Shown: one piece after another, positions 1 to 64,000 of the stretch
Numbering within the stretch: position 1 is the stretch's first letter
Layout: each line of letters opens with the position of its first letter
Assembly: GCA_016196035.1 (NCBI GenBank)
Contig: JACPYM010000006.1
Location: 1-64,000, forward strand
Source of the DNA: Acidobacteriota bacterium
GTDB lineage: Bacteria > Acidobacteriota > Blastocatellia > RBC074
DNA: 64,000 nt
Direction of reading: 5' to 3'
Notes under the pieces: generated by a model
Told to the model about the DNA's origin: nothing
What the model saw: only the letters and a program-made list of their open reading frames with translations
Database searches by the model: none
Program-made: the position numbers and the translations under genes

Positions 1-93
1 ACGGCGCGCAAGTTCCTGGGGGTGATCTACCGGACGCTGAAGAACAAATGGGTGTTCGCAGACTTCCCCCATTTCGTCCTCGCCGAGGGCTAA
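1..93 (+). CDS. C-terminal end of a probable IS110-family transposase (partial)
   Basis: Only the last 30 codons are inside the window; the frame is open from base 1 and stops at TAA 91-93. The residues (ARKFLGVIYRTLKNKWVF, then a short acidic tail) resemble the extreme C-terminus of IS110-type transposases, where an ARK-type helix precedes the stop. The assignment is by memory of the family and by a short stretch only. No catalytic DEDD or serine motif can be checked here. If correct, the window starts at the edge of a mobile element. Confidence 0.45.
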   Translation, partial: TARKFLGVIYRTLKNKWVFADFPHFVLAEG

Positions 94-134
94 CAACCAC
101 CTCGGAGTAGACAACTCATCATAGGAGAAGCGTT

Positions 135-458
135 ATGTCTAAACCAGCCGTCGCAACCAAGCGCAAAGTGCAACCCAAAATTGTGGTGCTGGATGTCCCG
201 CCGCCGAAGCAAGGCAGGCGAAAACATCCTGAACTGCCGCCCATTACCACACATCCCGAACGGCTCGGTGGCACGCCAACGATTGCGGGCACTCGCTTAC
301 CCGTCACGACGTTGCTGGATTATTTGATGGAAGGCGCAACGATCCAGGAATTCGTGGACGATTTCGGCGCGGTCTCATTGGCGGATGCCGAGGCGGTGTT
401 GCAACAACTCAAAAATGCTTTGGCAACTGGCTGGCTGGCGGAGCAAGTGGAGCAGTGA
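135..458 (+). CDS. DUF433 domain protein, antitoxin-like
   Basis: This 107-residue protein has a basic, disordered N-terminus (residues 1-35) and a DUF433 domain from about residue 40. The signature is seen around HPERLGGTPTIAGTRLPV and the following segment (YLMEGATIQEFVDDF). DUF433 is a small winged-helix-like domain commonly encoded just upstream of DUF5615 or PIN-like genes, where it acts as the presumed antitoxin and autorepressor. The ATG at 135 follows AGGAG. The stop TGA (456-458) overlaps the next ATG by one base, so the pair is translationally coupled. Function is inferred from family and context. Confidence 0.8.
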   Translation: MSKPAVATKRKVQPKIVVLDVPPPKQGRRKHPELPPITTHPERLGGTPTIAGTRLPVTTLLDYLMEGATIQEFVDDFGAVSLADAEAVLQQLKNALATGWLAEQVEQ

Positions 459-829
459 TGCGAAAAGCCATCCTTTTTGACACTGGCGTGCCGCGTCCGC
501 TACGCCGGTTACTGTTGCCGCATCGCGTTACCACAACACAGGAACTGGCTTGGGAAGAATTGAAAAACGGCAACTTGCTGAAGGTCGCGCAAGCGGATTT
601 CGACGTACTCATTTCCACTGACGCCAACATCAAATATCAGCAACGGCTGGATGAGTTCGATATTGCCCTCATCATCTTGCGCGCCTTTCGTATCTCGCTC
701 AAATCTCTCACACCACTCGTTCCGCAATTGCTCACACTGCTGGAAACAATAGAAGCCGGGCAGGTCATTTATCTATACGCCGATGCGTCGCTCATGCAAA
801 AAGATCAACGCAAAGGCCAACGAAAATAA
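458..829 (+). CDS. DUF5615 (PIN-like) protein, toxin-like partner
   Basis: This 123-residue protein has the DUF5615 layout: an early Asp (LFDTGVP), the strand-turn FDVLISTDANI near residues 47-57 and a C-terminal helix. DUF5615 proteins are PIN-like predicted nucleases paired with DUF433 proteins. The expected early motif is usually LLDENLP; here it reads LFDTGVP, keeping the Asp but losing the Glu. The ATG at 458 overlaps the upstream stop (TGATG), which decides this start over the GTG at 455. A toxin role is inference, since many such pairs are uncharacterised. Confidence 0.75.
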   Translation: MRKAILFDTGVPRPLRRLLLPHRVTTTQELAWEELKNGNLLKVAQADFDVLISTDANIKYQQRLDEFDIALIILRAFRISLKSLTPLVPQLLTLLETIEAGQVIYLYADASLMQKDQRKGQRK

Positions 830-834
830 GCGCG

Positions 835-1629
835 ATGTTTATTGATTCCCACGCCCATCTCGACGTACCCAACTACGACGCTGACCGTGCCGAGGTCATC
901 GCACGCGCGCAGGCCACCGGGGTCGAATTGATGTTGGAAATCGCGGGCAGCGATGTGGGCAAAGGTTCGCTCCCCAATGGCTTAAAACTGGCCGAAGAGT
1001 ATCCGTTCATTTACGCGGCGGTCGGGCTGCATCCGCACGAAGCCAGTTTGTATGACGAAGCGTTGGAAGCCGAATTGCTCAGTGCCGCACAACATCCCAA
1101 AGTCATCGGCTGGGGTGAAATCGGGCTGGATTACCATTACGACCACAGCCCGCGCGAGGTGCAGCGGCGCGTCTTTGCCCGGCAGTTGGAACTGGCGCGG
1201 AAAATGCAACTGCCTGCGATCATCCACACACGCGAAGCCGAGGACGACACAATTGCCATTTTGCAGGAACACTGGGCGCAAGGCTGCGGCGCGGAAATCG
1301 GCGGCATCATCCATTGTTTCACCAGCACGCAGGCGCTGGCTGCTGCGGCGCTGGCAATGGGCTTTTCCATTTCGTTTTCGGGCGTCGTGACGTTCAAAGC
1401 GGCGGATGAATTGCGCGCCGTGGCCCAGAGCGTGCCGCTTGACCGATTGTTGATCGAGACCGATTGCCCATTTCTCGCACCCGTGCCGCATCGGGGTAAG
1501 CGGAATGAACCGGCCTTTGTGATTGAGACGGCGCGGAAGCTGGCCGAATTGAAGGACGTGACAGTGGAAGAGATTGCCCAGGTCACGACGGCCAATTTCA
1601 AACGGCTTTTCAAATTGCCAAGCGAATGA
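835..1629 (+). CDS. tatD: TatD family metal-dependent deoxyribonuclease
   Basis: This 264-residue protein is full length for the TatD/YcfH family of TIM-barrel metallohydrolases. Visible metal ligands are H6 and H8 (DSHAHLD), E95 (WGEIGLDYHYD), H131 (IIHTREA), H160 (IIHCFTS) and D210 (LIETDCPFLAP). The family has Mg-dependent 3'-5' exonuclease activity on DNA and acts in the cytoplasm. It begins 5 bases after the preceding stop, so it may be co-transcribed with the DUF433/DUF5615 pair by chance of position. Its exact substrate among YcfH, YjjV and TatD cannot be told from sequence alone. Confidence 0.93.
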   Translation: MFIDSHAHLDVPNYDADRAEVIARAQATGVELMLEIAGSDVGKGSLPNGLKLAEEYPFIYAAVGLHPHEASLYDEALEAELLSAAQHPKVIGWGEIGLDYHYDHSPREVQRRVFARQLELARKMQLPAIIHTREAEDDTIAILQEHWAQGCGAEIGGIIHCFTSTQALAAAALAMGFSISFSGVVTFKAADELRAVAQSVPLDRLLIETDCPFLAPVPHRGKRNEPAFVIETARKLAELKDVTVEEIAQVTTANFKRLFKLPSE

Positions 1630-1908
1630 CGCGGTTTGGCAAAATGCCAGCCGATTGACATTCCGCAGGGTGCAAGGTACAAATCTGCCCCTGCCCGTAC
1701 ACACTCAAATTCAGCAATACATTGTTGAAGATGGTTCCGCGAAAAACCGTTTTCGACGGCTCGCGGCGGTGGTTTACGGCGCTTTGGCAAGTGTGGCTGG
1801 TGACGGATAGCAGGTTATTTTACAGGGCAAAATTAAGTTGACCGGGGCAGGCGGGGACGGCGCACCAATTGCAGTCTGGCCCAGTTGAAGAGATTCGCAG
1901 TTTTATTT

Positions 1909-2409
1909 ATGGCGCAGCAAAATACCTTCGACATCACTTCCAAGATTGACCACGCCGAAGTCGTGAATGCGATTCAGCAGGCGCTGAAAGAAGTGCAGAC
2001 GCGCTTCGATTTCAAAGACAGCAAAAGCAACATTGAAACCGAAAACAAAGACGCGATCATTCTGACTTCGGATGATGAGTACCGGCTGAATAGCCTGAAC
2101 GACATCCTGCAAGGCAAGTTCGTCAAGCGCGGTGTGCCCTTGAAAGGGCTGACTTACGGCAAGGTCGAACAGGCCTTGGGTGGCACAGTGCGCCAGCGCA
2201 TCACGCTGCAACAGGGCATTCCGCAAGAGAAAGCCAAAGAGATCGTCAGGCAAATCAAGGATTCCAAGCTCAAAGTGCAAGCTTCGATTCAGGGCGATCT
2301 GGTGCGTGTCGCGGGCAAAGACCGCGATGTGCTGCAACAAGTGATGGCGCTGTTGCGCAATCACGATTTCGGGATTGATATGCAGTTCGGCAATTACCGG
2401 ACGACCTAA
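1909..2409 (+). CDS. yajQ: YajQ family nucleotide-binding protein
   Basis: This 166-residue protein matches the YajQ/UPF0234 family end to end. The N-terminus begins MAQQNTFDITSKID, followed by FDFKDSK, and the C-terminus ends in DFGIDMQFGNYRTT. The family has two ferredoxin-like domains and binds nucleotides; a Xanthomonas member binds cyclic di-GMP. I chose the ATG at 1909 because family proteins start right before this conserved segment; the frame is open further up to a TTG at 1885. It sits 18 bases before the prenyl synthase gene. Cytoplasmic. Confidence 0.92.
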   Translation: MAQQNTFDITSKIDHAEVVNAIQQALKEVQTRFDFKDSKSNIETENKDAIILTSDDEYRLNSLNDILQGKFVKRGVPLKGLTYGKVEQALGGTVRQRITLQQGIPQEKAKEIVRQIKDSKLKVQASIQGDLVRVAGKDRDVLQQVMALLRNHDFGIDMQFGNYRTT

Positions 2410-2427
2410 GCGCCGCTTTTACTGATT

Positions 2428-3444
2428 ATGCTAAACATCGTCTCTGCCCCGGCAAAAATAAAGGCCAAGATCACCGCCAAACAAATCTTCCGCTTGATCG
2501 AAAGCGATTTGGCAGCGGTCGAAGACGAATTCGAGCGGCAGGCGCGTTCCAACATCCAAATCATCTCGCATATTGGGCATTATCTGCACCGCACCGGCGG
2601 CAAGCGCGTGCGCCCGGCCTTGCTCATCCTCGCCACCAAAATCTTTGGCGAAGAGCTGGACGGCAACATCATCGAGATGGCCGCTGTGATGGAGTTTTTG
2701 CACACGGCGACGCTGGTGCACGACGACATCATTGACGGCGCCGAGGTGCGGCGCGGCCATCAAACCGTGGCTTCGCAATGGGGCAATCATAAAGCCGTGC
2801 TGATGGGCGATTGGCTGTATATGTCGGCCTACGAAACGGCGTTGCGCCAACGCAACCTGGAAATCCTGGACGTGCTGACCGAGGCCACGCGCAAGATGAC
2901 CGAAGGCGAACTGATTCAACTAACGCTGCTCGGCAACATGCGCATCAGCGAAGAGCAGCATCTGGACATCGTGCGGCGCAAGACGGCGTTCCTGTTCAGC
3001 GCCAGTTGCCGCATCGGCGGCATTTTGCGCGGCGCGAGCGAGTTGGAAAAAGTCGCGCTGGCCGATTACGGTTTGAACCTCGGCATCGCCTTCCAACTGA
3101 TTGACGACCTGCTGGATTTCACCTCTGATGTCGAACAGTTGGGCAAACCCGTGCTAAGCGATTTGCGCGAAGGCAAAGTCACGCTGCCCTTGATCCGCCT
3201 GTTGCGGCATCAACCCGAATGCGCCGCTTTGGTCAACGCTGCGATGCACGCCGAACCGGGTTGCACGGATCAGGCCGAAGCCGTCCTGGCATTGCTCAAA
3301 CGCCACGGCGAATTGGAAGTCGCGCGCAACGAAGCCATCACTTACATCCAGCGTGCGCAAACCGCCTTGACCGTGTTGCCTGACAACACCTATCGCCGCG
3401 CGCTTGCGGATGTTGCTCAATTCATCATTGAGCGTGACCGTTAG
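2428..3444 (+). CDS. All-trans polyprenyl diphosphate synthase
   Basis: This 338-residue protein carries the two Asp-rich motifs of trans-isoprenyl diphosphate synthases: DDIID at residues 99-103 and DDLLD at 226-230. GGKRVRP lies at about 57-63. Such enzymes condense isopentenyl diphosphate onto an allylic primer to make the long chains used for quinones (octaprenyl or heptaprenyl synthase types). No bulky aromatic block is evident just before the first motif, which fits a long-chain product. Product length is inference. Follows yajQ by 18 bases. Confidence 0.9.
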   Translation: MLNIVSAPAKIKAKITAKQIFRLIESDLAAVEDEFERQARSNIQIISHIGHYLHRTGGKRVRPALLILATKIFGEELDGNIIEMAAVMEFLHTATLVHDDIIDGAEVRRGHQTVASQWGNHKAVLMGDWLYMSAYETALRQRNLEILDVLTEATRKMTEGELIQLTLLGNMRISEEQHLDIVRRKTAFLFSASCRIGGILRGASELEKVALADYGLNLGIAFQLIDDLLDFTSDVEQLGKPVLSDLREGKVTLPLIRLLRHQPECAALVNAAMHAEPGCTDQAEAVLALLKRHGELEVARNEAITYIQRAQTALTVLPDNTYRRALADVAQFIIERDR

Positions 3445-3544
3445 GGCCAAATATGTCGTATCCGACTTCTTGCTGTTGAAAACTTCGCTTCCTTTTCGCT
3501 GGCTCAGTTTGTCTTTGTTCAACTTCCGCTAAAAAATTTTCGAT

Positions 3545-3579
3545 TAAGCATGTTTTTACTCCGGCTAAGCATGTTTTTA
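3545..3579. repeat. Direct repeat, 14 bp with 21-bp period
   Basis: The 14-mer TAAGCATGTTTTTA occurs perfectly at 3545-3558 and 3566-3579. The spacing is two helical turns. It lies about 80 bases upstream of the winged-helix protein gene, in the otherwise empty interval 3445-3660. A tandem operator is possible but not shown. Confidence 0.6.
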
Positions 3580-3660
3580 TTTGCGAAAGTCATGAGTGAT
3601 GAAGATAATGCCGTTGCTTTCTTCAACTCTTTCTGGTCTGCAACTTAATTGGCAATCGCT

Positions 3661-4278
3661 ATGATGGAAGATACGGCGCTGGCTACACTCCAACGGTCTT
3701 TGAGTGAGGCACGCGAAGCCAAACGCAAGATTCAAACCCGGTTGATCGAGATCGAGACCGAGGCGACGACCTTACGTTCGCAATTGTCCTCGTTTGACAT
3801 CATCATCGAACAAACCGAAGCCGCCTTACGGCGCGTGCTGTTCCCCAGCGATGCGCACCTTGATCGGCCCGTACCGCCGACACCCTCGCGGCCAACACCG
3901 CCACCCTATGCCGATCACAGTGCAATGGAACGCATGCTCGCCGAGCGCACCTTGATGGAGCGTTATGATGCGGCGGTGCTACAGGCCTCGGACTTTGAGG
4001 CTGAGATCGTCAAACTTCAGCAAAGCGAAAAGAACGGCAACGTCCGCTTTAACGACTTCCGTATTCCCCAGGCCGCCACCATCGTTTTACGCGAAGCCAA
4101 TGGCTCGCTGCACGTCAGTGAAATTTACCGCCGGATGAATGATGGCGGCTTTGAATTCCGCGGCCAGCATCAACTGATCACGCTGGCCGTGAGCTTGAGC
4201 CGCAGCAAGCGCTTTCGCAAAGTCGCCCCCGGCACCTTTGAACTCGTGCCTGAAGCAGAAGCCGGTCGCGTGGCTTAA
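3661..4278 (+). CDS. Coiled-coil plus winged-helix (HARE/HB1-like) protein
   Basis: About 205 residues. Residues 1-70 form a charged, Leu-rich coiled coil, followed by a Pro-rich linker (PVPPTPSRPTPPPYAD). The last 70 residues read as a winged helix of the HARE/HB1 type (ATIVLREANGSLHVSEIYRRM, then a basic stretch and KVAPGTFEL), a fold usually linked to DNA-associated regulatory proteins. I chose the ATG at 3661 because a TAA lies just before the only upstream alternative, a TTG at 3649. No clear Shine-Dalgarno is seen. Partner and role are unknown. Confidence 0.65.
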   Translation: MMEDTALATLQRSLSEAREAKRKIQTRLIEIETEATTLRSQLSSFDIIIEQTEAALRRVLFPSDAHLDRPVPPTPSRPTPPPYADHSAMERMLAERTLMERYDAAVLQASDFEAEIVKLQQSEKNGNVRFNDFRIPQAATIVLREANGSLHVSEIYRRMNDGGFEFRGQHQLITLAVSLSRSKRFRKVAPGTFELVPEAEAGRVA

Positions 4279-4314
4279 CACACGTGTTCTCTCCTCCAAC
4301 CCAAGCCGCATCCC

Positions 4315-4884
4315 ATGCCCGATCCGCACGAAATCGAAGTCAAGCTGCGTTACGACAGCGTCGCGCCGCTTGAACGCGCGGGCTTGCAACTCACGCTCGA
4401 AACGCCACGCCATTTTGAAGACAACTGGTTGCTCGACACCGCCGCGCGCCAATTGAGCCAGCGCGCCGCCATCCTGCGTGTGCGGCAAGTGAACGGCACG
4501 GGCACGCTCACCTTCAAAGAAAGAGCCGCGCCCGATGCCGCCGCCACGCAATTCAAAGCGCGCGTCGAAATCGAGACCCCCATCGGCGACCCGGCCAGCA
4601 CCCTGGCGCTTTTGGGGCGACTCGGCTACCGCCAATGGTTCCGCTACCAAAAATACCGCACCGTATATCGCGCCGGCTTGCCGAGCGGGGCTGAGTTACA
4701 TGTTATGTTCGATGAAACACCGTTGGGCAATTTCATCGAACTGGAAGGCGCCGAAGAAGCCCTTGCCGAAGCCGTGCAACGGCTGGGCGTGCGGCGTGCA
4801 GAATACATTTTGGAAAGTTACCTGGCGCTGCAAATCAACGTCTGCCGCGCCTTGGGCCGCGAATTGGAAGACATGATTTTCTGA
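4315..4884 (+). CDS. CYTH domain protein (class IV adenylate cyclase / triphosphatase family)
   Basis: This 189-residue protein begins with the family signature E6-x-E8-x-K10 (EIEVKL), continues with basic residues in strands (AAILRVRQ, TFKERA, YQKYRTVY) and ends with an acidic strand (FIELEGAEE). CYTH proteins form a tunnel fold that binds triphosphates. Members include CyaB adenylate cyclases, thiamine triphosphatases and inorganic triphosphatases, and sequence alone does not separate these. The stop codon (4882-4884) lies inside a heptanucleotide repeat that fills the gap to the next gene. Confidence 0.85.
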   Translation: MPDPHEIEVKLRYDSVAPLERAGLQLTLETPRHFEDNWLLDTAARQLSQRAAILRVRQVNGTGTLTFKERAAPDAAATQFKARVEIETPIGDPASTLALLGRLGYRQWFRYQKYRTVYRAGLPSGAELHVMFDETPLGNFIELEGAEEALAEAVQRLGVRRAEYILESYLALQINVCRALGRELEDMIF

Positions 4885-4904
4885 CCACTGACCGCTGACC
4901 ACTG
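4881..4904. repeat. Heptanucleotide tandem repeat, 3.4 units
   Basis: Units CTGACCA, CTGACCG and CTGACCA are followed by CTG. The array overlaps the stop codon of the CYTH gene and ends three bases before the next ATG (4908). It is one of several heptamer arrays in the window. Confidence 0.8.
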
Positions 4905-4907
4905 TTT

Positions 4908-5960
4908 ATGAAAGCAATGATCCTCGCCGCTGGTTTCGGCACACGTTTATGGCCGCTGACCATCGGCAGAACCAAACCGGCAATTCCCTTCCTCAACCGC
5001 CCGTTGATCGCCTTCACGATTGATTATCTGAAGCAGTTCGGCTGCGACGAAATCATCATCAATTTGCATCACGAACCCGACTCCGTGCGCACCCAAATCG
5101 GCGACGGCTCGCAATTCGGCGTGCGCATCCATTACGCCGTCGAAGAGCCGGAAATTCTGGGCACTTCAGGCGCGCTCGACAACGTGCGCGAACAACTCGA
5201 AAACGACACCTTCCTCGTCGTCAACGGCAAGATCATCACCGACATTGATCTGGCGGCGGCGCTGCAAACACATCGTGAAAAGCAGGCGCTCGCCACACTG
5301 GTGCTGCGTCCCAACCCCAAACGCGAACGCTTCAGCGAAGTGCTTGTGACTGCCGATGACCGCATCGAGAAATTCGCGGGCTTCCCCCAGGCCTCAGACC
5401 TCAGACCTCCGACCTCCGACCTCAGACCCCAGACTTCAGGCCTCGAAACCCAGAACCCAGAACTTAGAACTCTGAACCCAGAACCGCCCTTAATGTTCAC
5501 CGGCATTCACATCCTCGACCCCAAGATTTTCGAATTCATTCCGCGCGGCGTCTTTTCTGACTCGGTGCGCGATGTCTATCCGCCCGCAATGGCCGCAGGC
5601 AAAGTGATCGCCGCGCACGTCGCCGCGCAAGGTTCGTGGTACGAGCTAAGCACGCTCGAACGCTATTGGGCGATTAGCCAGGAATTTTTGCGGCGTGAGG
5701 GAAGCGATGTGGTCATGGACGAAGGCTGCCAGATTGACCCCGGCGCGCAAGTCAGCGGTTCGATCCTTTGGCAACGTGTGCGCGTCGAACGTGGCGCGCG
5801 GCTGACCGATTGCGTCATCGGCGATGACGTCGTCATTCCCGCCGGAGCTGAATTTCAGCGCGCGGTGATCGTGCGCGCCGCCCTCGCCGCCCATCAGCCA
5901 CCGCCCGAAAAAGCCCAGCGCGGCGTGGTCGTCGGCGACAATCTTGTCGTGCCTTTCTGA
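4908..5960 (+). CDS. Sugar nucleotidyltransferase with C-terminal hexapeptide region
   Basis: This 350-residue protein starts with the nucleotidyltransferase signature [13 protein letters not shown] (residues 6-18) and KPAIPF. The acidic catalytic region reads [13 protein letters not shown], where family members usually have a GD pair. The C-terminal third has left-handed beta-helix-like hexapeptides ([25 protein letters not shown]). Relatives include mannose-1-phosphate guanylyltransferases and MurU. Residues about 162-192 are translated from a heptanucleotide repeat array and form a Pro/Ser-rich 7-residue repeat absent from relatives. The kinase at 9376 could supply a sugar 1-phosphate. Confidence 0.85.
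5392..5482. repeat. Heptanucleotide repeat array inside a coding region, 13 units
   Basis: Thirteen consecutive 7-mers run without gaps: five variants of CCTCAGA, then CCCCAGA, CTTCAGG, CCTCGAA and four ACCCAGA-like units, with ACTTAGA and ACTCTGA among them. Read in the gene's frame, the array encodes a 7-residue repeat ([14 protein letters not shown]). No stop arises, so the host gene stays open. Confidence 0.9.
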
Positions 5961-6154
5961 GAGTGCTACCATCCGCCCCGCCTCGTTACAGCAAAGAAAA
6001 AAGCCCCGCAGATTGAAACTCAGATCACCCATTTCTAAACACATACTCGTGCCCTAGCCCCAAGTTACGGTTCACTCAGACCTGATCTTTTCGGCTCCAC
6101 AGCAATCAATTCGGCCTGGCGCAAAGGCCCTCATTTGCCCCGACGGTAACGCGC

Positions 6155-9031
6155 GTGTTCAAACGTCTGGCGCTCATTTCGGTGCTGGTCTTGCTGCCTG
6201 TGGTCTATTTCCTTCCGGCGGTGTTGGGCAGGGTGGGTGTCCTGGATGGAGATGGCTGGCAGTACGCGCTAGGTCTGCGCCTGTTGGCGGCGCAGATGGC
6301 GAGTTCCGGCGAGTTGCCGTTGTGGAACCCGTATATCTTCGGTGGCATGCCTTTCCTGGCGACGGTGCAAGTCGGCGCGCTCAATCCGTTGAACTGGCTC
6401 TTCGCCAGTTTCGCGCCGGACAGGGCAGCCGTGTTGATGTTGCTCGCCTGTTTCCAATTGGCCTTGAGCGGCACGTATCTGTATGCCCGCAGCCTGCAAT
6501 TGAAGCGCGCCGCCGCGCTAGTCGCGGGACTGATCTTCGCCTTCGGCGGATTCATGGTCGCGCACATCGAACACACCGTCATTATCGCCGCCGCCGTTTG
6601 GCTGCCCTGGTTGTTGCTGGCAGTCGAACGGTTGTATGAACAACCCAGTTGGCGCTGGATTGCGTTGGGCGCGCTGTTCATCGCCTTGCAAATCGGCGCG
6701 GGTCATCCGCAACCGGCGTTTTATGCGCTGGTCACCGTGGGTGCTTACGCGCTCTTCACTTTGGTCGTGCGCGTCACGCCGGAACGCCGCTGGCAATTCG
6801 CCGCCGCCATCGCGCTGGTCGCCTGCTTTGGCTTACTGCTCGCCGCGCCGCTCTGGCTGCCCGCGCTGGAACTGGCGCGGCAAGGGGAACGCGCGCAGAT
6901 CAGCTATGAATTCTTCGGCTCCTTCGCCCTGCCGCCGCGCCGTTTGCTGGCGTTGGTCTTCCCGTATTTCTTCGGCGGTTACGGGCTGGGGCCGTATCGC
7001 GTGCCGGTCTGGGATGCGTGGTGGGAAAGCAAATGGCTGTGCGGTTACGGCGGCCTGCTTGGGTTGTTGCTCAGCTTCGTTGCGCTGAGCCGGGCACGGC
7101 GGCAACCATTGGTTTGGTTTTGGAGCGGAACGGCAGTCGTGGCGCTGGCGCTGGCGCTCGGCCCGCATTTGCCATTCGATCTGAATTATCTGCTGTATCG
7201 CCTGCCCGGCTTCAACCTGTTCCGCTGTTCGTATCGAAACCTCTTCGAATTTAGCTTTGCGTTGGCCGTGCTGGCGGGCCTCGGCCTAAACAGTCTGGCG
7301 CAGATGAAAATGAAATGTGCGCTCATCAGCATACGTCACAGCGCGTTGGCGTTAACCGCGCTGGTGACAGGCACCGCGTTGGTCTATCGCCTGTATGCCG
7401 GGCGCTTGGGAACGCCTGCGCTGCTGCCCGCCCAGGCCGGCTCGCTCGCCAATGCCGAAGCCCTGTTGCCGATGCTCTTTTGCGGGTTGAGCATCGTTGC
7501 GCTCTGGCTTTATGCGCGGCGGCGCACGGCTTGGGCCGCCGCTGGTTTGGTCACGGTGCTTTTGCTTGATCTGGCTTCGTTCGGCTCGTTCTCTTACTGG
7601 CGCTTGCTCGATCCCAATCTGGTGGCGCGACTGGCCGATCCACCGACGGTCGCGTTCATCAAAGCGCGCGAAGCTGACTTGAACGCCTTCCGCACGGTGA
7701 GTCAGTCAAAAGGCGGCGATCCCGATTTGCTGAATAGCGCCAACGTTTCGATCCCGCGCGGCTTGCAGATTGTCAACGGCTACGACCCGCTGCGGCTGCC
7801 GCGTTTCGCCGACCTCGCGGGCCAGGTAGACATGTTCGGCGTCGTGCAGGATTTGAATATCTACGCGCCAGCAGCGCAGGGTTTGAACCTGCTCAACACG
7901 AAATACCTGCTCTGGGAACGTGGCAGCCCCGACCTCAAACACGGTGAAGTAGGCTTCAGTTACAACGAACTGGGGTTGCAATTCAGCGCAAACACCAAAG
8001 CGGAATTCACCACGAACGGCGCACCCGCCACCGAACTCGCCATCGTCTCGCTCTTGAGCGACGCCGCCCCACTCACCGACGGCACGCCCGTGCTGAAAAT
8101 CAAATTGCACACCACGGCGGGCCACGTCATCGAGCGCGAATTACAAGCCGGACGCGACACCGCCGAATGGGCCTATGACCGGGCTGATGTGCGCGACGCC
8201 ATCCGTCACCAACGCGCCACCACCGTCGAGAGCGCCCCGGCAGCCCCAAATGGAGGCTTTCAAAGTCATCGCTATCTGGCCCGGCTTAGCTTTGAACGCA
8301 GCGACATCATACGCATCGAATTGGCATCCGCACTTACCCGCGCGCACCTATTACTCGCCCGCGCTTCGCTGTATGACGCGGGCACGGGCCTCTCAACGCC
8401 GCTCGAGCGGGTGACGCTGGCCCCGGAACGCTGGCGCAAATTGGCGAGTTTTGGCGTGGTGGATGTTTACGAAAACCGCCAAGCCCTGCCGCGCGCCTGG
8501 CTCGTGCCGCAAATCAGCGTGCTGCCACGGGCAGAAATCCTACGCGCCATTCAAACCGGCAACCTTCCCAACGGCACAAACTTCAACCCGGCGGACTTGG
8601 CACTGTTGGAAGCCGAAGACACGCCGACAATCTCTGCGTTGCCCGCAACCACGGCAACGACTGGCGTCCACGTCACGCATTACAGTCCGCAACGCATCGA
8701 ACTGGACGTGCGCAATTCGCAACCCGCCTTTCTGGTGCTCAGCGAAATGTATTACCCCGGTTGGGAAGCCGAAATGGATGGCAATCCCGTCGCCATCCAA
8801 CGCGCGGATCACACGTTGCGCGGCATCTGGCTTCCGCCCGGCGCGCAACGTGTCGTTTTCAATTATCGTCTCCCGTTCTTTCGCGCCGGTGTCTTGGCCG
8901 CCGCCATCGGCATCTCGCTCTTGCTCGCCGGAGCGCTCTTCAACCGTCGCAAGACAGCCCGGCTGCCCTTGTCCGACCAACTCCATCCGCTGCCCATTGG
9001 CAACGAAAGTATGCCGCGCCCGCTCGTTTGA
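6155..9031 (+). CDS. YfhO family multi-pass membrane protein
   Basis: This 958-residue protein has about a dozen hydrophobic segments in residues 5-470, then a large soluble domain and one last membrane helix near residue 925. The early DGDGWQ, LPLWNPYIFGGMPF and the late SEMYYPGWEAEMDG are hallmarks of the YfhO family, a GT-C-like glycosyltransferase group that modifies cell-envelope polymers in Firmicutes. It starts with GTG at 6155 and no in-frame start lies closer upstream. It sits between a nucleotidyltransferase and a sugar kinase, which fits a glycan role; the substrate is unknown. Confidence 0.85.
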   Translation: MFKRLALISVLVLLPVVYFLPAVLGRVGVLDGDGWQYALGLRLLAAQMASSGELPLWNPYIFGGMPFLATVQVGALNPLNWLFASFAPDRAAVLMLLACFQLALSGTYLYARSLQLKRAAALVAGLIFAFGGFMVAHIEHTVIIAAAVWLPWLLLAVERLYEQPSWRWIALGALFIALQIGAGHPQPAFYALVTVGAYALFTLVVRVTPERRWQFAAAIALVACFGLLLAAPLWLPALELARQGERAQISYEFFGSFALPPRRLLALVFPYFFGGYGLGPYRVPVWDAWWESKWLCGYGGLLGLLLSFVALSRARRQPLVWFWSGTAVVALALALGPHLPFDLNYLLYRLPGFNLFRCSYRNLFEFSFALAVLAGLGLNSLAQMKMKCALISIRHSALALTALVTGTALVYRLYAGRLGTPALLPAQAGSLANAEALLPMLFCGLSIVALWLYARRRTAWAAAGLVTVLLLDLASFGSFSYWRLLDPNLVARLADPPTVAFIKAREADLNAFRTVSQSKGGDPDLLNSANVSIPRGLQIVNGYDPLRLPRFADLAGQVDMFGVVQDLNIYAPAAQGLNLLNTKYLLWERGSPDLKHGEVGFSYNELGLQFSANTKAEFTTNGAPATELAIVSLLSDAAPLTDGTPVLKIKLHTTAGHVIERELQAGRDTAEWAYDRADVRDAIRHQRATTVESAPAAPNGGFQSHRYLARLSFERSDIIRIELASALTRAHLLLARASLYDAGTGLSTPLERVTLAPERWRKLASFGVVDVYENRQALPRAWLVPQISVLPRAEILRAIQTGNLPNGTNFNPADLALLEAEDTPTISALPATTATTGVHVTHYSPQRIELDVRNSQPAFLVLSEMYYPGWEAEMDGNPVAIQRADHTLRGIWLPPGAQRVVFNYRLPFFRAGVLAAAIGISLLLAGALFNRRKTARLPLSDQLHPLPIGNESMPRPLV

Positions 9032-9062
9032 ACCGTTTCAGTTTTCGTCGCAACTTGACGGC

Positions 9063-9169
9063 TAGTACTCCATCAAGCTGAAAATGAGGGATGTAGGGCG
9101 GGATTTAATCCCGCCCTACATCCCGGATGCGCTCTCAGCATCCATCACTTACAGCTTGATGGAGTACTA
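9063..9169. repeat. Nested inverted-repeat element (MITE-like), 107 bp
   Basis: The outer 18-bp arms are perfect inverted copies: TAGTACTCCATCAAGCTG at 9063-9080 and its complement at 9152-9169. A perfect inner hairpin lies at 9088-9124 around GATTTAATC with 16-bp arms of the type GGGATGTAGGGCGGG. There is no coding capacity. It occupies most of the gap after the YfhO gene and may serve as a terminator structure as well. Confidence 0.75.
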
Positions 9170-9171
9170 GG

Positions 9172-9209
9172 CTGATTCCTGATTCCTGATTCCTGGAATC
9201 AGGAATCAG
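9172..9209. repeat. Heptanucleotide repeat folding into a hairpin
   Basis: Three CTGATTC units (9172-9192) are followed by two inverted units GAATCAG, giving a perfect hairpin. It directly follows the 107-bp inverted-repeat element. The rest of the gap up to the next gene start (9376) shows nothing recognisable. Confidence 0.8.
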
Positions 9210-9375
9210 CGCGGTGTTGCTCGTGCGGTGTGCGCGCGCTGACTCGGCAACCGCTCTGCCGGTTCAACTTTTCCTCGTGCGCCTACTTGTGCTGCCCCTA
9301 ACTTCTGAGTTCAAATCCGCGCTTCAACCGGCCCACGGGCCAACATTTTCAAACACCAAGACACAATGGCTAAGT

Positions 9376-10548
9376 ATGAACAGACAAATTCTTGAGAAAC
9401 AGACCGCGACTGGCCCGCTGGAAGATTTGAACGAAAAACGCGTGCGCAATTACGCCGCGCGCCATTTCGGCACGACGCCGGAAAACATCATTCTGACGGG
9501 CCTAACGCCCGACGCTTCGACGCGCAAATACTTTCGCATCGCTGACCAGCGCCAACCCTACGAAACGCTGATCGTCAGCCTCTATCCCGCGCCCTTCAAC
9601 CCACACGACAACTCATTTCTGGATGTCACCAAGCTGTTTGAACGCGCTCACCTGCCCGTCCCCAAAATCCTGGGCGTGGCCGGCACCGAAGGCATCATCC
9701 TGCAAGAAGACCTGGGCGACACCAGTCTCGCCAAGTGGATGGAAGAAACTCGCCTGGCTGGTAATGCACAAGACGCCGATGAAATGTTGCGCCAAGCCAT
9801 CGCCTTGATCGCGCGCATACAAGCCGCTTCTGAACTCGCCCACACTACCAATTCCATCGCCGCGCGCCTGGCTTTTGACGAAGACAAGCTCGGCTGGGAA
9901 CTCAATTTCTTCTTCGATCATTTCTTCCATAGCTACCGCAAACAACAACTGCCACCCGCCGAAGAGCAAGCCATCAAAACCGACCTGCAAGCCATCGCCG
10001 CCGAACTCTCGGCGCGCGACCGTGCCCTCACACACCGCGATTACCACGGCATGAACCTGATGGTAGACCCGCACGGTCACTTGCGCGTGATTGACCATCA
10101 AGACGCCCGCATGGGCCCCGCGACGTATGACCTCGTGCCCCTGCTCGTCGAACGCCGCCTCGAACCCGCCGACGAAGCCTGGGTCGAAGCCTGGCAACAA
10201 ATCTTCCTGCGCGAACGCGACCAACTAGGTCTGCCACCCATCGCGCTGGAAGACTTACGCTACGAATTCAATCTGATGACCGTGCAGCGCCAACTCAAAG
10301 CCATCGGCACGTTTTCCTATCAAACCGGTGTCGCCGGGCGTGGCGAGTTTTACGAGAAATACATCGTACCCGCGATTGCCACGGTCTTACGTGCCATGCG
10401 TGCGCCCGGTATGCGCGAATACCCGGCCCTGCGCGCGGCGTTGGAAAATCTGACGATTGAACAGGAATTGCGCGAATTGCTGAGACGCTTGCAGCCAGAG
10501 CAGAAAGTGGAAGTGCTGGAACTGGCGCGTAAATTGGCAATACACTGA
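9376..10548 (+). CDS. Phosphotransferase (APH fold), AmgK-like sugar kinase
   Basis: About 390 residues with the aminoglycoside-phosphotransferase fold: the catalytic loop [10 protein letters not shown] at residues 220-229 and the metal-binding [11 protein letters not shown] at 238-248. The phrase IDxQDAxxGPxTYDL and the HRDxHxxNLM loop fit AmgK, which phosphorylates N-acetylmuramate and N-acetylglucosamine at the anomeric carbon in cell-wall recycling. AmgK normally works with the nucleotidyltransferase MurU, and a nucleotidyltransferase lies upstream at 4908. I chose the ATG at 9376 because the 54 residues encoded upstream are unlike the family. The substrate is inferred. Confidence 0.75.
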
Positions 10549-10551
10549 ATT

Positions 10552-10904
10552 TCACGCCCTAGCAGCAGCCAATTCTCTGCGGCTGCTGTACCTCAACCGC
10601 AGATCGCGGGGCACGTAAAGGCGAGCTTCGATCCAGGCGGCATAGCGCCCGATATTGCTGCTGTCGCGGCGAATGTACATGTACATGTGTAGCCGCGATC
10701 ATCGGCGCGTGCGTCGTCTGGGTGCGTGTACTGCGCGCCATCGCAGGAGTCCCCCCAATCCGTCCCATAAGAATTTTGGATGATCCAGGCATTTTCCTCA
10801 TCGTCCCAACCGATCAGTAACACCATGTGATTGAATTCTTCTTCATCTACGGGTTTCCAATAGAACACTTGCGGGTGGTGATAAAAATGTAAGGCCGAAT
10901 TGCA
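10552..10904 (-). pseudogene. Remnant of a papain-family (C1) cysteine protease, truncated and frameshifted
   Basis: On the minus strand one frame (about 10904 down to 10690) encodes the His/Asn half of a C1 peptidase: FNHMVLLIGWDDEENAW and then IIQNSYGTDWGD. After RADDRGY the conserved continuation MYIRRDSSNIGRYAAWIEA is found in a second frame that ends at TGA 10552-10554. The frameshift falls in an ACATGTACATGTACAT slippage-prone stretch at about 10675-10690. The catalytic Cys half is missing. The 5' end stops where a repeat cluster begins, so the gene was probably cut by repeat insertion or deletion. Confidence 0.75.
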
Positions 10905-10906
10905 GT

Positions 10907-11060
10907 CGCGTTAGCGACAAGCGTGAATTTAGCCCGGCGTTTTCAACGCCGGGAAGACGGCGAAAAAACCAGCGCGTCGCGTCAGCGACACCTGAATTCA
11001 AGCGTCGCTGACGCGACGCGCTGGTGACACATCAGTTTTCCGTGGGTTGAAACCCACGGC
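10907..11060. repeat. Cluster of inverted repeats
   Basis: Three structures lie side by side. A 21-bp hairpin CCCGGCGTTTTCAACGCCGGG lies at 10933-10953. Perfect 21-bp inverted arms beginning CCAGCGCGTCGCG lie at 10969-10989 and 11004-11024. A 20-bp hairpin CCGTGGGTTGAAACCCACGG lies at 11040-11059. A related GTCGCGTTAGCGAC piece lies at 10915. No protein is encoded. Confidence 0.8.
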
Positions 11061-11166
11061 ATGTATCTTGAAAATCAACTTTCAAACGATTAGAGTTGTT
11101 GCGACCTTTGGAAACAACAACTTAGCAAATTGGCGACGGGGACACTGAAACCCAGTGGACGACCGT

Positions 11167-11261
11167 CATTCTCCATTCTATATTCTCCATTCTCTTGCAG
11201 AGGCCGTCTTGATTGAAGTTTACCACTGCCCAGGAATGGAGAATGCAGAATGGAGAATGGC
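11167..11261. repeat. Pair of opposed heptanucleotide repeat arrays
   Basis: Four units (CATTCTC, CATTCTA, TATTCTC, CATTCTC) at 11167-11194 face four inverted units (GAATGGA, GAATGCA, GAATGGA, GAATGGC) at 11234-11261, so the locus can fold back on itself. Confidence 0.8.
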
Positions 11262-11627
11262 GGTTAAGCAGTTGGTAGTGAACGCCAAAACGCAAATTCC
11301 CCACTGTTTTCCACTGCAACAAGTCTATTAACAAGGGCACTTGTTAATCGTGGGGAAAGACGAGTCTGGCTCACGGCTCAGACCACGAGTCTGTAATTTA
11401 GATGACATTCAACTTTGCTGACTTCCCCATCCCGGGAATTGCTGCTCCGCAACCAACCTCCGCAGTAGACGCCTTCCCTTGCTTGCATTAGCATCCAGCC
11501 CGCACACAGGTTTTACGCGTTCATCGCACGCGCATCGCAACCAATATAGGCGGCTTGTCCCACAAGTTCCCTCCATAAAACGCTGCCGGGCGGCTGGTTG
11601 GGCGCTTGGCAGTAATACTTGCTTTTC
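11262..11627. other. Gene-free stretch upstream of the GT9-like gene
   Basis: I see no convincing coding frame, RNA gene or repeat in these 366 bases. They must hold the promoter for the gene at 11628, but no clear -35/-10 pair can be picked out. Confidence 0.5.
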
Positions 11628-13190
11628 ATGTCTTCATTTGATTTCAACATCACCAACGCCCAAGCCGCGCAGAAGTTGGCGCGCTGCCGCGCGCTTTGCG
11701 CCGCCGGAACGCCCGCGCAGGCGGAGCTGGCGCAGTTGGCGCAATTGGCGCAGCAGGCGGCAGAGCAATGCCTGACTTGCCAGCATGCTACCGGCGCGCC
11801 GTTGCGCGCCGCTGTCACACTGCTTTGCGAATTGGGCGCGCGCCCTGAACCGGAGTTGGTGCGCCTGGGCAGCGACGCCCTCTTTCGTGAGGTTATCGAG
11901 CGGCTGAACGATTCGTTCGCGCCGGAAAGCTGCGCGGCCTATGACCGCGTGTTTGCGCAGGTGATCGAGTTTTACCGGCGCCTGCCGGCGGCGCGTGAAC
12001 TGGACGCGCGGCTGCGGCAATTCGGTTTGCCGGATGAAGCGGCGCTGCTGGCACGCAAGGCTAAGCTCGCGCATCCACGCCTGCCCGCACACGACATTCG
12101 CAAAGTGCTGCTGCTCTCACGCGTCACCATCGGCGCGGATGTGGCAATCACCAGCGTGTTGCTCGCCGGAGCAAGGCAACACTATCCGCAGGCTGAAATC
12201 GTGTTGCTCGGTTCAGCCAAGTTGCGCGAGTTGTTCGGCGGCGCTGCGCGGATTCGTGTGCGCGAATTGCCTTACGAACGCGGCGGGACAGTGCTGGCGC
12301 GTTTGCAAAGCTGGCTGGCGGTGGTGACGGCGATTGAGGACGAAGCGCGGGATTGCGCGCCAAGCGAGTTGCTGGTGCTCGATCCTGATTCGCGGCTGAC
12401 GCAGTTGGGACTGTTGCCGGTGCTTGCAGATGAAACGCGGTATCTGTTTTTTGAAAGCCGCCGCTTTGGACACGAGACCGATTTGCCGTTGGGGCAGTTG
12501 ACGGCGCGCTGGTGGCAAACCTTGAGCGGAGCCGGGACAGCGCTCTTTCCGCAACTGGCACTGCCTGGGGAACACACAGCATTTGGGCAAACCGTCGCGC
12601 GGAAATTGCGCGCCGCCGGTCAGCAACACCTCGTCAGCCTCAGCTTCGGCGTCGGCGGCAATGCAGCGAAGCGCGTCAATGCGGAATTTGAAGCGGCGCT
12701 TTTACCACGCTTGCTGCAAGCTTCGGCGTTGATCTTGGACAAGGGGGGCGCGCCGGATGAGCGCGCGCAGATTGACGCATTGACGGCGGCGTTACGCACG
12801 GCAGGCCGGCAGGTGCTTGAACTGAATGCTGAAAATGCCGCCGCCAAACTGGCGGATGAAACGGGCCAGCCAGTCATCGTCACTTGGGACGGCAGCATCG
12901 GCGCGTTCGCGGGGTTGATTGCGGCCAGCGATCAATACATCGGTTACGACTCGGCGGGCCAGCATCTGGCGGCGGCGTTGGGCATACCAGCGTTGACGAT
13001 CTTTGTGAATGGCAACTCGACGCGGTTTGCTGAACGCTGGCGGCCTTCTGGCAGGGGCGTGAGCAAAGTCGTTCAACTGCCCATTGAACAGCTTGCACAG
13101 AAGCAGGGTACCGACAACCTGCTCGCCAAAGTTTTAACGTTGTCTCAAAAATTGCGGCAGGGTTCTCCCGCTGCGCTTACTTCACGTTGA
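11628..13190 (+). CDS. GT9-like (heptosyltransferase-type) protein
   Basis: This 520-residue protein has an Ala/Gln-rich helical N-terminal part (residues 1-150) and then a Rossmann-like segment (HDIRKVLLLSRVTIGADVAI). The C-terminal block VTWDGSIGAFAGLIAASDQY and then GYDSAGQHLAAALGIPALTI is typical of the GT9 ADP-heptose transferase superfamily donor site. The middle is divergent, and no usual DxxGN motif is visible, so catalytic activity is uncertain. I chose the ATG at 11628 over a TTG at 11619. Its 3' end overlaps the convergent gene at 13177 by 14 bases. Confidence 0.6.
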   Translation: MSSFDFNITNAQAAQKLARCRALCAAGTPAQAELAQLAQLAQQAAEQCLTCQHATGAPLRAAVTLLCELGARPEPELVRLGSDALFREVIERLNDSFAPESCAAYDRVFAQVIEFYRRLPAARELDARLRQFGLPDEAALLARKAKLAHPRLPAHDIRKVLLLSRVTIGADVAITSVLLAGARQHYPQAEIVLLGSAKLRELFGGAARIRVRELPYERGGTVLARLQSWLAVVTAIEDEARDCAPSELLVLDPDSRLTQLGLLPVLADETRYLFFESRRFGHETDLPLGQLTARWWQTLSGAGTALFPQLALPGEHTAFGQTVARKLRAAGQQHLVSLSFGVGGNAAKRVNAEFEAALLPRLLQASALILDKGGAPDERAQIDALTAALRTAGRQVLELNAENAAAKLADETGQPVIVTWDGSIGAFAGLIAASDQYIGYDSAGQHLAAALGIPALTIFVNGNSTRFAERWRPSGRGVSKVVQLPIEQLAQKQGTDNLLAKVLTLSQKLRQGSPAALTSR

Positions 13191-14487
13191 TGGTCACGGT
13201 GTTGGCGGCTTTGCCGTTCACGGTGAACACCACATCGGCATTGCCACGTCCGATGAGCGAACGCGGGATGCGCACGTTGGCTTGATCCAGCCCGGCCAGC
13301 GAGCCTTGCGCGCCCGCGAAGATGACCTCGGCGGATGCACCGCCAATCGTGGCGCTAACGTTGCTCAAGCCGCCGTTTTTGCGGAACCCGGTGCCGTAAA
13401 GAATCAGAAAAACCGCGTCGCCCTCCGGCCCCAAATCAATGGGTGCGGGTTCATAAGCGGTGCCGGCAGAGTTCAGTTGTGAGATTGATTCCTGTGTTTG
13501 CGTGTTGTTCGCCTTGATGCGCAAAGCTGTTGCGGCTGGCACACCTTGGCCATTCGCGTTTGCTGTAAATAACCCTGGCGCGGTGTCCTCAATCGTGATG
13601 CTGGCCTGGCCGACGATTTTATCGGTGCGCACGACGGAAACCATCCCTGAACCTGCGGCCAGCCCAGCGGGCATCAGAAAATTGATTTGCGACCAGGAAA
13701 CGAAAAAGAGCGGCGCATCCAACGTGCGCTTGGCGGCATCCGTGACTTGGACTTTTACGCCGCTCAATTGGAGCGGTAAGGTGGAACCCTCAGCACTGAG
13801 CGTGGCGCTCGCCAGGCTGGAGCCGAACATCGCCACAATGGTTTCGCTGGCCAGCGAGCCGGAGACAAAGCTGGCGGCGGAAAGCGGGACCACGGCAGGC
13901 GGCGCGATGGGCGCTTTCACCAGCGTTTTTTTCAAGGTGTAAACATAATCGCCATCCACCTTGCCATTGTTGTTGCCGATCAGCCCGGCCAGATAGAACG
14001 TGACCGTGCCCAAACCATTGCCGGGCGCTTTCCAATGCACCGTCCAGGTATAAAAGCCATCACCGTTTTTATTTTGGGTCAAGTACTGGCGCGCATTGGT
14101 GGTCGTGGGGCCTTGCACCTGAATCTGGCTGCCGGATGGCACGCTCAATGTGCCCGCCGGATCGCCCGCGTCGTCAACCGCAGTAAGTTGGAAGCCGTAG
14201 CGCTGGCTTTGCCCCTGGGTGAGCGTCACCGTGAAATCATATTCCTGATAAAGCGTATAACCGCCCTCCGGCAGGCCATCCAGTGTGAGTTTGCCCGAGC
14301 CGCTATTGACAGCGAACGAGGTGTGGCACCCCGAACTCGCACAGGTGGTCTCGTCAGGCGCGCCGGTATGCGCGGGCGGCGACCCGGCGCGATTGGCTTC
14401 GACGCGGGAGGTCAGCCAGCCATAGCTAAAAAGCCAAACGAACAATGCCAGGGTGATCAGTTTTAAGATATTTTTTGAGGATCGCAT
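13177..14487 (-). CDS. Secreted choice-of-anchor V / TIGR03437 protein with a CX4CH site
   Basis: This 436-residue protein has a signal peptide (MRSSKNILKLITLALFVW onward). A choice-of-anchor V (Reeler-like) domain spans about residues 36-190, visible in YGFQLTAVDDAGDPAGTLS and GTVTFYLAGLIGNNNGKVDG. A TIGR03437 domain follows (AALFGSSLA-type start, FFVSWSQINFLMP, then RTLDAPL). Relatives usually carry CxxCH; here C49-ASSG-C54-H55 has four intervening residues, so haem binding is uncertain. I chose the ATG at 14487 with AAGGA upstream; a longer frame to 14526 lacks support. TIGR03437 is known mainly from Acidobacteriota. Confidence 0.8.
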   Translation of the reverse strand: MRSSKNILKLITLALFVWLFSYGWLTSRVEANRAGSPPAHTGAPDETTCASSGCHTSFAVNSGSGKLTLDGLPEGGYTLYQEYDFTVTLTQGQSQRYGFQLTAVDDAGDPAGTLSVPSGSQIQVQGPTTTNARQYLTQNKNGDGFYTWTVHWKAPGNGLGTVTFYLAGLIGNNNGKVDGDYVYTLKKTLVKAPIAPPAVVPLSAASFVSGSLASETIVAMFGSSLASATLSAEGSTLPLQLSGVKVQVTDAAKRTLDAPLFFVSWSQINFLMPAGLAAGSGMVSVVRTDKIVGQASITIEDTAPGLFTANANGQGVPAATALRIKANNTQTQESISQLNSAGTAYEPAPIDLGPEGDAVFLILYGTGFRKNGGLSNVSATIGGASAEVIFAGAQGSLAGLDQANVRIPRSLIGRGNADVVFTVNGKAANTVTINVK

Positions 14488-14545
14488 AACTTCGTGATTC
14501 CTTTTCAGCGCGTAGTGAGCAATCAAAGTGCCTTGATCTTTTTAT

Positions 14546-14710
14546 TAGACATTATCGGGAATAGGGATGAACCACGGGGCACACGGGGGAAGAGGGGAAA
14601 ACACAAATTGGGCCAATAGATCGAACCTCTTCCATTACAGGGATTTTGCTTGAGTTCCCCGTGCGCCCCGTGTGCCCCGTGGTTCGTCCAGCGCTTCCCG
14701 ATAAGGTCTA
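14546..14710. repeat. Imperfect inverted-repeat element between two minus-strand genes
   Basis: The inner perfect 20-bp arms are GAACCACGGGGCACACGGGG (14569-14588) and their complement at 14666-14685. Outer imperfect arms of the type TAGAC-TTATCGGGA continue to 14546 and 14710. It is MITE-like, has no coding content and fills the 240-base gap between the genes ending at 14728 and starting at 14487. Confidence 0.65.
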
Positions 14711-14727
14711 TTCAACATCCCGCTGTC

Positions 14728-17694
14728 TCAGCGCTTCAGCAGGGCTGCCGCACTTGCCGCCTGGAAAGAAGTTTTGATGCCAGCTTTGCTGACACGCTCG
14801 GCACCGTTCACTTTCGTTTTGACGATGACATCCTGATCCGCCATCCCAATTAGGCTTTGGGGCAACCGGGCTTCGATAATGTCTATGCCATTGATCCGGC
14901 CCGTATCGGTTAAATCCGGGCCCGCGTAAACCAGCATCGTTTCAAAATCAACGCCACCGATGGTCAAGCCCACCAGCGGGCTAAAGCGCCAACCCGTGCC
15001 GTAAACACGAATGACATTGGGGGCGGCTTCCGTGCCCACCGCACAGGGCGGATCACTCAGCGTCAGGGTGCCATCTGCATTGCGCATACCACATTTGACC
15101 ACGGCCGTGCCTTCGCCGGTGCCAGCAGTCGTAAAGACGCCGGGCGCGGCATCCAAGACAATCAGCCGGGCGCGCAGCAGTGTGCCGCTGTTGTTAATCG
15201 CCACCAAGACCTGTTCGGCAGGGGTGACTTTGTCCGGCACGACGAAATTGATTTGCGTGGGCGAGATATAACTCAGCCGCGCGGGCTGACCGGCCACCGT
15301 CACCTTCACGCCTTTCAACTCGAACGGGAAACCTGCCGCCGCACCATCCGCCGTATCATTGGCCAAACCTTCGCCTTGCGCCAGCGCCAGCGACCCACGC
15401 GCCGCAGTCCCGCCTTCATAACTGGCCGCATTGGCGAGCGTGAAGCTCGCGTATTGCTTATCGGAAAATGAAGTGGTGACCGAATTGCTTTTAACATCAC
15501 CAAAATTGACCGTAAATGCGCTGTCGGTCATACCCGCCAAAGTATTCACTAACGGTACATTGATCTGATCCAAACCGGCCAAGCTGCCCTGTGCACCGCT
15601 AAACACCGGCGTCAGCGTGGTGTCGCCAAATGTCACGGTGAGGCCGGAGCCGTTGCGCCAACCAGTGCCGTAAATCACCAAATAAGCAGTGTCGGCATCA
15701 CCCCCCGCTTCGCAAGCTGGACTCGAAGTGACAAAGCTCAAACCATCATCGGAAACCCTGCCGCATTGAACCGTGGCTGCGCCCGTCCCCGTCCCTGTAA
15801 CTGTAAAAACGCCGGGCGCGACATCCACCAGCTTGACAGTGCCGCTCGCTTGCAGCCCATTGTTGTTGATGGTGAAAGGCGCGGTGTCGCTCGTGCCAAC
15901 TTGCGCAGGCACGATGAAATTCACCTGGGTCGGCGAAACGAACAGAATCTCTGCCGCAATGCCGCGCACCGTGACGCGCACATTGTTGAGTTCCAGCGGC
16001 AGCGGGCTGGTCGTGGCGCTGACCACATTCGCCGAAAGTTGCGAGCCGAACGCCGCCACCAGGGAGCCACGGGCAACTTGGGTGGAATCAAAACTAGCCG
16101 CATTCGTCAACATCGGAGCCGTCGCATTCACGCCAGTCACGGGATACAGGATGGCGCGGAACGCCTCCGGGTTCAGCGTCAGATTCGTCGCAATCAGGTT
16201 CGATTCGTAACTAAACGTGATGGCCGTGCCCGCCGTATCGGGATAGCTCGGCACGACCACCGAGCGTTGATCGAAGGTCAACGTGGAACCATCTGTGAAA
16301 GTGATCTGGCGAAAGGCGGCTTTGGCAATGTCGTAACGAAAGATTTCGCGGCTGGCATCGGCATTATCCGCTGTGATGCTGCTGGTCGCCGCCGGCGTCA
16401 AATTGAGCGTCGAGCCGAAAGTAATGAATGTCCCAGTCGTGTTCAAGCTGGGCTGGAAGTTGTAATCCAGCTTCTTCAATTCATCTTGCGTCGGCGTGGC
16501 CGAAACCGTCTGGCTGGTCAGATGCGTGAATTTGTTGGCAACTGTATCGAGCAGCCAAAGCTCGCGGGTCTTATCGGCATTGCTGCTGTCGAAATTGCCC
16601 GCCGATTCAAAGACAAAAAGCGACCCATCCCGGTTGAGCGGACGGCTGAAGGCGGGCAACAGATTCATCGGCGCCGCCGTGTTGACCACAAAAATACCAT
16701 TGGACAGCAATTGCGGGACGATGGCGGTGCCGGTCGTGTCAGTGAGTTGCGCCACTGTGTTCGCGGCCGCGCCCACGTTGTAAAGAAAAAACTCGCCATT
16801 GAAATCGGTGTTTTTATTGGCCGTCGTGCCCGCGAAATTAAACCCCGAAAGGAAGACCAGCTTTTTCCCGTCACCGCTCAGCTTGGGAAAGTTGTTGAAG
16901 CCCTTGACCACGAAATTGACGATGGTTTCGGAATCACGCGTGGCGGTGACTTGCGCATAGCGCCTGGTGGCCGCGTTGTACAGAAAAATCTCGCCGCTGC
17001 CATCGGGATCAATATCACTATTCGCGCCCTCTTTGGCGGCAGTGAAAGCAGGTGTGCCATTTTCCAAAGCCCGAAACGTGCGGCGCGTCGAGACAAAGGC
17101 GATGACTGAACCGTCGTCGTTAATCGTCGGCGAGTAGTTGGTAAAAATCTCGTTGACGGCTTCGTTGGTGATATTGATATTCGTGTCGGTCAGCCGCGTG
17201 AATTTGGCGTCGGAACGTTTGGTCGCATTACGCGGGAAATCAATCAGATAAACTTCCTGATTGCCATCGTCATTGCCCACGTTGGTCAGCGCGGCGTTGG
17301 AGGTGAAAACGATTTTGGTGCCGTCACCGCTGATAATCGGCGTGTTGTTGGTGATGTGAATCAGCGTCCTGGTCGCGTCTTCAGAATCCAGGATGTCTTT
17401 GGTATTGGTCAATTGCACGACGGTGCGGGTATCCACATCGAAAACGAAGATTTCACGATTGCTATCTATATTGCTGCCGTCGTAATCGTTGATCGAATCG
17501 AAGACAAAGCGTTTGCCGTCGTTGCTGACGCTGCGAACGTTGACACCCACGGCATTGGTCGGCGTCGTTAACTGGATGAGCGCGACTTCATCGGTCGGAG
17601 TAGTGGTTTGGGCAGTTGAGGTTTGGTGCTTGCCGATGTACCCAAAGGTCAGAAAACAAAACAATAGAAACAAAACGAGCCAAAATCTTTTCAC
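14728..17694 (-). CDS. Secreted PD40/TolB-like propeller protein with two TIGR03437 domains
   Basis: This 988-residue protein has a signal peptide (VKRFWLVLFLLFCFLTFGYI), then TolB-like beta-propeller repeats to about residue 500 (recurring FDSINDYDGSNIDSNREIF, SGDGTKIVFTS and REIFRYD patterns). Two tandem TIGR03437 domains fill the C-terminus (ILFVSPTQVNFIVPAQVG and LSYISPTQINFVVPDKV). A GTG at 17694 preceded by AAGGGAG nine bases upstream decides the start; the frame is open to 17727. Role unknown; TIGR03437 domains are often C-terminal on exported acidobacterial proteins, possibly as a surface or sorting module. Confidence 0.85.
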   Translation of the reverse strand: MKRFWLVLFLLFCFLTFGYIGKHQTSTAQTTTPTDEVALIQLTTPTNAVGVNVRSVSNDGKRFVFDSINDYDGSNIDSNREIFVFDVDTRTVVQLTNTKDILDSEDATRTLIHITNNTPIISGDGTKIVFTSNAALTNVGNDDGNQEVYLIDFPRNATKRSDAKFTRLTDTNINITNEAVNEIFTNYSPTINDDGSVIAFVSTRRTFRALENGTPAFTAAKEGANSDIDPDGSGEIFLYNAATRRYAQVTATRDSETIVNFVVKGFNNFPKLSGDGKKLVFLSGFNFAGTTANKNTDFNGEFFLYNVGAAANTVAQLTDTTGTAIVPQLLSNGIFVVNTAAPMNLLPAFSRPLNRDGSLFVFESAGNFDSSNADKTRELWLLDTVANKFTHLTSQTVSATPTQDELKKLDYNFQPSLNTTGTFITFGSTLNLTPAATSSITADNADASREIFRYDIAKAAFRQITFTDGSTLTFDQRSVVVPSYPDTAGTAITFSYESNLIATNLTLNPEAFRAILYPVTGVNATAPMLTNAASFDSTQVARGSLVAAFGSQLSANVVSATTSPLPLELNNVRVTVRGIAAEILFVSPTQVNFIVPAQVGTSDTAPFTINNNGLQASGTVKLVDVAPGVFTVTGTGTGAATVQCGRVSDDGLSFVTSSPACEAGGDADTAYLVIYGTGWRNGSGLTVTFGDTTLTPVFSGAQGSLAGLDQINVPLVNTLAGMTDSAFTVNFGDVKSNSVTTSFSDKQYASFTLANAASYEGGTAARGSLALAQGEGLANDTADGAAAGFPFELKGVKVTVAGQPARLSYISPTQINFVVPDKVTPAEQVLVAINNSGTLLRARLIVLDAAPGVFTTAGTGEGTAVVKCGMRNADGTLTLSDPPCAVGTEAAPNVIRVYGTGWRFSPLVGLTIGGVDFETMLVYAGPDLTDTGRINGIDIIEARLPQSLIGMADQDVIVKTKVNGAERVSKAGIKTSFQAASAAALLKR

Positions 17695-17941
17695 GCGATG
17701 AAACTCCCTTAAACGAGATAAACCCAAGCGTCACTAACCAGCAGAATGTATTTATGAAGCAAAAGACAAACGATGAACGAGGCCAGCCAAAGCTTCTTGC
17801 GTCGTGGAAGACTTCCTGCCGGCCCGTGCTGTCCTCATTTATCTCTCGCTGGGTGAATAAGACGGCGGATTATAGACGAGCCACTTCGCCTTGTCGAATA
17901 AGGCCCTTCATTAACACCAATTGGATCAAGCGAACAAAGGT

Positions 17942-17978
17942 AAAGCGGGGCAAAGCCGCAATGCTTCGCCCCGCTTTT
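17942..17978. terminator. Hairpin terminator, probably bidirectional
   Basis: AAAGCGGGGC (17942-17951) pairs with GCCCCGCTTT (17968-17977). A T run follows on the plus strand; a weaker one follows on the minus strand. It lies 29 bases past the end of the small minus-strand gene 18007-18270. Confidence 0.7.
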
Positions 17979-18006
17979 TGTCTGAATGCCTCGTTTGCCC
18001 CTGGCC

Positions 18007-18270
18007 CTAAGCGGCTTTCGGGCTGACGTATTGCTCGTAGCGGCGGAATGGTTCGTAGATGCGTTCTTCCTTAACCGGTTCCGGTTCGGGGAACCGTTCT
18101 TCCAGGCGCACCATTTCGACCGCTTCGATGTAAACACGATCCATGTTTTCTGGCTGGAACCCGTTGCGCAAACAGGCGGCCACATGACGTTTGACCACCT
18201 TGTCTACTTTGGCGCGTTCTTCATCAGTCAACTTGTTGATTAGCTTCAGAATATCACTCGAAATCTTCAT
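18007..18270 (-). CDS. Small protein of unknown function
   Basis: This 87-residue protein is helical and charged (KISSDILKLINKLTDEERAK at the start) with an acidic, Pro/Glu-rich second half (RFPEPEPVKEERIYEPF). I do not recognise a family. The start ATG at 18270 follows AGGGAGG at eight bases, a strong ribosome site; a longer frame to 18312 would lose it. A hairpin terminator follows at 17942-17978, so it is likely a single-gene transcript. Cytoplasmic. Confidence 0.65.
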   Translation of the reverse strand: MKISSDILKLINKLTDEERAKVDKVVKRHVAACLRNGFQPENMDRVYIEAVEMVRLEERFPEPEPVKEERIYEPFRRYEQYVSPKAA

Positions 18271-18782
18271 CCCTTTGTCCTCCCTTCTGCTTCTACCAAT
18301 TTTGCCTGTCACATTTGGGGTGACCTATATTGCTTCTACCCACTTGATCCTACGACTGGGTGAAGCATTTGGTTTTGGTCGCCCTCTGAACGGAAATATA
18401 GCGCCAACTCGCTCAGGAACGATCAATTTTTATGCCGCTCAGCCATTATTTTTGGCTAAGGCCGCCCGCCGTTTTTACAAAGATAAGTTTAACTGGCCTT
18501 TGCCGTTTTCTCTGTGCGGTAACAAACCTTGACGTCCTGTTCAAAGCGCACGGCTCGGCAGACAGCAAGCGTCAAATTCGCCACAGGCAGCCGCCATAAC
18601 TGAGGCGAAAATCTTCGCTTGACGTGGCAGAAACGACTGAGGCACACTGCGGCGTGCCGTTTCATACCGGCATGCCGCACGTATCCCCCAAGCGTCTGAC
18701 CTTTGGTACCGGACTTTGAGCGCGCAGTTTTATAAGCCGAAACAAAGACAGGTCGGCAAATCCCACCGCACATTTCAGGACG
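18271..18782. other. Gene-free divergent intergenic region
   Basis: Of the 512 bases between the small minus-strand gene and the 2Fe-2S gene, only hairpins stand out: GCTTCTACCCA/TGGGTGAAGC at 18332-18366 and TGCGGCGTGCCG/CGGCATGCCGCA at 18648-18679 (one mismatch). No open frame with a convincing start is present. Promoters for both flanking genes must lie here but I cannot place them. Confidence 0.5.
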
Positions 18783-19151
18783 ATGGCGAAATTCGAGCAT
18801 CACATTTTCATTTGTACCAATCAGCGTCCGCCTGAAAACCCCCGTGGCTGCTGTGACCCGACGGCCTTGGGCGCCTTGCAGTTGGCGTTCAAAAAAGAGT
18901 TGGCGGCACGCGGCCTGAAAAATCGGGTGCGCGCCAATCGCGCGGGCTGCCTGGATCAATGCGAGCATGGCCCAACGGTGGTGATTTATCCGGAGGCCGT
19001 CTGGTATGGGGGAGTCAAAAGTGAAGATGTCGCCGAGATCATTGAAACACATCTCATCAATCACACGCCGGTCACGCGTTTGTTGCTGCGCGAAGAATGC
19101 ATCAACACCCCGGCGTGCGAACATAAAGCGCCCCGTGATAAAGAATCGTAA
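18783..19151 (+). CDS. Thioredoxin-like [2Fe-2S] ferredoxin
   Basis: This 122-residue protein has the spacing of stand-alone thioredoxin-fold 2Fe-2S ferredoxins: C11 (FICTNQR), C23/C24 (PRGCCDP), and C56 and C60 (RAGCLDQCEHGP). The rest matches the family fold (VVIYPEAVWYGGV, then EIIETHL). Such proteins shuttle electrons in the cytoplasm; the partner is not visible here. It precedes yvcK by 134 bases to the chosen start. Confidence 0.9.
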   Translation: MAKFEHHIFICTNQRPPENPRGCCDPTALGALQLAFKKELAARGLKNRVRANRAGCLDQCEHGPTVVIYPEAVWYGGVKSEDVAEIIETHLINHTPVTRLLLREECINTPACEHKAPRDKES

Positions 19152-19285
19152 ATATCCGCACCCCAACCCTGCGAGCTTCCCCGCTCACTCAACTTGGCTT
19201 GTCGCTTGCTCAGACGAACGCTCTTGAAGCGGTGTCGCAGCAAAGTCCAAGCAAGGCCGATAGCATCCAACTGGCGAGTCGTTTT

Positions 19286-20317
19286 ATGCGCTACACACCC
19301 ACTCTGAAAGTTGTCTCCATCGGCGGGGGCACGGGTCTTTCGACCCTGCTCACCGGGTTGAAACCGTATCTGGTGGCGGACGAGATCGAACTCACCGCCA
19401 TCGTCACCGTCACCGACGACGGCAAAAGCTCGGGCCGCTTGCGCAGCGAATTTGGCGTCTTACCGCCCGGCGACATTCGCAATTGTCTGGTCGCACTCGC
19501 TGACGAACACCATCCGCTAACCCAGGTTTTCCGGCACCGCTTCCCTGGCGATGGCGCGCTCGGCGGTCATTCGCTCGGCAATCTGATTTTGCTGGCGCTC
19601 AATCAACAGAGCGGCGACTTTCTGGCCGCCGTCAACCAAGCCCGCCAACTGCTGGGCATCAAAGCGCGCGTGCTACCCTCGACGCTCAATCACGTAGACC
19701 TCGTCGCCCGCGTCGGCAACAAAACGACGCGCGGCCAAATCGCCATCAAGTCGCAGGACGGCACCATTTCGCAATTGGCTCTCGTGCCCTCGAACGCGCA
19801 AGCCCTGCCCGAAGCCATCGAAGCGATTTTTGACGCTGACCTGATCACCTTTGGCCCCGGCTCGCTTTACACCAGCGTCATCGCCAATCTGCTGGTCAAA
19901 GGTATCGCCGCCGCCGTGGCGGATTCAAAAGCGCAAAAGCTGTACATCTGCAACGCGATGACCGAGTTTGACGAGACCGATCAATTCACCGCCGCCGACC
20001 ACGTCCTGCAACTGCTGACTTATGCGCCCGGCTTGCAATTGGATTACGCGCTTTTCAATTCCGCGCCGATTTCCGCCGAGATGCGCGAACGTTATGCCGC
20101 CGAGAAAGCCTACGCGTTGGAACCACCGCCGCCGCGCCTGCATGAATTACCTGGCATTGAATTGATTTCGCGTCCGCTGGCCTCCGAAACGCGGTTTGTG
20201 CGCCACGATCCGCAGCGTTTGGCCCAGGCTATTTTTGAGACTTACCGCCGCCGCCCAGCACCGCCGCTGGCGCTCGCATCCCACGCGGCTCTTCCCATTC
20301 AGCAACTTTCGTTTTGA
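19286..20317 (+). CDS. yvcK: YvcK/CofD-like gluconeogenesis factor, UDP-sugar-binding
   Basis: About 343 residues. The N-terminus VVSIGGGTGLSTLLTGLK is the family nucleotide-binding loop, followed by VTDDGKSSGRLRSEFGVLPP and GDIRNCLVAL. YvcK proteins bind UDP-GlcNAc and regulate carbon flux to cell-wall precursors and cell shape; they lack CofD transferase activity. I chose the ATG at 19286 just before the core; a TTG at 19199 in the same frame would add 29 residues without family similarity. The stop overlaps the ribosome site of glmU, so the two are an operon. Confidence 0.9.
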   Translation: MRYTPTLKVVSIGGGTGLSTLLTGLKPYLVADEIELTAIVTVTDDGKSSGRLRSEFGVLPPGDIRNCLVALADEHHPLTQVFRHRFPGDGALGGHSLGNLILLALNQQSGDFLAAVNQARQLLGIKARVLPSTLNHVDLVARVGNKTTRGQIAIKSQDGTISQLALVPSNAQALPEAIEAIFDADLITFGPGSLYTSVIANLLVKGIAAAVADSKAQKLYICNAMTEFDETDQFTAADHVLQLLTYAPGLQLDYALFNSAPISAEMRERYAAEKAYALEPPPPRLHELPGIELISRPLASETRFVRHDPQRLAQAIFETYRRRPAPPLALASHAALPIQQLSF

Positions 20318-20328
20318 GGTAGTTTGCC

Positions 20329-21711
20329 GTGAATACGCCCATCAATGTCGTTATTCTCGCCGCCGGTTTAGGCACGCGGATGAAAAGCCAGTATGCCAAA
20401 GCCCTGCACAAAATCGGCGGACGCACGCTGCTTGGTCATCTGCTCAACACGTCCGCCCAACTCAACCCCGACACCATTACTGTCGTCGTCGGTTACCAAG
20501 CCGACCTGGTCGAACAAGCCGCCCGCACTGCGCTCGATGCCAACAACGCCGAAAAGCTCCGCTTCGCCGTGCAAGCCGAGCAGCGCGGCACCGGCCACGC
20601 CGTCAGCAGCGCCAAAGCGGCCTTTCAAAATCAATCCGGCGTGCTGGTGGTTTTGTATGTGGACGCACCGCTCGTGCAAGCCAGCACCTTGCGCCGACTG
20701 GTCGAAACACACGTCAATGAAAAGAACGCCGCTACGTTGCTCACGACTCGCATTGATCCGCCGCCCGCCTTTGGCCGCATCGTGCGTGACGACAAAGGCA
20801 ACTTTCAGAAAATCGTCGAGCAGAAAGATTGCACGCCCGCACAGCGCGCCATCACCGAGGTCAATCCCGGTTTTTACTGCTTCGACATCGCGGCGTTGCT
20901 GCCCGCGCTGGAACAACTGCAACCCAACAACGCGCAGAGCGAGTATTACCTGACCGACGTGCCCGAAATCCTGCTGCGTGATGGCAAGCGCGTCGGTGCG
21001 ACGCTTTACGCCGATTACAAAGAGCTGGCCGGCTTGAATGACCGCGTCGAACTTGCCGAAATCGGCCAACGCCTGCGCGAACGCACGCTGCGCCGCTTGA
21101 TGCTCGACGGCGTGACGATTGTTGACCCGAACTCGACCTACATTGATGACACGGTTGTGATCGGGCGCGACACCATCATCCACCCGCAAGTCATCATCGA
21201 AGGCGCCGCGCGCATCGGCGCCAACTGCGAAATCCATTCGTGGTCGCATCTGACCAACGCCGAGATCGGCGACCTGTGCATCGTCAACAACGCCTGTGTC
21301 ATCACGGACAGCAAGCTGACCGCGCAGAACAAAGTCGGCCCCTTCGCGCACTTGCGCATGCACGCCGAACTTGACGAACAAGCCGTCGTCGGCAACTTCG
21401 TCGAAGTCAAAAAATCGCGGCTGGGCAAGAAGACCAAATCCATGCACCTGACCTATCTGGGTGACGCCACGCTCGGCGACCGCGTCAACATCGGCGCGGG
21501 CACGGTCACTTGCAATTACGACGGCAAGAATAAAAACCCAACGTTCATTGGTGACGATGTCAAAATCGGTTCGGACACCATGCTGGTCGCGCCGGTGACG
21601 GTCGGGCGCGGCGCGATGTCGGGCGCGGGGTCGGTGATTACGAAGGATGTGCCGGAAGATACGTTGGTGGCAGGCGTGCCGGCGCAGGTGAAGAAGAAGC
21701 TGAAAAACTAA
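20329..21711 (+). CDS. glmU: Bifunctional GlcNAc-1-phosphate uridyltransferase / GlcN-1-phosphate acetyltransferase
   Basis: This 460-residue protein is full length for GlmU. The N-terminal pyrophosphorylase domain shows [18 protein letters not shown] and the UTP-binding EQRGTGHAV near residue 84. The C-terminal left-handed beta helix shows HLTYLGDA and [16 protein letters not shown], with the acetyltransferase ending [20 protein letters not shown]. It makes UDP-GlcNAc in the cytoplasm. The GTG start at 20329 has GAGG upstream inside the end of yvcK. Together with yvcK before and glmS after, it forms an amino-sugar precursor cluster. Confidence 0.96.
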
Positions 21712-21807
21712 CGCTCTTCCGCGAAGACACACAAATCAACACTAAGATTCTGCTTCGTGTTTACTTCGTGTGCCTTCGTGGGCAAGAGCTTCGAGGAGCA
21801 GTACGCA

Positions 21808-23676
21808 ATGTGCGGAATCGTCGGATATGTCGGATCGAAACAAGTGGTACCGGTGGTGATCGAAGGACTCCGCCGGTTGGAATATCGCGGCTATGACAGC
21901 GCCGGCATCGCCGTCGTCAACAGCAAAGGCGAGATGGAAGTGCGGCGCGCTTCGGGCAAGCTGCGCAACCTCGAAACCGCGCTCAATCAAAGACCCATCG
22001 AAGGCGATTACGGCCTGGGCCACACGCGCTGGGCTACGCACGGGCGACCCACCGAAGAGAACGCGCACCCGCATCGTTCCAGCAGCGGGCGCATCTGCGT
22101 CGTCCACAATGGCATCATCGAGAATTACCTCGAACTCAAACGCGAGTTGCAAAAAGAAGATCATCAATTCCAATCCGAGACCGATACCGAAGTCGTCGCG
22201 CACCTGATCGAAAAACATCTGCGCCGCGATCCCGCGCTCGGCCTGGAAGGCGCGTTCCGCGAAACGCTCAAAGAGATACGCGGCATTTATGCGCTCGTAG
22301 CTCTCTCGGCAGATGAACCGCACAAACTCGTCACCGCGCGCCTCGGCCCACCCGTTGTCGTAGGCCTGGGCGAAGGCGAATACTTTGTCGCCTCGGACAT
22401 TCCGGCAATTCTCGAACACACGCGCGAGATGTTCTTTCTCGGCGACGGCGAGATGGCCGTGCTCTCACGCGCAGGCGTCAACGTCACCACCATCGCGGGC
22501 CAAGCCGTCAAACCGCATATCCAGCACATCAACTGGGACCCAATCCAGGCAGAAAAAGGCGGCTTCAAACATTTCATGCTCAAGGAAATCTTTGAGCAGC
22601 CGCGCGCCGTCCGCGACACCACGCAAAATCGCGTCTCCCTAGACACCGGCCACGTTTATCTGGATGAAATCAACATCCCGGCGGCCTATTTCCGCAGCTT
22701 TAGCGACGTGAAACTCGTGGCTTGCGGTACCGCCTGGCACGCCGCATTGGTCGGCAAATACCTGATCGAAGAACTCGCGCGCGTCCCCGTCGAAGTGGAT
22801 TACGCCTCTGAGTTTCGCTATCGCAATCCCATCCTCACGCCCAGCACGCTGATGATGGTCATTTCGCAATCGGGTGAAACTGCCGACACGCTCGCCGCCC
22901 TACGAGAAGCCAAAGAGAAAGCCTGCCGCTCCATCGCCATCTGCAACGTGCAAGGCGCGATGATGACGCGCGAAGCCGACGGCACGATTTACACTCACGC
23001 CGGCCCCGAAATCGGCGTCGCCTCAACCAAAGCCTTCACCTCGCAAATGGTCGCGGCCTATCTGTTCGCGCTGTATCTCGCCCAGGAGCGCAACACGCTC
23101 ACGACCGAGCAGTTGCAATGGCACGTGCGCCACCTCTCCGAACTTCCGGTCAAGCTGGAAAAGCTGCTCAACGATCCGCACACCGATTACGAAGAGCTTT
23201 CCAAACACTTCGTCCTGTCCAGCGATTTCCTCTATCTCGGTCGCGGCATCAACTTCCCGATTGCTTTGGAAGGCGCGCTCAAGCTCAAAGAGATTTCGTA
23301 TATCCACGCCGAAGGTTACGCCGCCGGGGAGATGAAACACGGCCCGAATGCCCTGATTGATTCGCGCCTGCCGGTTGTTGTCATCAACACGCTCGACCCC
23401 GATGACGAGAAATCCAAACTGCGCTACGAAAAGACCCTCTCGAACATCCAGGAAGTCCGCGCCCGCGACGGCATCGTCGTCGCCATCGTCACCGAAGGCG
23501 ACAAAGACACCCGCGACATGGCTTCGTTCACCATCGAAGTCCCTCCATCAAGCGAATTGTTGTCGCCGGTTTTGTCCACGGTGCCGATGCAATTGCTGGC
23601 CTATCATATTGCGGTGCGGCGCGGCTGCGATGTGGATCAGCCGAGGAACTTGGCAAAGAGTGTGACGGTGGAGTAA
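21808..23676 (+). CDS. glmS: Glutamine-fructose-6-phosphate aminotransferase
   Basis: This 622-residue protein is full length. The glutaminase domain starts MCGIVGYVG; Cys2, exposed after Met removal, is the nucleophile, which decides the start at 21808 against an upstream in-frame start at 21757. The SIS domains follow ([22 protein letters not shown]), and the end is the conserved [14 protein letters not shown]. It converts fructose-6-phosphate and glutamine to glucosamine-6-phosphate, the first committed step to UDP-GlcNAc, next to glmU. The 96-base gap before it has three CTTCGTG words but no glmS-ribozyme-like feature I can identify. Confidence 0.97.
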
Positions 23677-23736
23677 AGCCGATCATGGCGGCTGCGGGTT
23701 GGCGGTGTGGGGCGGCGCGACTACAATACGGACGTT

Positions 23737-24042
23737 ATGATCGCACAACAAGAATTACAAACATTGCTCAATCTGCCGGAACAGGAAAAGCTGCTGCTGG
23801 CGCATCGCTTACTCGAAAGCGTGGTCGTCAAAACCAACGGCCAACCAACGACCGCCGAAGCTCAATCCGTTGCTGACACCGCCGAACCATCAGACGAACT
23901 GTCGCCTTCGGCAAAGTGGTTATTGTCAATGGCCGGGATGTATTCCGGTGGCCCGCGCGATACGGGCGAACGCGCTGACGAAATCTGCGCCGCCGAAATC
24001 AAACGCCGCAGCGGCTTCACCCTGAAGGAAGAATTGCCCTAA
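23737..24042 (+). CDS. Putative antitoxin of a PIN-domain pair
   Basis: This 101-residue protein starts MIAQQELQTLLNLPEQEKLL, a helix typical of small antitoxin-like addiction-module proteins (LLxLPxxEKLxLAxxLLES), followed by a disordered middle and a C-terminal helix (EICAAEIKRRSGF). It ends three bases before a PIN-domain toxin gene. The ATG at 23737 is chosen; a GTG at 23707 is also in frame. The pairing is inferred from size and position. Confidence 0.65.
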   Translation: MIAQQELQTLLNLPEQEKLLLAHRLLESVVVKTNGQPTTAEAQSVADTAEPSDELSPSAKWLLSMAGMYSGGPRDTGERADEICAAEIKRRSGFTLKEELP

Positions 24043-24044
24043 GC

Positions 24045-24458
24045 ATGGCGCTCCTCTTAGACACCGGATTTGCCGTCGCACTTTTCCATGAAGACGACCA
24101 GCGTCACGCTGACGTTCTCGGCGTTGTTCAACAAATCCGCGACCAGATTATCTTCCCAATTCCCGCGATCACTGAAACTGTCTACCTATTGCGACGTGAT
24201 GCGGGAAATGAAGTCGCCACCCATTTCATCGCCAGCCTTGCCACGACTGCCTTGCGTTTGGAAAACCCTTTGCCGCCAGACTATCAGCGTGCCGCCGCCT
24301 TGATGCGCCAGTACGCCGACGCCAAGCTCGATTTCGTTGACGCCCTCATCGTCGCTCTCGCCGAACGGCTGAACATCACCCGCTTGCTCACGCTCGATCA
24401 ACGCGACTTCCGGCTCGTCCGCCCGCGCCATTGTGCGGCCTTTGAGCTTTTGCCGTAG
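24045..24458 (+). CDS. PIN-domain ribonuclease toxin, VapC-like
   Basis: This 137-residue protein has the four acidic PIN positions D6 (LLLDTGF), E44 (AITETVYLL), D96 and D99 (KLDFVDALIV). PIN toxins cut RNA, classically tRNA or rRNA, in the cytoplasm. It follows its presumed antitoxin by two bases. The substrate is unknown. A possible terminator lies about 100 bases downstream. Confidence 0.85.
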   Translation: MALLLDTGFAVALFHEDDQRHADVLGVVQQIRDQIIFPIPAITETVYLLRRDAGNEVATHFIASLATTALRLENPLPPDYQRAAALMRQYADAKLDFVDALIVALAERLNITRLLTLDQRDFRLVRPRHCAAFELLP

Positions 24459-24554
24459 CCATTCACTGCCCTGATAACCCAATGGCTGCGTTCACGGTTG
24501 AAGTCCCGCCGCCACCAGAGAGTGCTTGGCAATTCACAGGGCACATGCTATTTT

Positions 24555-24640
24555 GCGCCCGTCGTGAATGAAATTCGGCCTCGCGCCGTGAGAGTCTTCG
24601 GGGCTCCTATATTCACGACTTTTTCTTTTTGGGGCGCTTA
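24555..24640. terminator. Structured terminator candidate
   Basis: GTCGTGAAT (24561-24569) pairs with ATTCACGAC (24611-24619), which is followed directly by TTTTTCTTTTT. The loop itself can form two small hairpins (CGGC/GCCG and one closed by a TTCG loop). It may end the PIN operon, but its large loop also allows a small structured RNA. Confidence 0.5.
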
Positions 24641-24745
24641 GAACGCAAACGTAGAACAAGTGTGTTGCCAAAGCAGGAAGCTGTGATTCTGACGCCTGAA
24701 TTTTCTCGACATGAACTCACCCAAAGTAATGCAATAACGCTGCTG

Positions 24746-26785
24746 TTATTGGTTTCTGGCGATCGTCAGAATCTCTATTAAGCCGCCAATTTTCCTTGCA
24801 CCTAACCCGCGCATACCTCGCAACTGTATCCAGCTCTTTTCCGCATAAATATGTATTGGATCATCTCGCCGAATTACCACCCAGTTTTTGCCAGTCAGAG
24901 ATTCAAGTTCGGCAACAGTCCGAGGGTCGTGGATGAAGTCCTGCCGTACCCGCTCCCAACTGGTGATCAATGCATTTTCTTCCTGATTTGCGGCCAGCTT
25001 GCCAGCCGGAATGATCAAACTTGTCAGCCCATTTTGCCAAATACCAGAGGGTGAAAGGGCAGTCTTACGAAATGCATTCCAGCAAAGCTCACGTTTGGAA
25101 GCCTCGCCCGGATTGCCTGCCTGGGTACAAATGTGTTTGTGCGCAGCCGCGCAAGCTGCTTTAAGCGCATTTGACAACTCTGCTGATAATCGTTGTTCCC
25201 GCCAAACATGTTCCAGATCAAGTTTTCGCTCAGTCTGCTCCGCCAGCCAAGCGATGGCATAAGCGACACTGTTGGCACGATACCCTTGTAATTCAAGCGA
25301 ATCGAAAAGCTTCTCTGCTGCGCGCCAGAGGATGGCCTTGGCAACTGCCTGTTTGAAATAGTTCTCATCCACGACCAGTTCGCCCTCTTCCTCCATCTGT
25401 TCCGCAAACCTGACGAAATTCTTCTCCGCACCCAGGCAGACCAAGTGCGGCAATCCCATCCAGGCGTTCTCGAATTTAGCCAAGTCTGTTTTGGTGAACT
25501 TCTGGCGCGGCGGGTTTTGGGCTTCCCATTCGCGGCGTTTGGCGAGTGTTCCCTGGCGGGCTTTGTCATCCGCATAGCAGCCCCGGGCACGTTCATAATA
25601 CCAATGCGTGCCACGTTCCAGACCGCTCATAGCGGGTGCCCAGATCATGCGGGAAACCTGTTCCAACAAATGATGAAACGGGCCATTCGCAGAAAAGTCA
25701 GCCGCGTTGATCTTGTTCTGGCTGTTGGCGTAGCGCGAAATGAGCGGCACGATCTCAGGCACTTTCTCTGCATCCTTGAGCACAGTCAGTTTTACCTGCA
25801 CAACCACTTGGCTCACATTCAGCTTTTCCTTCTTTATTGCATGGTAAATGGAGGCCGTGGTCTGACCGCCGTTTACAATTTGAAAATCCCTGACCCATTC
25901 CAGGCAGCCCTGCACATTGGTCACGGCTTCGACGCGTACTTCAGCAGCGGTACAACAAAGCCCATTGTTATAGGCCAGAAATCGGTGCGGCTCTTCTCTA
26001 AGCGTTTTTTGCAATCCACGATTGACGGTACCCTTGACCTGTAGAAATGCGCGCACGTTTCGTTCCAGCAACCGCTGGCCGTATTCGCCATAGATACGCG
26101 CCAACAGTGGAGCAGGCATAAAGGCCAAGTAGGTTTGATACTCCCCGGTGGGGTCCTGGATTTGCAGACAGGGGATCGCGCCGTCATAACGATTGGCAAA
26201 GTCCAGTTCAATCACCTGCCGTTCGCCCACACGCAAACGGCTCAACTTGTCCAAATCCCAAACCACATAGCGCACATCCAGTCCAGGTATCGTCTCCTGC
26301 TCAAGCTCCAGCGACCGCACAACACCATCCGTAAGGAAAAACAACCTGACAGTCGCCAGGGTTTCGCGTGCTGTGTATATCTGCTGCATTGCCTGAAAGG
26401 CATCGCTTGATTCTTCTAGCTGAGTATGAAGCCCTTGATGGGCACGTTTTAAGAAGCCACGCAACAACTGAAAACTACGGCGGACATCGGGCTTCCCAAC
26501 TTCTTCCACTTTCCCCGAACCGAAATAAAGGGTAACAAAAAGGTCAAGCGTAGCCCCATCTCCAGACAACGCCCAACCATTCAGTTTTGCAGCAGGCACT
26601 CGCCCAGCACTCTTCGCCTCGTAATAGCAAACCTCTGCGTCGTCCGCTTCGTTGTGCTCTGATAGCAACTCCAGCATGAATTGCGTAAACGCCTCTTCCC
26701 GCATTCTGGGCGTGGCTTGGTCGCTGCTTTCCGCCAGAATCTCCTGATGCAGGTCTTCCGCATATTGCTCCAGCCTGTTGTTCAC
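24746..26785 (-). CDS. AIPR family protein (abortive infection phage resistance)
   Basis: This 679-residue protein shows the AIPR core: HRFLAYNNGLCCTA, RDFQIVNGGQTTASIYHAI and ISRYANSQNKINAADFSANG. AIPR proteins occur in phage-defence loci and, in some operons, next to PD-(D/E)XK (DUF4420) and Z1 proteins; their biochemical action is not settled. The GTG start at 26785 follows GGGGGAGG and overlaps the stop of the decayed upstream DUF4420 gene (GTGA), so it was translationally coupled to it. It appears intact. It may now lack its partners. Confidence 0.88.
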   Translation of the reverse strand: MNNRLEQYAEDLHQEILAESSDQATPRMREEAFTQFMLELLSEHNEADDAEVCYYEAKSAGRVPAAKLNGWALSGDGATLDLFVTLYFGSGKVEEVGKPDVRRSFQLLRGFLKRAHQGLHTQLEESSDAFQAMQQIYTARETLATVRLFFLTDGVVRSLELEQETIPGLDVRYVVWDLDKLSRLRVGERQVIELDFANRYDGAIPCLQIQDPTGEYQTYLAFMPAPLLARIYGEYGQRLLERNVRAFLQVKGTVNRGLQKTLREEPHRFLAYNNGLCCTAAEVRVEAVTNVQGCLEWVRDFQIVNGGQTTASIYHAIKKEKLNVSQVVVQVKLTVLKDAEKVPEIVPLISRYANSQNKINAADFSANGPFHHLLEQVSRMIWAPAMSGLERGTHWYYERARGCYADDKARQGTLAKRREWEAQNPPRQKFTKTDLAKFENAWMGLPHLVCLGAEKNFVRFAEQMEEEGELVVDENYFKQAVAKAILWRAAEKLFDSLELQGYRANSVAYAIAWLAEQTERKLDLEHVWREQRLSAELSNALKAACAAAHKHICTQAGNPGEASKRELCWNAFRKTALSPSGIWQNGLTSLIIPAGKLAANQEENALITSWERVRQDFIHDPRTVAELESLTGKNWVVIRRDDPIHIYAEKSWIQLRGMRGLGARKIGGLIEILTIARNQ

Positions 26786-27293
26786 ACCTCCCCCTTCCCT
26801 GACCCGGCATCTTCATATGTCAACACCTTTTTCAATTCGGAGAACTCCACCACATAAGGTTGGCAAGCACTCACACTCAGACCGTAGCTGGCATCCCCAA
26901 CGCCTGCCGGAAGCTCACGTTCGATCAGCCGGGGAAAGCCCCCCGTACCTGAAACAACTTTTCCGAGCGCACCCGATAGCCTGAATCAGCATAACGAGAC
27001 GCGTGTGCATCAATATACCCGGCAGCCAGAAGCGCGTCCTCAAATCGCTCCCGCTCAGCCGGGTCGGTTGCCGGCCTGGCACGCAATGAAGCCACCAAAT
27101 CCAACGGCGTCTCTCCACTGCCTTCGCGCAAATCAAGCGCGATGACCAGCAGGAAAAGAGCGGAAATGCCTGCCTCGTCCAACTACCGCTCACTGGTTAT
27201 GCGCACGATTCGCGGTTGTTTGGCCAGCGTTGTCTTCACCTCCACTGCACCGGCAGGAAACTGAAACTCCTGGTGTTCCCACTCACCATTTAT
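26782..27293 (-). pseudogene. Decayed PD-(D/E)XK (DUF4420) nuclease gene, 3' part only
   Basis: Reading minus strand, the remnant encodes GEWEHQEFQFPAGAVEVKTT, which includes the ExK nuclease motif. Then TSER is followed by TAG (27185-27183, where Gln would fit) and then LDEAGISALFLLVIALDL and GETPLDLVASLRAR. After YRVRSEKLFQVRGAFP the frame shifts, because a run at 26931-26934 has four G (plus strand) where five would restore RLIERELPAGVGDASYGLSV. It ends overlapping the AIPR start. The N-terminal half is missing. The match is to DUF4420 proteins that neighbour Z1 and AIPR genes. Confidence 0.75.
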
Positions 27294-27313
27294 TCAAAGC
27301 TCAAAATTACTTT

Positions 27314-27364
27314 ATGACTCATAGTCTATGGAGCGGAAGCGAGTTTTGATATGGACTATGGATC
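27314..27364 (+). promoter_or_regulatory. C-box-like operator of a restriction-modification controller
   Basis: The palindrome GACTCATAGTC lies at 27316-27326, extended as ATGACTCATAGTCTATGG. A half-similar GGACTATGGATC lies at 27353-27364, adjoining the ATG. Known C-protein operators consist of paired GACT-nnn-AGTC boxes directly upstream of the C gene. No Shine-Dalgarno is seen before the ATG at 27365, as in leaderless C transcripts. Confidence 0.65.
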
Positions 27365-27592
27365 ATGAAGAAACGCGCACCTGTTCTCATTGCTTTAGGC
27401 CAAAATCTACGTAACCGTCGTGAGGCTCTCAGCCTGACGCAAGAAGCACTCTCCGCCAAAGCAGACCTTGACCAAACTTACATTAGCGGCATTGAGCGTG
27501 GGGTGAGGAATCCAGGCTTTATCAACATAGCCAAACTCGCCAAAGCTCTTGAAATCTCAACGGCTGAACTGTGTAAAGGAGTGGATGAATGA
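27365..27592 (+). CDS. XRE-type HTH protein, restriction-modification controller (C protein) type
   Basis: This 75-residue single-domain helix-turn-helix has the recognition region DQTYISGIERGVRNPG at about residues 38-53. Its size and the phrase TYISGIER are characteristic of C proteins that time methylase and endonuclease expression in restriction-modification systems, and also of vsr-linked regulators. A C-box-like palindrome lies upstream and there is no ribosome site, fitting a leaderless message. No methylase or intact endonuclease is in the window, so it may be an orphan controller now driving the downstream nuclease-helicase gene. Confidence 0.8.
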   Translation: MKKRAPVLIALGQNLRNRREALSLTQEALSAKADLDQTYISGIERGVRNPGFINIAKLAKALEISTAELCKGVDE

Positions 27593-27681
27593 TCCATTAC
27601 TGGTATCAGCAACACCAGTGCTACAGATTCATAGCACACTTAGTATTTCAACCATCTTCACGAAAAGAATAAGAGACGTTC

Positions 27682-29688
27682 ATGCCAGCCTATTACCGAG
27701 CATCATTGATTGAATTTCTTGCGGACGATCCTAGAAGAATTCTTGGGACGCTGGCTACTGAAAGCGCCAAAACTGGCTTTACTGATCTAAAGCAAAGACA
27801 AACTGGAGCCTGGCAGAAACAGATTGAGGTTCTGAAAGTCACGTGCTCTTTGCTAGAAAACCAATTCACAGATTGCGCAAGTTGGGGGCTATTGCTTGAA
27901 TATCCGATCCCGCGAAGGCAAAAGCGAATTGACGCTGTCTTGCTCGCACGCAATATCATCTTCTGCCTTGAGTTTAAGACCGAAAATAAAATTTATAGTA
28001 GCCATTTGAAACGACAGGTCGAAGACTATGCGCTCGACCTGCGAGACTTTCATGAGGAAAGCTGTAACAGGCCAATTATTCCAGTCGCCGTTGCGCTGGG
28101 TGCGCCACCATCCGAAGTCAATAGTTCGCCTGCAACCAGTGATTTGGTACGACCGGTCATTCTTGCTGGAGCATCTGATCTCGCAAGCCGAATCGCTACA
28201 GTATTCATTACAGAAGGCGAGTTACCGGATAAGCCGATTAGCACAATAACGTGGGACTTGTCGTCCTACCACCCCGTTCCCACTATCATTGAGGCAGCAG
28301 AAGCGCTCTTTGCGGGACACAATGTTCGTGAAATCGCTCATTCTCACGCGGGTGCGATCAACCTCACACTAACTTCAGATAAGCTCATTGAAATCATCCA
28401 ACAGGCACAACGTGATAATGCCAAGGTTATTTGTTTTGTCACTGGGGTTCCCGGCGCAGGCAAAACGCTTGCAGGATTGAACGTCGTTCATAATGCAGTA
28501 CTCCGGCAAGATGACCGTCCACCTGGTGTGTTCCTATCTGGCAATGGCCCGCTTGTGAGGATTGTTTCTGCCTCAATTACCCGTGACTTCAAGCAGCGTA
28601 CCCGGATTGGTGGAGCCGAACGAACAATTGGCACATTTGTTCAAAATGTCCATTCGTTTGTTCGAGAGGCGCTGGACAAGCCAGACAAGCCACCAGTCGA
28701 ACACGTTATCGTATTCGACGAAGCCCAACGCGCTTGGGATGCAGTTCATAATAAAAAGAAGACAGGTTCAGAATTATCCGAGCCGGAAACCATACTCTCC
28801 ATTATGGGCAGACACTCTGGCTGGGCAGTCGTAGTAGCCTTAGTTGGCGGAGGACAGGAAATTCACACAGGTGAGGCTGGCTTGGCGGAATGGGGGCGCA
28901 GCCTGCGCGAGCGATTTCCTCATTGGCAAATTGCCGTTTCGCCAAATGCACTTTCAGGAGATACGAGCGTTGCGGGGCAGCAGCTTTTCGCGGACGGTAA
29001 AGGTGGCGCACTCACAATTCACCAGGAACCAGCGCTGCATCTGGAGGTCAATCTTCGCTCTTTTCGGGCGCGCCGACTGTCAGAGTGGGTAGACGCCGTA
29101 CTGAACGGCGATGCTCTCAGGGCGGCAGGAATTGTGGCCGACCTCAGAGATTTTCCGGTGGCAATCACGCGTTCGCTGACGACTGCCCGGACCTGGTTGC
29201 GTAAACGCGCTCGCGGGTTACGGCGCTGTGGCCTTGTTGCAAGCTCCGGAGCTATCCGGCTTCGAGCCGATGGCATTGAGCTTTCATCTGGTTTTCGACA
29301 AGGGAATCGCGATCTCTACGTTCAATGGTTTCTGGCTGATCCTTCTGACGTGCGCTCCTCAAATCAACTCGAAATTGCTGCCTCAGAGTTTGAATGCCAG
29401 GGATTAGAACTTGATTGGGTTGGTCTCTGTTGGGGTGGCGACTTCGCTTTTTCTCTTGCGACAAACGATTGGAATTATCGGCGCTTCACTGGCAATCGTT
29501 GGGGGGAGGTGAATAAAAAGGTAAATCGGCAATATCTACTCAATACCTATAGAGTTTTACTCACCCGTGCTCGTGAAGGAATGGTTATTTGGGTGCCGAC
29601 AGGCGATCACACTGACCAAACCCGCTCACCTGCCCTCTTTGACGAGACTGCTGAATATCTCAAGCAATGCGGTCTCTCTATCATTTAG
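27682..29688 (+). CDS. Nuclease-helicase fusion: PD-(D/E)XK-like N-terminus plus DUF2075 SF1 helicase
   Basis: In this 668-residue protein, residues 70-105 fit a PD-(D/E)XK core (RIDAVL with D84, then LEFKTE with E97 and K99). The rest is a DUF2075 / Schlafen-type superfamily 1 helicase: Walker A GVPGAGKT at 255-262, Walker B VIVFDEAQ with D346 and E347, VVALVGGGQEIHTGE as motif III, and the final YRVLLTRAREGMVIW. Such proteins are found in defence islands. It lies 89 bases after the C-protein gene on the same strand and appears intact. Substrate unknown. Confidence 0.82.
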   Translation: MPAYYRASLIEFLADDPRRILGTLATESAKTGFTDLKQRQTGAWQKQIEVLKVTCSLLENQFTDCASWGLLLEYPIPRRQKRIDAVLLARNIIFCLEFKTENKIYSSHLKRQVEDYALDLRDFHEESCNRPIIPVAVALGAPPSEVNSSPATSDLVRPVILAGASDLASRIATVFITEGELPDKPISTITWDLSSYHPVPTIIEAAEALFAGHNVREIAHSHAGAINLTLTSDKLIEIIQQAQRDNAKVICFVTGVPGAGKTLAGLNVVHNAVLRQDDRPPGVFLSGNGPLVRIVSASITRDFKQRTRIGGAERTIGTFVQNVHSFVREALDKPDKPPVEHVIVFDEAQRAWDAVHNKKKTGSELSEPETILSIMGRHSGWAVVVALVGGGQEIHTGEAGLAEWGRSLRERFPHWQIAVSPNALSGDTSVAGQQLFADGKGGALTIHQEPALHLEVNLRSFRARRLSEWVDAVLNGDALRAAGIVADLRDFPVAITRSLTTARTWLRKRARGLRRCGLVASSGAIRLRADGIELSSGFRQGNRDLYVQWFLADPSDVRSSNQLEIAASEFECQGLELDWVGLCWGGDFAFSLATNDWNYRRFTGNRWGEVNKKVNRQYLLNTYRVLLTRAREGMVIWVPTGDHTDQTRSPALFDETAEYLKQCGLSII

Positions 29689-29942
29689 AGCGGCATCCAA
29701 ATGTCGTTTTCCTGATACTTGATTTCGACGCATCCCACACATCCCCGGCCAAAGTCATCAAGTGGAGCAAATGCGCGCTGTGAATCAGCTTCATCGGACA
29801 ACCCCTCGAAGTAGGCTACCCCATCTGCATCATACAGTTGGAAGAGATGCTTGAGCCGAACAACTTTTGACTCGTCATAGTCGCGGCTGGATACGCCCAC
29901 CGTGCCAGGATTCTCAGTAAAGTCCTTGGTGATTTTCCACAT
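29685..29942 (-). CDS. Small hypothetical protein, convergent with the helicase gene
   Basis: This 85-residue protein starts MWKITKDFTENPGTVGVSSR, with VRLKHLFQLYDADGVAYFEG in the middle and an end rich in aromatic and acidic residues. It recalls small uncharacterised proteins seen as single genes in many bacteria; I know no function. The frame continues to 29972, but the ATG at 29942 better matches such proteins. Its stop overlaps the stop of the helicase gene by four bases. Confidence 0.55.
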   Translation of the reverse strand: MWKITKDFTENPGTVGVSSRDYDESKVVRLKHLFQLYDADGVAYFEGLSDEADSQRAFAPLDDFGRGCVGCVEIKYQENDIWMPL

Positions 29943-30031
29943 ATGCTCAAATGAACGCAGCTCACGCTGCATAATGATCTTGCAAAATTATCAACAGTGA
30001 AGGGCCATCAGATGTGACGCCAATATATTGA

Positions 30032-30444
30032 CCCAGTAGTCGCTGCAAGTCACGGATTCAGGGCAAAAACACTTCACCGGAACACAACTACGCAAGACTC
30101 TCTGGGCGTTTGGGCTACGCTATCGCATCCACGCCAAACTACCTGGTAAGCCTGACATTGTCTTCTCGAAGTTAAAAATTGTCATCTTTGTTGATGGCTG
30201 CTTTTGGCACCGATGCCCCGTACATGGCGTTATGCCAAAATCCAACCGGCCATTCTGGAAAGCGAAGCTCAACGGCAATGTAAAACGTGACCGCAAGAAC
30301 GAGAAAGAATTGCTGCGGTTGGGCTGGAACGTTCTGCGATTTTGGGAGCATCAGGTGGAAGATGAGCTTGAGAAAGTAGTGGAAGAGATCAGATCAATTA
30401 TTGCCAGCCAGTCTTTTCAATCGGTACACCTCGGCTCAGACTGA
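30032..30444 (+). pseudogene. vsr: Decayed very-short-patch-repair (Vsr) endonuclease gene
   Basis: Frame one encodes the N-terminal SRIQGKNTSPE block (30050-30082) without a start codon; TGA precedes it at 30029. Two extra bases (CA at 30083-30084) then shift the frame to QLRKTLWAFGLRYRIHAKLP, GKPDIVFSKLKIVIFVDGCF and WHRCPVHG, ending with RPFWKAKLNGNVKRD and the stop before 30445. The block VDGCFWHxCPxH is the Vsr active-site signature. Vsr nicks T:G mismatches beside cytosine methylases, so an ancestral methylase is implied but absent here. Confidence 0.8.
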
Positions 30445-30518
30445 CAGGAATGGTCAGGCCGCTTTTCGTTCGTGTGAATTGATAGCGATAGAGAAAATCC
30501 AATTGATGCATAGGCTGT

Positions 30519-30911
30519 TTATTCGATGGCCGTCAAATCATCGGCGTGTTCAACGCGAGTTACCAAGGTCCCGGAAATGCCTGCTGCTTTGAGTGCCGCA
30601 TAAACGTCCTTGGCGCTGTCGCCAAAAGTGATTAATCGGTCGCCATCTAGCGCGACCCACTGGCCAGCATATTCGTGCTGATGTTGCGCCAGCCAAGTGC
30701 GTTCCTGTTCCCATTTCGCCGCAAATTCAGCCGGTGGAATGGCGGGCAAAGAAGCCAGATCAAGCTGGCGCTCCCGTTCGACTGGGGCATCCTCGGCCAG
30801 CATCGTGCGCAACTGTTGCCGCTGTTCGCCGGGCAACCGCCGGATGATTTGGCGAAGGGTTTCCAACGTCAACCCATTGGCATCCGGTTGATTGGCAGTG
30901 ATATTCGACAT
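30519..30911 (-). CDS. DUF5678-like small protein
   Basis: This 130-residue protein has an N-terminal helical part (TLETLRQIIRRLPGEQRQQL) followed by the segment WLAQHQHEYAGQWVALDGDR and then LITFGDSAKDVYAALKAAG, which fits DUF5678, a small alpha/beta domain often in toxin-antitoxin-like settings. The ATG at 30911 follows AAGGAG. No partner gene with the expected size adjoins it. Role unknown. Confidence 0.7.
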   Translation of the reverse strand: MSNITANQPDANGLTLETLRQIIRRLPGEQRQQLRTMLAEDAPVERERQLDLASLPAIPPAEFAAKWEQERTWLAQHQHEYAGQWVALDGDRLITFGDSAKDVYAALKAAGISGTLVTRVEHADDLTAIE

Positions 30912-30960
30912 GGCTTTCTCCTTTTCTCAGAGTCGGTTTCCAGGCGCGGCGATTGTAAGC

Positions 30961-31857
30961 TCAACCAACGCCCAACGCCACCCGCACCGTATTCGCATGC
31001 GCTTCCACCGTGTCGTGAATGTCTTTGGCATAACCGCCACCCATCGTCGTGGCCACCGGCAAGCCCAAAGCTCGGCACTGTCCCAACACGTATTCATCGC
31101 GCTGCCGCAAGCCCGCCAGCGTCAGTTTCAACTTGCCCAAGCGGTCGCCTGCAAAGGGATCAACTCCGGCTTGATAAAAGACCAGATTGGGCTGGAACTC
31201 GCGCAGCAAGGCGGGAATATATTCGGCCAGCAGGCGCAGGTATTCGTCATCGGTGACGCCATCGGGCAGGGCGAGGTCGAGTTTGCTGCGCTCTTTGCGC
31301 AAGGGGAAGTTTTTGTCGCCGTGGATCGAGAAGGTAAAGACAGCCGGGTCGTCGGCAAAGATGGCCGCCGTGCCGTTGCCCTGGTGCACGTCGCAATCAA
31401 TGATGGCGATGCGGCGCGCCAGGCCGTCGCGTTGCAGCACGCGGGTGGCTATGGCGATGTCGTTGAGCACGCAATAGCCTTCGCCGTGGTCGGGGAAGGC
31501 GTGATGTGTGCCGCCCGCCAGATTTGAGGCTACGCCATCACGCAGGGCGTTTTTGGCGGCGAGGATTGTGCCCTGCACTGCCGCCCGCGAACGGCGCACC
31601 AAACCAGTTGACCAGGGGAAGCCGATGCGGCGCACTTCTGCCGCCGTCAATTCACCGCGCACACAGCGCAGCCAATAATCCGCCGTATGCACCAGCAGAA
31701 TGTCTTCGTCGGCAGCGGGCGGTGGCTCGATCAGATGCCAATGCGTGATCGCGCCTTCGGCCAGCAGCCGATCCCGCACCAGCCGGTATTTGGGCATCGG
31801 GAAGGGATGCGTCGGGGGCAGCGGCACCATATAGCGGTCGGAGTAGCAGAGTTTCAT
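30961..31857 (-). CDS. HDAC-like (AcuC/acetylpolyamine amidohydrolase class) deacetylase
   Basis: This 298-residue protein has the zinc-deacetylase signatures: GGTHHAFPDHGEGYCVLNDI (catalytic His pair), IIDCDVHQGNGTAAIF (Zn ligands D and H), YQAGVDPFAGDRLG and TMGGGY. Bacterial members remove acetyl groups from acetoin-related enzymes, lysines or polyamines; the substrate is not evident. I chose the ATG at 31857 (MKLCYSDRY). A start at 31878 would add seven residues that are translated heptanucleotide repeat. Confidence 0.9.
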   Translation of the reverse strand: MKLCYSDRYMVPLPPTHPFPMPKYRLVRDRLLAEGAITHWHLIEPPPAADEDILLVHTADYWLRCVRGELTAAEVRRIGFPWSTGLVRRSRAAVQGTILAAKNALRDGVASNLAGGTHHAFPDHGEGYCVLNDIAIATRVLQRDGLARRIAIIDCDVHQGNGTAAIFADDPAVFTFSIHGDKNFPLRKERSKLDLALPDGVTDDEYLRLLAEYIPALLREFQPNLVFYQAGVDPFAGDRLGKLKLTLAGLRQRDEYVLGQCRALGLPVATTMGGGYAKDIHDTVEAHANTVRVALGVG

Positions 31858-31938
31858 TTTCCATTTGTCATTCGCCATTTGTCATTGGCCTGTTCTGCGC
31901 GATAGCAAATGACAGATGCCAAATAACAAATGGAAAAT
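31856..31938. repeat. Heptanucleotide repeat arranged as an imperfect hairpin
   Basis: Units CATTTGT, CATTCGC, CATTTGT, CATT on the left (about 31862-31887) face inverted AAATGACAGATGCC and AAATAACAAATGG units on the right (31907-31934). The array fills the entire 80-base gap between two minus-strand genes and touches the start of the deacetylase gene. Confidence 0.75.
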
Positions 31939-32327
31939 CAGTCTTTAATCGGAATCGGTTTGCGTGTCTGCGGGTCCACGGCGACATACACAGCTTCGGC
32001 TTCCATCACGCGGACGATGCAATCGCTGTCGTGGTAACGCATGGCTTCGACGATGAGACCGACGGTGACAGAACTCGTGCCGACTTTGAGCGTGCGGGTA
32101 TAAAAACTGACCACGTCGCCGACGAACACCGGCGCAATGAATTCGATGCCATGCATGGCAACAGTCACAAACAGTTTGTCGGCGTGTTTGCGGGCTTCGG
32201 TGCCACCGGCCTGGTCGAGGTGGCTCAAAATCACGCCGCCAAAAATCGTGCCGCCTGGATTGGTATCGCGCGGCAACATCGAAACCCGAATTGCCAAATT
32301 CCCCAAGGTAGCTTGTTCCATGTGCAT
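31938..32327 (-). CDS. Acyl-CoA thioesterase, YciA-like hotdog fold
   Basis: This 129-residue protein has the single hotdog-fold pattern: [19 protein letters not shown] with the catalytic Asp, then [20 protein letters not shown] and [17 protein letters not shown]. It hydrolyses acyl-CoA in the cytoplasm; chain specificity is unknown. I chose the ATG at 32327, since the 55 residues encoded upstream in the open frame do not resemble the family. Another ATG lies two codons later (32321). Confidence 0.88.
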
Positions 32328-32734
<407 letters not shown>

Positions 32735-32768
32735 AAGGAGAGGATTCAAACCCTCTCCTTATTTTTTT
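32735..32768 (+). terminator. Rho-independent terminator on the plus strand
   Basis: AAGGAGAGG and CCTCTCCTT form a 9-bp stem around ATTCAAAC, followed by ATTTTTTT. The T run lies on the plus strand, while both neighbouring genes are on the minus strand. Confidence 0.75.
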
Positions 32769-32770
32769 GC

Positions 32771-33196
32771 TCATAGTTGCGAGAGGTGGGTGTAGTTGAG
32801 CGTGATCAAGGCGCGTTTAACAGCGGCGACTGCCGCATCAAACTGGGCGTCATGCACCAGCACGGCGTCTGTGCGATAGGTCGAGATGCTCAGGATACTA
32901 ATGCCCGCGTCGGCCAAGGCCCGGCTAATCTCAGCAATAAAGCCCACCACTGAAAAATCCAGCACCGTATCGAAGCGAATCATACGTCGGTCGAGTTCGA
33001 CTTGGGCTTGCGGAAAATGCGGAGCAAGTTGTTGCCAATAGACCTGGGCAACAATGAAGGTAACCTCTTCCTTGTCCCGCGTGACAGAAACGAAGCCTTC
33101 GGCCTCGCGGGCAGCATCGAGGACCTCGCGGTATTGCGCCAAGGGAATGCTGGCGACGGCGTAACGGATTTCGGGTGTGTAAAGTTGAATTGCCAT
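32771..33196 (-). CDS. ACT-domain protein
   Basis: This 141-residue protein has two ACT-like halves; the second shows [20 protein letters not shown] and then [19 protein letters not shown], the ligand-binding turn of CASTOR-like ACT proteins. These proteins usually sense amino acids. No enzyme domain is attached. It lies 24 bases downstream of the cyclase gene on the same strand. The ligand is unknown. Confidence 0.8.
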
Positions 33197-33220
33197 GCTT
33201 TTCTCGTCTGCAAGAGCAGA

Positions 33221-33883
33221 TCAAACTGAAATCACTGCATAGGCGCGTACCGGGAATGTGCCGACCCCGCGAAATTTGACGGGCACACAGTGAAAGCGAA
33301 AGCCCGCTGCTGGCAGATGCACCAGTTTACAAAGATGTTCGACCACCGGAATGCCCGCGCCCAGCAACAGCGTATGCGCCGGGCGTGTGCCATCGGCTTT
33401 GTCGTCAATGTTCAACGCATCAATGCCGACCAGCGCAGGGTTTTGATCAGCCAGCCATTCAGCGGCAAAGCGATTCACAAAGGGCGCGTCCTGGCCGTAT
33501 TGCGGCGTGCGCCAGTGGCGATCCCAATCCGTGCGAATCAAGATAGCTTTGCCGCGCACATCGAAAGGTTCAAACAAGCCAACGCCTAATTCCCTGCTCG
33601 CGCGCGTGGCGTCAATCAATAGCCCCTCGACATCGGCCAGCCGTTCCAAAGGTAAAGTGCTCAAATCGCCGCCCTCGGCGAAGCGGTGAAAGGGCGCATC
33701 AAGATACGTGCCCGTATTGGCAACCATCTCGATGCGCCCGATCTGAAAGGTCGTGCCCTCGGCGTAATGCGCCGCTGATGCCTCACGGCTCAGATAATCA
33801 GTTACCACCGGCGCAGGCAGGCCGGGGTACGTGACGAGGCCGCTTTCGACCTCGTGGCTGACATCAATAAGCCTATTCGCCAT
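33221..33883 (-). CDS. Cyclase-family protein (kynurenine formamidase-like) with altered metal motif
   Basis: This 220-residue protein fits the cyclase/KynB fold (RLIDVSHEVESGLVTYPGLP; GDLSTLPLERLADVEGLLID; LLLGAGIPVVEHLC). The family metal motif HxGTHxDxPxH reads N56-TGT-Y60-L-D62-AP-F-H66 here: two metal-binding His are replaced by Asn and Tyr, while the Asp and last His remain. Activity may therefore differ from formamide or lactone hydrolysis. It starts two bases after the stop of the Xaa-Pro peptidase gene and is probably co-transcribed with it. Confidence 0.82.
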   Translation of the reverse strand: MANRLIDVSHEVESGLVTYPGLPAPVVTDYLSREASAAHYAEGTTFQIGRIEMVANTGTYLDAPFHRFAEGGDLSTLPLERLADVEGLLIDATRASRELGVGLFEPFDVRGKAILIRTDWDRHWRTPQYGQDAPFVNRFAAEWLADQNPALVGIDALNIDDKADGTRPAHTLLLGAGIPVVEHLCKLVHLPAAGFRFHCVPVKFRGVGTFPVRAYAVISV

Positions 33884-33885
33884 CG

Positions 33886-35532
33886 CTACCTAATCGCCAC
33901 CTGGGGCCAACCTGAAGTTTTCAACTCACGGCGCAACTTCGCCATCGTCGCTTCGACGTCTTCCAGTTTGCGCGGGATTCCCGCCGACAGCACGACGGGG
34001 TCGCCATTGGTCACCAGCACGTCGTCTTCGATGCGCACGCCGATGCCTTTGTATTTCTCGAACGCCGGGCGCACGGCCTTGATGAACTTCTCGTTCTCTG
34101 GCGTCTTGGGCAGCACATCCAACGCGTCGGGGCGGATGTAAATGCCCGGCTCGACGGTATAAATCATGCCCGCCGCCAAGGCTTTGCCGCGCACACCCAC
34201 ATCGTGCACGTTCATGCCCAGCCAGTGGCTAGTGCCGTGCATAAACCAAGTGCGGTACTCGCTGCTGTCTTTGGATGTAATCAACCCCAGCCGCAACAAC
34301 CCTTCTTTAACGACTTCGGTTGCGCGTTCGTTGCCGCTGGTGGCCGCTGGGCCGCCGCTCATGAAATTGCCGGGCCGCGCGACTTTGAACGCGGCTTCCT
34401 GCGCTTCATAAACAATGCGGTAAATGTCGGCTTGCGTAGGCGTGAATTTGCCGTTGATCGGCAGCGTGCGCGTGATGTCGGCAGAGTAATGATCGTATTC
34501 CGCCGCGCAATCCATCAGCAGCAACCTGCCATCGTCCAGGCGATCCTGGCTGGTGATGTAATGCAGCGTCGTCGCGTTGTCGCCCGCGCCCACGATGCAG
34601 GGATAGCCCCAGTTGTCGGCGTTGCGGCGGCGATAGGTGTATTCAAACTCGGCCTGCGCTTCGTACTCGTACATCCCCGGTGCGGCCACAGCAAAGACGC
34701 GGAAAAAGGCTTCACCGGAAATGTCCACCGCGTGTTGCATCAGCTTGATCTCCCACGGCGATTTGATCTGGCGCAGCTCGGCAAAAATCGGATTGGCATT
34801 TTTGATCGAAAGGCCCGCGTTGGCGCCGGAGATTGCCTCAGCCATTTCGTGTTCAGCGCGATACTCGCGCAAATCACGGCCCTGCGGCGTCAGCAAATAC
34901 AATTCGCCTTGATTGTTCTTGATTGCATCACTGATGGATTGAAACTCGCTCTGCCATTGCGCGGCCAGCGCGGCTTGCGGCTTTGAGACATTGCCGCGCT
35001 TCGCCAATGCCTGTTCGGCGCGCGGGGCCAGTTGCGCCAGGAAGCCATTGAGCAAGCGGCTGTCCCAAACTTCCTGCACACCGCTGCGGGCGCGGGCTTC
35101 GTCGGTGCTCATCATCCGACCGTGCCAGGTTTCATTGCGCGGGTCGCGTTCGGGCATAAACAGAATTTCGCGCGTTTTGGCCGCACCGGGCAAGAGAACC
35201 AGGGTCGCGCCATCCTGCTTGATGCCGGTCAGGTAATACAGATTGTTTTCCTGCCGGTAGTGGTAATCCACGTCGTTGGTATAAACGCGCGGCTCGGTGC
35301 TGAGCAGCACCATCACGGCCTTGTCGCCCATACGCTTCATCACTTCAGCGCGGCGTTTGCGCAATTCGGTGACGCGGTCAAGCTCGGCGATTTGCGGCGC
35401 GGCGGGCGCCAAGTGCCACAATTCGGCGACGGCATTTTTGACAGCATCGCGGGCCGAAACGTTGAAGAACGAAGCGGTGAGCAGCACCACGGCAATGGCG
35501 CTGAAAAGAAGTGGGCGGCGGTTAAAAATCAT
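33886..35532 (-). CDS. Exported Xaa-Pro aminopeptidase (M24B)
   Basis: This 548-residue protein has a signal peptide ([20 protein letters not shown]) and then an aminopeptidase P N-terminal domain ([30 protein letters not shown]). The pita-bread catalytic domain carries the M24 metal ligands ([51 protein letters not shown]). It removes N-terminal residues before proline, here in the periplasm. The cyclase gene follows by two bases. The ATG at 35532 is preceded by a weak GAGGT. Confidence 0.92.
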
Positions 35533-35609
35533 AATTCACCTCGAACGAAGAGCGCACGCCACAAGGCGCACACGTAGTTGAATCGAATGCAGGAGACTTG
35601 CGGTTCAGC

Positions 35610-36539
35610 TTATGCAAACTTGATAAAGAGCCATAATAATAACACGTGCAACGCCCAAATCGTTAGCGCGTAGGGCAGTTGGAAGCGGATCACGCCGTAT
35701 TGATCCTTCAAATTCAGCAACGCCGCCGGGACGATGTTGAAATTGGCCGCCATCGGCGTCAGCAACGTCCCGCTCGAACCGGCGGTCAGCGTCAGGATCG
35801 CCGCCAGCGCCGGATTGACGCCCAGCGGCTTGACGATCAGCGGCACCAGCACGCCCGCCGCAATCACCGGGAACGCCGCAAACGAATTGCCCATCACGAT
35901 GGTGAACAGCGCCATCCCCAGGCAATTTGCCAGCACCAGCAAAAATACATTGCCGGCGGGAATCACCTGTTGAATGCCCACAGCAATTAGTTCGCCCACT
36001 TTGGCCGCCGCAAAGATCACGCCCAGCGAACCCAGCAACTGCGGCAGAATGTTGACCGCGCCCATCGCTTCGTTGAGCCGCCGCCCGGCGTCCAGCAAGG
36101 CGCGCGGCCCGCTCTTGGTCAGCCACAACGCCAAGATCATCGCTACTAAGCCGCCAAAGCCCAAACCCACCAGCGCGCCGCGATTGGCGTCGAGTTTCAG
36201 CAAGCGAAACACGACCGCGAACGCCACCGTCACCAACGGAATCGCCAGCACCGGCCAAAAAATACGCGGGCCAATGCTCTGCGCTGGTGCAGTGTTGTCA
36301 GCCGTGCTCTTGCCTACTTGTCCTGCGCCATCCAGCACGACCAATAACAAGACCAACAGTCCCGTCACCCAATGCGGCAATACCCCACCCAACGCGAATA
36401 TCACGCCCAGCACAGCCCAAAACAAAGCGCTGCCAAGGCGATGCGCATGGCGGCGGTCATACAACGTCAGCGCGGCAAAGCTCAACAGCAGCAAGCCCGT
36501 CAGTACATACACCGCTTCCAAACTGAAAAGCTGACTCAT
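35610..36539 (-). CDS. DUF979 membrane subunit of a 5-oxoproline-type transporter
   Basis: This 309-residue protein has about nine membrane helices. The stretch [20 protein letters not shown] and [18 protein letters not shown] is characteristic of DUF979 proteins, which are co-encoded with DUF969 and annotated as subunits of a 5-oxoproline transporter. The ATG at 36539 overlaps the DUF969 stop (ATGA), fixing the start against a longer open frame to 36662. Substrate assignment is from family annotation and is not shown here. Confidence 0.88.
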
Positions 36540-37288
36540 CGCTGGCCCTCCGCTGCTTCTTTCAACTGCCGCGCCAGCTTCTTGTCCAGCAGCGCGAATT
36601 GCACCGCACTCAACAACAGCGACGCCGCCACAATTGGCATCGTGTAAAAAACCAGGCTCCACAAACTGACCTCATAGCCCTGGCTTTTCATCACGCCGTA
36701 AACCAGCAACACGCCCGCCTGCACGACCGACAAATTCTGCCCGTAAAAGTTGCCGTAATTCTCGCTCGCCGCCGTCGCCGCCTTGATCGTCTCGCCAACC
36801 GGTTCGGGCAAAGCCTGCTCCGGCAATTCCCCCTTTGCCTGTTGCGCCGCGCCTACCGCCATCGGAAACACCAACGGACGTACAAACGACGGATGTCCGT
36901 TTAGCCGTATGCCCAGCGCGCCCTGCACCACGCGGAAGAGCTGATAAACAAACAGCAAGCGACCGACCGTCGCCGCACTCACCCGCCGAATCAGCGCGGC
37001 GGCTTGCTCTTGCAACCCAAATCTTTCCGACAAGCCAATCGCCGGCAGCGTGATGATAAACAGCGTCATCAGCCGGTTGTCGGCAAACGCCTTGCCCAGC
37101 AGATTGATGATGCCAGTCTGCCCCGCCTTGGTCAGCAGCGGCACGCCTTGCCAGATGCCTTCGCTTGAAAGCAGCGGCAACCCCGCCAGCAAGCCGGTTG
37201 CTAATGCGGCGACAGCGACGACCAGCGTAGTGCGCAGGTGCAGAAGCAGGCCGATGATGACGATCAATACACCAATGAGTTTGAGCAA
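36536..37288 (-). CDS. DUF969 membrane subunit of a 5-oxoproline-type transporter
   Basis: This 250-residue protein with about six helices matches DUF969 ([68 protein letters not shown]). I chose the TTG at 37288 because GGGAGG lies six bases upstream; the open frame extends to 37333 without such a site. The stop overlaps the start of the DUF979 gene, so both subunits are made together. Confidence 0.88.
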
Positions 37289-37441
37289 GGTGAGCCTCCC
37301 GCAAACAATCTTCCACAAAGAGACACAAAGCACTCCCCTCTTCGCGCTTCTTCGCGTGTCTTAGCAGGAAATATTTTCGTTGCCAATGGTCAAAGCATCA
37401 ACCGAACTTCTGGTTTGATTGGGTGTCATGTGTGGGGCAAC

Positions 37442-39436
37442 TTAACTTGGCTGGCTCGGCGGTATTACTTTGATCTGACGCCAAGCAATGTTGTTTACAT
37501 GGCTAACGTATGTTCTGAGGTAGTCATAAGGCTTGTTCACAAATATCTTTTTGATCTCCATCTGAGTTTGAAATCCGTTTAACTCATCACCTTTGTAAAT
37601 CAAGCCAACAAGATAGTAGCTCCCAGGAGGAAGCTTGTTAGTTTGAGTACTCCCCCAGTTCAATTTTGACGTGAGTTTTTTTCCTTCAGGCGGGATTGAA
37701 GAGATGGTGAGCGTGTTATTAAGCCATTGAAATTTCGATACGCCATCTGCTTTTTCAGCCCAAAGACCAACTCGGCATTTAACTCCGGTAGCTTTATTTA
37801 CTCCGCGATTCGATACTTGAAGTTCAATGTTATATTGCTGTCCTTGCTCGATCTCAATCACTTTGGGGAGATTAGTCCCATTTACAATGATGTCTGGTGA
37901 GGAAAATAAGATCATCTCATTTGGCGGTAAAGCAAATGGGTCGCCGTTATCCCCTTCGTAATCGGCTAGATAGAGATCAACAAGAGGCTTTACGTACTGT
38001 TTGAGTGTCAAGGGCTTAGATAATGATTCGATGATCCTGCCGAGATCAGGCATTCTGCCAATATTCTGTTTTGCTGCGGAGTCAGTGCCGTTATCATGCA
38101 GAAGGTCGCGCATTCGCCTGCCATCTATCCGCACACCGAATTTAGCATAAATCATTCCTTGTGTGGCAAGGGCGGCTCCAGCAACGATAGCTGCTGCGCT
38201 TGAGGTGCCGTCAAAGGATTTAGTATAGGTATAATAGGGATTATCGGGATTATTTTGATCGCCATTATTATTTATGGTTGTAGTCATCACTCCATCACCC
38301 CACGCATAGCAAGCGACACGGGTTTCCCCAAAATTGCTCGTGAGGGATCTCTTAGGACGATATACCCCTTTGACCAGATTCACACCTAATTGTTTAGGTA
38401 CAGCCGCCGCCACCAGAATAGCGCCAGAATCCTCTTTTTCATTTAGCTCTGTATCTAGATCCTTGCCGATGCCATTGCCAGCGGCAGCAACCACAATAAT
38501 TCCTAAAGCGGTGGCCAAACGAATCACATCATACTCTGCATCGAGTTTTTCAATGGGGAGATGATCGAATAAGCTAGCTACCCCTTCTTCGTCGTCACCA
38601 ATTTGCGCTTCCAACAAAAGAACGCCCCCTAAAGGAAGGCGATCAATCGCTGCCATCAGCACATTGGGGCGCTCTTTTCCCCAATAAGAGGCGATACCAA
38701 TACTGCTCAGGTTCGGGGTTATCCCTACACAACCGATTATATTGTCAACAGCGCAAATTACGCCAAGGGTCTGAGTTCCGTGGACAATGGATTTAAATTG
38801 AAGTGAGATGTTCTCGCCGATAGGAAGCGCAATGCTGCCGGGCAAATCAGGGTGCTTAAGATCCCAGCCTCGCTCAAAGTCAATCAAGATTTGTTTCTCG
38901 CCGCTGCCCCCTTTTTTCTCGCCACTCCCTTCCACAGGTTCAAAGTTCCAAGCGGCTATCGCATCTATCCCCCCGTTATTAGCGGATTGAAGATAACCTT
39001 GATCAACAAACATGGCATCATCGGGGTTCACTCCCGGCTCACTTGCCGGAGGATCGAAATAGGCACTTTGCACCAGTCCATCCAATGATTTGAACGCTCT
39101 GATCAGATCATCTATTTTGCCTGGGAATATTGGCGACGGACAGTCAACTACGAAATAGGTTAAAAAGTTGGGGCGGTTAGCTCTGCGGTATTCGGGATCC
39201 ATCAACTTAGCTTGTTGAGTGAGTTCCTGAATTCTATCTGCCCCAACCATAGAAAAGAGTGTCCTGATCTTGATGCCATGAAAATCGTTGCTTATTTTCT
39301 GCCACTTCTTTTGCCACTTGGGTTGAGACTGGGCCACGCGCTCAAAGGCTTCATTCCTGTAATTGTTTGGATCAAGAAAATACTCCTCGCTATCTTTTAC
39401 TTTGAGAATGATCCGGGGAGAGTATCCTAATCGCAT
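37442..39436 (-). CDS. Cytoplasmic-type subtilisin-like protease (S8) with C-terminal CARDB-like domain
   Basis: This 664-residue protein has no signal peptide. The S8 triad is visible: D186 (QILIDFERGWDLKHPDL), H219 (SIVHGTQTLG) and S412 (FDGTSSAAA), with oxyanion N321 (AAAGNGIG). Residues 1-180 are a prodomain-like unknown region (LTYFVVDCPSPIFPG). After about residue 500 a CARDB-like beta domain follows (YNIELQVSNRGVNKATGVKC). It is the last gene of a minus-strand set with an unknown protein, a TPR-CHAT protease and an ECF sigma factor. Lack of export suggests an intracellular target. Confidence 0.85.
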   Translation of the reverse strand: MRLGYSPRIILKVKDSEEYFLDPNNYRNEAFERVAQSQPKWQKKWQKISNDFHGIKIRTLFSMVGADRIQELTQQAKLMDPEYRRANRPNFLTYFVVDCPSPIFPGKIDDLIRAFKSLDGLVQSAYFDPPASEPGVNPDDAMFVDQGYLQSANNGGIDAIAAWNFEPVEGSGEKKGGSGEKQILIDFERGWDLKHPDLPGSIALPIGENISLQFKSIVHGTQTLGVICAVDNIIGCVGITPNLSSIGIASYWGKERPNVLMAAIDRLPLGGVLLLEAQIGDDEEGVASLFDHLPIEKLDAEYDVIRLATALGIIVVAAAGNGIGKDLDTELNEKEDSGAILVAAAVPKQLGVNLVKGVYRPKRSLTSNFGETRVACYAWGDGVMTTTINNNGDQNNPDNPYYTYTKSFDGTSSAAAIVAGAALATQGMIYAKFGVRIDGRRMRDLLHDNGTDSAAKQNIGRMPDLGRIIESLSKPLTLKQYVKPLVDLYLADYEGDNGDPFALPPNEMILFSSPDIIVNGTNLPKVIEIEQGQQYNIELQVSNRGVNKATGVKCRVGLWAEKADGVSKFQWLNNTLTISSIPPEGKKLTSKLNWGSTQTNKLPPGSYYLVGLIYKGDELNGFQTQMEIKKIFVNKPYDYLRTYVSHVNNIAWRQIKVIPPSQPS

Positions 39437-39509
39437 TTTTCCTCTTTCCGCAGAAAAGATGTATGGTTAAGTCTTTTGCGCGCACATCGAATATGTTAGC
39501 GCTGTAACC

Positions 39510-40364
39510 TCAGCCGCCAGCGCCGGAACAAAAAGGATCGTTTGTTGTTTCAGCCCCATCCGCCTTTATTGGTGCCATCAACTGATCTGGCTTTGGCTTT
39601 GGCTCGAAGATGCTGTAATAGTACAAAAAATGATTCCGATCTAGTTGGACTTTGGATGAATTTTTGGAAAGACTTTCCACCACTACTTCGTAGTCTTTTC
39701 CTCCTTCAAACGTGAAGGCTTTCGTGCCGTCACTGAAGTAGAGAAGGGCATAGCCGTTTTCTGGAATAGCTATTTCCAGCCCTGCTTTGATTGATATGGT
39801 CGTGGGCTTCGTCGCCGTTCCGGCTGTCAGTTTGCCGGTAATGTCCGCAATGCCATATTGAACACCTGGCCATGGTTTGAGTCCGTAAAGGCTTCCCGTG
39901 CTAACGTGGAATCTAGCTTTACACAGCTTAGGACTGGCCTTCACCTTCCCGACTGGATACAACTCTTTCTCGATATTGATCATGTGAAATTCCGCAGGCG
40001 AGCCGATTGAACCATCGTTGTTATCAATCAACTTCGTCAAAGTAATATCAGAAGTAGACAAGTCAAGTTGTGGAGACACCGGATAAACGTCAAGGCTCAA
40101 ATCACCAGCGACCTTTTTCCATGTTTTTTTCCAATACCTGAATTTGTTTGGACCGAATTTAATCTCATTGATTCGGATTTGAGGAACATGATAATCGCCG
40201 GCGGTTACCGGCACATTCTCAGGAAGAAGATTCTTGGTTGCTTTTGAAACCTCAACCAGACCTACGGTAAGCGATGGCGGGGTGGCATTCTGCCCAGCCG
40301 CTTCCAATAAGTTGTCAGTGAAGAACATGCATAAACCATCAAATCTAACCACTATTCTGCCCAT
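39510..40364 (-). CDS. Unknown protein in the CHAT/subtilase cluster
   Basis: This 284-residue protein starts MGRIVVRFDGLCMFFTDNLL and is rich in beta-type segments (YHVPQIRINEIKFGPNKFRY; AEFHMINIEKELYPVGKV; YALLYFSDGTKAFTFEGGKD). It ends NDPFCSGAGG, a Gly-rich tail. No signal peptide or known domain is recognised. It sits 73 bases from the S8 gene and 33 from the CHAT gene, so it may be a substrate or regulator of one of the two proteases. That is inference from position only. Confidence 0.7.
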   Translation of the reverse strand: MGRIVVRFDGLCMFFTDNLLEAAGQNATPPSLTVGLVEVSKATKNLLPENVPVTAGDYHVPQIRINEIKFGPNKFRYWKKTWKKVAGDLSLDVYPVSPQLDLSTSDITLTKLIDNNDGSIGSPAEFHMINIEKELYPVGKVKASPKLCKARFHVSTGSLYGLKPWPGVQYGIADITGKLTAGTATKPTTISIKAGLEIAIPENGYALLYFSDGTKAFTFEGGKDYEVVVESLSKNSSKVQLDRNHFLYYYSIFEPKPKPDQLMAPIKADGAETTNDPFCSGAGG

Positions 40365-40397
40365 GATTTATCTCCTTTTTGCCACTTGGTGCCGTTA

Positions 40398-43300
40398 TTA
40401 ATTTACCCCGTTTCCCGAGATTACAAAGGCAGCCCAGTAGTAGGGATGCCGCCATTGTTGGTTTTCCGAATTGAGCATCTTCAGTTGCGCTTGTTGCAGC
40501 GCAGTGCTGAAAGACCGCTTTTCGATCCGATGGACTCGGTGAAACTCATTCATCAGTTCGACCGATCCATCATCATCTACTTCCCATAAACCGGCGATCA
40601 CGTTTGGTACTCCGGCACTGAAGAACGAGTGCGCTAAACCTCCCATGCCTTGATCGTGCAGAAACGTATTTGCAGCAGCCCGGCAACTGGAAAGCACGAC
40701 CAGGCGCGTGCGCTGCAACTTGAGCTTAAATATCTCGCCAGCTTGCAGGCTGTCGCTCGCCCAATCCTGCGCATTGCCATCAGCATCCGCTTTCTCCGTC
40801 GCCAAAATGATCAAAGAGCGCAGTGGGTTTTGCTCATTGACGATACTATGAGTAGCCAAATGCACTATCTCGTAATCGCCTATCAGTTTGAGTAAGGCAC
40901 TCTTGGTCGCCTCCGCCTGTGTTAATCCAGTGTTGTCAGAATAGAGTGATCGAATGGCTGTCACTTCCACCGCTGTTCTAGGCAGCGGTTTCAGCGCCGG
41001 ATAAAGCTTAGGATTAAAGCGAGGATTACTCACAGTCAAAAGCGCCTCCTTGGGCCCCTTCTTCAATCGCCCCAGTTCAAGCATTTTGATCGCCACACTA
41101 GCGCTGGGGTTGATGACCGTGGCGTAATCCTGAACGAGATAACGCTGCGAATTAGGGGAGACTAGCGCGGAAAAAGGCACCGCGTTCAGGAACCGGTCTG
41201 GAACAATTATCAATATGCTCTGACCGTCCAAGCGGTGCGCAATAGGTTCGATCAAGACTTCGTAGAGTTTCGAGGCGGCGCTATTCAGTCGGTCGATGTC
41301 ACCGCGGTTATACAATTGAGCTAGGTAATCCGACACTATACTCTGTAGCTTTTTCTCCGTGATTGGGACAGCGACCGTCATCCATTGCTGCGCGGTGACC
41401 ACCCAAATCAGCAAGCGCTCATCAGTGACGGCATATGTTACAAGCTGGGCATTGGCAGGTATTGATTGTTGTACTTGTTTGAGCGTCAGCGCGGTCGAAA
41501 AACCGGAAGATTCCAGCGCTTCGCCAGATTGATTGGAGGGTTTGACGCCGATACCGGTCAAGGCGTCACGCAATTCACTGCCGCGCGTCATCTCCGCATA
41601 ATCGAAGGCGCGGTCGAAAGTCTTTTTGCGGAAATACTGATAACCAACCATTGTGCGGTAAACATTACTCTTGTCATTCAGGAAACTGCCGCGTATTGCC
41701 GCTTCACCCGTATTCTTGCGCGCCCGTTCGATCAGCTCAATACTGTCGTGCAATTCCTTTTCAGCTAACTCGTCTTTGCCTTGTCGTAAGTAGACGATGG
41801 CCATGCGGTGGTGAAGAACTGACTGGTTATAAAAATTATGCTCACCAACGATACTTAAGACTTTACGGTAGGCTGCTTCAGCCACTTCCCATCGCTGTTG
41901 ATTGAGGAACGCATTGCCCAAATTCAGATACAGATCGGGAGTCAGTATGGCGTTGCCAGTCTTGTCTTGATAATTTTCCGCCAACGAAATGGCCTCGTTT
42001 AGTGGCCTAATCGCCTCTTCGTTTCTCCCAGCTTGCGCATAGTATGTGCCGGTTTTGGCGAGCGAGGCGATTGTGATTATCTGATTGGCGTCGCTCTGGC
42101 AGTACCGGGAGGCTTCGAGCTGATAATCTAATGCGGGCTGAAGGTTTCCGCCGACAGCCAGCAATTCGGCGATCTTCGTATAAACCTGACAAGCTCGGCG
42201 AGTTGGCAACGAATGACCCCAAATCAATTGCAACGAAGCCAGATTCTTGTTGATACCAGTCTCGCGGTCACCCAAATCCGCATAAGTTGAACCGACGAAA
42301 CGCAAGGCATTAGCAGTGGCACCTGTATCCCCTAAGCGGCTGAAGATTTCATAAGCTTGTAAGCTCGCTTGCAATGCAGAGTAAAAATCTTGCCGAGCGA
42401 GTCGCAAATTGGTGTCGGCAATCAAGGCTCTGGCGTGCAGCATCTGGTGCCGATGGCGGGAAGTTTCGGCGATCAATCGCTGCCGGAGTTGGGGCATCTG
42501 GGGCGGCTCGACCTGCTGCGAGTTGAGCATCAAAGCTAAGCCACTGAGTGCCAATTCACTGTGGCAAACATCCGCTGCTTGCTCAGCGCTCCCGCGCGCT
42601 TTGGTGTAAAGGGAGATCGCCTGATCGTAGTGTCCAGTCTGGAAATTAGTTTCGGCTTGTGCCAACAGCAAGCGCGTGTTCTTAATCTTCTCGAGTTGTC
42701 GCTTATTCGCGCTAAAAATGTACGTAAACAAGTCCGCAAAGAAGTGCTCATCCTTCGTCTCTTTAATGCTTTGGGCAAGGCGCAGGAGCACCCGACGGTA
42801 TTGATCGGCCTTCGCGCGATTGTCGCTACTAACCACCGCTAGATACTCATCCGGCAAGTCGCGGGTAAGCAATTCTGACAACTCACTAAAATGCTCAGCC
42901 CAAAGCCGCCTTATTTCCGTGTCATTATTGGCGTCGTTCGCTACCAGAAAGAGTTGGGCCTTCAAATCCTGAGACGTCTTTGGGAGCGACGATTGGGTGC
43001 GCAGTTTTTGCAATCGAGTACGTGCTTCATCAGCCCAGCGTGAGGTTGAATCAATTTCGAGATACTTTTCCCAGGCAGACTTTGCCTCGGAAGGCAACAT
43101 CATTTGCTCGCGGATGAGTGCCAAGTTAAACCATGCTTCGGGTAATCGTGGTGCAAGTTTAAGTGCCTGCTCACAATTTTCTGCGGCTTGCGAAAACGTC
43201 AGCACAGACTGTTCCAATGTGCCGCGTTCGTACAGCAGTGTCGCCAGATCAACATAAGCTAGTGGATTTTGGGGGTCAGCCTCCAGCACTGCACGCAATT

Positions 43301-43982
43301 GCTGTTCAGCTTGATCAAATTCCCGTTTCAACAAATGCAACCTACCCAATGCCTGCCGCGCCTTTGGCGAAGGGCGATCCGCCACTTCACGCGCTAACTC
43401 TGCCGTGGCAGCTAACAACAACTCTGGCTTGACCGGGGCAGCATCATTGCCACCGCGGGTTACTTGATACGGCAAATAGGGAAAACCACCCGTGACGCGT
43501 GCTTCCAGCGGTCGGCTTTGTGTCCAAGCTTGGCGCAAAGAGGCCATCGCAAGTTCAACCGGCTGGTTGCGTTGATAATAGAAATAAGTAGGTACAACAA
43601 AAACCAGCAACAGCGCAGCGGCAACAGCCCAGCCGAATGCCGGTTGCCGAAAAACAAACCAGTGCCGCCAATTCAACGGTTCGGCAATCTGAGTAACTAA
43701 TTGCGGTTGGGCAGCCGTGCCCCTTTTCGCTGCCAGCGCTGCCGCTTCGCCCAGCCGTAACAGGCCGTCGAATTCGGGGCTGCCTTCCAATTCAGCATCA
43801 GGTTGTTGGGTGGATTGCCGGATCATTGCCAATTGCTCGCGGCAGTCAGCGCAGCGGATCAGGTGATCTTGCAGGCTGGGCAGCCGCTCTGGCAGGAGCG
43901 CGCCGCTCAAACAGGCAGCGAAGTCCTGGGCCACAAAATGGTCATTCCTATCCGGGATGCTCTGATTCAATTCGTTTCCCAT
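40398..43982 (-). CDS. Zinc-finger/TM anti-sigma-like N-terminus fused to TPR repeats and a CHAT protease
   Basis: 1194 residues. Residues 40-47 (H40, C44, C47) give an HxxxCxxC zinc-binding anti-sigma motif, followed by one membrane helix at 115-136. A long TPR region (about 190-800, e.g. ALGRLHLLKREFDQAEQQLR, NPLAYVDLATLLYERG) leads to a C-terminal CHAT caspase-like domain with H1045 (VHLATHS) and C1100 (VVLSSCRA). CHAT proteases act in cell-death and defence pathways, including type III-E CRISPR. ATG 43982 follows GAGG. The gene starts 42 bases after the ECF sigma gene, its likely partner. Confidence 0.88.
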   Translation of the reverse strand: MGNELNQSIPDRNDHFVAQDFAACLSGALLPERLPSLQDHLIRCADCREQLAMIRQSTQQPDAELEGSPEFDGLLRLGEAAALAAKRGTAAQPQLVTQIAEPLNWRHWFVFRQPAFGWAVAAALLLVFVVPTYFYYQRNQPVELAMASLRQAWTQSRPLEARVTGGFPYLPYQVTRGGNDAAPVKPELLLAATAELAREVADRPSPKARQALGRLHLLKREFDQAEQQLRAVLEADPQNPLAYVDLATLLYERGTLEQSVLTFSQAAENCEQALKLAPRLPEAWFNLALIREQMMLPSEAKSAWEKYLEIDSTSRWADEARTRLQKLRTQSSLPKTSQDLKAQLFLVANDANNDTEIRRLWAEHFSELSELLTRDLPDEYLAVVSSDNRAKADQYRRVLLRLAQSIKETKDEHFFADLFTYIFSANKRQLEKIKNTRLLLAQAETNFQTGHYDQAISLYTKARGSAEQAADVCHSELALSGLALMLNSQQVEPPQMPQLRQRLIAETSRHRHQMLHARALIADTNLRLARQDFYSALQASLQAYEIFSRLGDTGATANALRFVGSTYADLGDRETGINKNLASLQLIWGHSLPTRRACQVYTKIAELLAVGGNLQPALDYQLEASRYCQSDANQIITIASLAKTGTYYAQAGRNEEAIRPLNEAISLAENYQDKTGNAILTPDLYLNLGNAFLNQQRWEVAEAAYRKVLSIVGEHNFYNQSVLHHRMAIVYLRQGKDELAEKELHDSIELIERARKNTGEAAIRGSFLNDKSNVYRTMVGYQYFRKKTFDRAFDYAEMTRGSELRDALTGIGVKPSNQSGEALESSGFSTALTLKQVQQSIPANAQLVTYAVTDERLLIWVVTAQQWMTVAVPITEKKLQSIVSDYLAQLYNRGDIDRLNSAASKLYEVLIEPIAHRLDGQSILIIVPDRFLNAVPFSALVSPNSQRYLVQDYATVINPSASVAIKMLELGRLKKGPKEALLTVSNPRFNPKLYPALKPLPRTAVEVTAIRSLYSDNTGLTQAEATKSALLKLIGDYEIVHLATHSIVNEQNPLRSLIILATEKADADGNAQDWASDSLQAGEIFKLKLQRTRLVVLSSCRAAANTFLHDQGMGGLAHSFFSAGVPNVIAGLWEVDDDGSVELMNEFHRVHRIEKRSFSTALQQAQLKMLNSENQQWRHPYYWAAFVISGNGVN

Positions 43983-44024
43983 CTGGAAATGCCTCAGCAA
44001 TAGAGGACGCAATTCACCGGTAAA

Positions 44025-44672
44025 TCACACGGCCCCTGAAAGATATTTTCGCAGGCGGCTTTTCATCTGTCCCAAAAGGTTGGCGATGCTGGTCTCTTTC
44101 AATTCGGCTACGCCCAAGCCAGCAATCTCGGCGGGGCTGTAGCCTTCGCGCGCATAGAGCAAAAAAATCAGGATGTCGCGTTTGCGGTTCGGGCCGTCAA
44201 AACATTTTTCCAGCGTGTTGATTAACTCGCTTTCGGTAATGCTATGCGCCGCGCTTGAGACAGGGGTTGCCAGACTGGCTTCGCCTTGTTCTTCGAGTAC
44301 GGCTTGTAAGGAGACTTCATCTGCCGCGCGCCGTAGCGCCTGGCGGGCGCGCAAAAAACTCAGTGTTTGGTTGATGGCGGCGTGCGCCAGATACGCTTCG
44401 GCTTCGGCTTCGCTGGCGCCGCGAAAGTTGCGCAACAGGCCGAAATCGTTTTTAACGATGGCCGTATAAACATCCTGCAATAAATCAGCGGCGATTTCGG
44501 CGGGCGGCCAGGGGCCTTGCCCGCTCTTACGCCAGGCCACGGTAATGCTGCGTACCAACAGCGGATTGAAACGGCGCACGAACTCCAACCAGTACTCATC
44601 GCGCTGCGGCTGCGCGGCACAAAGTTGAAACAACATTGAACTGGCACTGCTTGTGAGGTGGCGTTCCTCCAT
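44025..44672 (-). CDS. ECF-type sigma factor
   Basis: This 215-residue protein has a region 2 segment (EIAADLLQDVYTAIVKNDF, YLAHAAINQTLSFLRARQAL) and a region 4 segment (FLLYAREGYSPAEIAGLGV, LLGQMKSRLRKYL). The downstream gene begins with a zinc-binding anti-sigma motif, which fits a sigma/anti-sigma pair. ECF factors steer RNA polymerase to a small regulon; here it may control the CHAT and subtilase genes that follow. The ATG at 44672 has only a weak ribosome site. Confidence 0.85.
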   Translation of the reverse strand: MEERHLTSSASSMLFQLCAAQPQRDEYWLEFVRRFNPLLVRSITVAWRKSGQGPWPPAEIAADLLQDVYTAIVKNDFGLLRNFRGASEAEAEAYLAHAAINQTLSFLRARQALRRAADEVSLQAVLEEQGEASLATPVSSAAHSITESELINTLEKCFDGPNRKRDILIFLLYAREGYSPAEIAGLGVAELKETSIANLLGQMKSRLRKYLSGAV

Positions 44673-44918
44673 AAGTATTCAAGCGGCAGCCGAGCCTGCG
44701 GTTACGGTTCACTGCTAAAAACCTAAAGCAATTACGGAAAGGCTCTCTCGATTCTTCGCACTACACGTTAGTTGTGGGGAAAAGATTAATGCCTAATTTT
44801 TTGAGGATGGCAATACGCGCGCACCACGCGAAGGGTTTTATTGCCAGAAAAATATCGAGACTGCGCCTGAGAGCGCAGGCGTCGCGCCTGCTGTAAAAGC
44901 TGCCGCGCAGCTTCTTTA

Positions 44919-45086
44919 GAGCGATTTTCACTACAGTGTACGGGAACGCCGCGCAGTGAGGCAGTACCGCGCGCGTGAGCAAGCGGCGCGTCAAGCTTGC
45001 CCTATGGGCTGCATTGCCAAAGCGCCGCTTGCTCACGCGCGCGGTACTGCTCCAGCGTCCCGTAAACGCAACTGCAAACCGCTCTA
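44919..45086. repeat. Large nested inverted-repeat element upstream of the sigma factor
   Basis: Perfect 28-bp arms starting GCAGTACCGCGCGCGTGAGC lie at 44961-44988 and, inverted, at 45023-45050. Imperfect outer arms run out to AGAGCG at 44919 and CGCTCT near 45081. It lies in the 706-base divergent gap 44673-45378. The rest of the gap has no gene I can support, and no promoter can be placed with confidence. Confidence 0.8.
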
Positions 45087-45378
45087 ATCACAATCCTCAC
45101 AACTGAAGTAAGGCGGGAAAAGGCGCGCTGCGCGACTTTGCTCACAGCAGGCAAGGTGGCCTGTGGTCTCAGAGCGAAGAAGTTTTTTTTTCCGAGGCAG
45201 AGTAGTTTCGGACATGCCTTGCGTCCTCTGCTAACGAACGGGACTTCAGACCGGTAAACAGCTTCCGAAGCTTCCGAGATGCCGGCGCTGATGTTGTTTT
45301 CAGGCGCTTAGCCAAGCACAGGCGATCCATTCTGAACCAAGATTTTTCGTTTCGGCGTGTGGCCGGAAGGAGGGGCAA

Positions 45379-45660
45379 GTGTTGTTACCAACCGGTCAAT
45401 TTCCGTGGGATGAAGCTACGACACAAGCATTCTCGTTGGCCGTGTTGCTGGAAGTCTTACGCTGGCTGGCCGCGTGGTTATTGGCCGTCAGCGCCGTGAC
45501 GTTTGTTCTTTATCTGGTTGGCGTGACGTTGCTTTGCCGTGGCGAGACACGGGCAAACCGACGCGCAGGCAAGCCCGGCGCACAACCTAAAACCCAGGCG
45601 CGGCCCGTGGCCGTCAAAGCGCAACACGCGCCAAAAAAGATGATGCCAAAAGGAGCAATC
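45379..45660 (+). other. In-frame upstream extension with its own ribosome site and a membrane helix
   Basis: These 94 codons run in frame, without a stop, into the lipoprotein gene at 45661. A GTG at 45379 follows AAGGAGGGG. The stretch encodes a membrane helix (AAWLLAVSAVTFVLYLVGVT) and a basic linker. It may give a longer, differently anchored form of the peptidase or be a small protein whose stop codon was lost. Confidence 0.5.
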
Positions 45661-46962
45661 GTGAAAACCAAACTGTTCTTACTCATTGTCAGCAGCGCGC
45701 TGACATGCCTGGCGCTGGCCTGCGCCACCCCACCCGTTGACAACCAAAAACCAGTAACAGCGGCGCCGGCTTCAGCCCAGGGTACAACTTCGGCCACGCC
45801 GCCCTCAGCCATTCCTACGCCCGCCGTGAATTACGCGGCCATCGCGCAAAAGGTGGTCACGCAATGCGCCGGGGTCAAACAGGGCGAGATTATCCAGATC
45901 AGCGGCGATGTCAAAGACGCTGAGTTGCTGGAAGAACTGGCGCTTGAAGTCAGCAAGCTGGGCGCGTTCCCGCTGGTGCAGATGTACCGCAGCAACCCGG
46001 AGCGCGCGAAACGGGCCATGCAAGAAATCCCGGCCAAGTGGGATACGCAACTCAATCAACTCGGTCTCAAACTCACGGGGATGATCAATGCCAACATCAT
46101 GCTCGCCAACGCCGAGCCGTCCAACCCGTTTGAAGACTTCCCGCAAGAACGTCTGGACGCGCAACGCCAGGCGAGCGAGCCGATCAACAAATTGCGCCGC
46201 CAACGCAATATCCGCGGCATCGCCATCGGCGGCAACGGCCTCTATCCATCCAAGACCAACAGCGAACGGCTGGGCCTGACACAAGCCGAGTTGGCGCAGA
46301 TTTTCTGGAACGGCATCAACACCGATTACACGCAACTGCAAGCCGACGGCGAAAAGTACCGCCAACTGCTGGCCGCCGCCAACGAGGTGCACTTGACGCA
46401 CCCGAACGGCACCGACCTCAAAGTGAAGATCGCGCAACGGCCCGTCTTTGTCAGCGACGGCGTGATCTCGGCTGAAGACATCAAGCGCGGCGGCCCGGCG
46501 GTGCAAGTCTGGCTGCCCGCCGGCGAAGCTTATGTCACCGTCGTGCCCAACACCGCCGAAGGCCGCATCGTGGTTGACCGTGACAATTACACCGGGGCCA
46601 ACGGCAACAATCTGATCGAGGGCCTCACACTCGAATTCAAAGCGGGCAAGCTGGTCTCGATGACGGCGCGCGCGGGTTTGGAACCGCTCAAGAAAGCCTA
46701 TGACAAAGTCACCGGCCAGAGCGGCGCGGGCAAAGACGAATTCAGCTTCGTTGACCTGGGCATCAACCGCAGCCTGGTGCTGGGGCCCAACGCCAAACGC
46801 GGCGATTACGCCCCGGCGGGGATGGTGTCTATTGGTTTCGGCGGCAATGAACAGTACGGCGGGGCGAATAAGGCAGCGTGGGGTTACGAGACGAATTTGA
46901 CAGGCTGCACGTTGCGGTTGGATGGAAAGGCGGTGGTGGAGAACGGCGCGCTCAAGCAATGA
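45661..46962 (+). CDS. M29-like aminopeptidase, predicted lipoprotein
   Basis: This 433-residue protein has a lipobox signal (KTKLFLLIVSSALTCLALAC, Cys lipidated) and a Pro/Ala linker. It then has a body like M29 leucyl aminopeptidases (GVKQGEIIQISGDVKDAELL; EVHLTHPNGTDLKVKI; DRDNYTGANGNNLIEGL; FSFVDLGINRSLVLGPNA; MVSIGFGGNEQYGGANKAAW). The late GGxxxxGG block fits metal-site regions, but I cannot verify all ligands. The GTG at 45661 follows AAAGGAG and is the best start for a lipoprotein. It begins the plus-strand set of secreted proteins. Confidence 0.72.
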   Translation: MKTKLFLLIVSSALTCLALACATPPVDNQKPVTAAPASAQGTTSATPPSAIPTPAVNYAAIAQKVVTQCAGVKQGEIIQISGDVKDAELLEELALEVSKLGAFPLVQMYRSNPERAKRAMQEIPAKWDTQLNQLGLKLTGMINANIMLANAEPSNPFEDFPQERLDAQRQASEPINKLRRQRNIRGIAIGGNGLYPSKTNSERLGLTQAELAQIFWNGINTDYTQLQADGEKYRQLLAAANEVHLTHPNGTDLKVKIAQRPVFVSDGVISAEDIKRGGPAVQVWLPAGEAYVTVVPNTAEGRIVVDRDNYTGANGNNLIEGLTLEFKAGKLVSMTARAGLEPLKKAYDKVTGQSGAGKDEFSFVDLGINRSLVLGPNAKRGDYAPAGMVSIGFGGNEQYGGANKAAWGYETNLTGCTLRLDGKAVVENGALKQ

Positions 46963-47062
46963 ATCGCAAAAGTATTTCAGCAACGAATCAGCGTCTTCTG
47001 CTCACGGCGAGCAGCAGCGCCGCTGATTCACCACATTCATATTTCAACCCAGGAGAATCATC

Positions 47063-47377
47063 GTGAACTGCATTTGCTTCACATTCACTAACCCGAAAAC
47101 CAAAAAGCCGTACAAAGTTTGCTGGTGTCCACCTGTCTTGGTTGACCCCTGGTGGCGGTTCAGACCAGAGGACCCTCGCTGGCTGGAGTTCGAAGGCATC
47201 AAGGCTAAGGAATTGGATGATCTGGCATTGCTAAGCACGCTCAGCACGCTGACAGAGCAGCTTAGCCCGGCCTTGGCCAAGCGACTGCAAGCGCCAATCA
47301 AAGAAGTCTTACAAGCACAGCTTCAGAAGCTGCCCGTGGAAGCACAGCTTGAGCAACATTCTGCCGCCAGGAAATAA
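47063..47377 (+). CDS. Small hypothetical protein, Cys/Trp-rich start
   Basis: This 104-residue protein starts MNCICFTFTNPKTKKPYKVC and continues WCPPVLVDPWWRFRPEDPRW, followed by two amphipathic helices. There is no signal peptide. The four Cys in the first 22 residues could bind metal. The GTG at 47063 follows AGGAG at seven bases. Similar AGGAGAATC ribosome sites precede several genes here. I do not recognise a family. Confidence 0.65.
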   Translation: MNCICFTFTNPKTKKPYKVCWCPPVLVDPWWRFRPEDPRWLEFEGIKAKELDDLALLSTLSTLTEQLSPALAKRLQAPIKEVLQAQLQKLPVEAQLEQHSAARK

Positions 47378-47498
47378 AGACGGTGCGCTACCACTTTGAT
47401 CATTTCACGATCAAACCGCGCAACTTTCTGAGCGACACAGTCACGGGGCTTTATTCGACGACACCTGTTTCGCCTTAGCGAGCAAGCCTACCGGACAG

Positions 47499-47534
47499 GC
47501 TGTGCATTGCGCTGAAGAGCGCAATGCACAGCCC
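47499..47534. repeat. Perfect hairpin
   Basis: GGCTGTGCATTGCGCT and its complement flank a short loop at 47499-47534. No T run follows, so it is a folded repeat rather than a standard terminator. It sits in the 213-base gap between two small genes. Confidence 0.7.
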
Positions 47535-47590
47535 GCCTGGGAACGCCGGCAACGCAAACTCTCAACGCATCTTCAATCAATGGAGGAATC

Positions 47591-48004
47591 ATGGCAACGA
47601 TCAAGAGCACGACCCTCGAAGTAAGCAGCGTCCCCGCTCAACCCGGCAAATCACGCGTGACGGTCACGTCCATGCTGGCCTTTACCCTAGCCGACGCGGG
47701 GAACTGGAAATACTCCATCAACCTCTACGGTAGCGACACCAATGAGCCGGCTACCGGCCCGGCGCTCATTTACACCTTCATCTATAGCAACGGCCGGCCC
47801 TATCTCCTGTTAACCGCTCAGCCTGGCGAACAAACCATCCAGGAGGACCGCATCATTGATACCAGCCTGCTGGATGAAGACCCCGGCGTAAAGGTGGTTA
47901 AGCTGCACCCGCTCATTATCCTGCCCAATCAGGACGAGGTTTACGCGTTGGTCGAATTGAGCCGCATCAATGTGTCAAACACCTGGAAATCATTTGGGGT
48001 GTAG
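47591..48004 (+). CDS. Hypothetical protein
   Basis: This 137-residue protein has no signal peptide and mainly beta-type sequence (VTVTSMLAFTLADAGNWKYS, ALIYTFIYSNGRPYLLLTAQ, VVKLHPLIILPNQDEVYALV). It starts at an ATG after GGAGGAATC. No family recognised. The next gene also encodes a beta-rich protein without a signal peptide; together with the gene at 47063 they may form one operon of unknown role. Confidence 0.65.
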   Translation: MATIKSTTLEVSSVPAQPGKSRVTVTSMLAFTLADAGNWKYSINLYGSDTNEPATGPALIYTFIYSNGRPYLLLTAQPGEQTIQEDRIIDTSLLDEDPGVKVVKLHPLIILPNQDEVYALVELSRINVSNTWKSFGV

Positions 48005-48122
48005 CGCCGCTGCAGCATTGTCGGCAGGCGAGCGCAGATCGGCTGGCCCGCTCGGTCAACACGCAATTCGCTGATCCGAACCACAAGTAAGCACCACACC
48101 ACCAATCCACAAGAGAAATGAC

Positions 48123-48686
48123 ATGGCTACGCAAAATTGCATTTTCAGAATCAACCGCCCATTTGAGGGCGCGCTCACGGTTACGCCCGGCGGCCCTCCC
48201 TACCCCTGCGGCAACGGACACGCAGCCCAACCGACGAACCAATTCAAGGCCCAGCTCGATTGGCAGATCGGCCCGCCAATCAAGTGTGACGAAAGCAAAG
48301 CGCTCTGGCCGGACGGGTTGTCATTGCACGCCGATGGCAACGTGATCGTGCGGCGCGACGGCTTCGCCTATTTCACGGGCAGCTTCAGTATCGTGAAGAT
48401 CAGCGGGAAGGATGGAACGCCGCCCCCCGTGACCTACTTCAGCGGCGACAGGCTGGAACTCATCTTTCAGAGCGGCTCGCATCAGGCACTGGCCGAAGAT
48501 TGCGCTGCACCCAGGCACGCGGAAGGCTGGCTCGACGGACGCGGTGCAGGGCCCATGGCAAATTACAGCCTGAGCGCGGCGCTCGTGGCGCAGTGGGATA
48601 CCGCCCACCAGTTCTACGCCGGAACAACGAAATTCCCGAACAGTTCCATCAATCGCCTGACCGGCACGCTGGTCAAGCACGCCTGA
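48123..48686 (+). CDS. Hypothetical beta-rich protein
   Basis: This 187-residue protein starts MATQNCIFRINRPFEGALTV, with repeated Gly/Pro turns (GGPPYPCGNG) and strands (DGNVIVRRDGFAYFTGSFSI, GDRLELIFQSGSHQAL). There is no signal peptide and the family is unknown. It begins 118 bases after the preceding unknown gene. A duplicated leader element begins 200 bases after it. Confidence 0.65.
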   Translation: MATQNCIFRINRPFEGALTVTPGGPPYPCGNGHAAQPTNQFKAQLDWQIGPPIKCDESKALWPDGLSLHADGNVIVRRDGFAYFTGSFSIVKISGKDGTPPPVTYFSGDRLELIFQSGSHQALAEDCAAPRHAEGWLDGRGAGPMANYSLSAALVAQWDTAHQFYAGTTKFPNSSINRLTGTLVKHA

Positions 48687-48886
48687 GGCAATCGTCAACT
48701 CAACCGCCCGCTTGAACGCGCTTTCCCAACCGAATCCGCCACAGGCTGAACAGCCTGCGGCGCGTTTCCCCGGGGAGAAAATCAGGACGCGCAATGACGA
48801 CGTTTATGTGGGCGGAAGTTTTTACCGCGCCGGCAGCTCTTTCATCACGGCCTATAACAACACAGGCGCCGCCGACGCTTCAGTTC

Positions 48887-48992
48887 GCCAAACCACCGGT
48901 GGTTTGGCACAAGCAGCAGGTGCGCGCGGATTGGGCTTTGGGACGCACGCGTGCTGCAAACTGGCGCACCACGCGCAACCGATCCGCGCGCC
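48887..48992. repeat. Leader inverted-repeat element, copy A
   Basis: A perfect 22-bp palindrome around CCACCGGTGG lies at 48887-48908. It is followed by GGTGCGCGCGGATTG at 48919-48933 and an inverted partner GATCCGCGCGCC at 48981-48992. A second copy lies at 52707-52811, and the genes after both copies share their signal peptides. The rest of the gap 48687-49072 shows no gene. Confidence 0.7.
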
Positions 48993-49072
48993 TGCTTATC
49001 TTTTCCCCAAGCGCGGTGTGTGGGCCGCCGCAGGGCCTGACGCGCCGCTTCACGCACAAAGGAGCAACCATC

Positions 49073-50677
49073 ATGAACAGGCAGAAACTGGCCTGCATAG
49101 GTTTCGTATTGTCAATTTTCGTTTTGTCCGGCAGCGCGCGTGCCCAAGACGGCCTGCCCATTGGCTGGAACAAAGCCGGCAGCAAACCCGCCAATTACGA
49201 AATCAGCGTGGACAGCGCCGTCAAACACGGCGGGCAAGCCAGCGCCTGTCTGCAATTCACCGCGCAGCAGGCCGAAGGTTTCGCCACGCTGATGCAGCAA
49301 TTCAAAGCCGACGCCTATCGCGGCAAACGCTTGCGCATGTCGGCTTGGGTCAAAACCGAAACAGCGGCTGACCGCGCGCAGCTTTGGCTGCGGCTCGATG
49401 CGCTCAAAGGCATGCCCGGCTTCGACAACATGGGCAAGCGCCCGATCAAGGGCGTCAATGATTGGCGGCGTTATGAACTGGTGATGGATGTGCCTGCGGA
49501 GGCCGTCAACATTGCCTTCGGCGTGATGTCCTTTGGCACGGGCCGCGTCTGGGTGGACGATTTCGCGTTCGACGTGGTGGGCGGCGATGTCGCCGAGACC
49601 GATACGCGGACGCCTGAACAGCGCAAACAGGAACGCGACAACAGCTACCTCAACAACCTCAAGCTGCCCGCCGCGCCCGCCAATCTGGATTTCGAAGGCG
49701 GCGCGCAGCCGGTGCGCGTGCCGGTCGCGGTGAGCACGCGCGTGTTGGACGAGGTCGCAGGCTATTACCAGTTCAACATGCCGCTCGGTATGGGAATGGC
49801 CGTAGTGCAGCGCGCAGGCGACAAACTCAAGCTGGTGGGCGAAGGCGAGCCTGATGAATTGCTGGCGCTCTCGGAAAGCGAATTTTTCATCAAGGGCCAG
49901 GCCCTCAGTGTCAAAGTCCAGCGTAACGGCGGCCAAGTGACGGGCTTGCGCGTCGAAGCGCCCGACGGCAATTCCATGATGTCTTTCACCAAGCTCGCGG
50001 CCAGCACGGCCAAAGCGCGTGGCGAAAAATTGATGGCGGCAGCGTATGAAGCGCGCGGCGGCCTCACCAAACTCAAAGCCATTCACAACGTCTGGCACGA
50101 CGCCGTGCGCAGCGTGCCCGGCCAGAGCGACACTTACTTTGATCTCTACCTTTCCGACCAGGTCGAGTTTTACCAGGAAAACCGCGACGCCGATAACAAG
50201 ACCATCACCGGCAAGACGGTGATGGACGGCAAGACGCGCTGGGTCAACGACGGCAAGACGACCACCGCAGCCGACGCCGCCGGTTACGCCGCGTCCAAAC
50301 AAAACATGCAATTGATCTGGCTCGAAGTCAGCTTGCAGCCGCTGGCCGGACAAACGCTCGAAGCCCTGGCGCTCGACGATACGACATACAAGGGCAAAGC
50401 CGTGAACGTCGTCGGCACGTTGATTGACGGGCGCTGCTACGCGCTGTTCTTCGACGCCGCGACGCATCATCTGATGCGCATCACGACCAGCAACGGGAAT
50501 GCGCTGCTCGATTACAGCTACGATGATTACCGCCCCATTCGTGGCGGAGAAGCCGACGGCGTGCAACTGGCGCACAAGGCGTACATCACGTCCGGCAACG
50601 GCGTGACGCGCACCGTCACCATCAACAAGTTTAAGTTCAACGCGGGCATTGATGCGGCCAAGCTGCGCAAGCCCTAA
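49073..50677 (+). CDS. Secreted protein with carbohydrate-binding-like domain
   Basis: This 534-residue protein has a signal peptide (MNRQKLACIGFVLSIFVLSG, cut near SARAQ). A jelly-roll CBM-like domain spans about residues 25-185 (VKHGGQASACLQF, YRGKRLRMSAWVKTE, YELVMDVPAEAVNIAFGVMS). A linker ends in LPAAPANLDFE, followed by a C-terminal region like outer-membrane lipoprotein-sorting folds (DLYLSDQVEFYQENRDADNK, HHLMRITTSNGNALLDYSYD). The gene at 60877 carries the same CBM-like domain and motif. The ATG at 49073 follows AAAGGAG; a longer frame to 48794 overlaps the leader repeat. Function unknown. Confidence 0.72.
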   Translation: MNRQKLACIGFVLSIFVLSGSARAQDGLPIGWNKAGSKPANYEISVDSAVKHGGQASACLQFTAQQAEGFATLMQQFKADAYRGKRLRMSAWVKTETAADRAQLWLRLDALKGMPGFDNMGKRPIKGVNDWRRYELVMDVPAEAVNIAFGVMSFGTGRVWVDDFAFDVVGGDVAETDTRTPEQRKQERDNSYLNNLKLPAAPANLDFEGGAQPVRVPVAVSTRVLDEVAGYYQFNMPLGMGMAVVQRAGDKLKLVGEGEPDELLALSESEFFIKGQALSVKVQRNGGQVTGLRVEAPDGNSMMSFTKLAASTAKARGEKLMAAAYEARGGLTKLKAIHNVWHDAVRSVPGQSDTYFDLYLSDQVEFYQENRDADNKTITGKTVMDGKTRWVNDGKTTTAADAAGYAASKQNMQLIWLEVSLQPLAGQTLEALALDDTTYKGKAVNVVGTLIDGRCYALFFDAATHHLMRITTSNGNALLDYSYDDYRPIRGGEADGVQLAHKAYITSGNGVTRTVTINKFKFNAGIDAAKLRKP

Positions 50678-50751
50678 CCGTTTCCCTTTCGCGCCGCTGT
50701 TCAACCACAGACGCGACGAACCAACAAACTACCAACCATAGGAGAATCGCC

Positions 50752-51639
50752 ATGAAACGAAGCTTGATCTTGTTGTTATTGCTAAGCGCCACGCTGTCTG
50801 TGAGTCGGTTGACGACGCTGGCGCAAACGCCCGCGCCGCAAACGCCGCCCAAAGTCCTGCAACTCTTCCGCGAAGAGGTCAAACCGTACATGAACGCCGC
50901 GCACGAGAACGTGGAAGCGGGCTGGCCCAAGGCGTTCGCGAAAGCGAAGTCCAAGGCTTATTGGCTCGGCATGACTTCTATGTCTGGCCCAAGCGAAGCG
51001 TGGTTTTTGAACAGCTATGATTCCTTCGCCGCCCTTGAAGCCAACCAGCAAGAGGATAATCCGGCCTTGCAGGCTGAGTCCGAACGGCTCGGCCAACAGG
51101 ACAAAAATTTGATCAACAGCGCGCGCGGCATCCTCGCCAGTCTCAACGAAGGGTTGAGCTATCGCCCCGCCATCAATCTGGCGCAGATGCGATATTTCTG
51201 GGTCGAGACCTTTCGCATCCGGCCCGGCCATTACGCCGAATTCGTCGAATACCGCCGCATCCTCAACGCCGCGCACGAGAAGGCCAACATTGACGAGCAC
51301 TGGGCGGTTTATGACGTGGACGCGGGGCTGCCTGCCGACACAGTGCTCATCTTCCATCCGCTGCGTTCGCTCAAAGACGTTGACCAGGCGTCGAGCCTGC
51401 ACGGCCAAGCGTATGTGGACGCTTTGGGCGCGGAGAATCGGAAGAAGATTCCGGAACTGCAAGCGGCCTACACGCTCAGCAGCGAGTCGAATTACTTCGC
51501 CATCAGTCCAAAGATGAGTTACGTGCCACCGGCAATCGTCGCGGGCGACCCGGCGTTTTGGCATCCGAAACCGAAGGCGCTGGCAAAGGCTCCAATCACC
51601 ACCAAGAAGGCGGCGGAAAAAACCACCGGCGCACAATGA
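50752..51639 (+). CDS. Secreted hypothetical protein, dimeric barrel-like
   Basis: This 295-residue protein has a signal peptide (KRSLILLLLLSATLSVSRLT, cut near LAQ). Two repeats each resemble a ferredoxin-like alpha/beta barrel unit (AKSKAYWLGMTSMSGPSEAW; VETFRIRPGHYAEFVEYRRI). It ends in a Lys/Ala-rich tail. No enzyme motif is recognised. It starts after AGGAGAATCGCC and is followed by another barrel-like protein after 29 bases. Confidence 0.6.
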   Translation: MKRSLILLLLLSATLSVSRLTTLAQTPAPQTPPKVLQLFREEVKPYMNAAHENVEAGWPKAFAKAKSKAYWLGMTSMSGPSEAWFLNSYDSFAALEANQQEDNPALQAESERLGQQDKNLINSARGILASLNEGLSYRPAINLAQMRYFWVETFRIRPGHYAEFVEYRRILNAAHEKANIDEHWAVYDVDAGLPADTVLIFHPLRSLKDVDQASSLHGQAYVDALGAENRKKIPELQAAYTLSSESNYFAISPKMSYVPPAIVAGDPAFWHPKPKALAKAPITTKKAAEKTTGAQ

Positions 51640-51668
51640 TCACGCAACCAACCGAAAGGAGAAAGCTC

Positions 51669-52154
51669 ATGAAACCAATTCTGTTGTGTGTCTGCATTCT
51701 CTGGTTTGCCTGTGCCGGCGACAGTGCCGTGGCTTTGGCGCAGGAAACCGCGCAAAAGAAAACCCCCACCAGCGCCAAACACCGCCTGGCGGTCGAAGGC
51801 GACGAAGTCTGGGTCGCCGTCAACACGATCAAAGCCGACAAGCGCGAGCAGTTCGAAAAATGGGTCTATGAAATCTTTTGGCCCGCCGGACTGAAGCTGC
51901 CCGCCAAGGAGCGCGCGGCGTTTGAGCACACGCGCGTGCTGCGTCCGAGCAAAGCCAATGACGACGGCACATGGACGTACCTTTACGTGATGGACCCGGT
52001 GATTCCCGGCGCTGAGTACGACATCGAGCGCTTGCTCAAACGCATGTTCGACGAGGCCAAGGCGCAGGAATACGGGCGGATGTTGGAAGAGACGATGGCC
52101 AAGCCGCAATTCGGTTACGACATGAAGCAAGGGCGCGTGTGGAGATCGCAATGA
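51669..52154 (+). CDS. Secreted small barrel-like protein
   Basis: This 161-residue protein has a signal peptide (KPILLCVCILWFACAGDSAV) and then one alpha/beta unit (VWVAVNTIKADKREQFEKWV; WTYLYVMDPVIPGAEYDIER) of the type seen in dimeric alpha-beta barrel proteins such as ABM monooxygenases. No catalytic residues can be assigned. The ATG at 51669 follows AAAGGAG; the open frame begins earlier inside the preceding gene but lacks a site. Confidence 0.6.
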   Translation: MKPILLCVCILWFACAGDSAVALAQETAQKKTPTSAKHRLAVEGDEVWVAVNTIKADKREQFEKWVYEIFWPAGLKLPAKERAAFEHTRVLRPSKANDDGTWTYLYVMDPVIPGAEYDIERLLKRMFDEAKAQEYGRMLEETMAKPQFGYDMKQGRVWRSQ

Positions 52155-52191
52155 AACCACTGCTGCCAACCAAACCAAAAGGAGGTTTGAC

Positions 52192-52692
52192 ATGAACAGA
52201 ACGAGCAAACGCGTTTTCAGCGGATTGGCGTTAGTGTTATTGACACTGGCGGCCATGCCGAACCCGCTCGCGACACCGTCTGCGCACGCGCAGGCGCAGG
52301 TCATCCACGCTCAGGTGTCGGTACCGGTGAATGACATACTCTTTTCGACATGCGCGGGCGAAGCGATTCACTTTACCGGCAGTTATCACCTGCGCTCGGC
52401 CACCACCGTAAGCGCCAATGGCAATTTCCACACCGGCTTCACGGCCAATGACTCCGACATCGTGGGCGTCGGGCTGATGAGCGGGAACCTGTACCGGCGG
52501 GTTGGCGCTACGCACGCAATCAGCAACATCAACGGCCCGCCGCCACTATCGCTCACGTTTACCAACAGCCTTAATTTCATCGGCCAAGGTCAGGCGCCCA
52601 ACCAACTCTTGATCCAAAACGGCCACATCACCGTCAACGCCAACGGTCAATTGGAGGTATTTTTCGACCACACGCAGCTAGAGTGTCATTAA
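52192..52692 (+). CDS. Secreted hypothetical protein
   Basis: This 166-residue protein has a signal peptide (VFSGLALVLLTLAAMPNPLA) and a beta-rich mature part (VSVPVNDILFSTCAGEAIHF, TFTNSLNFIGQGQAPNQLLI). Two Cys, near the mature N-terminus and the very C-terminus (LECH), could form a disulfide. The ATG at 52192 follows AAAGGAGG. No family recognised. Confidence 0.6.
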   Translation: MNRTSKRVFSGLALVLLTLAAMPNPLATPSAHAQAQVIHAQVSVPVNDILFSTCAGEAIHFTGSYHLRSATTVSANGNFHTGFTANDSDIVGVGLMSGNLYRRVGATHAISNINGPPPLSLTFTNSLNFIGQGQAPNQLLIQNGHITVNANGQLEVFFDHTQLECH

Positions 52693-52706
52693 CACCAGCC
52701 GGATTG

Positions 52707-52811
52707 CGCCAAATCGTTTGCAATTTGGCGTAACAGTGGGTGCGCGCGGATTGAGCAGAGGGACGCGCGTGTGCTTCAACCGTTGAAGCGCACCAGCAAT
52801 CCGCGCACACT
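52707..52811. repeat. Leader inverted-repeat element, copy B
   Basis: The hairpin CGCCAAAT/ATTTGGCG at 52707-52730 is followed by GGTGCGCGCGGATTG (52739-52753) and an inverted partner CAATCCGCGCACAC (52798-52811). An inner GTGTGCTTCAA/TTGAAGCGCAC stem lies between. It matches copy A at 48887-48992 in order and spacing. Confidence 0.7.
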
Positions 52812-52878
52812 CGCGCCCTTTTCCCAAAACACGGCGGGCGTTTGCCGCGCCGCTGCACGCGCATTAAGGAGCATCGTT

Positions 52879-55557
52879 ATGAACAGGCAGAAAGCGGCCT
52901 GCTTAGGCCTCGTGTTGTCAATTTTCGTCGCGGCGACCGCCGTCTGGCTGAGCGTCAAACCCGCCACCGCGCAATCCACCCAACCTTCGTTTCGTAATTT
53001 CGGACTAGACCCGCGCATTGTGGCAGACCCGCGCTTTGCCCCGCCCGCCACGGAAACCACCAGCGCGCTCGCGCCCGAAACACCCACCGCCGTGTGGTCG
53101 CAGGGCAACGGCCCCGACACCGGCAATCCCTTCGATCTGATCCGGCGCGGGCAGCGGCTGTTTGCCGGCACCTTCGGCGGTTTGTTTATCTCGGACGACA
53201 ACGGCGAGAACTGGGCTTATCAAACCGGCAACGGCCTGCCCAACGGACGCGGCGTCACGGCGCTGGCGGCCAACGAGACAACCATGTTCCTGGGCATGAA
53301 TTTCAACGGGACGGGCGGCGGCATTTACCGCTCGACCAACAACGGGCAAACGTGGACGGCGGCCAACAACGGCTTTCCCGCGCCACGCTCGATTGGGGAC
53401 ATGATCGTCAACGGCCCAAACATCTTCGCCGCCGCCAGCGCGGGCGAGTTGTATCGTTCGACTGACAACGGCGACAACTGGGTGCGGCTGTCCAACGGTT
53501 TGCCTAGCGTCATTGCGACCTTTTTGGGCGGCAGCCTGGCGATCAGTAACGGCGCGGTGTTGCTGATCAATCAAGCGACCAATCCGTCGGTGCTTTTCCG
53601 TTCGACCGACAACGGCACGAATTGGACGCCGGTCACCGTCGCCACGCCCGCGCCCTCCTACGTGCTGCTCACCAGCAACAGCAGCAAAGCCTTTCTCGGC
53701 ACGACGACCGGCTTGCTCTCGTCCACCGACGGCGGCCAGACCTGGCAACCCGTCAGCGGCTTGCCGCCCGCCGGCACGGGTTTCGGCTATTACGCGTATG
53801 CGGATGGGGCAACGGTTTACGCGCTGATGCTGGGCGGGGCGTTCGGGCTGGGGAGTTTCAGCACCGAATCCACCCTCTTCCTCTCGACGGACAACGGCGC
53901 GACCTGGACGCAAAAACTGAAACTGCCTTTCTCGACTGAATACTCCGTGCTGGCCGAAGGCGCGACGCTGTTTGTCGGCCACCCGGCGGGCATCATCCGC
54001 GTGGACGGCAGCGGCGCGAGCTTCGCCGTGAAAAACCGGGGCTTGCGCGCGGCGACGACCTTCAGCGACATCGTCGTGCTGGGCAATCGCACCTTTATCA
54101 GCAGCCACGGCGGCGGCGTCTGGGTGACGACCGACAACGGCGCGACTTGGCGGCAGTTGAAAAACGGCCTGCCCTTCGGCGCGTTCGTCAGCGCGTTGGC
54201 GGCGGATGGGAATACGTTGTATGCCTGTCTGGAACAGGTGCTCGGCTTTTATCGCTCGACCGATTTCGGCGAGACCTGGACGAAGCTCAGCGACGTGATC
54301 TCCGCCAACAACATCAGCGACTATCCCGAAACGCTGTCCATCAACGGCGGCAAGATTTACCTCGGCATGGCGATGAGCGGTGTACAGGTTTCCGCCGACA
54401 ACGGCGCAACGTTCCAACCGCTGCGCAATGGCATTCCGGCCAATGCCGATGTCACCTCGTTCACCTTCAAGGATTCAACCATCATCGTCACGACGCTGGG
54501 ACAAGGCGTGTTTCGTTCGACCGACGGCGGCGCGACCTTCGCGGCGTCGAACACCGGCGTGACCACGCAATTCAGTTACGTCGCGCAATACCGCGGCAAC
54601 ACGATTTTCCTGGCCGCCAACAATGGCTTGTATCGCTCCCCCGACAACGGCGCGACGTGGGCGTTGACGACCGCGACGGTGGCAACCTATTTCGCCATCG
54701 CGCAAACGAGCACCACGCTGTATGCGTCGGGCCTGGCGGGTTGTTTGGTGAGCCGCGACGACGGCGCGACGTGGCAGACCAATAACAACGGCCTCTTTGG
54801 CCGCTTGATTCAAATGGCGACGCGCGGCAATCAGGTCATCCTCGCCACCAGCGGCAACAGCGTTTTCTTCCAAAACGAAGACGCCTTCGCCAACGTCTCC
54901 GCCGCCAGCTTCAATCCCGACGCGCTGGCCGAAAAGACCATCGTCGCGGCCTTTGGCTCAGCACTGGCGACGGGCACAGCTTCGGCGAGCGCCCTGCCCT
55001 TGCCGACAACATTGAACGGCACGTCGGTCAGCGTGCGCGATGCCAATGGCGTTGAACGCGCGGCCCCGTTGTTCTTCGTGTCCGCCGCGCAAGTCAACTA
55101 CCAACTGCCCGCCGGCACAGCGAACGGCCCGGCCACCATCACGATCAGCAACGGCGCCAACGTCGCGCAAACGGCCACGCTGCTGGTGCGCGCGGCGGCG
55201 CCCGCGTTGTTTGCGGCGAATGCCAGCGGCACGGGCGCGGCAGCGGCGCTCGATGCGATCAAGTTCACGCCCGGCCCCTTCGACGCCAAGCAAGCCAACG
55301 GACAGCCCAACATCATCGCCATCTTCGGCACCGGCCTCGGCGGCGACGCCACCGATGTGAGCGCCGATGTCAGCGCCAGCGTCACCGCGCGGCTCAACGG
55401 CAATATCGTGACGACGCTGTATGCGGGCACGGTGCCGGGCTTGGCTGGGTTGAATCAATTCAACATCCAGTTACCCGCCACGATCACGGCGGGGACGTAC
55501 ACACTAACCGTCACGCGCGGTCTGACCAGCAACAGCGTGACCATCGCAATCAAGTAA
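52879..55557 (+). CDS. Secreted Asp-box (BNR/Ycf48-like) protein with C-terminal TIGR03437 domain
   Basis: This 892-residue protein has a signal peptide (MNRQKAACLGLVLSIFVAAT), then about twelve Asp-box repeats of the form YRSTDNGxxW-xxxNGLP between residues 70 and 670 (for example IYRSTNNGQTWTAANNGFP). These predict one or two beta-propellers like those of sialidases or Ycf48. The last 220 residues are a TIGR03437 domain (LFFVSAAQVNYQLPAGTANG). No catalytic sialidase residues are evident. The ATG at 52879 follows TAAGGAG. Probably surface or secreted; binding role inferred. Confidence 0.82.
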   Translation: MNRQKAACLGLVLSIFVAATAVWLSVKPATAQSTQPSFRNFGLDPRIVADPRFAPPATETTSALAPETPTAVWSQGNGPDTGNPFDLIRRGQRLFAGTFGGLFISDDNGENWAYQTGNGLPNGRGVTALAANETTMFLGMNFNGTGGGIYRSTNNGQTWTAANNGFPAPRSIGDMIVNGPNIFAAASAGELYRSTDNGDNWVRLSNGLPSVIATFLGGSLAISNGAVLLINQATNPSVLFRSTDNGTNWTPVTVATPAPSYVLLTSNSSKAFLGTTTGLLSSTDGGQTWQPVSGLPPAGTGFGYYAYADGATVYALMLGGAFGLGSFSTESTLFLSTDNGATWTQKLKLPFSTEYSVLAEGATLFVGHPAGIIRVDGSGASFAVKNRGLRAATTFSDIVVLGNRTFISSHGGGVWVTTDNGATWRQLKNGLPFGAFVSALAADGNTLYACLEQVLGFYRSTDFGETWTKLSDVISANNISDYPETLSINGGKIYLGMAMSGVQVSADNGATFQPLRNGIPANADVTSFTFKDSTIIVTTLGQGVFRSTDGGATFAASNTGVTTQFSYVAQYRGNTIFLAANNGLYRSPDNGATWALTTATVATYFAIAQTSTTLYASGLAGCLVSRDDGATWQTNNNGLFGRLIQMATRGNQVILATSGNSVFFQNEDAFANVSAASFNPDALAEKTIVAAFGSALATGTASASALPLPTTLNGTSVSVRDANGVERAAPLFFVSAAQVNYQLPAGTANGPATITISNGANVAQTATLLVRAAAPALFAANASGTGAAAALDAIKFTPGPFDAKQANGQPNIIAIFGTGLGGDATDVSADVSASVTARLNGNIVTTLYAGTVPGLAGLNQFNIQLPATITAGTYTLTVTRGLTSNSVTIAIK

Positions 55558-55624
55558 CGAGCTGACAGCTACACATCATTCGCGTCCCAACCAACGGGCG
55601 CTGCACCCAACAAGGAGAATCGTC

Positions 55625-58606
55625 ATGAACCAACCCAAGCACCTCTGTTTCGTTTTCCTGTTCTCGCTTTTCGCACTGCTCAGCGCGTTCGCTTTCGCGC
55701 AAGAGCCTGACATGCAAATGCCCGTGCGCAATCCGCAGGTGCGCCCGCAACGCGAACCATTGCCCGCAGGCGTTGCCGCGCCGTTCGTGAATCAGACTGC
55801 GGCCAGCGCCGCACCCGAACAGACGCTGATTCCGCTGGGCACTTACTCATTCATTGCGCAGACGGACACGCACTTCGGCACATTCAACTTTTTCGCGGGC
55901 GAATACTTTCTGACGCTGTTGCCGGGCGGCAAATACCAGATCGGGCGCAACGACTGGGTTTTGCAGTCGGGCAATTACACGGTGACGGCCACCACGATTG
56001 ATTTCGTCAGCCCCTTTGGCAACGACACGTGCAGCAACAAAGGGACGTATGCCTGGCAACTGCAAGGCAATCGGCTCGCGTTCAACATCGTCGGCCTGCG
56101 CGCGACTGATCCTTGCGCCGAACGGCTCGTCTGTCTGGCCAGCGGGCCAATGACCCGCACCGACAACCTGGCGAAAGAGTGGAAAAACATCGGCCCCTTC
56201 GGCGGCAGGATTTACGGTTTGTTCGCCAACGAAGGCAAACTTTTTGCCGCGACCGACAGCGGCGGCATGTTCGTTTCAGCGGACAACGGACAAAGCTGGA
56301 AAGCGACACGCGGCAATCGCGCCTTTCGCGTCAATACGTTCGCGGCTTTTAACGGCACTCTCTTTGCGGGCGGTTCGGGCGCGCCGATTTTTGTCTCGAC
56401 CGATGGCGGCGAATCGTGGGAGTTTCAGGTGACGCCCATCGGCGCTGCGGTCTACGACTTTGTCGAAAGCGGCGGGAAGTTTTATGCCGCAACGTTAGGC
56501 AATGGCGTTTGGCGCATGGGCGCGAATCCTTACCTTTGGGAAAAAACCGGCACGACGGGCCTGACCAATCAGGGCGTGTATTCGCTGGCCTCCAGCGGCA
56601 ACAACCTGTTTGCCGCCACCGATGGCGGCGGCGTTTACCGTTCGACCGATGGCGGCGCGACCTGGACGGCGGTCAACAACGGGCTGGCCTTTTTGCGCAT
56701 TCGCAATCTGGCCGTGGATGGCATGAAGCTCTATGCCAGCACGGCCTTTGGCGCCAACGCGACCAACGAAGTCTCGGTCAGCGAAGACAACGGCCAGACC
56801 TGGAAGAAACTCGGCAATGGCATCGCGGCGGATTTCCCAGCGGGCTTCACCAACGGCGTATATGAACTCGCGCCGCTGGGCGGCAAACTCTTCGCCGCCG
56901 GCACCAGCGGCGTGCTGATGTTTGACGGCACGAAATGGACGCAAGTTCAGGGCGGATCGCCGACGGTGAGTTTCTTTTCCATCGCTGCCAGTGGCAACAC
57001 GCTTTACGCGGGCGCGTGGTTTGACGGCGTCTCGCGTTCGACCGATGGCGGCGTGACGTGGGCAAAATCGAACACTGGCTTGACCGGGCGTTTCACCAAC
57101 ACCGTGCATAAAGACAACGGCGTGCTTTATGCGGGCGTCAACGACGGCATCTTCACCTCGCGCGACGAAGGCCAAACCTGGACGCGCGGCGCGATTGCCA
57201 ATATCCCTGGCATCGTTTGCTTCCTCTCGTATGACGGCAAGGTGTATGCGGGCGCGATCAATGTCAGCGTGGGCACCAGCGCGGGCGTTTATGTCAGCTC
57301 CGATCAAGGCGCAACGTGGACGCGCGCCAGCAACGGACTCGGCGCGGGTTCGGTCTGGCGCATCATCAACGCCGGCAACACCCTCTATGCCGCCGTGCTG
57401 GGCAGCGGCGTCTTTCGCTCGACTGACGGCGGCGCGAATTGGACAGCCGCCAACAATGGCCTGGGCACACTCAGCGTTTGGGACATCGTCGCGCAAGGCA
57501 ATAACCTTTTCATCGGCACGACCACGCAGGGCGTCTATCGCTCCAACGACGGCGGCCAAACGTGGATGGCGGCGCGCAATGGCTTGCCCACGGGCGCGAC
57601 GGTTTTCAGTGTGATTACGGTCGGCAACACCTTGCTAGCGGGCGTCAACGGCCAACCCGTTTATCGCAGCGAAGACAACGGCCAAAGCTGGACGCGCGCC
57701 ACCGGCGACATCTCGATTTCGGGCTTTACGCTATACGCCTACAACGGCGTGGCCTATGCCGCGTGCGATGGCGGCATCGGCGTGCTGCGCTCATTCGACG
57801 AAGGCCGCACCTGGCAGCCGTTCAACGCGGGCTTCGATGCGCGCTTTGTGCTGAGCCAGGGCTTCCACGGCAACGGCAATGCGTTGTATGTCGCCTCGTT
57901 CAACGGCATCTATGTCAGCAACAATGCCGGACGCGCGACGACCGTGTCCGCCGCGAGTTTCAACGCCGCCAACATTGCTGAAAAAGGCCTCGTCGCGGCC
58001 TTTGGCACGGCCTTGGCGACGAGCACGCAAAGCGCGAACACCACGCCCTTGCCGACAACGCTGGGCGGCACGACCGTCAAAGTTACCGACAGCAATGGTG
58101 TCGAACGGCCCGCCCCGCTGTTTTTCGTTTCGAGCGGACAGGTCAACTTCCAGATTCCCACCGGCACTGCCGTAGGCGCGGCAATGGTCACCATCACCAA
58201 TGGCGACGGCACAGGTGCGCTCGGCATGCTGGATGTCAAAGCCGCCGCGCCTGCTATTTTCACTTCGGGCGCAACGGGTCAGGGCGCAGCCGCCGCGGTT
58301 GACGCCATCACGGGCGCAGCCGGGCCATTCAACGCCACGCAAGCCAACGGACAACCCAACATCATCGCTGTCTTCGGCACCAGCCTCGGCCCGACAGGCA
58401 CTGACGTGGACGGCAACCTCAACGCTTCGACGACCGCGCGCATCGGCCCCGCCGCCGCGCCGGTGCAATACGCCGGACGCGCGCCGGGCTTCACGGGCCT
58501 AAATCAATTCAACATTCAATTGCCCGCCGGCATTCCGGCCGGGACGTACCCGTTGACGATCACGCGCGGCCTCGCCAGCAACACCGTGACGCTGACGATT
58601 CGCTGA
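55625..58606 (+). CDS. Secreted Asp-box protein with N-terminal lipocalin-like part and TIGR03437 domain
   Basis: This 993-residue protein has a signal peptide (KHLCFVFLFSLFALLSAFAF), a small N-terminal beta domain (residues 60-180, GTFNFFAGEYFLTLLPGGKY, GTYAWQLQGNRLAFNIVGL) and about eleven Asp-box repeats (VYRSTDGGATWTAVNNGLA, VFRSTDGGANWTAANNGL). A TIGR03437 domain lies at the end (LFFVSSGQVNFQIPTGTAVG). It is homologous along its length to the gene at 52879. The ATG follows AAGGAGAATCGTC. The role is unknown. Confidence 0.82.
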   Translation: MNQPKHLCFVFLFSLFALLSAFAFAQEPDMQMPVRNPQVRPQREPLPAGVAAPFVNQTAASAAPEQTLIPLGTYSFIAQTDTHFGTFNFFAGEYFLTLLPGGKYQIGRNDWVLQSGNYTVTATTIDFVSPFGNDTCSNKGTYAWQLQGNRLAFNIVGLRATDPCAERLVCLASGPMTRTDNLAKEWKNIGPFGGRIYGLFANEGKLFAATDSGGMFVSADNGQSWKATRGNRAFRVNTFAAFNGTLFAGGSGAPIFVSTDGGESWEFQVTPIGAAVYDFVESGGKFYAATLGNGVWRMGANPYLWEKTGTTGLTNQGVYSLASSGNNLFAATDGGGVYRSTDGGATWTAVNNGLAFLRIRNLAVDGMKLYASTAFGANATNEVSVSEDNGQTWKKLGNGIAADFPAGFTNGVYELAPLGGKLFAAGTSGVLMFDGTKWTQVQGGSPTVSFFSIAASGNTLYAGAWFDGVSRSTDGGVTWAKSNTGLTGRFTNTVHKDNGVLYAGVNDGIFTSRDEGQTWTRGAIANIPGIVCFLSYDGKVYAGAINVSVGTSAGVYVSSDQGATWTRASNGLGAGSVWRIINAGNTLYAAVLGSGVFRSTDGGANWTAANNGLGTLSVWDIVAQGNNLFIGTTTQGVYRSNDGGQTWMAARNGLPTGATVFSVITVGNTLLAGVNGQPVYRSEDNGQSWTRATGDISISGFTLYAYNGVAYAACDGGIGVLRSFDEGRTWQPFNAGFDARFVLSQGFHGNGNALYVASFNGIYVSNNAGRATTVSAASFNAANIAEKGLVAAFGTALATSTQSANTTPLPTTLGGTTVKVTDSNGVERPAPLFFVSSGQVNFQIPTGTAVGAAMVTITNGDGTGALGMLDVKAAAPAIFTSGATGQGAAAAVDAITGAAGPFNATQANGQPNIIAVFGTSLGPTGTDVDGNLNASTTARIGPAAAPVQYAGRAPGFTGLNQFNIQLPAGIPAGTYPLTITRGLASNTVTLTIR

Positions 58607-58624
58607 CGGGAACGTAATCGCACC

Positions 58625-58926
58625 GGCGCGAGTAGCGCAACCTGCCGAGCATTCGTTTCTACACAAGTCTACCGGCTCCGAGAAATGCCCTGAAAGGGCG
58701 TAATTCAATAGCCGTGGGCAACGCCCACGGAACGGTTCGGGAAGAATTTTCGGCCCTGCCGGGGCCGCATTCGACGTCGAGTCCGGCCCCTTCAGGGCCG
58801 TAGAACCTGCTGATGGCCTACCGTGGCCGTTGCCCACGGCTATTGAAGGCTGCCCTTTCAGGGCAAAGACACAGAGCGTCAGACTTGTGTAGAAACGAAT
58901 GCTCGGCAGGTTGCGCTACCCGCGCC
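58625..58926. repeat. 302-bp nested inverted-repeat element (MITE-like)
   Basis: Terminal arms of 46 bp (58625-58670 and 58881-58926) are inverted copies with one mismatch, starting GGCGCGAGTAGCGCAACCTG. Inside, AATAGCCGTGGGCAACG at about 58710 is mirrored near 58825-58845, and CCTGAAAGGGC is mirrored by GCCCTTTCAGGGC. It has no coding frame and fills the 368-base gap between two secreted-protein genes. Confidence 0.85.
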
Positions 58927-58974
58927 GAGCGCATAGCAAACTTTCATTTCTGAATTTCCGAAGGAGACTGAACA

Positions 58975-60726
58975 ATGAAACCGCAACACAAAATCACTTT
59001 GCTCATCTGCGCGCTCTGCCTGCTCGCACAACCGCTGCGCGCGCAAACCGCCTTAACCAGCGGCGCGCCTATCAGCGCCGAATTGAAGCCGAACGAGACG
59101 CACCGTTACCAACTCACGCTCGCCGCGCAGCAGACCGCGCACGTCATCGCGGCGCAACAAGGCGCGGACGTGGAAGTGTTGGTGTACGACGCGGCGGGCA
59201 AGTTGCTCGTAGACATGGATAGCCCCAACGGCACGCGCGGCAATGAGTCCGTCTGGCTTACCGGTCAGCCCCCGGGCGTGTATCGCATCGAGGTCAAGAC
59301 CTTTGGCTATCCCGACGGCCGGCTGCTGGCCGGCAAATATGAAATCAAGCTGGTTGAGTTGCGCGCCGCCACCGAGGCCGACGCCGCACGCTGGCAAGCC
59401 CAGGCCGCTTTTCTCGAAAGCAAAACCTTGTGGCGTCCCAACCAACCCACAGACAAAAAGGCCGCGATTGCCAAACTCGATGAAGCCGCGCGTTTGCTGG
59501 AAAGCGTCAGCGACGCCGATTTGAGCGCCGTGGTGGAAGCGCGCACGTTGCAAATCGCGCCGCTGCTAAAAGTCGAGCGCCTGGGACTCACTAAAACAGC
59601 AGGGATGGTCACGAGCTATCACAGCGCGGAACTGGCGAAAGCAGCCGCCAGCAAACGCGCCCTACTCGAAAGCCTGCTGAATTTCTATCAGCCGCTGCTC
59701 AAGACCAAACTCGAACTCGGCTATGCCCTGTTGAACAAAGACGACGGGAAACGGTTTTGTCCGGCTTGTCCTTTCGTGGTGCCGATGGTGCTGCAGGAGC
59801 CGCTCACTTTCGTTGAAAGCAATGACACCACGGGTATCAAAGGCATGCTGGCAATGTACAAAAGCAAATTGCCTGAGACGCTGAACAACGCCCTTGCGGC
59901 GGAAGGCTTGACGTATGACACGGCAACGCCAGTTGTGCTCGAAGCCGTTGGTTACTTTTATCTCGCGGGCGGGTTGCGCAATCAGGCGCTGGGGCGCTTG
60001 CCCAAACCGTGGATGAACAGCATCATCGAAACCTACCTGATCCACGCCTGGCTGGGCGAAAAGCAACCGGCCTTGCGCAGGCAAATCAAACTCGGCTTTC
60101 AATTGCCCGGCGCGGTGATCACACCCGCCGCGCACACGCTGGATACGATGTTCGGCAACAGCGACATGCTCACTGGCGGCGTTGCGCTGAGCCGTGCCGC
60201 CGACCTGGCCGCCGACCTTTACCACAGACACAAACTCGGCTTCCTCACCGAATTGCTCAAAGCCTTTCCGAAAGACGCGAAACTGGACGCTGCCACGGCG
60301 GAACAACGTTTCGTCGCGCTCTCACCGCTCATCAAGCCGTGGATGGAAACCTTTGCCTATACGGGCGCGGCGCTCGAAGTGCGCCAGGCCGAAGAAGCCC
60401 TGGTTGCCGCGCGCAAAGCCAAAGATGGCGCCGCCTTTGACCGCTTGGTCGCTGACGATTATTGCGGGCTGAATCAAAACGGCATGCAACGCGACAAAGC
60501 GGGCTTTCGCGCCAGCGCCACCAGCCCGACGCCGGTGGCCGTCTTCAACCTCGACCGCATGGACATCGAAATCATCGGCGACCTCGCCATCGTGCGCGGC
60601 GCGCAAACCGAACAATGGGAAGGCAACGCGCTCGAACATCACCTGTTCACGCGCCTCTGGGTCAAACGTGACGGACGCTGGCAGTTGCAATCGAACACGC
60701 AATTTCTTGACCCGAATAAGAAGTAA
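58975..60726 (+). CDS. Secreted protein with PPC-like and SnoaL/DUF4440-like domains
   Basis: This 583-residue protein has a signal peptide (KITLLICALCLLAQPLRAQT) and a pre-peptidase C-terminal-like beta domain (residues 25-125; HRYQLTLAAQQTAHVIAAQQ). A helical middle follows, with a CPAC motif (KRFCPACPF) of unknown role. The C-terminal NTF2-like domain (RLVADDYCGLNQNGMQRDK; LAIVRGAQTEQWEG; LWVKRDGRWQLQSNTQF) fits DUF4440/SnoaL. The ATG follows GAAGGAG. The helical middle has no family I know. Confidence 0.68.
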   Translation: MKPQHKITLLICALCLLAQPLRAQTALTSGAPISAELKPNETHRYQLTLAAQQTAHVIAAQQGADVEVLVYDAAGKLLVDMDSPNGTRGNESVWLTGQPPGVYRIEVKTFGYPDGRLLAGKYEIKLVELRAATEADAARWQAQAAFLESKTLWRPNQPTDKKAAIAKLDEAARLLESVSDADLSAVVEARTLQIAPLLKVERLGLTKTAGMVTSYHSAELAKAAASKRALLESLLNFYQPLLKTKLELGYALLNKDDGKRFCPACPFVVPMVLQEPLTFVESNDTTGIKGMLAMYKSKLPETLNNALAAEGLTYDTATPVVLEAVGYFYLAGGLRNQALGRLPKPWMNSIIETYLIHAWLGEKQPALRRQIKLGFQLPGAVITPAAHTLDTMFGNSDMLTGGVALSRAADLAADLYHRHKLGFLTELLKAFPKDAKLDAATAEQRFVALSPLIKPWMETFAYTGAALEVRQAEEALVAARKAKDGAAFDRLVADDYCGLNQNGMQRDKAGFRASATSPTPVAVFNLDRMDIEIIGDLAIVRGAQTEQWEGNALEHHLFTRLWVKRDGRWQLQSNTQFLDPNKK

Positions 60727-60732
60727 CGACCC

Positions 60733-60849
60733 GGGTACGCATCGCTTCTAGCGTGCGGGCTTGGCAGCAGACGCATTGATGCCTGGGGAAGCCCTTCGGA
60801 ATGAATGCGTCTTCCGCCGAGTCCCGCACGCTAGAAGCGATGCGTACCC
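60733..60849. repeat. 117-bp inverted-repeat element, GGGTACGCA family copy 1
   Basis: The 27-bp arms GGGTACGCATCG... (60733-60759) and their complement (60823-60849) are perfect. An inner AGACGCATT/AATGCGTCT pair adds a second stem. The stretch GCGTGCGGGCTTGGCAG is shared with the right arm of copy 2 at 61923-62044. Confidence 0.8.
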
Positions 60850-60876
60850 AGGGCTTTTCCAGGAAGGAGTCTCAAG

Positions 60877-61917
60877 ATGAGAAGACTATTTACCGTTTGG
60901 TTATTCACTTGTGTGGCCTGTGCCTTCGCTTTCGCACAAAACGCCGATGAACAGGCCGTCCTGAAACTCGAAGAAGACTTCCGCGCCGCCAAGATCAACA
61001 ACGACGTGGCGGCCTTGCAGCGCGTGCTGGCCGACAACTTTTATGAGGTCAACTGGCGCGGCGAAGGCAGCAACCGCGCGACCATCATTCAGATTTTCAC
61101 CAACTCGAAAGGCCGCACGATTGAGTTGTCTGATTTGAAAGTCCAAGTCACGGGCGATGCCGCCAACGTGCGCGGTTATCAGCACGAGACGCGGCCCGGC
61201 ATGGATGCTTACATTCAGTTCATGCATTTTTGCGTGCGGCAGCAAGGCGCGTGGCGGCTGCTCGCCGTGCAGCAAATGCCCGATTACCGCGCGGGCAGCG
61301 TGACGCCCAAAGGCTGGCAGGGTGCGAGCAACTACTACTCGATCATCCACACCGACACCACCGTCAAACGCAGCGGCCAGGCGAGCGCGCTACTCAAATC
61401 CAATCCGACGCAACCCAATGACAATAACAGCGCGGCGCTCTCGCAACAGGTCAAAGCCGATGCCTATCGTGGCCAGCGTGTGCGCCTGTCGGGTTGGATG
61501 AAAGGCGCGGTGCAGCCGGGCGGCGCGGCGCTCGCGTGGATGGGCATTCGGGACGAGAACAGCGAAAGCCTGCGGTTCAGCAACACGCTGGACGACTTTG
61601 AGTTTTCCCTGACGCCGGATTGGAAGAGATTCGCCATCGCGCTGGACGTGCCCGCCAACAGCGCCGCCATTCGTTTCGGCGCGGTGCTCAACGGACAAGG
61701 CCAAATCTGGACCGATGACTGGCAGTTGGAAATCGTCAGCGACGATACGCCCACGACGCATCGCACGGAATCGGAAGCGATGAAAAAGTTCGGCGAGAAT
61801 TACCAGCGCAACAATCCGGCCGCCGTCGCGCGCCAGAAACAAATGTTCAAGCTGCAATTGCCCAGCTTGCCCAGCGCGCCGGTCAATCTGGATTTTGAAA
61901 TGCCAGGCAAACCTTAA
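60877..61917 (+). CDS. Secreted protein: SnoaL/DUF4440 domain plus carbohydrate-binding-like domain
   Basis: This 346-residue protein has a signal peptide (RRLFTVWLFTCVACAFAFAQ) and an NTF2-like DUF4440 domain (residues 22-130; EQAVLKLEEDFRAAKINND). A CBM-like domain follows (about 145-285; VKRSGQASALLKS, YRGQRVRLSGWMKG, WKRFAIALDVPANSAAIRFG), matching the one at 49073. The tail ends LPSAPVNLDFE, echoing the LPAAPANLDFE there. The ATG follows GGAAGGAG. It shares NTF2-like content with the gene just upstream. Function unknown. Confidence 0.7.
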   Translation: MRRLFTVWLFTCVACAFAFAQNADEQAVLKLEEDFRAAKINNDVAALQRVLADNFYEVNWRGEGSNRATIIQIFTNSKGRTIELSDLKVQVTGDAANVRGYQHETRPGMDAYIQFMHFCVRQQGAWRLLAVQQMPDYRAGSVTPKGWQGASNYYSIIHTDTTVKRSGQASALLKSNPTQPNDNNSAALSQQVKADAYRGQRVRLSGWMKGAVQPGGAALAWMGIRDENSESLRFSNTLDDFEFSLTPDWKRFAIALDVPANSAAIRFGAVLNGQGQIWTDDWQLEIVSDDTPTTHRTESEAMKKFGENYQRNNPAAVARQKQMFKLQLPSLPSAPVNLDFEMPGKP

Positions 61918-61922
61918 CCAAC

Positions 61923-62044
61923 CTGGGTACGCAGCGCTGCCAGCGTGCAGACGTGGAACTGGACGGAACAAGGCCGGAGGATTTCCTTTCCAGTTTGCTT
62001 CGCTCCCCTGCCAAGCCCGCACGCTGGCAGCGCTGCGTACCCAG
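61923..62044. repeat. 122-bp inverted-repeat element, GGGTACGCA family copy 2
   Basis: Perfect 26-bp arms beginning CTGGGTACGCAGCGCTGCCA lie at 61923-61948 and 62019-62044. Beyond the right arm the sequence GCGTGCGGGCTTGGCAG (read on the minus strand) matches copy 1 at 60733. Both copies lie between secreted-protein genes. Confidence 0.8.
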
Positions 62045-62116
62045 ATAAACCGCGGCTGACCACCTCCGCCAGTCCGCTTCAACCTCAACTGCAATTAGCC
62101 AAGAAAGGAACTCGTT

Positions 62117-64000
62117 ATGTATCAAGCCACTTTCAATTCAATCCGCACGCAAACGGCCACGCTGTTGCTCGGCCTGCTGTCAGTGCTCTGCTGCAACCAC
62201 GCTGCCCAAGCACAACTCGTACAACCGCCCCGGCTGCCCGCCTCGCTTGAGCGCGGCCAGCATCAACCAAACCTCAACCCACTGCCGCAGCTTGAAAGCG
62301 CCACGTCCGCCACCGCGCCCCAGGCCGCGTTGACAACCATCCCCGGCAAACAATGGGCGGCACTGGCCGGGCCGGAAACCGGCTTGATCGCCTCGCTTGC
62401 GCGCAAAGGCAGCCGTGTTTTTGCCGGCACGACGGGCGGCGTTTATCTCTCGGATGACGCGGGCGAAAGCTGGCAACGCGCGCTGGGCAGTCCGGCGACG
62501 CAGGTTTACGGCTTGCTGGTCAATGGCGACGCGGTGCTGTATGGCACCGACGCCTTTGGCGAAGGGCCGGGCGGCGTGCTGCGTTCGACCGACGACGGCG
62601 CGACCTGGCAACTCGTCAACAACGGCTTGCCCGAAAAAGTCGCCGTGCTTTCGCTGGCGGCGCAACGCGACCAGCTTTTCGCCGCGACCGTGACGGGCCG
62701 TGTCTTTCGTTCGGCGGACAACGGCGATACCTGGACGGAAGCGAGCACGGGTTTGCCTGAAACGCCGCAGCCGGTCTTGCTGGTGGGCGGGCCGGCGGCG
62801 CTGCTGGCACTGACTAACGACGGGCTTTATCGCACGACCGACGGCGGCGCGAGTTGGGCCAACAGCAACGACCGTTTGCCCGCCGCCGTCAAGCTGACGC
62901 CCGGCCACATTCCGCAAGCGCAGGGCGACCGCTTCCTGCTGCCGACGACGAATGCGGGCGTCATCGTGTCGGATGACGGCGGCGCGACGTGGCGTTTCTC
63001 AAATCAGGGCATGCCTGAAAATGCCAACCTCGGCGATTTGACCGTGGCGGAGGCCGACGTCTATTGCGCCACCAGCGATGGCGCGCTCTATCGCTCCACC
63101 GATGGCGGCGCGACATGGACGATGTGCAATCCCACCTTCGGCCTCGGCAAAAACGTGCGCGGCCTCGAACGCAGCGGCGACGCCTTGCTGTTGGCGACCT
63201 TCGACGGCGTCTTTCGTTCAATGGACGACGGCGCAAGTTGGGAACGCGCCAACAGCGGCTTGCGCGCGGCCAGCATGGACGGCGGCATGCTAGCGGTCGG
63301 CAACCGCCTTTACGTTTCGACGCAAGGCGGCATCTGGGCCTCAGACACCAAAGGCGCAAGCTGGCGGCTGCTCAACGACGGCTTCCGCCAATTCCCCTTG
63401 AGCGCGATTTGGGGCGCTGGGCTTGGTTATAAAGACGGCTGCGTCTTCGCCGGATCGTTCGGCGACGGCCTCTATCGCTCGGCCAACGGCGGCAACACCT
63501 GGGAATTGCTCAGCAACGGCTTGCCCGAATTCGCCTCGCCCGCCGTCATCAAAACCCTGAACGGCAAATTGTATGTCGGCTATTGGGAAGGCGGCGCGTA
63601 TGTCTCGACCGACAACGGCGACAGCTTTCAACCCGTCGCGCTGCCCGCCGACGCGCCCTTTCTCACCTTCGCCGAATTGGGCGGCAGCACCTTGCTGGCC
63701 GGCAGTTACGGCGGCGGCATGTTCCGTTCGGATGATGACGGCGCAAGCTGGCGCGCGTTCAAGGACGGCATTCGCAACGATTTCATTGACGACATCAATG
63801 TCTATCGCGGCACCGTGCTGGCGGCCACCGACGACGGCATTTACCGCCTGAATGCTGACGGCGAAGACGCGGGCTGGACGGAACTGCTTGGTTACGCCGA
63901 AACCATCACGGGCGGCGCGAATGCGCTGATCCGCGTGGGCCGGACGCTTTACGCCACGACCTACGGGCGCGGCATCGCCATGTCTAACAACAATGGCGCA
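62117..64000 (+). CDS. Secreted Asp-box protein (partial, runs off the window)
   Basis: 628 codons are present without a stop. A signal peptide (TATLLLGLLSVLCCNHAAQA) is followed by about twelve Asp-box repeats (VLRSTDDGATWQLVNNGLP, LYRSTDGGATWTMCNPTF, VFRSMDDGASWERANSGL). It is a third paralogue of the genes at 52879 and 55625; whether it too ends in TIGR03437 lies outside the window. The ATG at 62117 follows AAAGGAA. No catalytic motif is visible. Confidence 0.8.
   Translation, partial: MYQATFNSIRTQTATLLLGLLSVLCCNHAAQAQLVQPPRLPASLERGQHQPNLNPLPQLESATSATAPQAALTTIPGKQWAALAGPETGLIASLARKGSRVFAGTTGGVYLSDDAGESWQRALGSPATQVYGLLVNGDAVLYGTDAFGEGPGGVLRSTDDGATWQLVNNGLPEKVAVLSLAAQRDQLFAATVTGRVFRSADNGDTWTEASTGLPETPQPVLLVGGPAALLALTNDGLYRTTDGGASWANSNDRLPAAVKLTPGHIPQAQGDRFLLPTTNAGVIVSDDGGATWRFSNQGMPENANLGDLTVAEADVYCATSDGALYRSTDGGATWTMCNPTFGLGKNVRGLERSGDALLLATFDGVFRSMDDGASWERANSGLRAASMDGGMLAVGNRLYVSTQGGIWASDTKGASWRLLNDGFRQFPLSAIWGAGLGYKDGCVFAGSFGDGLYRSANGGNTWELLSNGLPEFASPAVIKTLNGKLYVGYWEGGAYVSTDNGDSFQPVALPADAPFLTFAELGGSTLLAGSYGGGMFRSDDDGASWRAFKDGIRNDFIDDINVYRGTVLAATDDGIYRLNADGEDAGWTELLGYAETITGGANALIRVGRTLYATTYGRGIAMSNNNGA

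Follow-up and report, generated by a model that had tools for sequence, protein, structure and literature searches.

A sigma factor-CHAT-protein U core with an exchangeable protease slot in a putative proteolytic response system of Acidobacteriota

Comparison of gene neighbourhoods shows that the predicted cluster is better described as a conserved core of a sigma factor, a TPR-CHAT protein and a protein of a new family (here called U), followed by an exchangeable protease slot, than as the set of four genes put forward in the preliminary description of this DNA. That fixed set was dropped, because its fourth gene, an S8 subtilase, is replaced in most loci. The cluster is interpreted as belonging to a modular proteolytic response system of Acidobacteriota under sigma control, in which U would act as a common target or switch; we give this reading a probability of roughly 0.45, somewhat short of even. 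The sigma-CHAT-U core is found in dozens of loci. Its genes show two predicted variants: either a membrane-anchored TPR-CHAT protein with a fused anti-sigma-like N-terminus, or, in a second class, separate genes for the sigma factor, an anti-sigma-like protein and a lipoprotein-like CHAT protein.

The window (the whole stretch of 64,000 nucleotides that was analysed) carries the cluster as four ORFs on the minus strand, separated by gaps of 42, 33 and 73 bp, as first described; the gene calls are mechanical. The first gene (44025..44672, minus strand) encodes a predicted ECF-type sigma factor of 215 aa. It is matched by TIGR02937 (E=1.7e-7; 31 bits over residues 31-209, below the cut-off of 42.9) and by PRK11922 (E=2.9e-7, also below cut-off), with no Pfam sigma match at E<=0.01; at the same position in other loci, some proteins score Sigma70_r2/r4. 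A simple ECF-like promoter pattern found no match upstream of the sigma genes. The second gene (40398..43982, minus strand) encodes the TPR-CHAT protein of 1194 aa, numbered from its ATG, with a TTG start at 44012 also open. Its TPRs, recognized by TPR models, precede a C-terminal CHAT domain (PF12770, E=6e-66, 223 bits against a cut-off of 24), and the motifs HLATH and LSSC place the CHAT dyad at H1045 and C1100, in agreement with the earlier assignment. The gene for U (39510..40364, minus strand, 284 aa) follows; its product, reported before as unmatched, indeed has no match in Pfam, NCBIfam or PADLOC. The slot is occupied by an S8 subtilase gene (37442..39436, minus strand, 664 aa; PF00082, E=1.8e-8, 34.5 bits against a cut-off of 21.8). 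The catalytic residues D186, H219, N321 and S412 are all in place and no N-terminal hydrophobic stretch is present, confirming the intact triad (D186/H219/S412) and the missing signal peptide noted earlier. A weak CARDB-like stretch lies in the C-terminal part. By sequence reading only, the cluster is flanked by an Xaa-Pro aminopeptidase-like gene (33886-35532) and an aminopeptidase-like gene (45379-46962), both outside the module.

As judged from its alignment, U is a new, very divergent protein family. A single-sequence search with the window protein recovered one paralogue in its own genome, and five further genomes from its GTDB family yielded relatives, which adjoin TPR-CHAT genes. Profiles built stepwise from these relatives were then run on the window's class (the first class), a phylum sample and the second class, and detected U in 30 of 162, 15 of 396 and 9 of 149 genomes, respectively, many of the surveyed genomes being MAGs. 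A scan of genome contigs gave four loci only, all of them already in the set. The alignment of 45 members has a mean column identity of 16%, with one invariant His (H59 in the window) and one invariant Cys (C279). After extension by 17 sequences, each is found in 61 of the 62 rows. The exception for the Cys is L163, gapped in that column, which has a Cys near its end that was overlooked by the aligner; the weak match L173 has Arg in place of the His, and a His one residue later. The Cys is followed by a median of 12 residues. A PA-type cysteine protease (order His-Asp-Cys) was considered and dropped, because the Cys lies only ~12 residues from the C-terminus.

Searches of Pfam, NCBIfam and PDB for relatives of U, by sequence and by profile, returned chance-level matches only. 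One member of the 45-sequence alignment matches the PADLOC model Cas8g (E=3.2e-5). None of the 45 matches EACC1 or EACC2 in Pfam, a library that may lack an EACC2 model. AlphaFold2, run on five sequences in two jobs, gave a mean pLDDT of 42 and no usable model; at this low confidence, U is predicted to be mostly beta. With the second model (mean pLDDT 42), Foldseek found nothing at E<=0.001, the best hit being an NAD kinase at 0.03. Nothing points to an origin from phages or plasmids, since U was found neither by tblastn in phages and plasmids nor by a scan of viral contigs.

The gene neighbourhood of U was counted by hand from ORF tables. Outside family f8, a TPR-CHAT gene lies directly upstream of U or one gene away in 37 of the 40 first-class loci; two of the other three (L080 and L082) end at contig edges, and L043 is truly without CHAT. 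A sigma gene precedes CHAT in most first-class loci. L010-L012 differ in that the place before CHAT is taken by an AlkZ-related protein or a remnant of it, rather than by the sigma gene; the AlkZ-related proteins (PF24741) of the M91 loci L010 and L011 are located at L010:13579-14442 and L011:7338-8171. The complete order sigma-CHAT-U-S8 is also present in L044, from a genome of another family than the window's. A recurrence of the four genes, the check proposed in the preliminary description, was thus seen for the core and, in L044, for the full order, while the S8 gene is not constant. As for the unrelated neighbours that would have spoken against the set, U proved to be a constant partner of CHAT, and the protease beside it, where there is one, comes from any of about seven families, S8 among them. 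In three Nal1-type loci, a zinc-ribbon, proline-rich ORF is inserted between CHAT and U (L091:9932-11035, L098:7659-8579, L102:7763-8746).

The protease slot was defined as the next gene on the same strand with a start no more than 225 bp behind U; 23 first-class loci have one. In 22 of the 23, this gene is a protease. S8 subtilases occupy it in the window, L044, L078, L080, L083, L085, L086 and L093; C39-like proteases in L008 and L076 (the latter below cut-off); M91 in L009, L010 and L011; a C70-like protease in L088; a trypsin in L089; proteases of a Nal1/S64-like trypsin fold in L091, L094, L098, L102, L103 and L164, mostly below Pfam cut-offs; and C14 in L104. The L091 gene has no Pfam match and was assigned as Nal1-like via its similarity to L098 and L102. 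The one exception is L099, where U overlaps an RdgB-like gene. L012 carries M91 on the opposite strand, and in about 13 first-class loci U is not followed by a protease. The seven families represent about five folds, with C39 and C70 counted together as papain-like proteases and Nal1 placed with trypsin under the trypsin fold. Two U genes per locus are seen in L078 (7761-11103) and L008 (8479-11630), with the protease between them, and in L079, where they are divergent.

Such regularity makes a chance neighbourhood, that is, ordinary stress operons that happen to adjoin proteases, hardly credible. CHAT genes are abundant (34 in the window's genome) and many of the genomes are MAGs, which would favour accidental proximity; this explanation is nevertheless already contradicted, because U is found in this setting again and again, across two classes and beside seven protease families. 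Within the window's genome, U is found in two loci only, the window and C114. None of the 32 other CHAT loci fetched from it has U, and none of those listed has a sigma gene followed by a fused anti-sigma/TM/TPR/CHAT protein. In four of its loci (L127, L129, L132 and L136), a TPR-CHAT gene is followed by separate sigma and anti-sigma-like genes without U, apparently an unfused version of the module, judging from gene content.

In the tree of U, the window (S8), L008 (C39-like), L010/L012 (M91) and L013 (no protease) fall into one set with an SH-aLRT of 99%, a grouping which, taken as a gene tree, shows exchange of the predicted protease on a close U branch. Across the tree, the protease labels are more clustered than in shuffles, yet the tree, a quick one whose branches are long, still requires 14 changes. 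Similarity between the window S8 and the other S8s is only remote, so the two sigma-CHAT-U-S8 clusters (window and L044) may reflect a separate gain of S8. Relatives of S8 in G011 and G015 stand alone. Since unrelated folds swapping beside one protein most simply share what they cut, this exchange would be consistent with U as a common protease target. A role of U as an inhibitor or chaperone, keeping a harmful protease off until needed, would explain why the U and protease genes lie side by side, often overlapping or <100 bp apart, and why in L008 and L078 the protease is enclosed by two U genes. It is less simple, because a single family would need to match several unrelated protease folds, including those exchanged on a close branch, and be re-invented for each of them; U also persists without a protease, and we regard such a role as very unlikely.

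In the second class, all 13 U loci contain CHAT, and U lies directly downstream of it in 12 of them; the gene order in L171 is U-C14-CHAT. CHAT is a separate gene here, often lipoprotein-like, and the sigma gene and an anti-sigma-like gene are divergent from the cluster, where seen. A C14 caspase is part of the cluster in nine of the 13 loci, based on Pfam or our own profile, and in a tenth, L160, by eye. L161 and L165 have a caspase 1-3 kb from U, and the weak U match L173 is accompanied by a papain-like gene recognized by eye.

The N-terminus of the window CHAT protein carries the H-x3-C-x2-C motif of zinc anti-sigma domains (HLIRCADC, by sequence reading), followed by one TM segment at about residues 116-134. 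It has no zf-HC2 match, and a TPR partner in f8 reaches E=0.022 with that model. The sigma factors of the window and L089 are 53% identical to each other and only 11-18% identical to the remaining sigmas, and these two loci share the zinc-type CHAT N-terminus alongside their unusual sigma. Most other loci combine a second sigma type with a non-zinc N-terminus. This paired change, in two loci only, fits partner specificity between the sigma factor and the CHAT N-terminus, and the putative anti-sigma function ascribed to the protein earlier is in line with it.

The TPR-CHAT part is probably located outside the cytoplasm, because K/R residues flanking the TM segment in 29 CHAT proteins are more numerous on the N-terminal side than on the other (80 versus 52), as in the positive-inside pattern, and the second-class CHATs have lipoprotein-like signals. 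Export signals are absent from the window U and S8, as from most U and slot proteases, but are present in the U of f8 and L087, and a membrane anchor or signal peptide is found in some slot proteases. In the second class, CHAT and the caspase look exported and U does not. A direct CHAT-to-S8 cascade is thus an unproven, putative step, because CHAT is probably extracytoplasmic and the window U and S8 are without export signals.

U is not restricted to loci with a CHAT or a protease. In the f8 genomes, the genes for exported U are mostly convergent with one for a zinc-finger/TM/TPR protein that has no CHAT; this multi-copy arrangement is, from its gene content, a separate expansion of the family. 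Genomes G036, G054 and G056 (L037-L042, L106-L115) carry many exported copies each, with 13 matches in G054. At L043:8885-9829 and L090:8804-9709, the neighbours of U are genes for a sigma factor and a Ser/Thr kinase in place of CHAT. A protease is hence not needed for the retention of U, because f8, L043 and L090 keep it without CHAT and protease; U therefore belongs first to sigma-linked sensor modules, with the protease as a frequent addition. These loci are the main argument for an alternative, in which U would join the TPR part of the sigma-linked membrane sensor as a sensing or ligand-binding component, with the protease as an accessory output. The exported U of f8 and L087 would be on the side where the TPRs are expected. 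Most U proteins have no export signal, however, and the alternative leaves the protease after U in 22 of 23 loci unexplained, which makes it unlikely, if worth serious consideration.

Several known systems resemble the cluster in part. Neighbourhoods of the ECF54 group combine an ECF sigma factor with CHAT and subtilase genes, and proteolytic regulation has been proposed for them (PMC8999054). The preliminary description knew of no report of this exact gene set; the combination of ECF-type sigma, CHAT and subtilase had in fact been noted there, and the ECF54 passages of that review mention neither U, nor a fused anti-sigma domain, nor protease exchange. Their example is actinobacterial (Geodermatophilus) and is described as being without an anti-sigma factor (PMC8999054). 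In the type III-E CRISPR system (Craspase/CASP), made of Cas7-11, the TPR-CHAT protease Csx29, Csx30 and CASP-sigma, the CHAT protease cuts Csx30, the holder of an ECF-like sigma factor (PMC10028731). That locus likewise unites a TPR-CHAT protease, an ECF-like sigma and a further protein. In contrast, the TPR-CHAT protein of the window is membrane-anchored with a fused anti-sigma-like domain and is accompanied by a second protease; no CRISPR effector stood out among the cluster genes. Library searches revealed no similarity of U to Csx30, and the window sigma matches the III-E sigma model only weakly (14 bits against 100). In EACC2-caspase systems, a constant component and a protease are also accompanied by ECF sigma and TPR genes; as described, the caspase is constant and the C-terminal domain varies, whereas CHAT and U are constant here and the following protease varies (PMC8195603). 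No description of U or of the protease exchange was found in the open-licence papers searched.

Bacterial gasdermins, whose genes adjoin those of proteases, caspase-like ones among them, and whose cleavage site lies ~20 residues before the C-terminus (PMC9612521), offer a further comparison. U is of similar size, mostly beta at low prediction confidence and constant beside changing proteases, and its tail after the Cys is short, with a median of 12 residues. It could thus be an executioner, freed by the slot protease or CHAT cutting the C-terminal tail and then permeabilizing or killing the cell. Unlike gasdermins, however, U is attached to a sigma/anti-sigma module and has no gasdermin match in Pfam, NCBIfam, PADLOC or a PDB profile search. 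The lipid-modified Cys of gasdermins is N-terminal and the invariant Cys of U C-terminal, and the f8 copies are exported without a protease. We consider a gasdermin-like role clearly unlikely.

In the preferred reading, that of a modular proteolytic response system, the TPR-CHAT part would sense a signal outside the membrane, and the N-terminal domain of the same protein would hold the sigma factor inside. Activation would free the sigma factor, which would turn on the operon, with cell death, defence or stress clearance as conceivable outcomes. With less certainty, U would be the common target or switch of the slot proteases, and the short C-terminal tail around its invariant Cys is the first candidate cleavage region. 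Counting against this are the probable extracytoplasmic position of CHAT, opposed to a mostly signal-less U and proteases, and the first-class loci that lack a protease. Whether one constant His/Cys protein serves as common receptor or substrate for about five protease folds, controlled by a single membrane protein combining the roles of sensor, anti-sigma factor and caspase-like protease, is doubtful; if so, it would be a categorically new proteolytic switch.

If the main reading is true, environmental bacteria would swap protease cassettes beside a constant partner under the control of an envelope sigma factor, in parallel to the swapping of toxin domains in polymorphic toxins and to the proteases beside gasdermins. 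As a so far unstudied family with an invariant His and Cys, U is open to direct testing, and it would connect sigma factor signalling with caspase-like enzymes, and possibly with regulated death, within a single operon.
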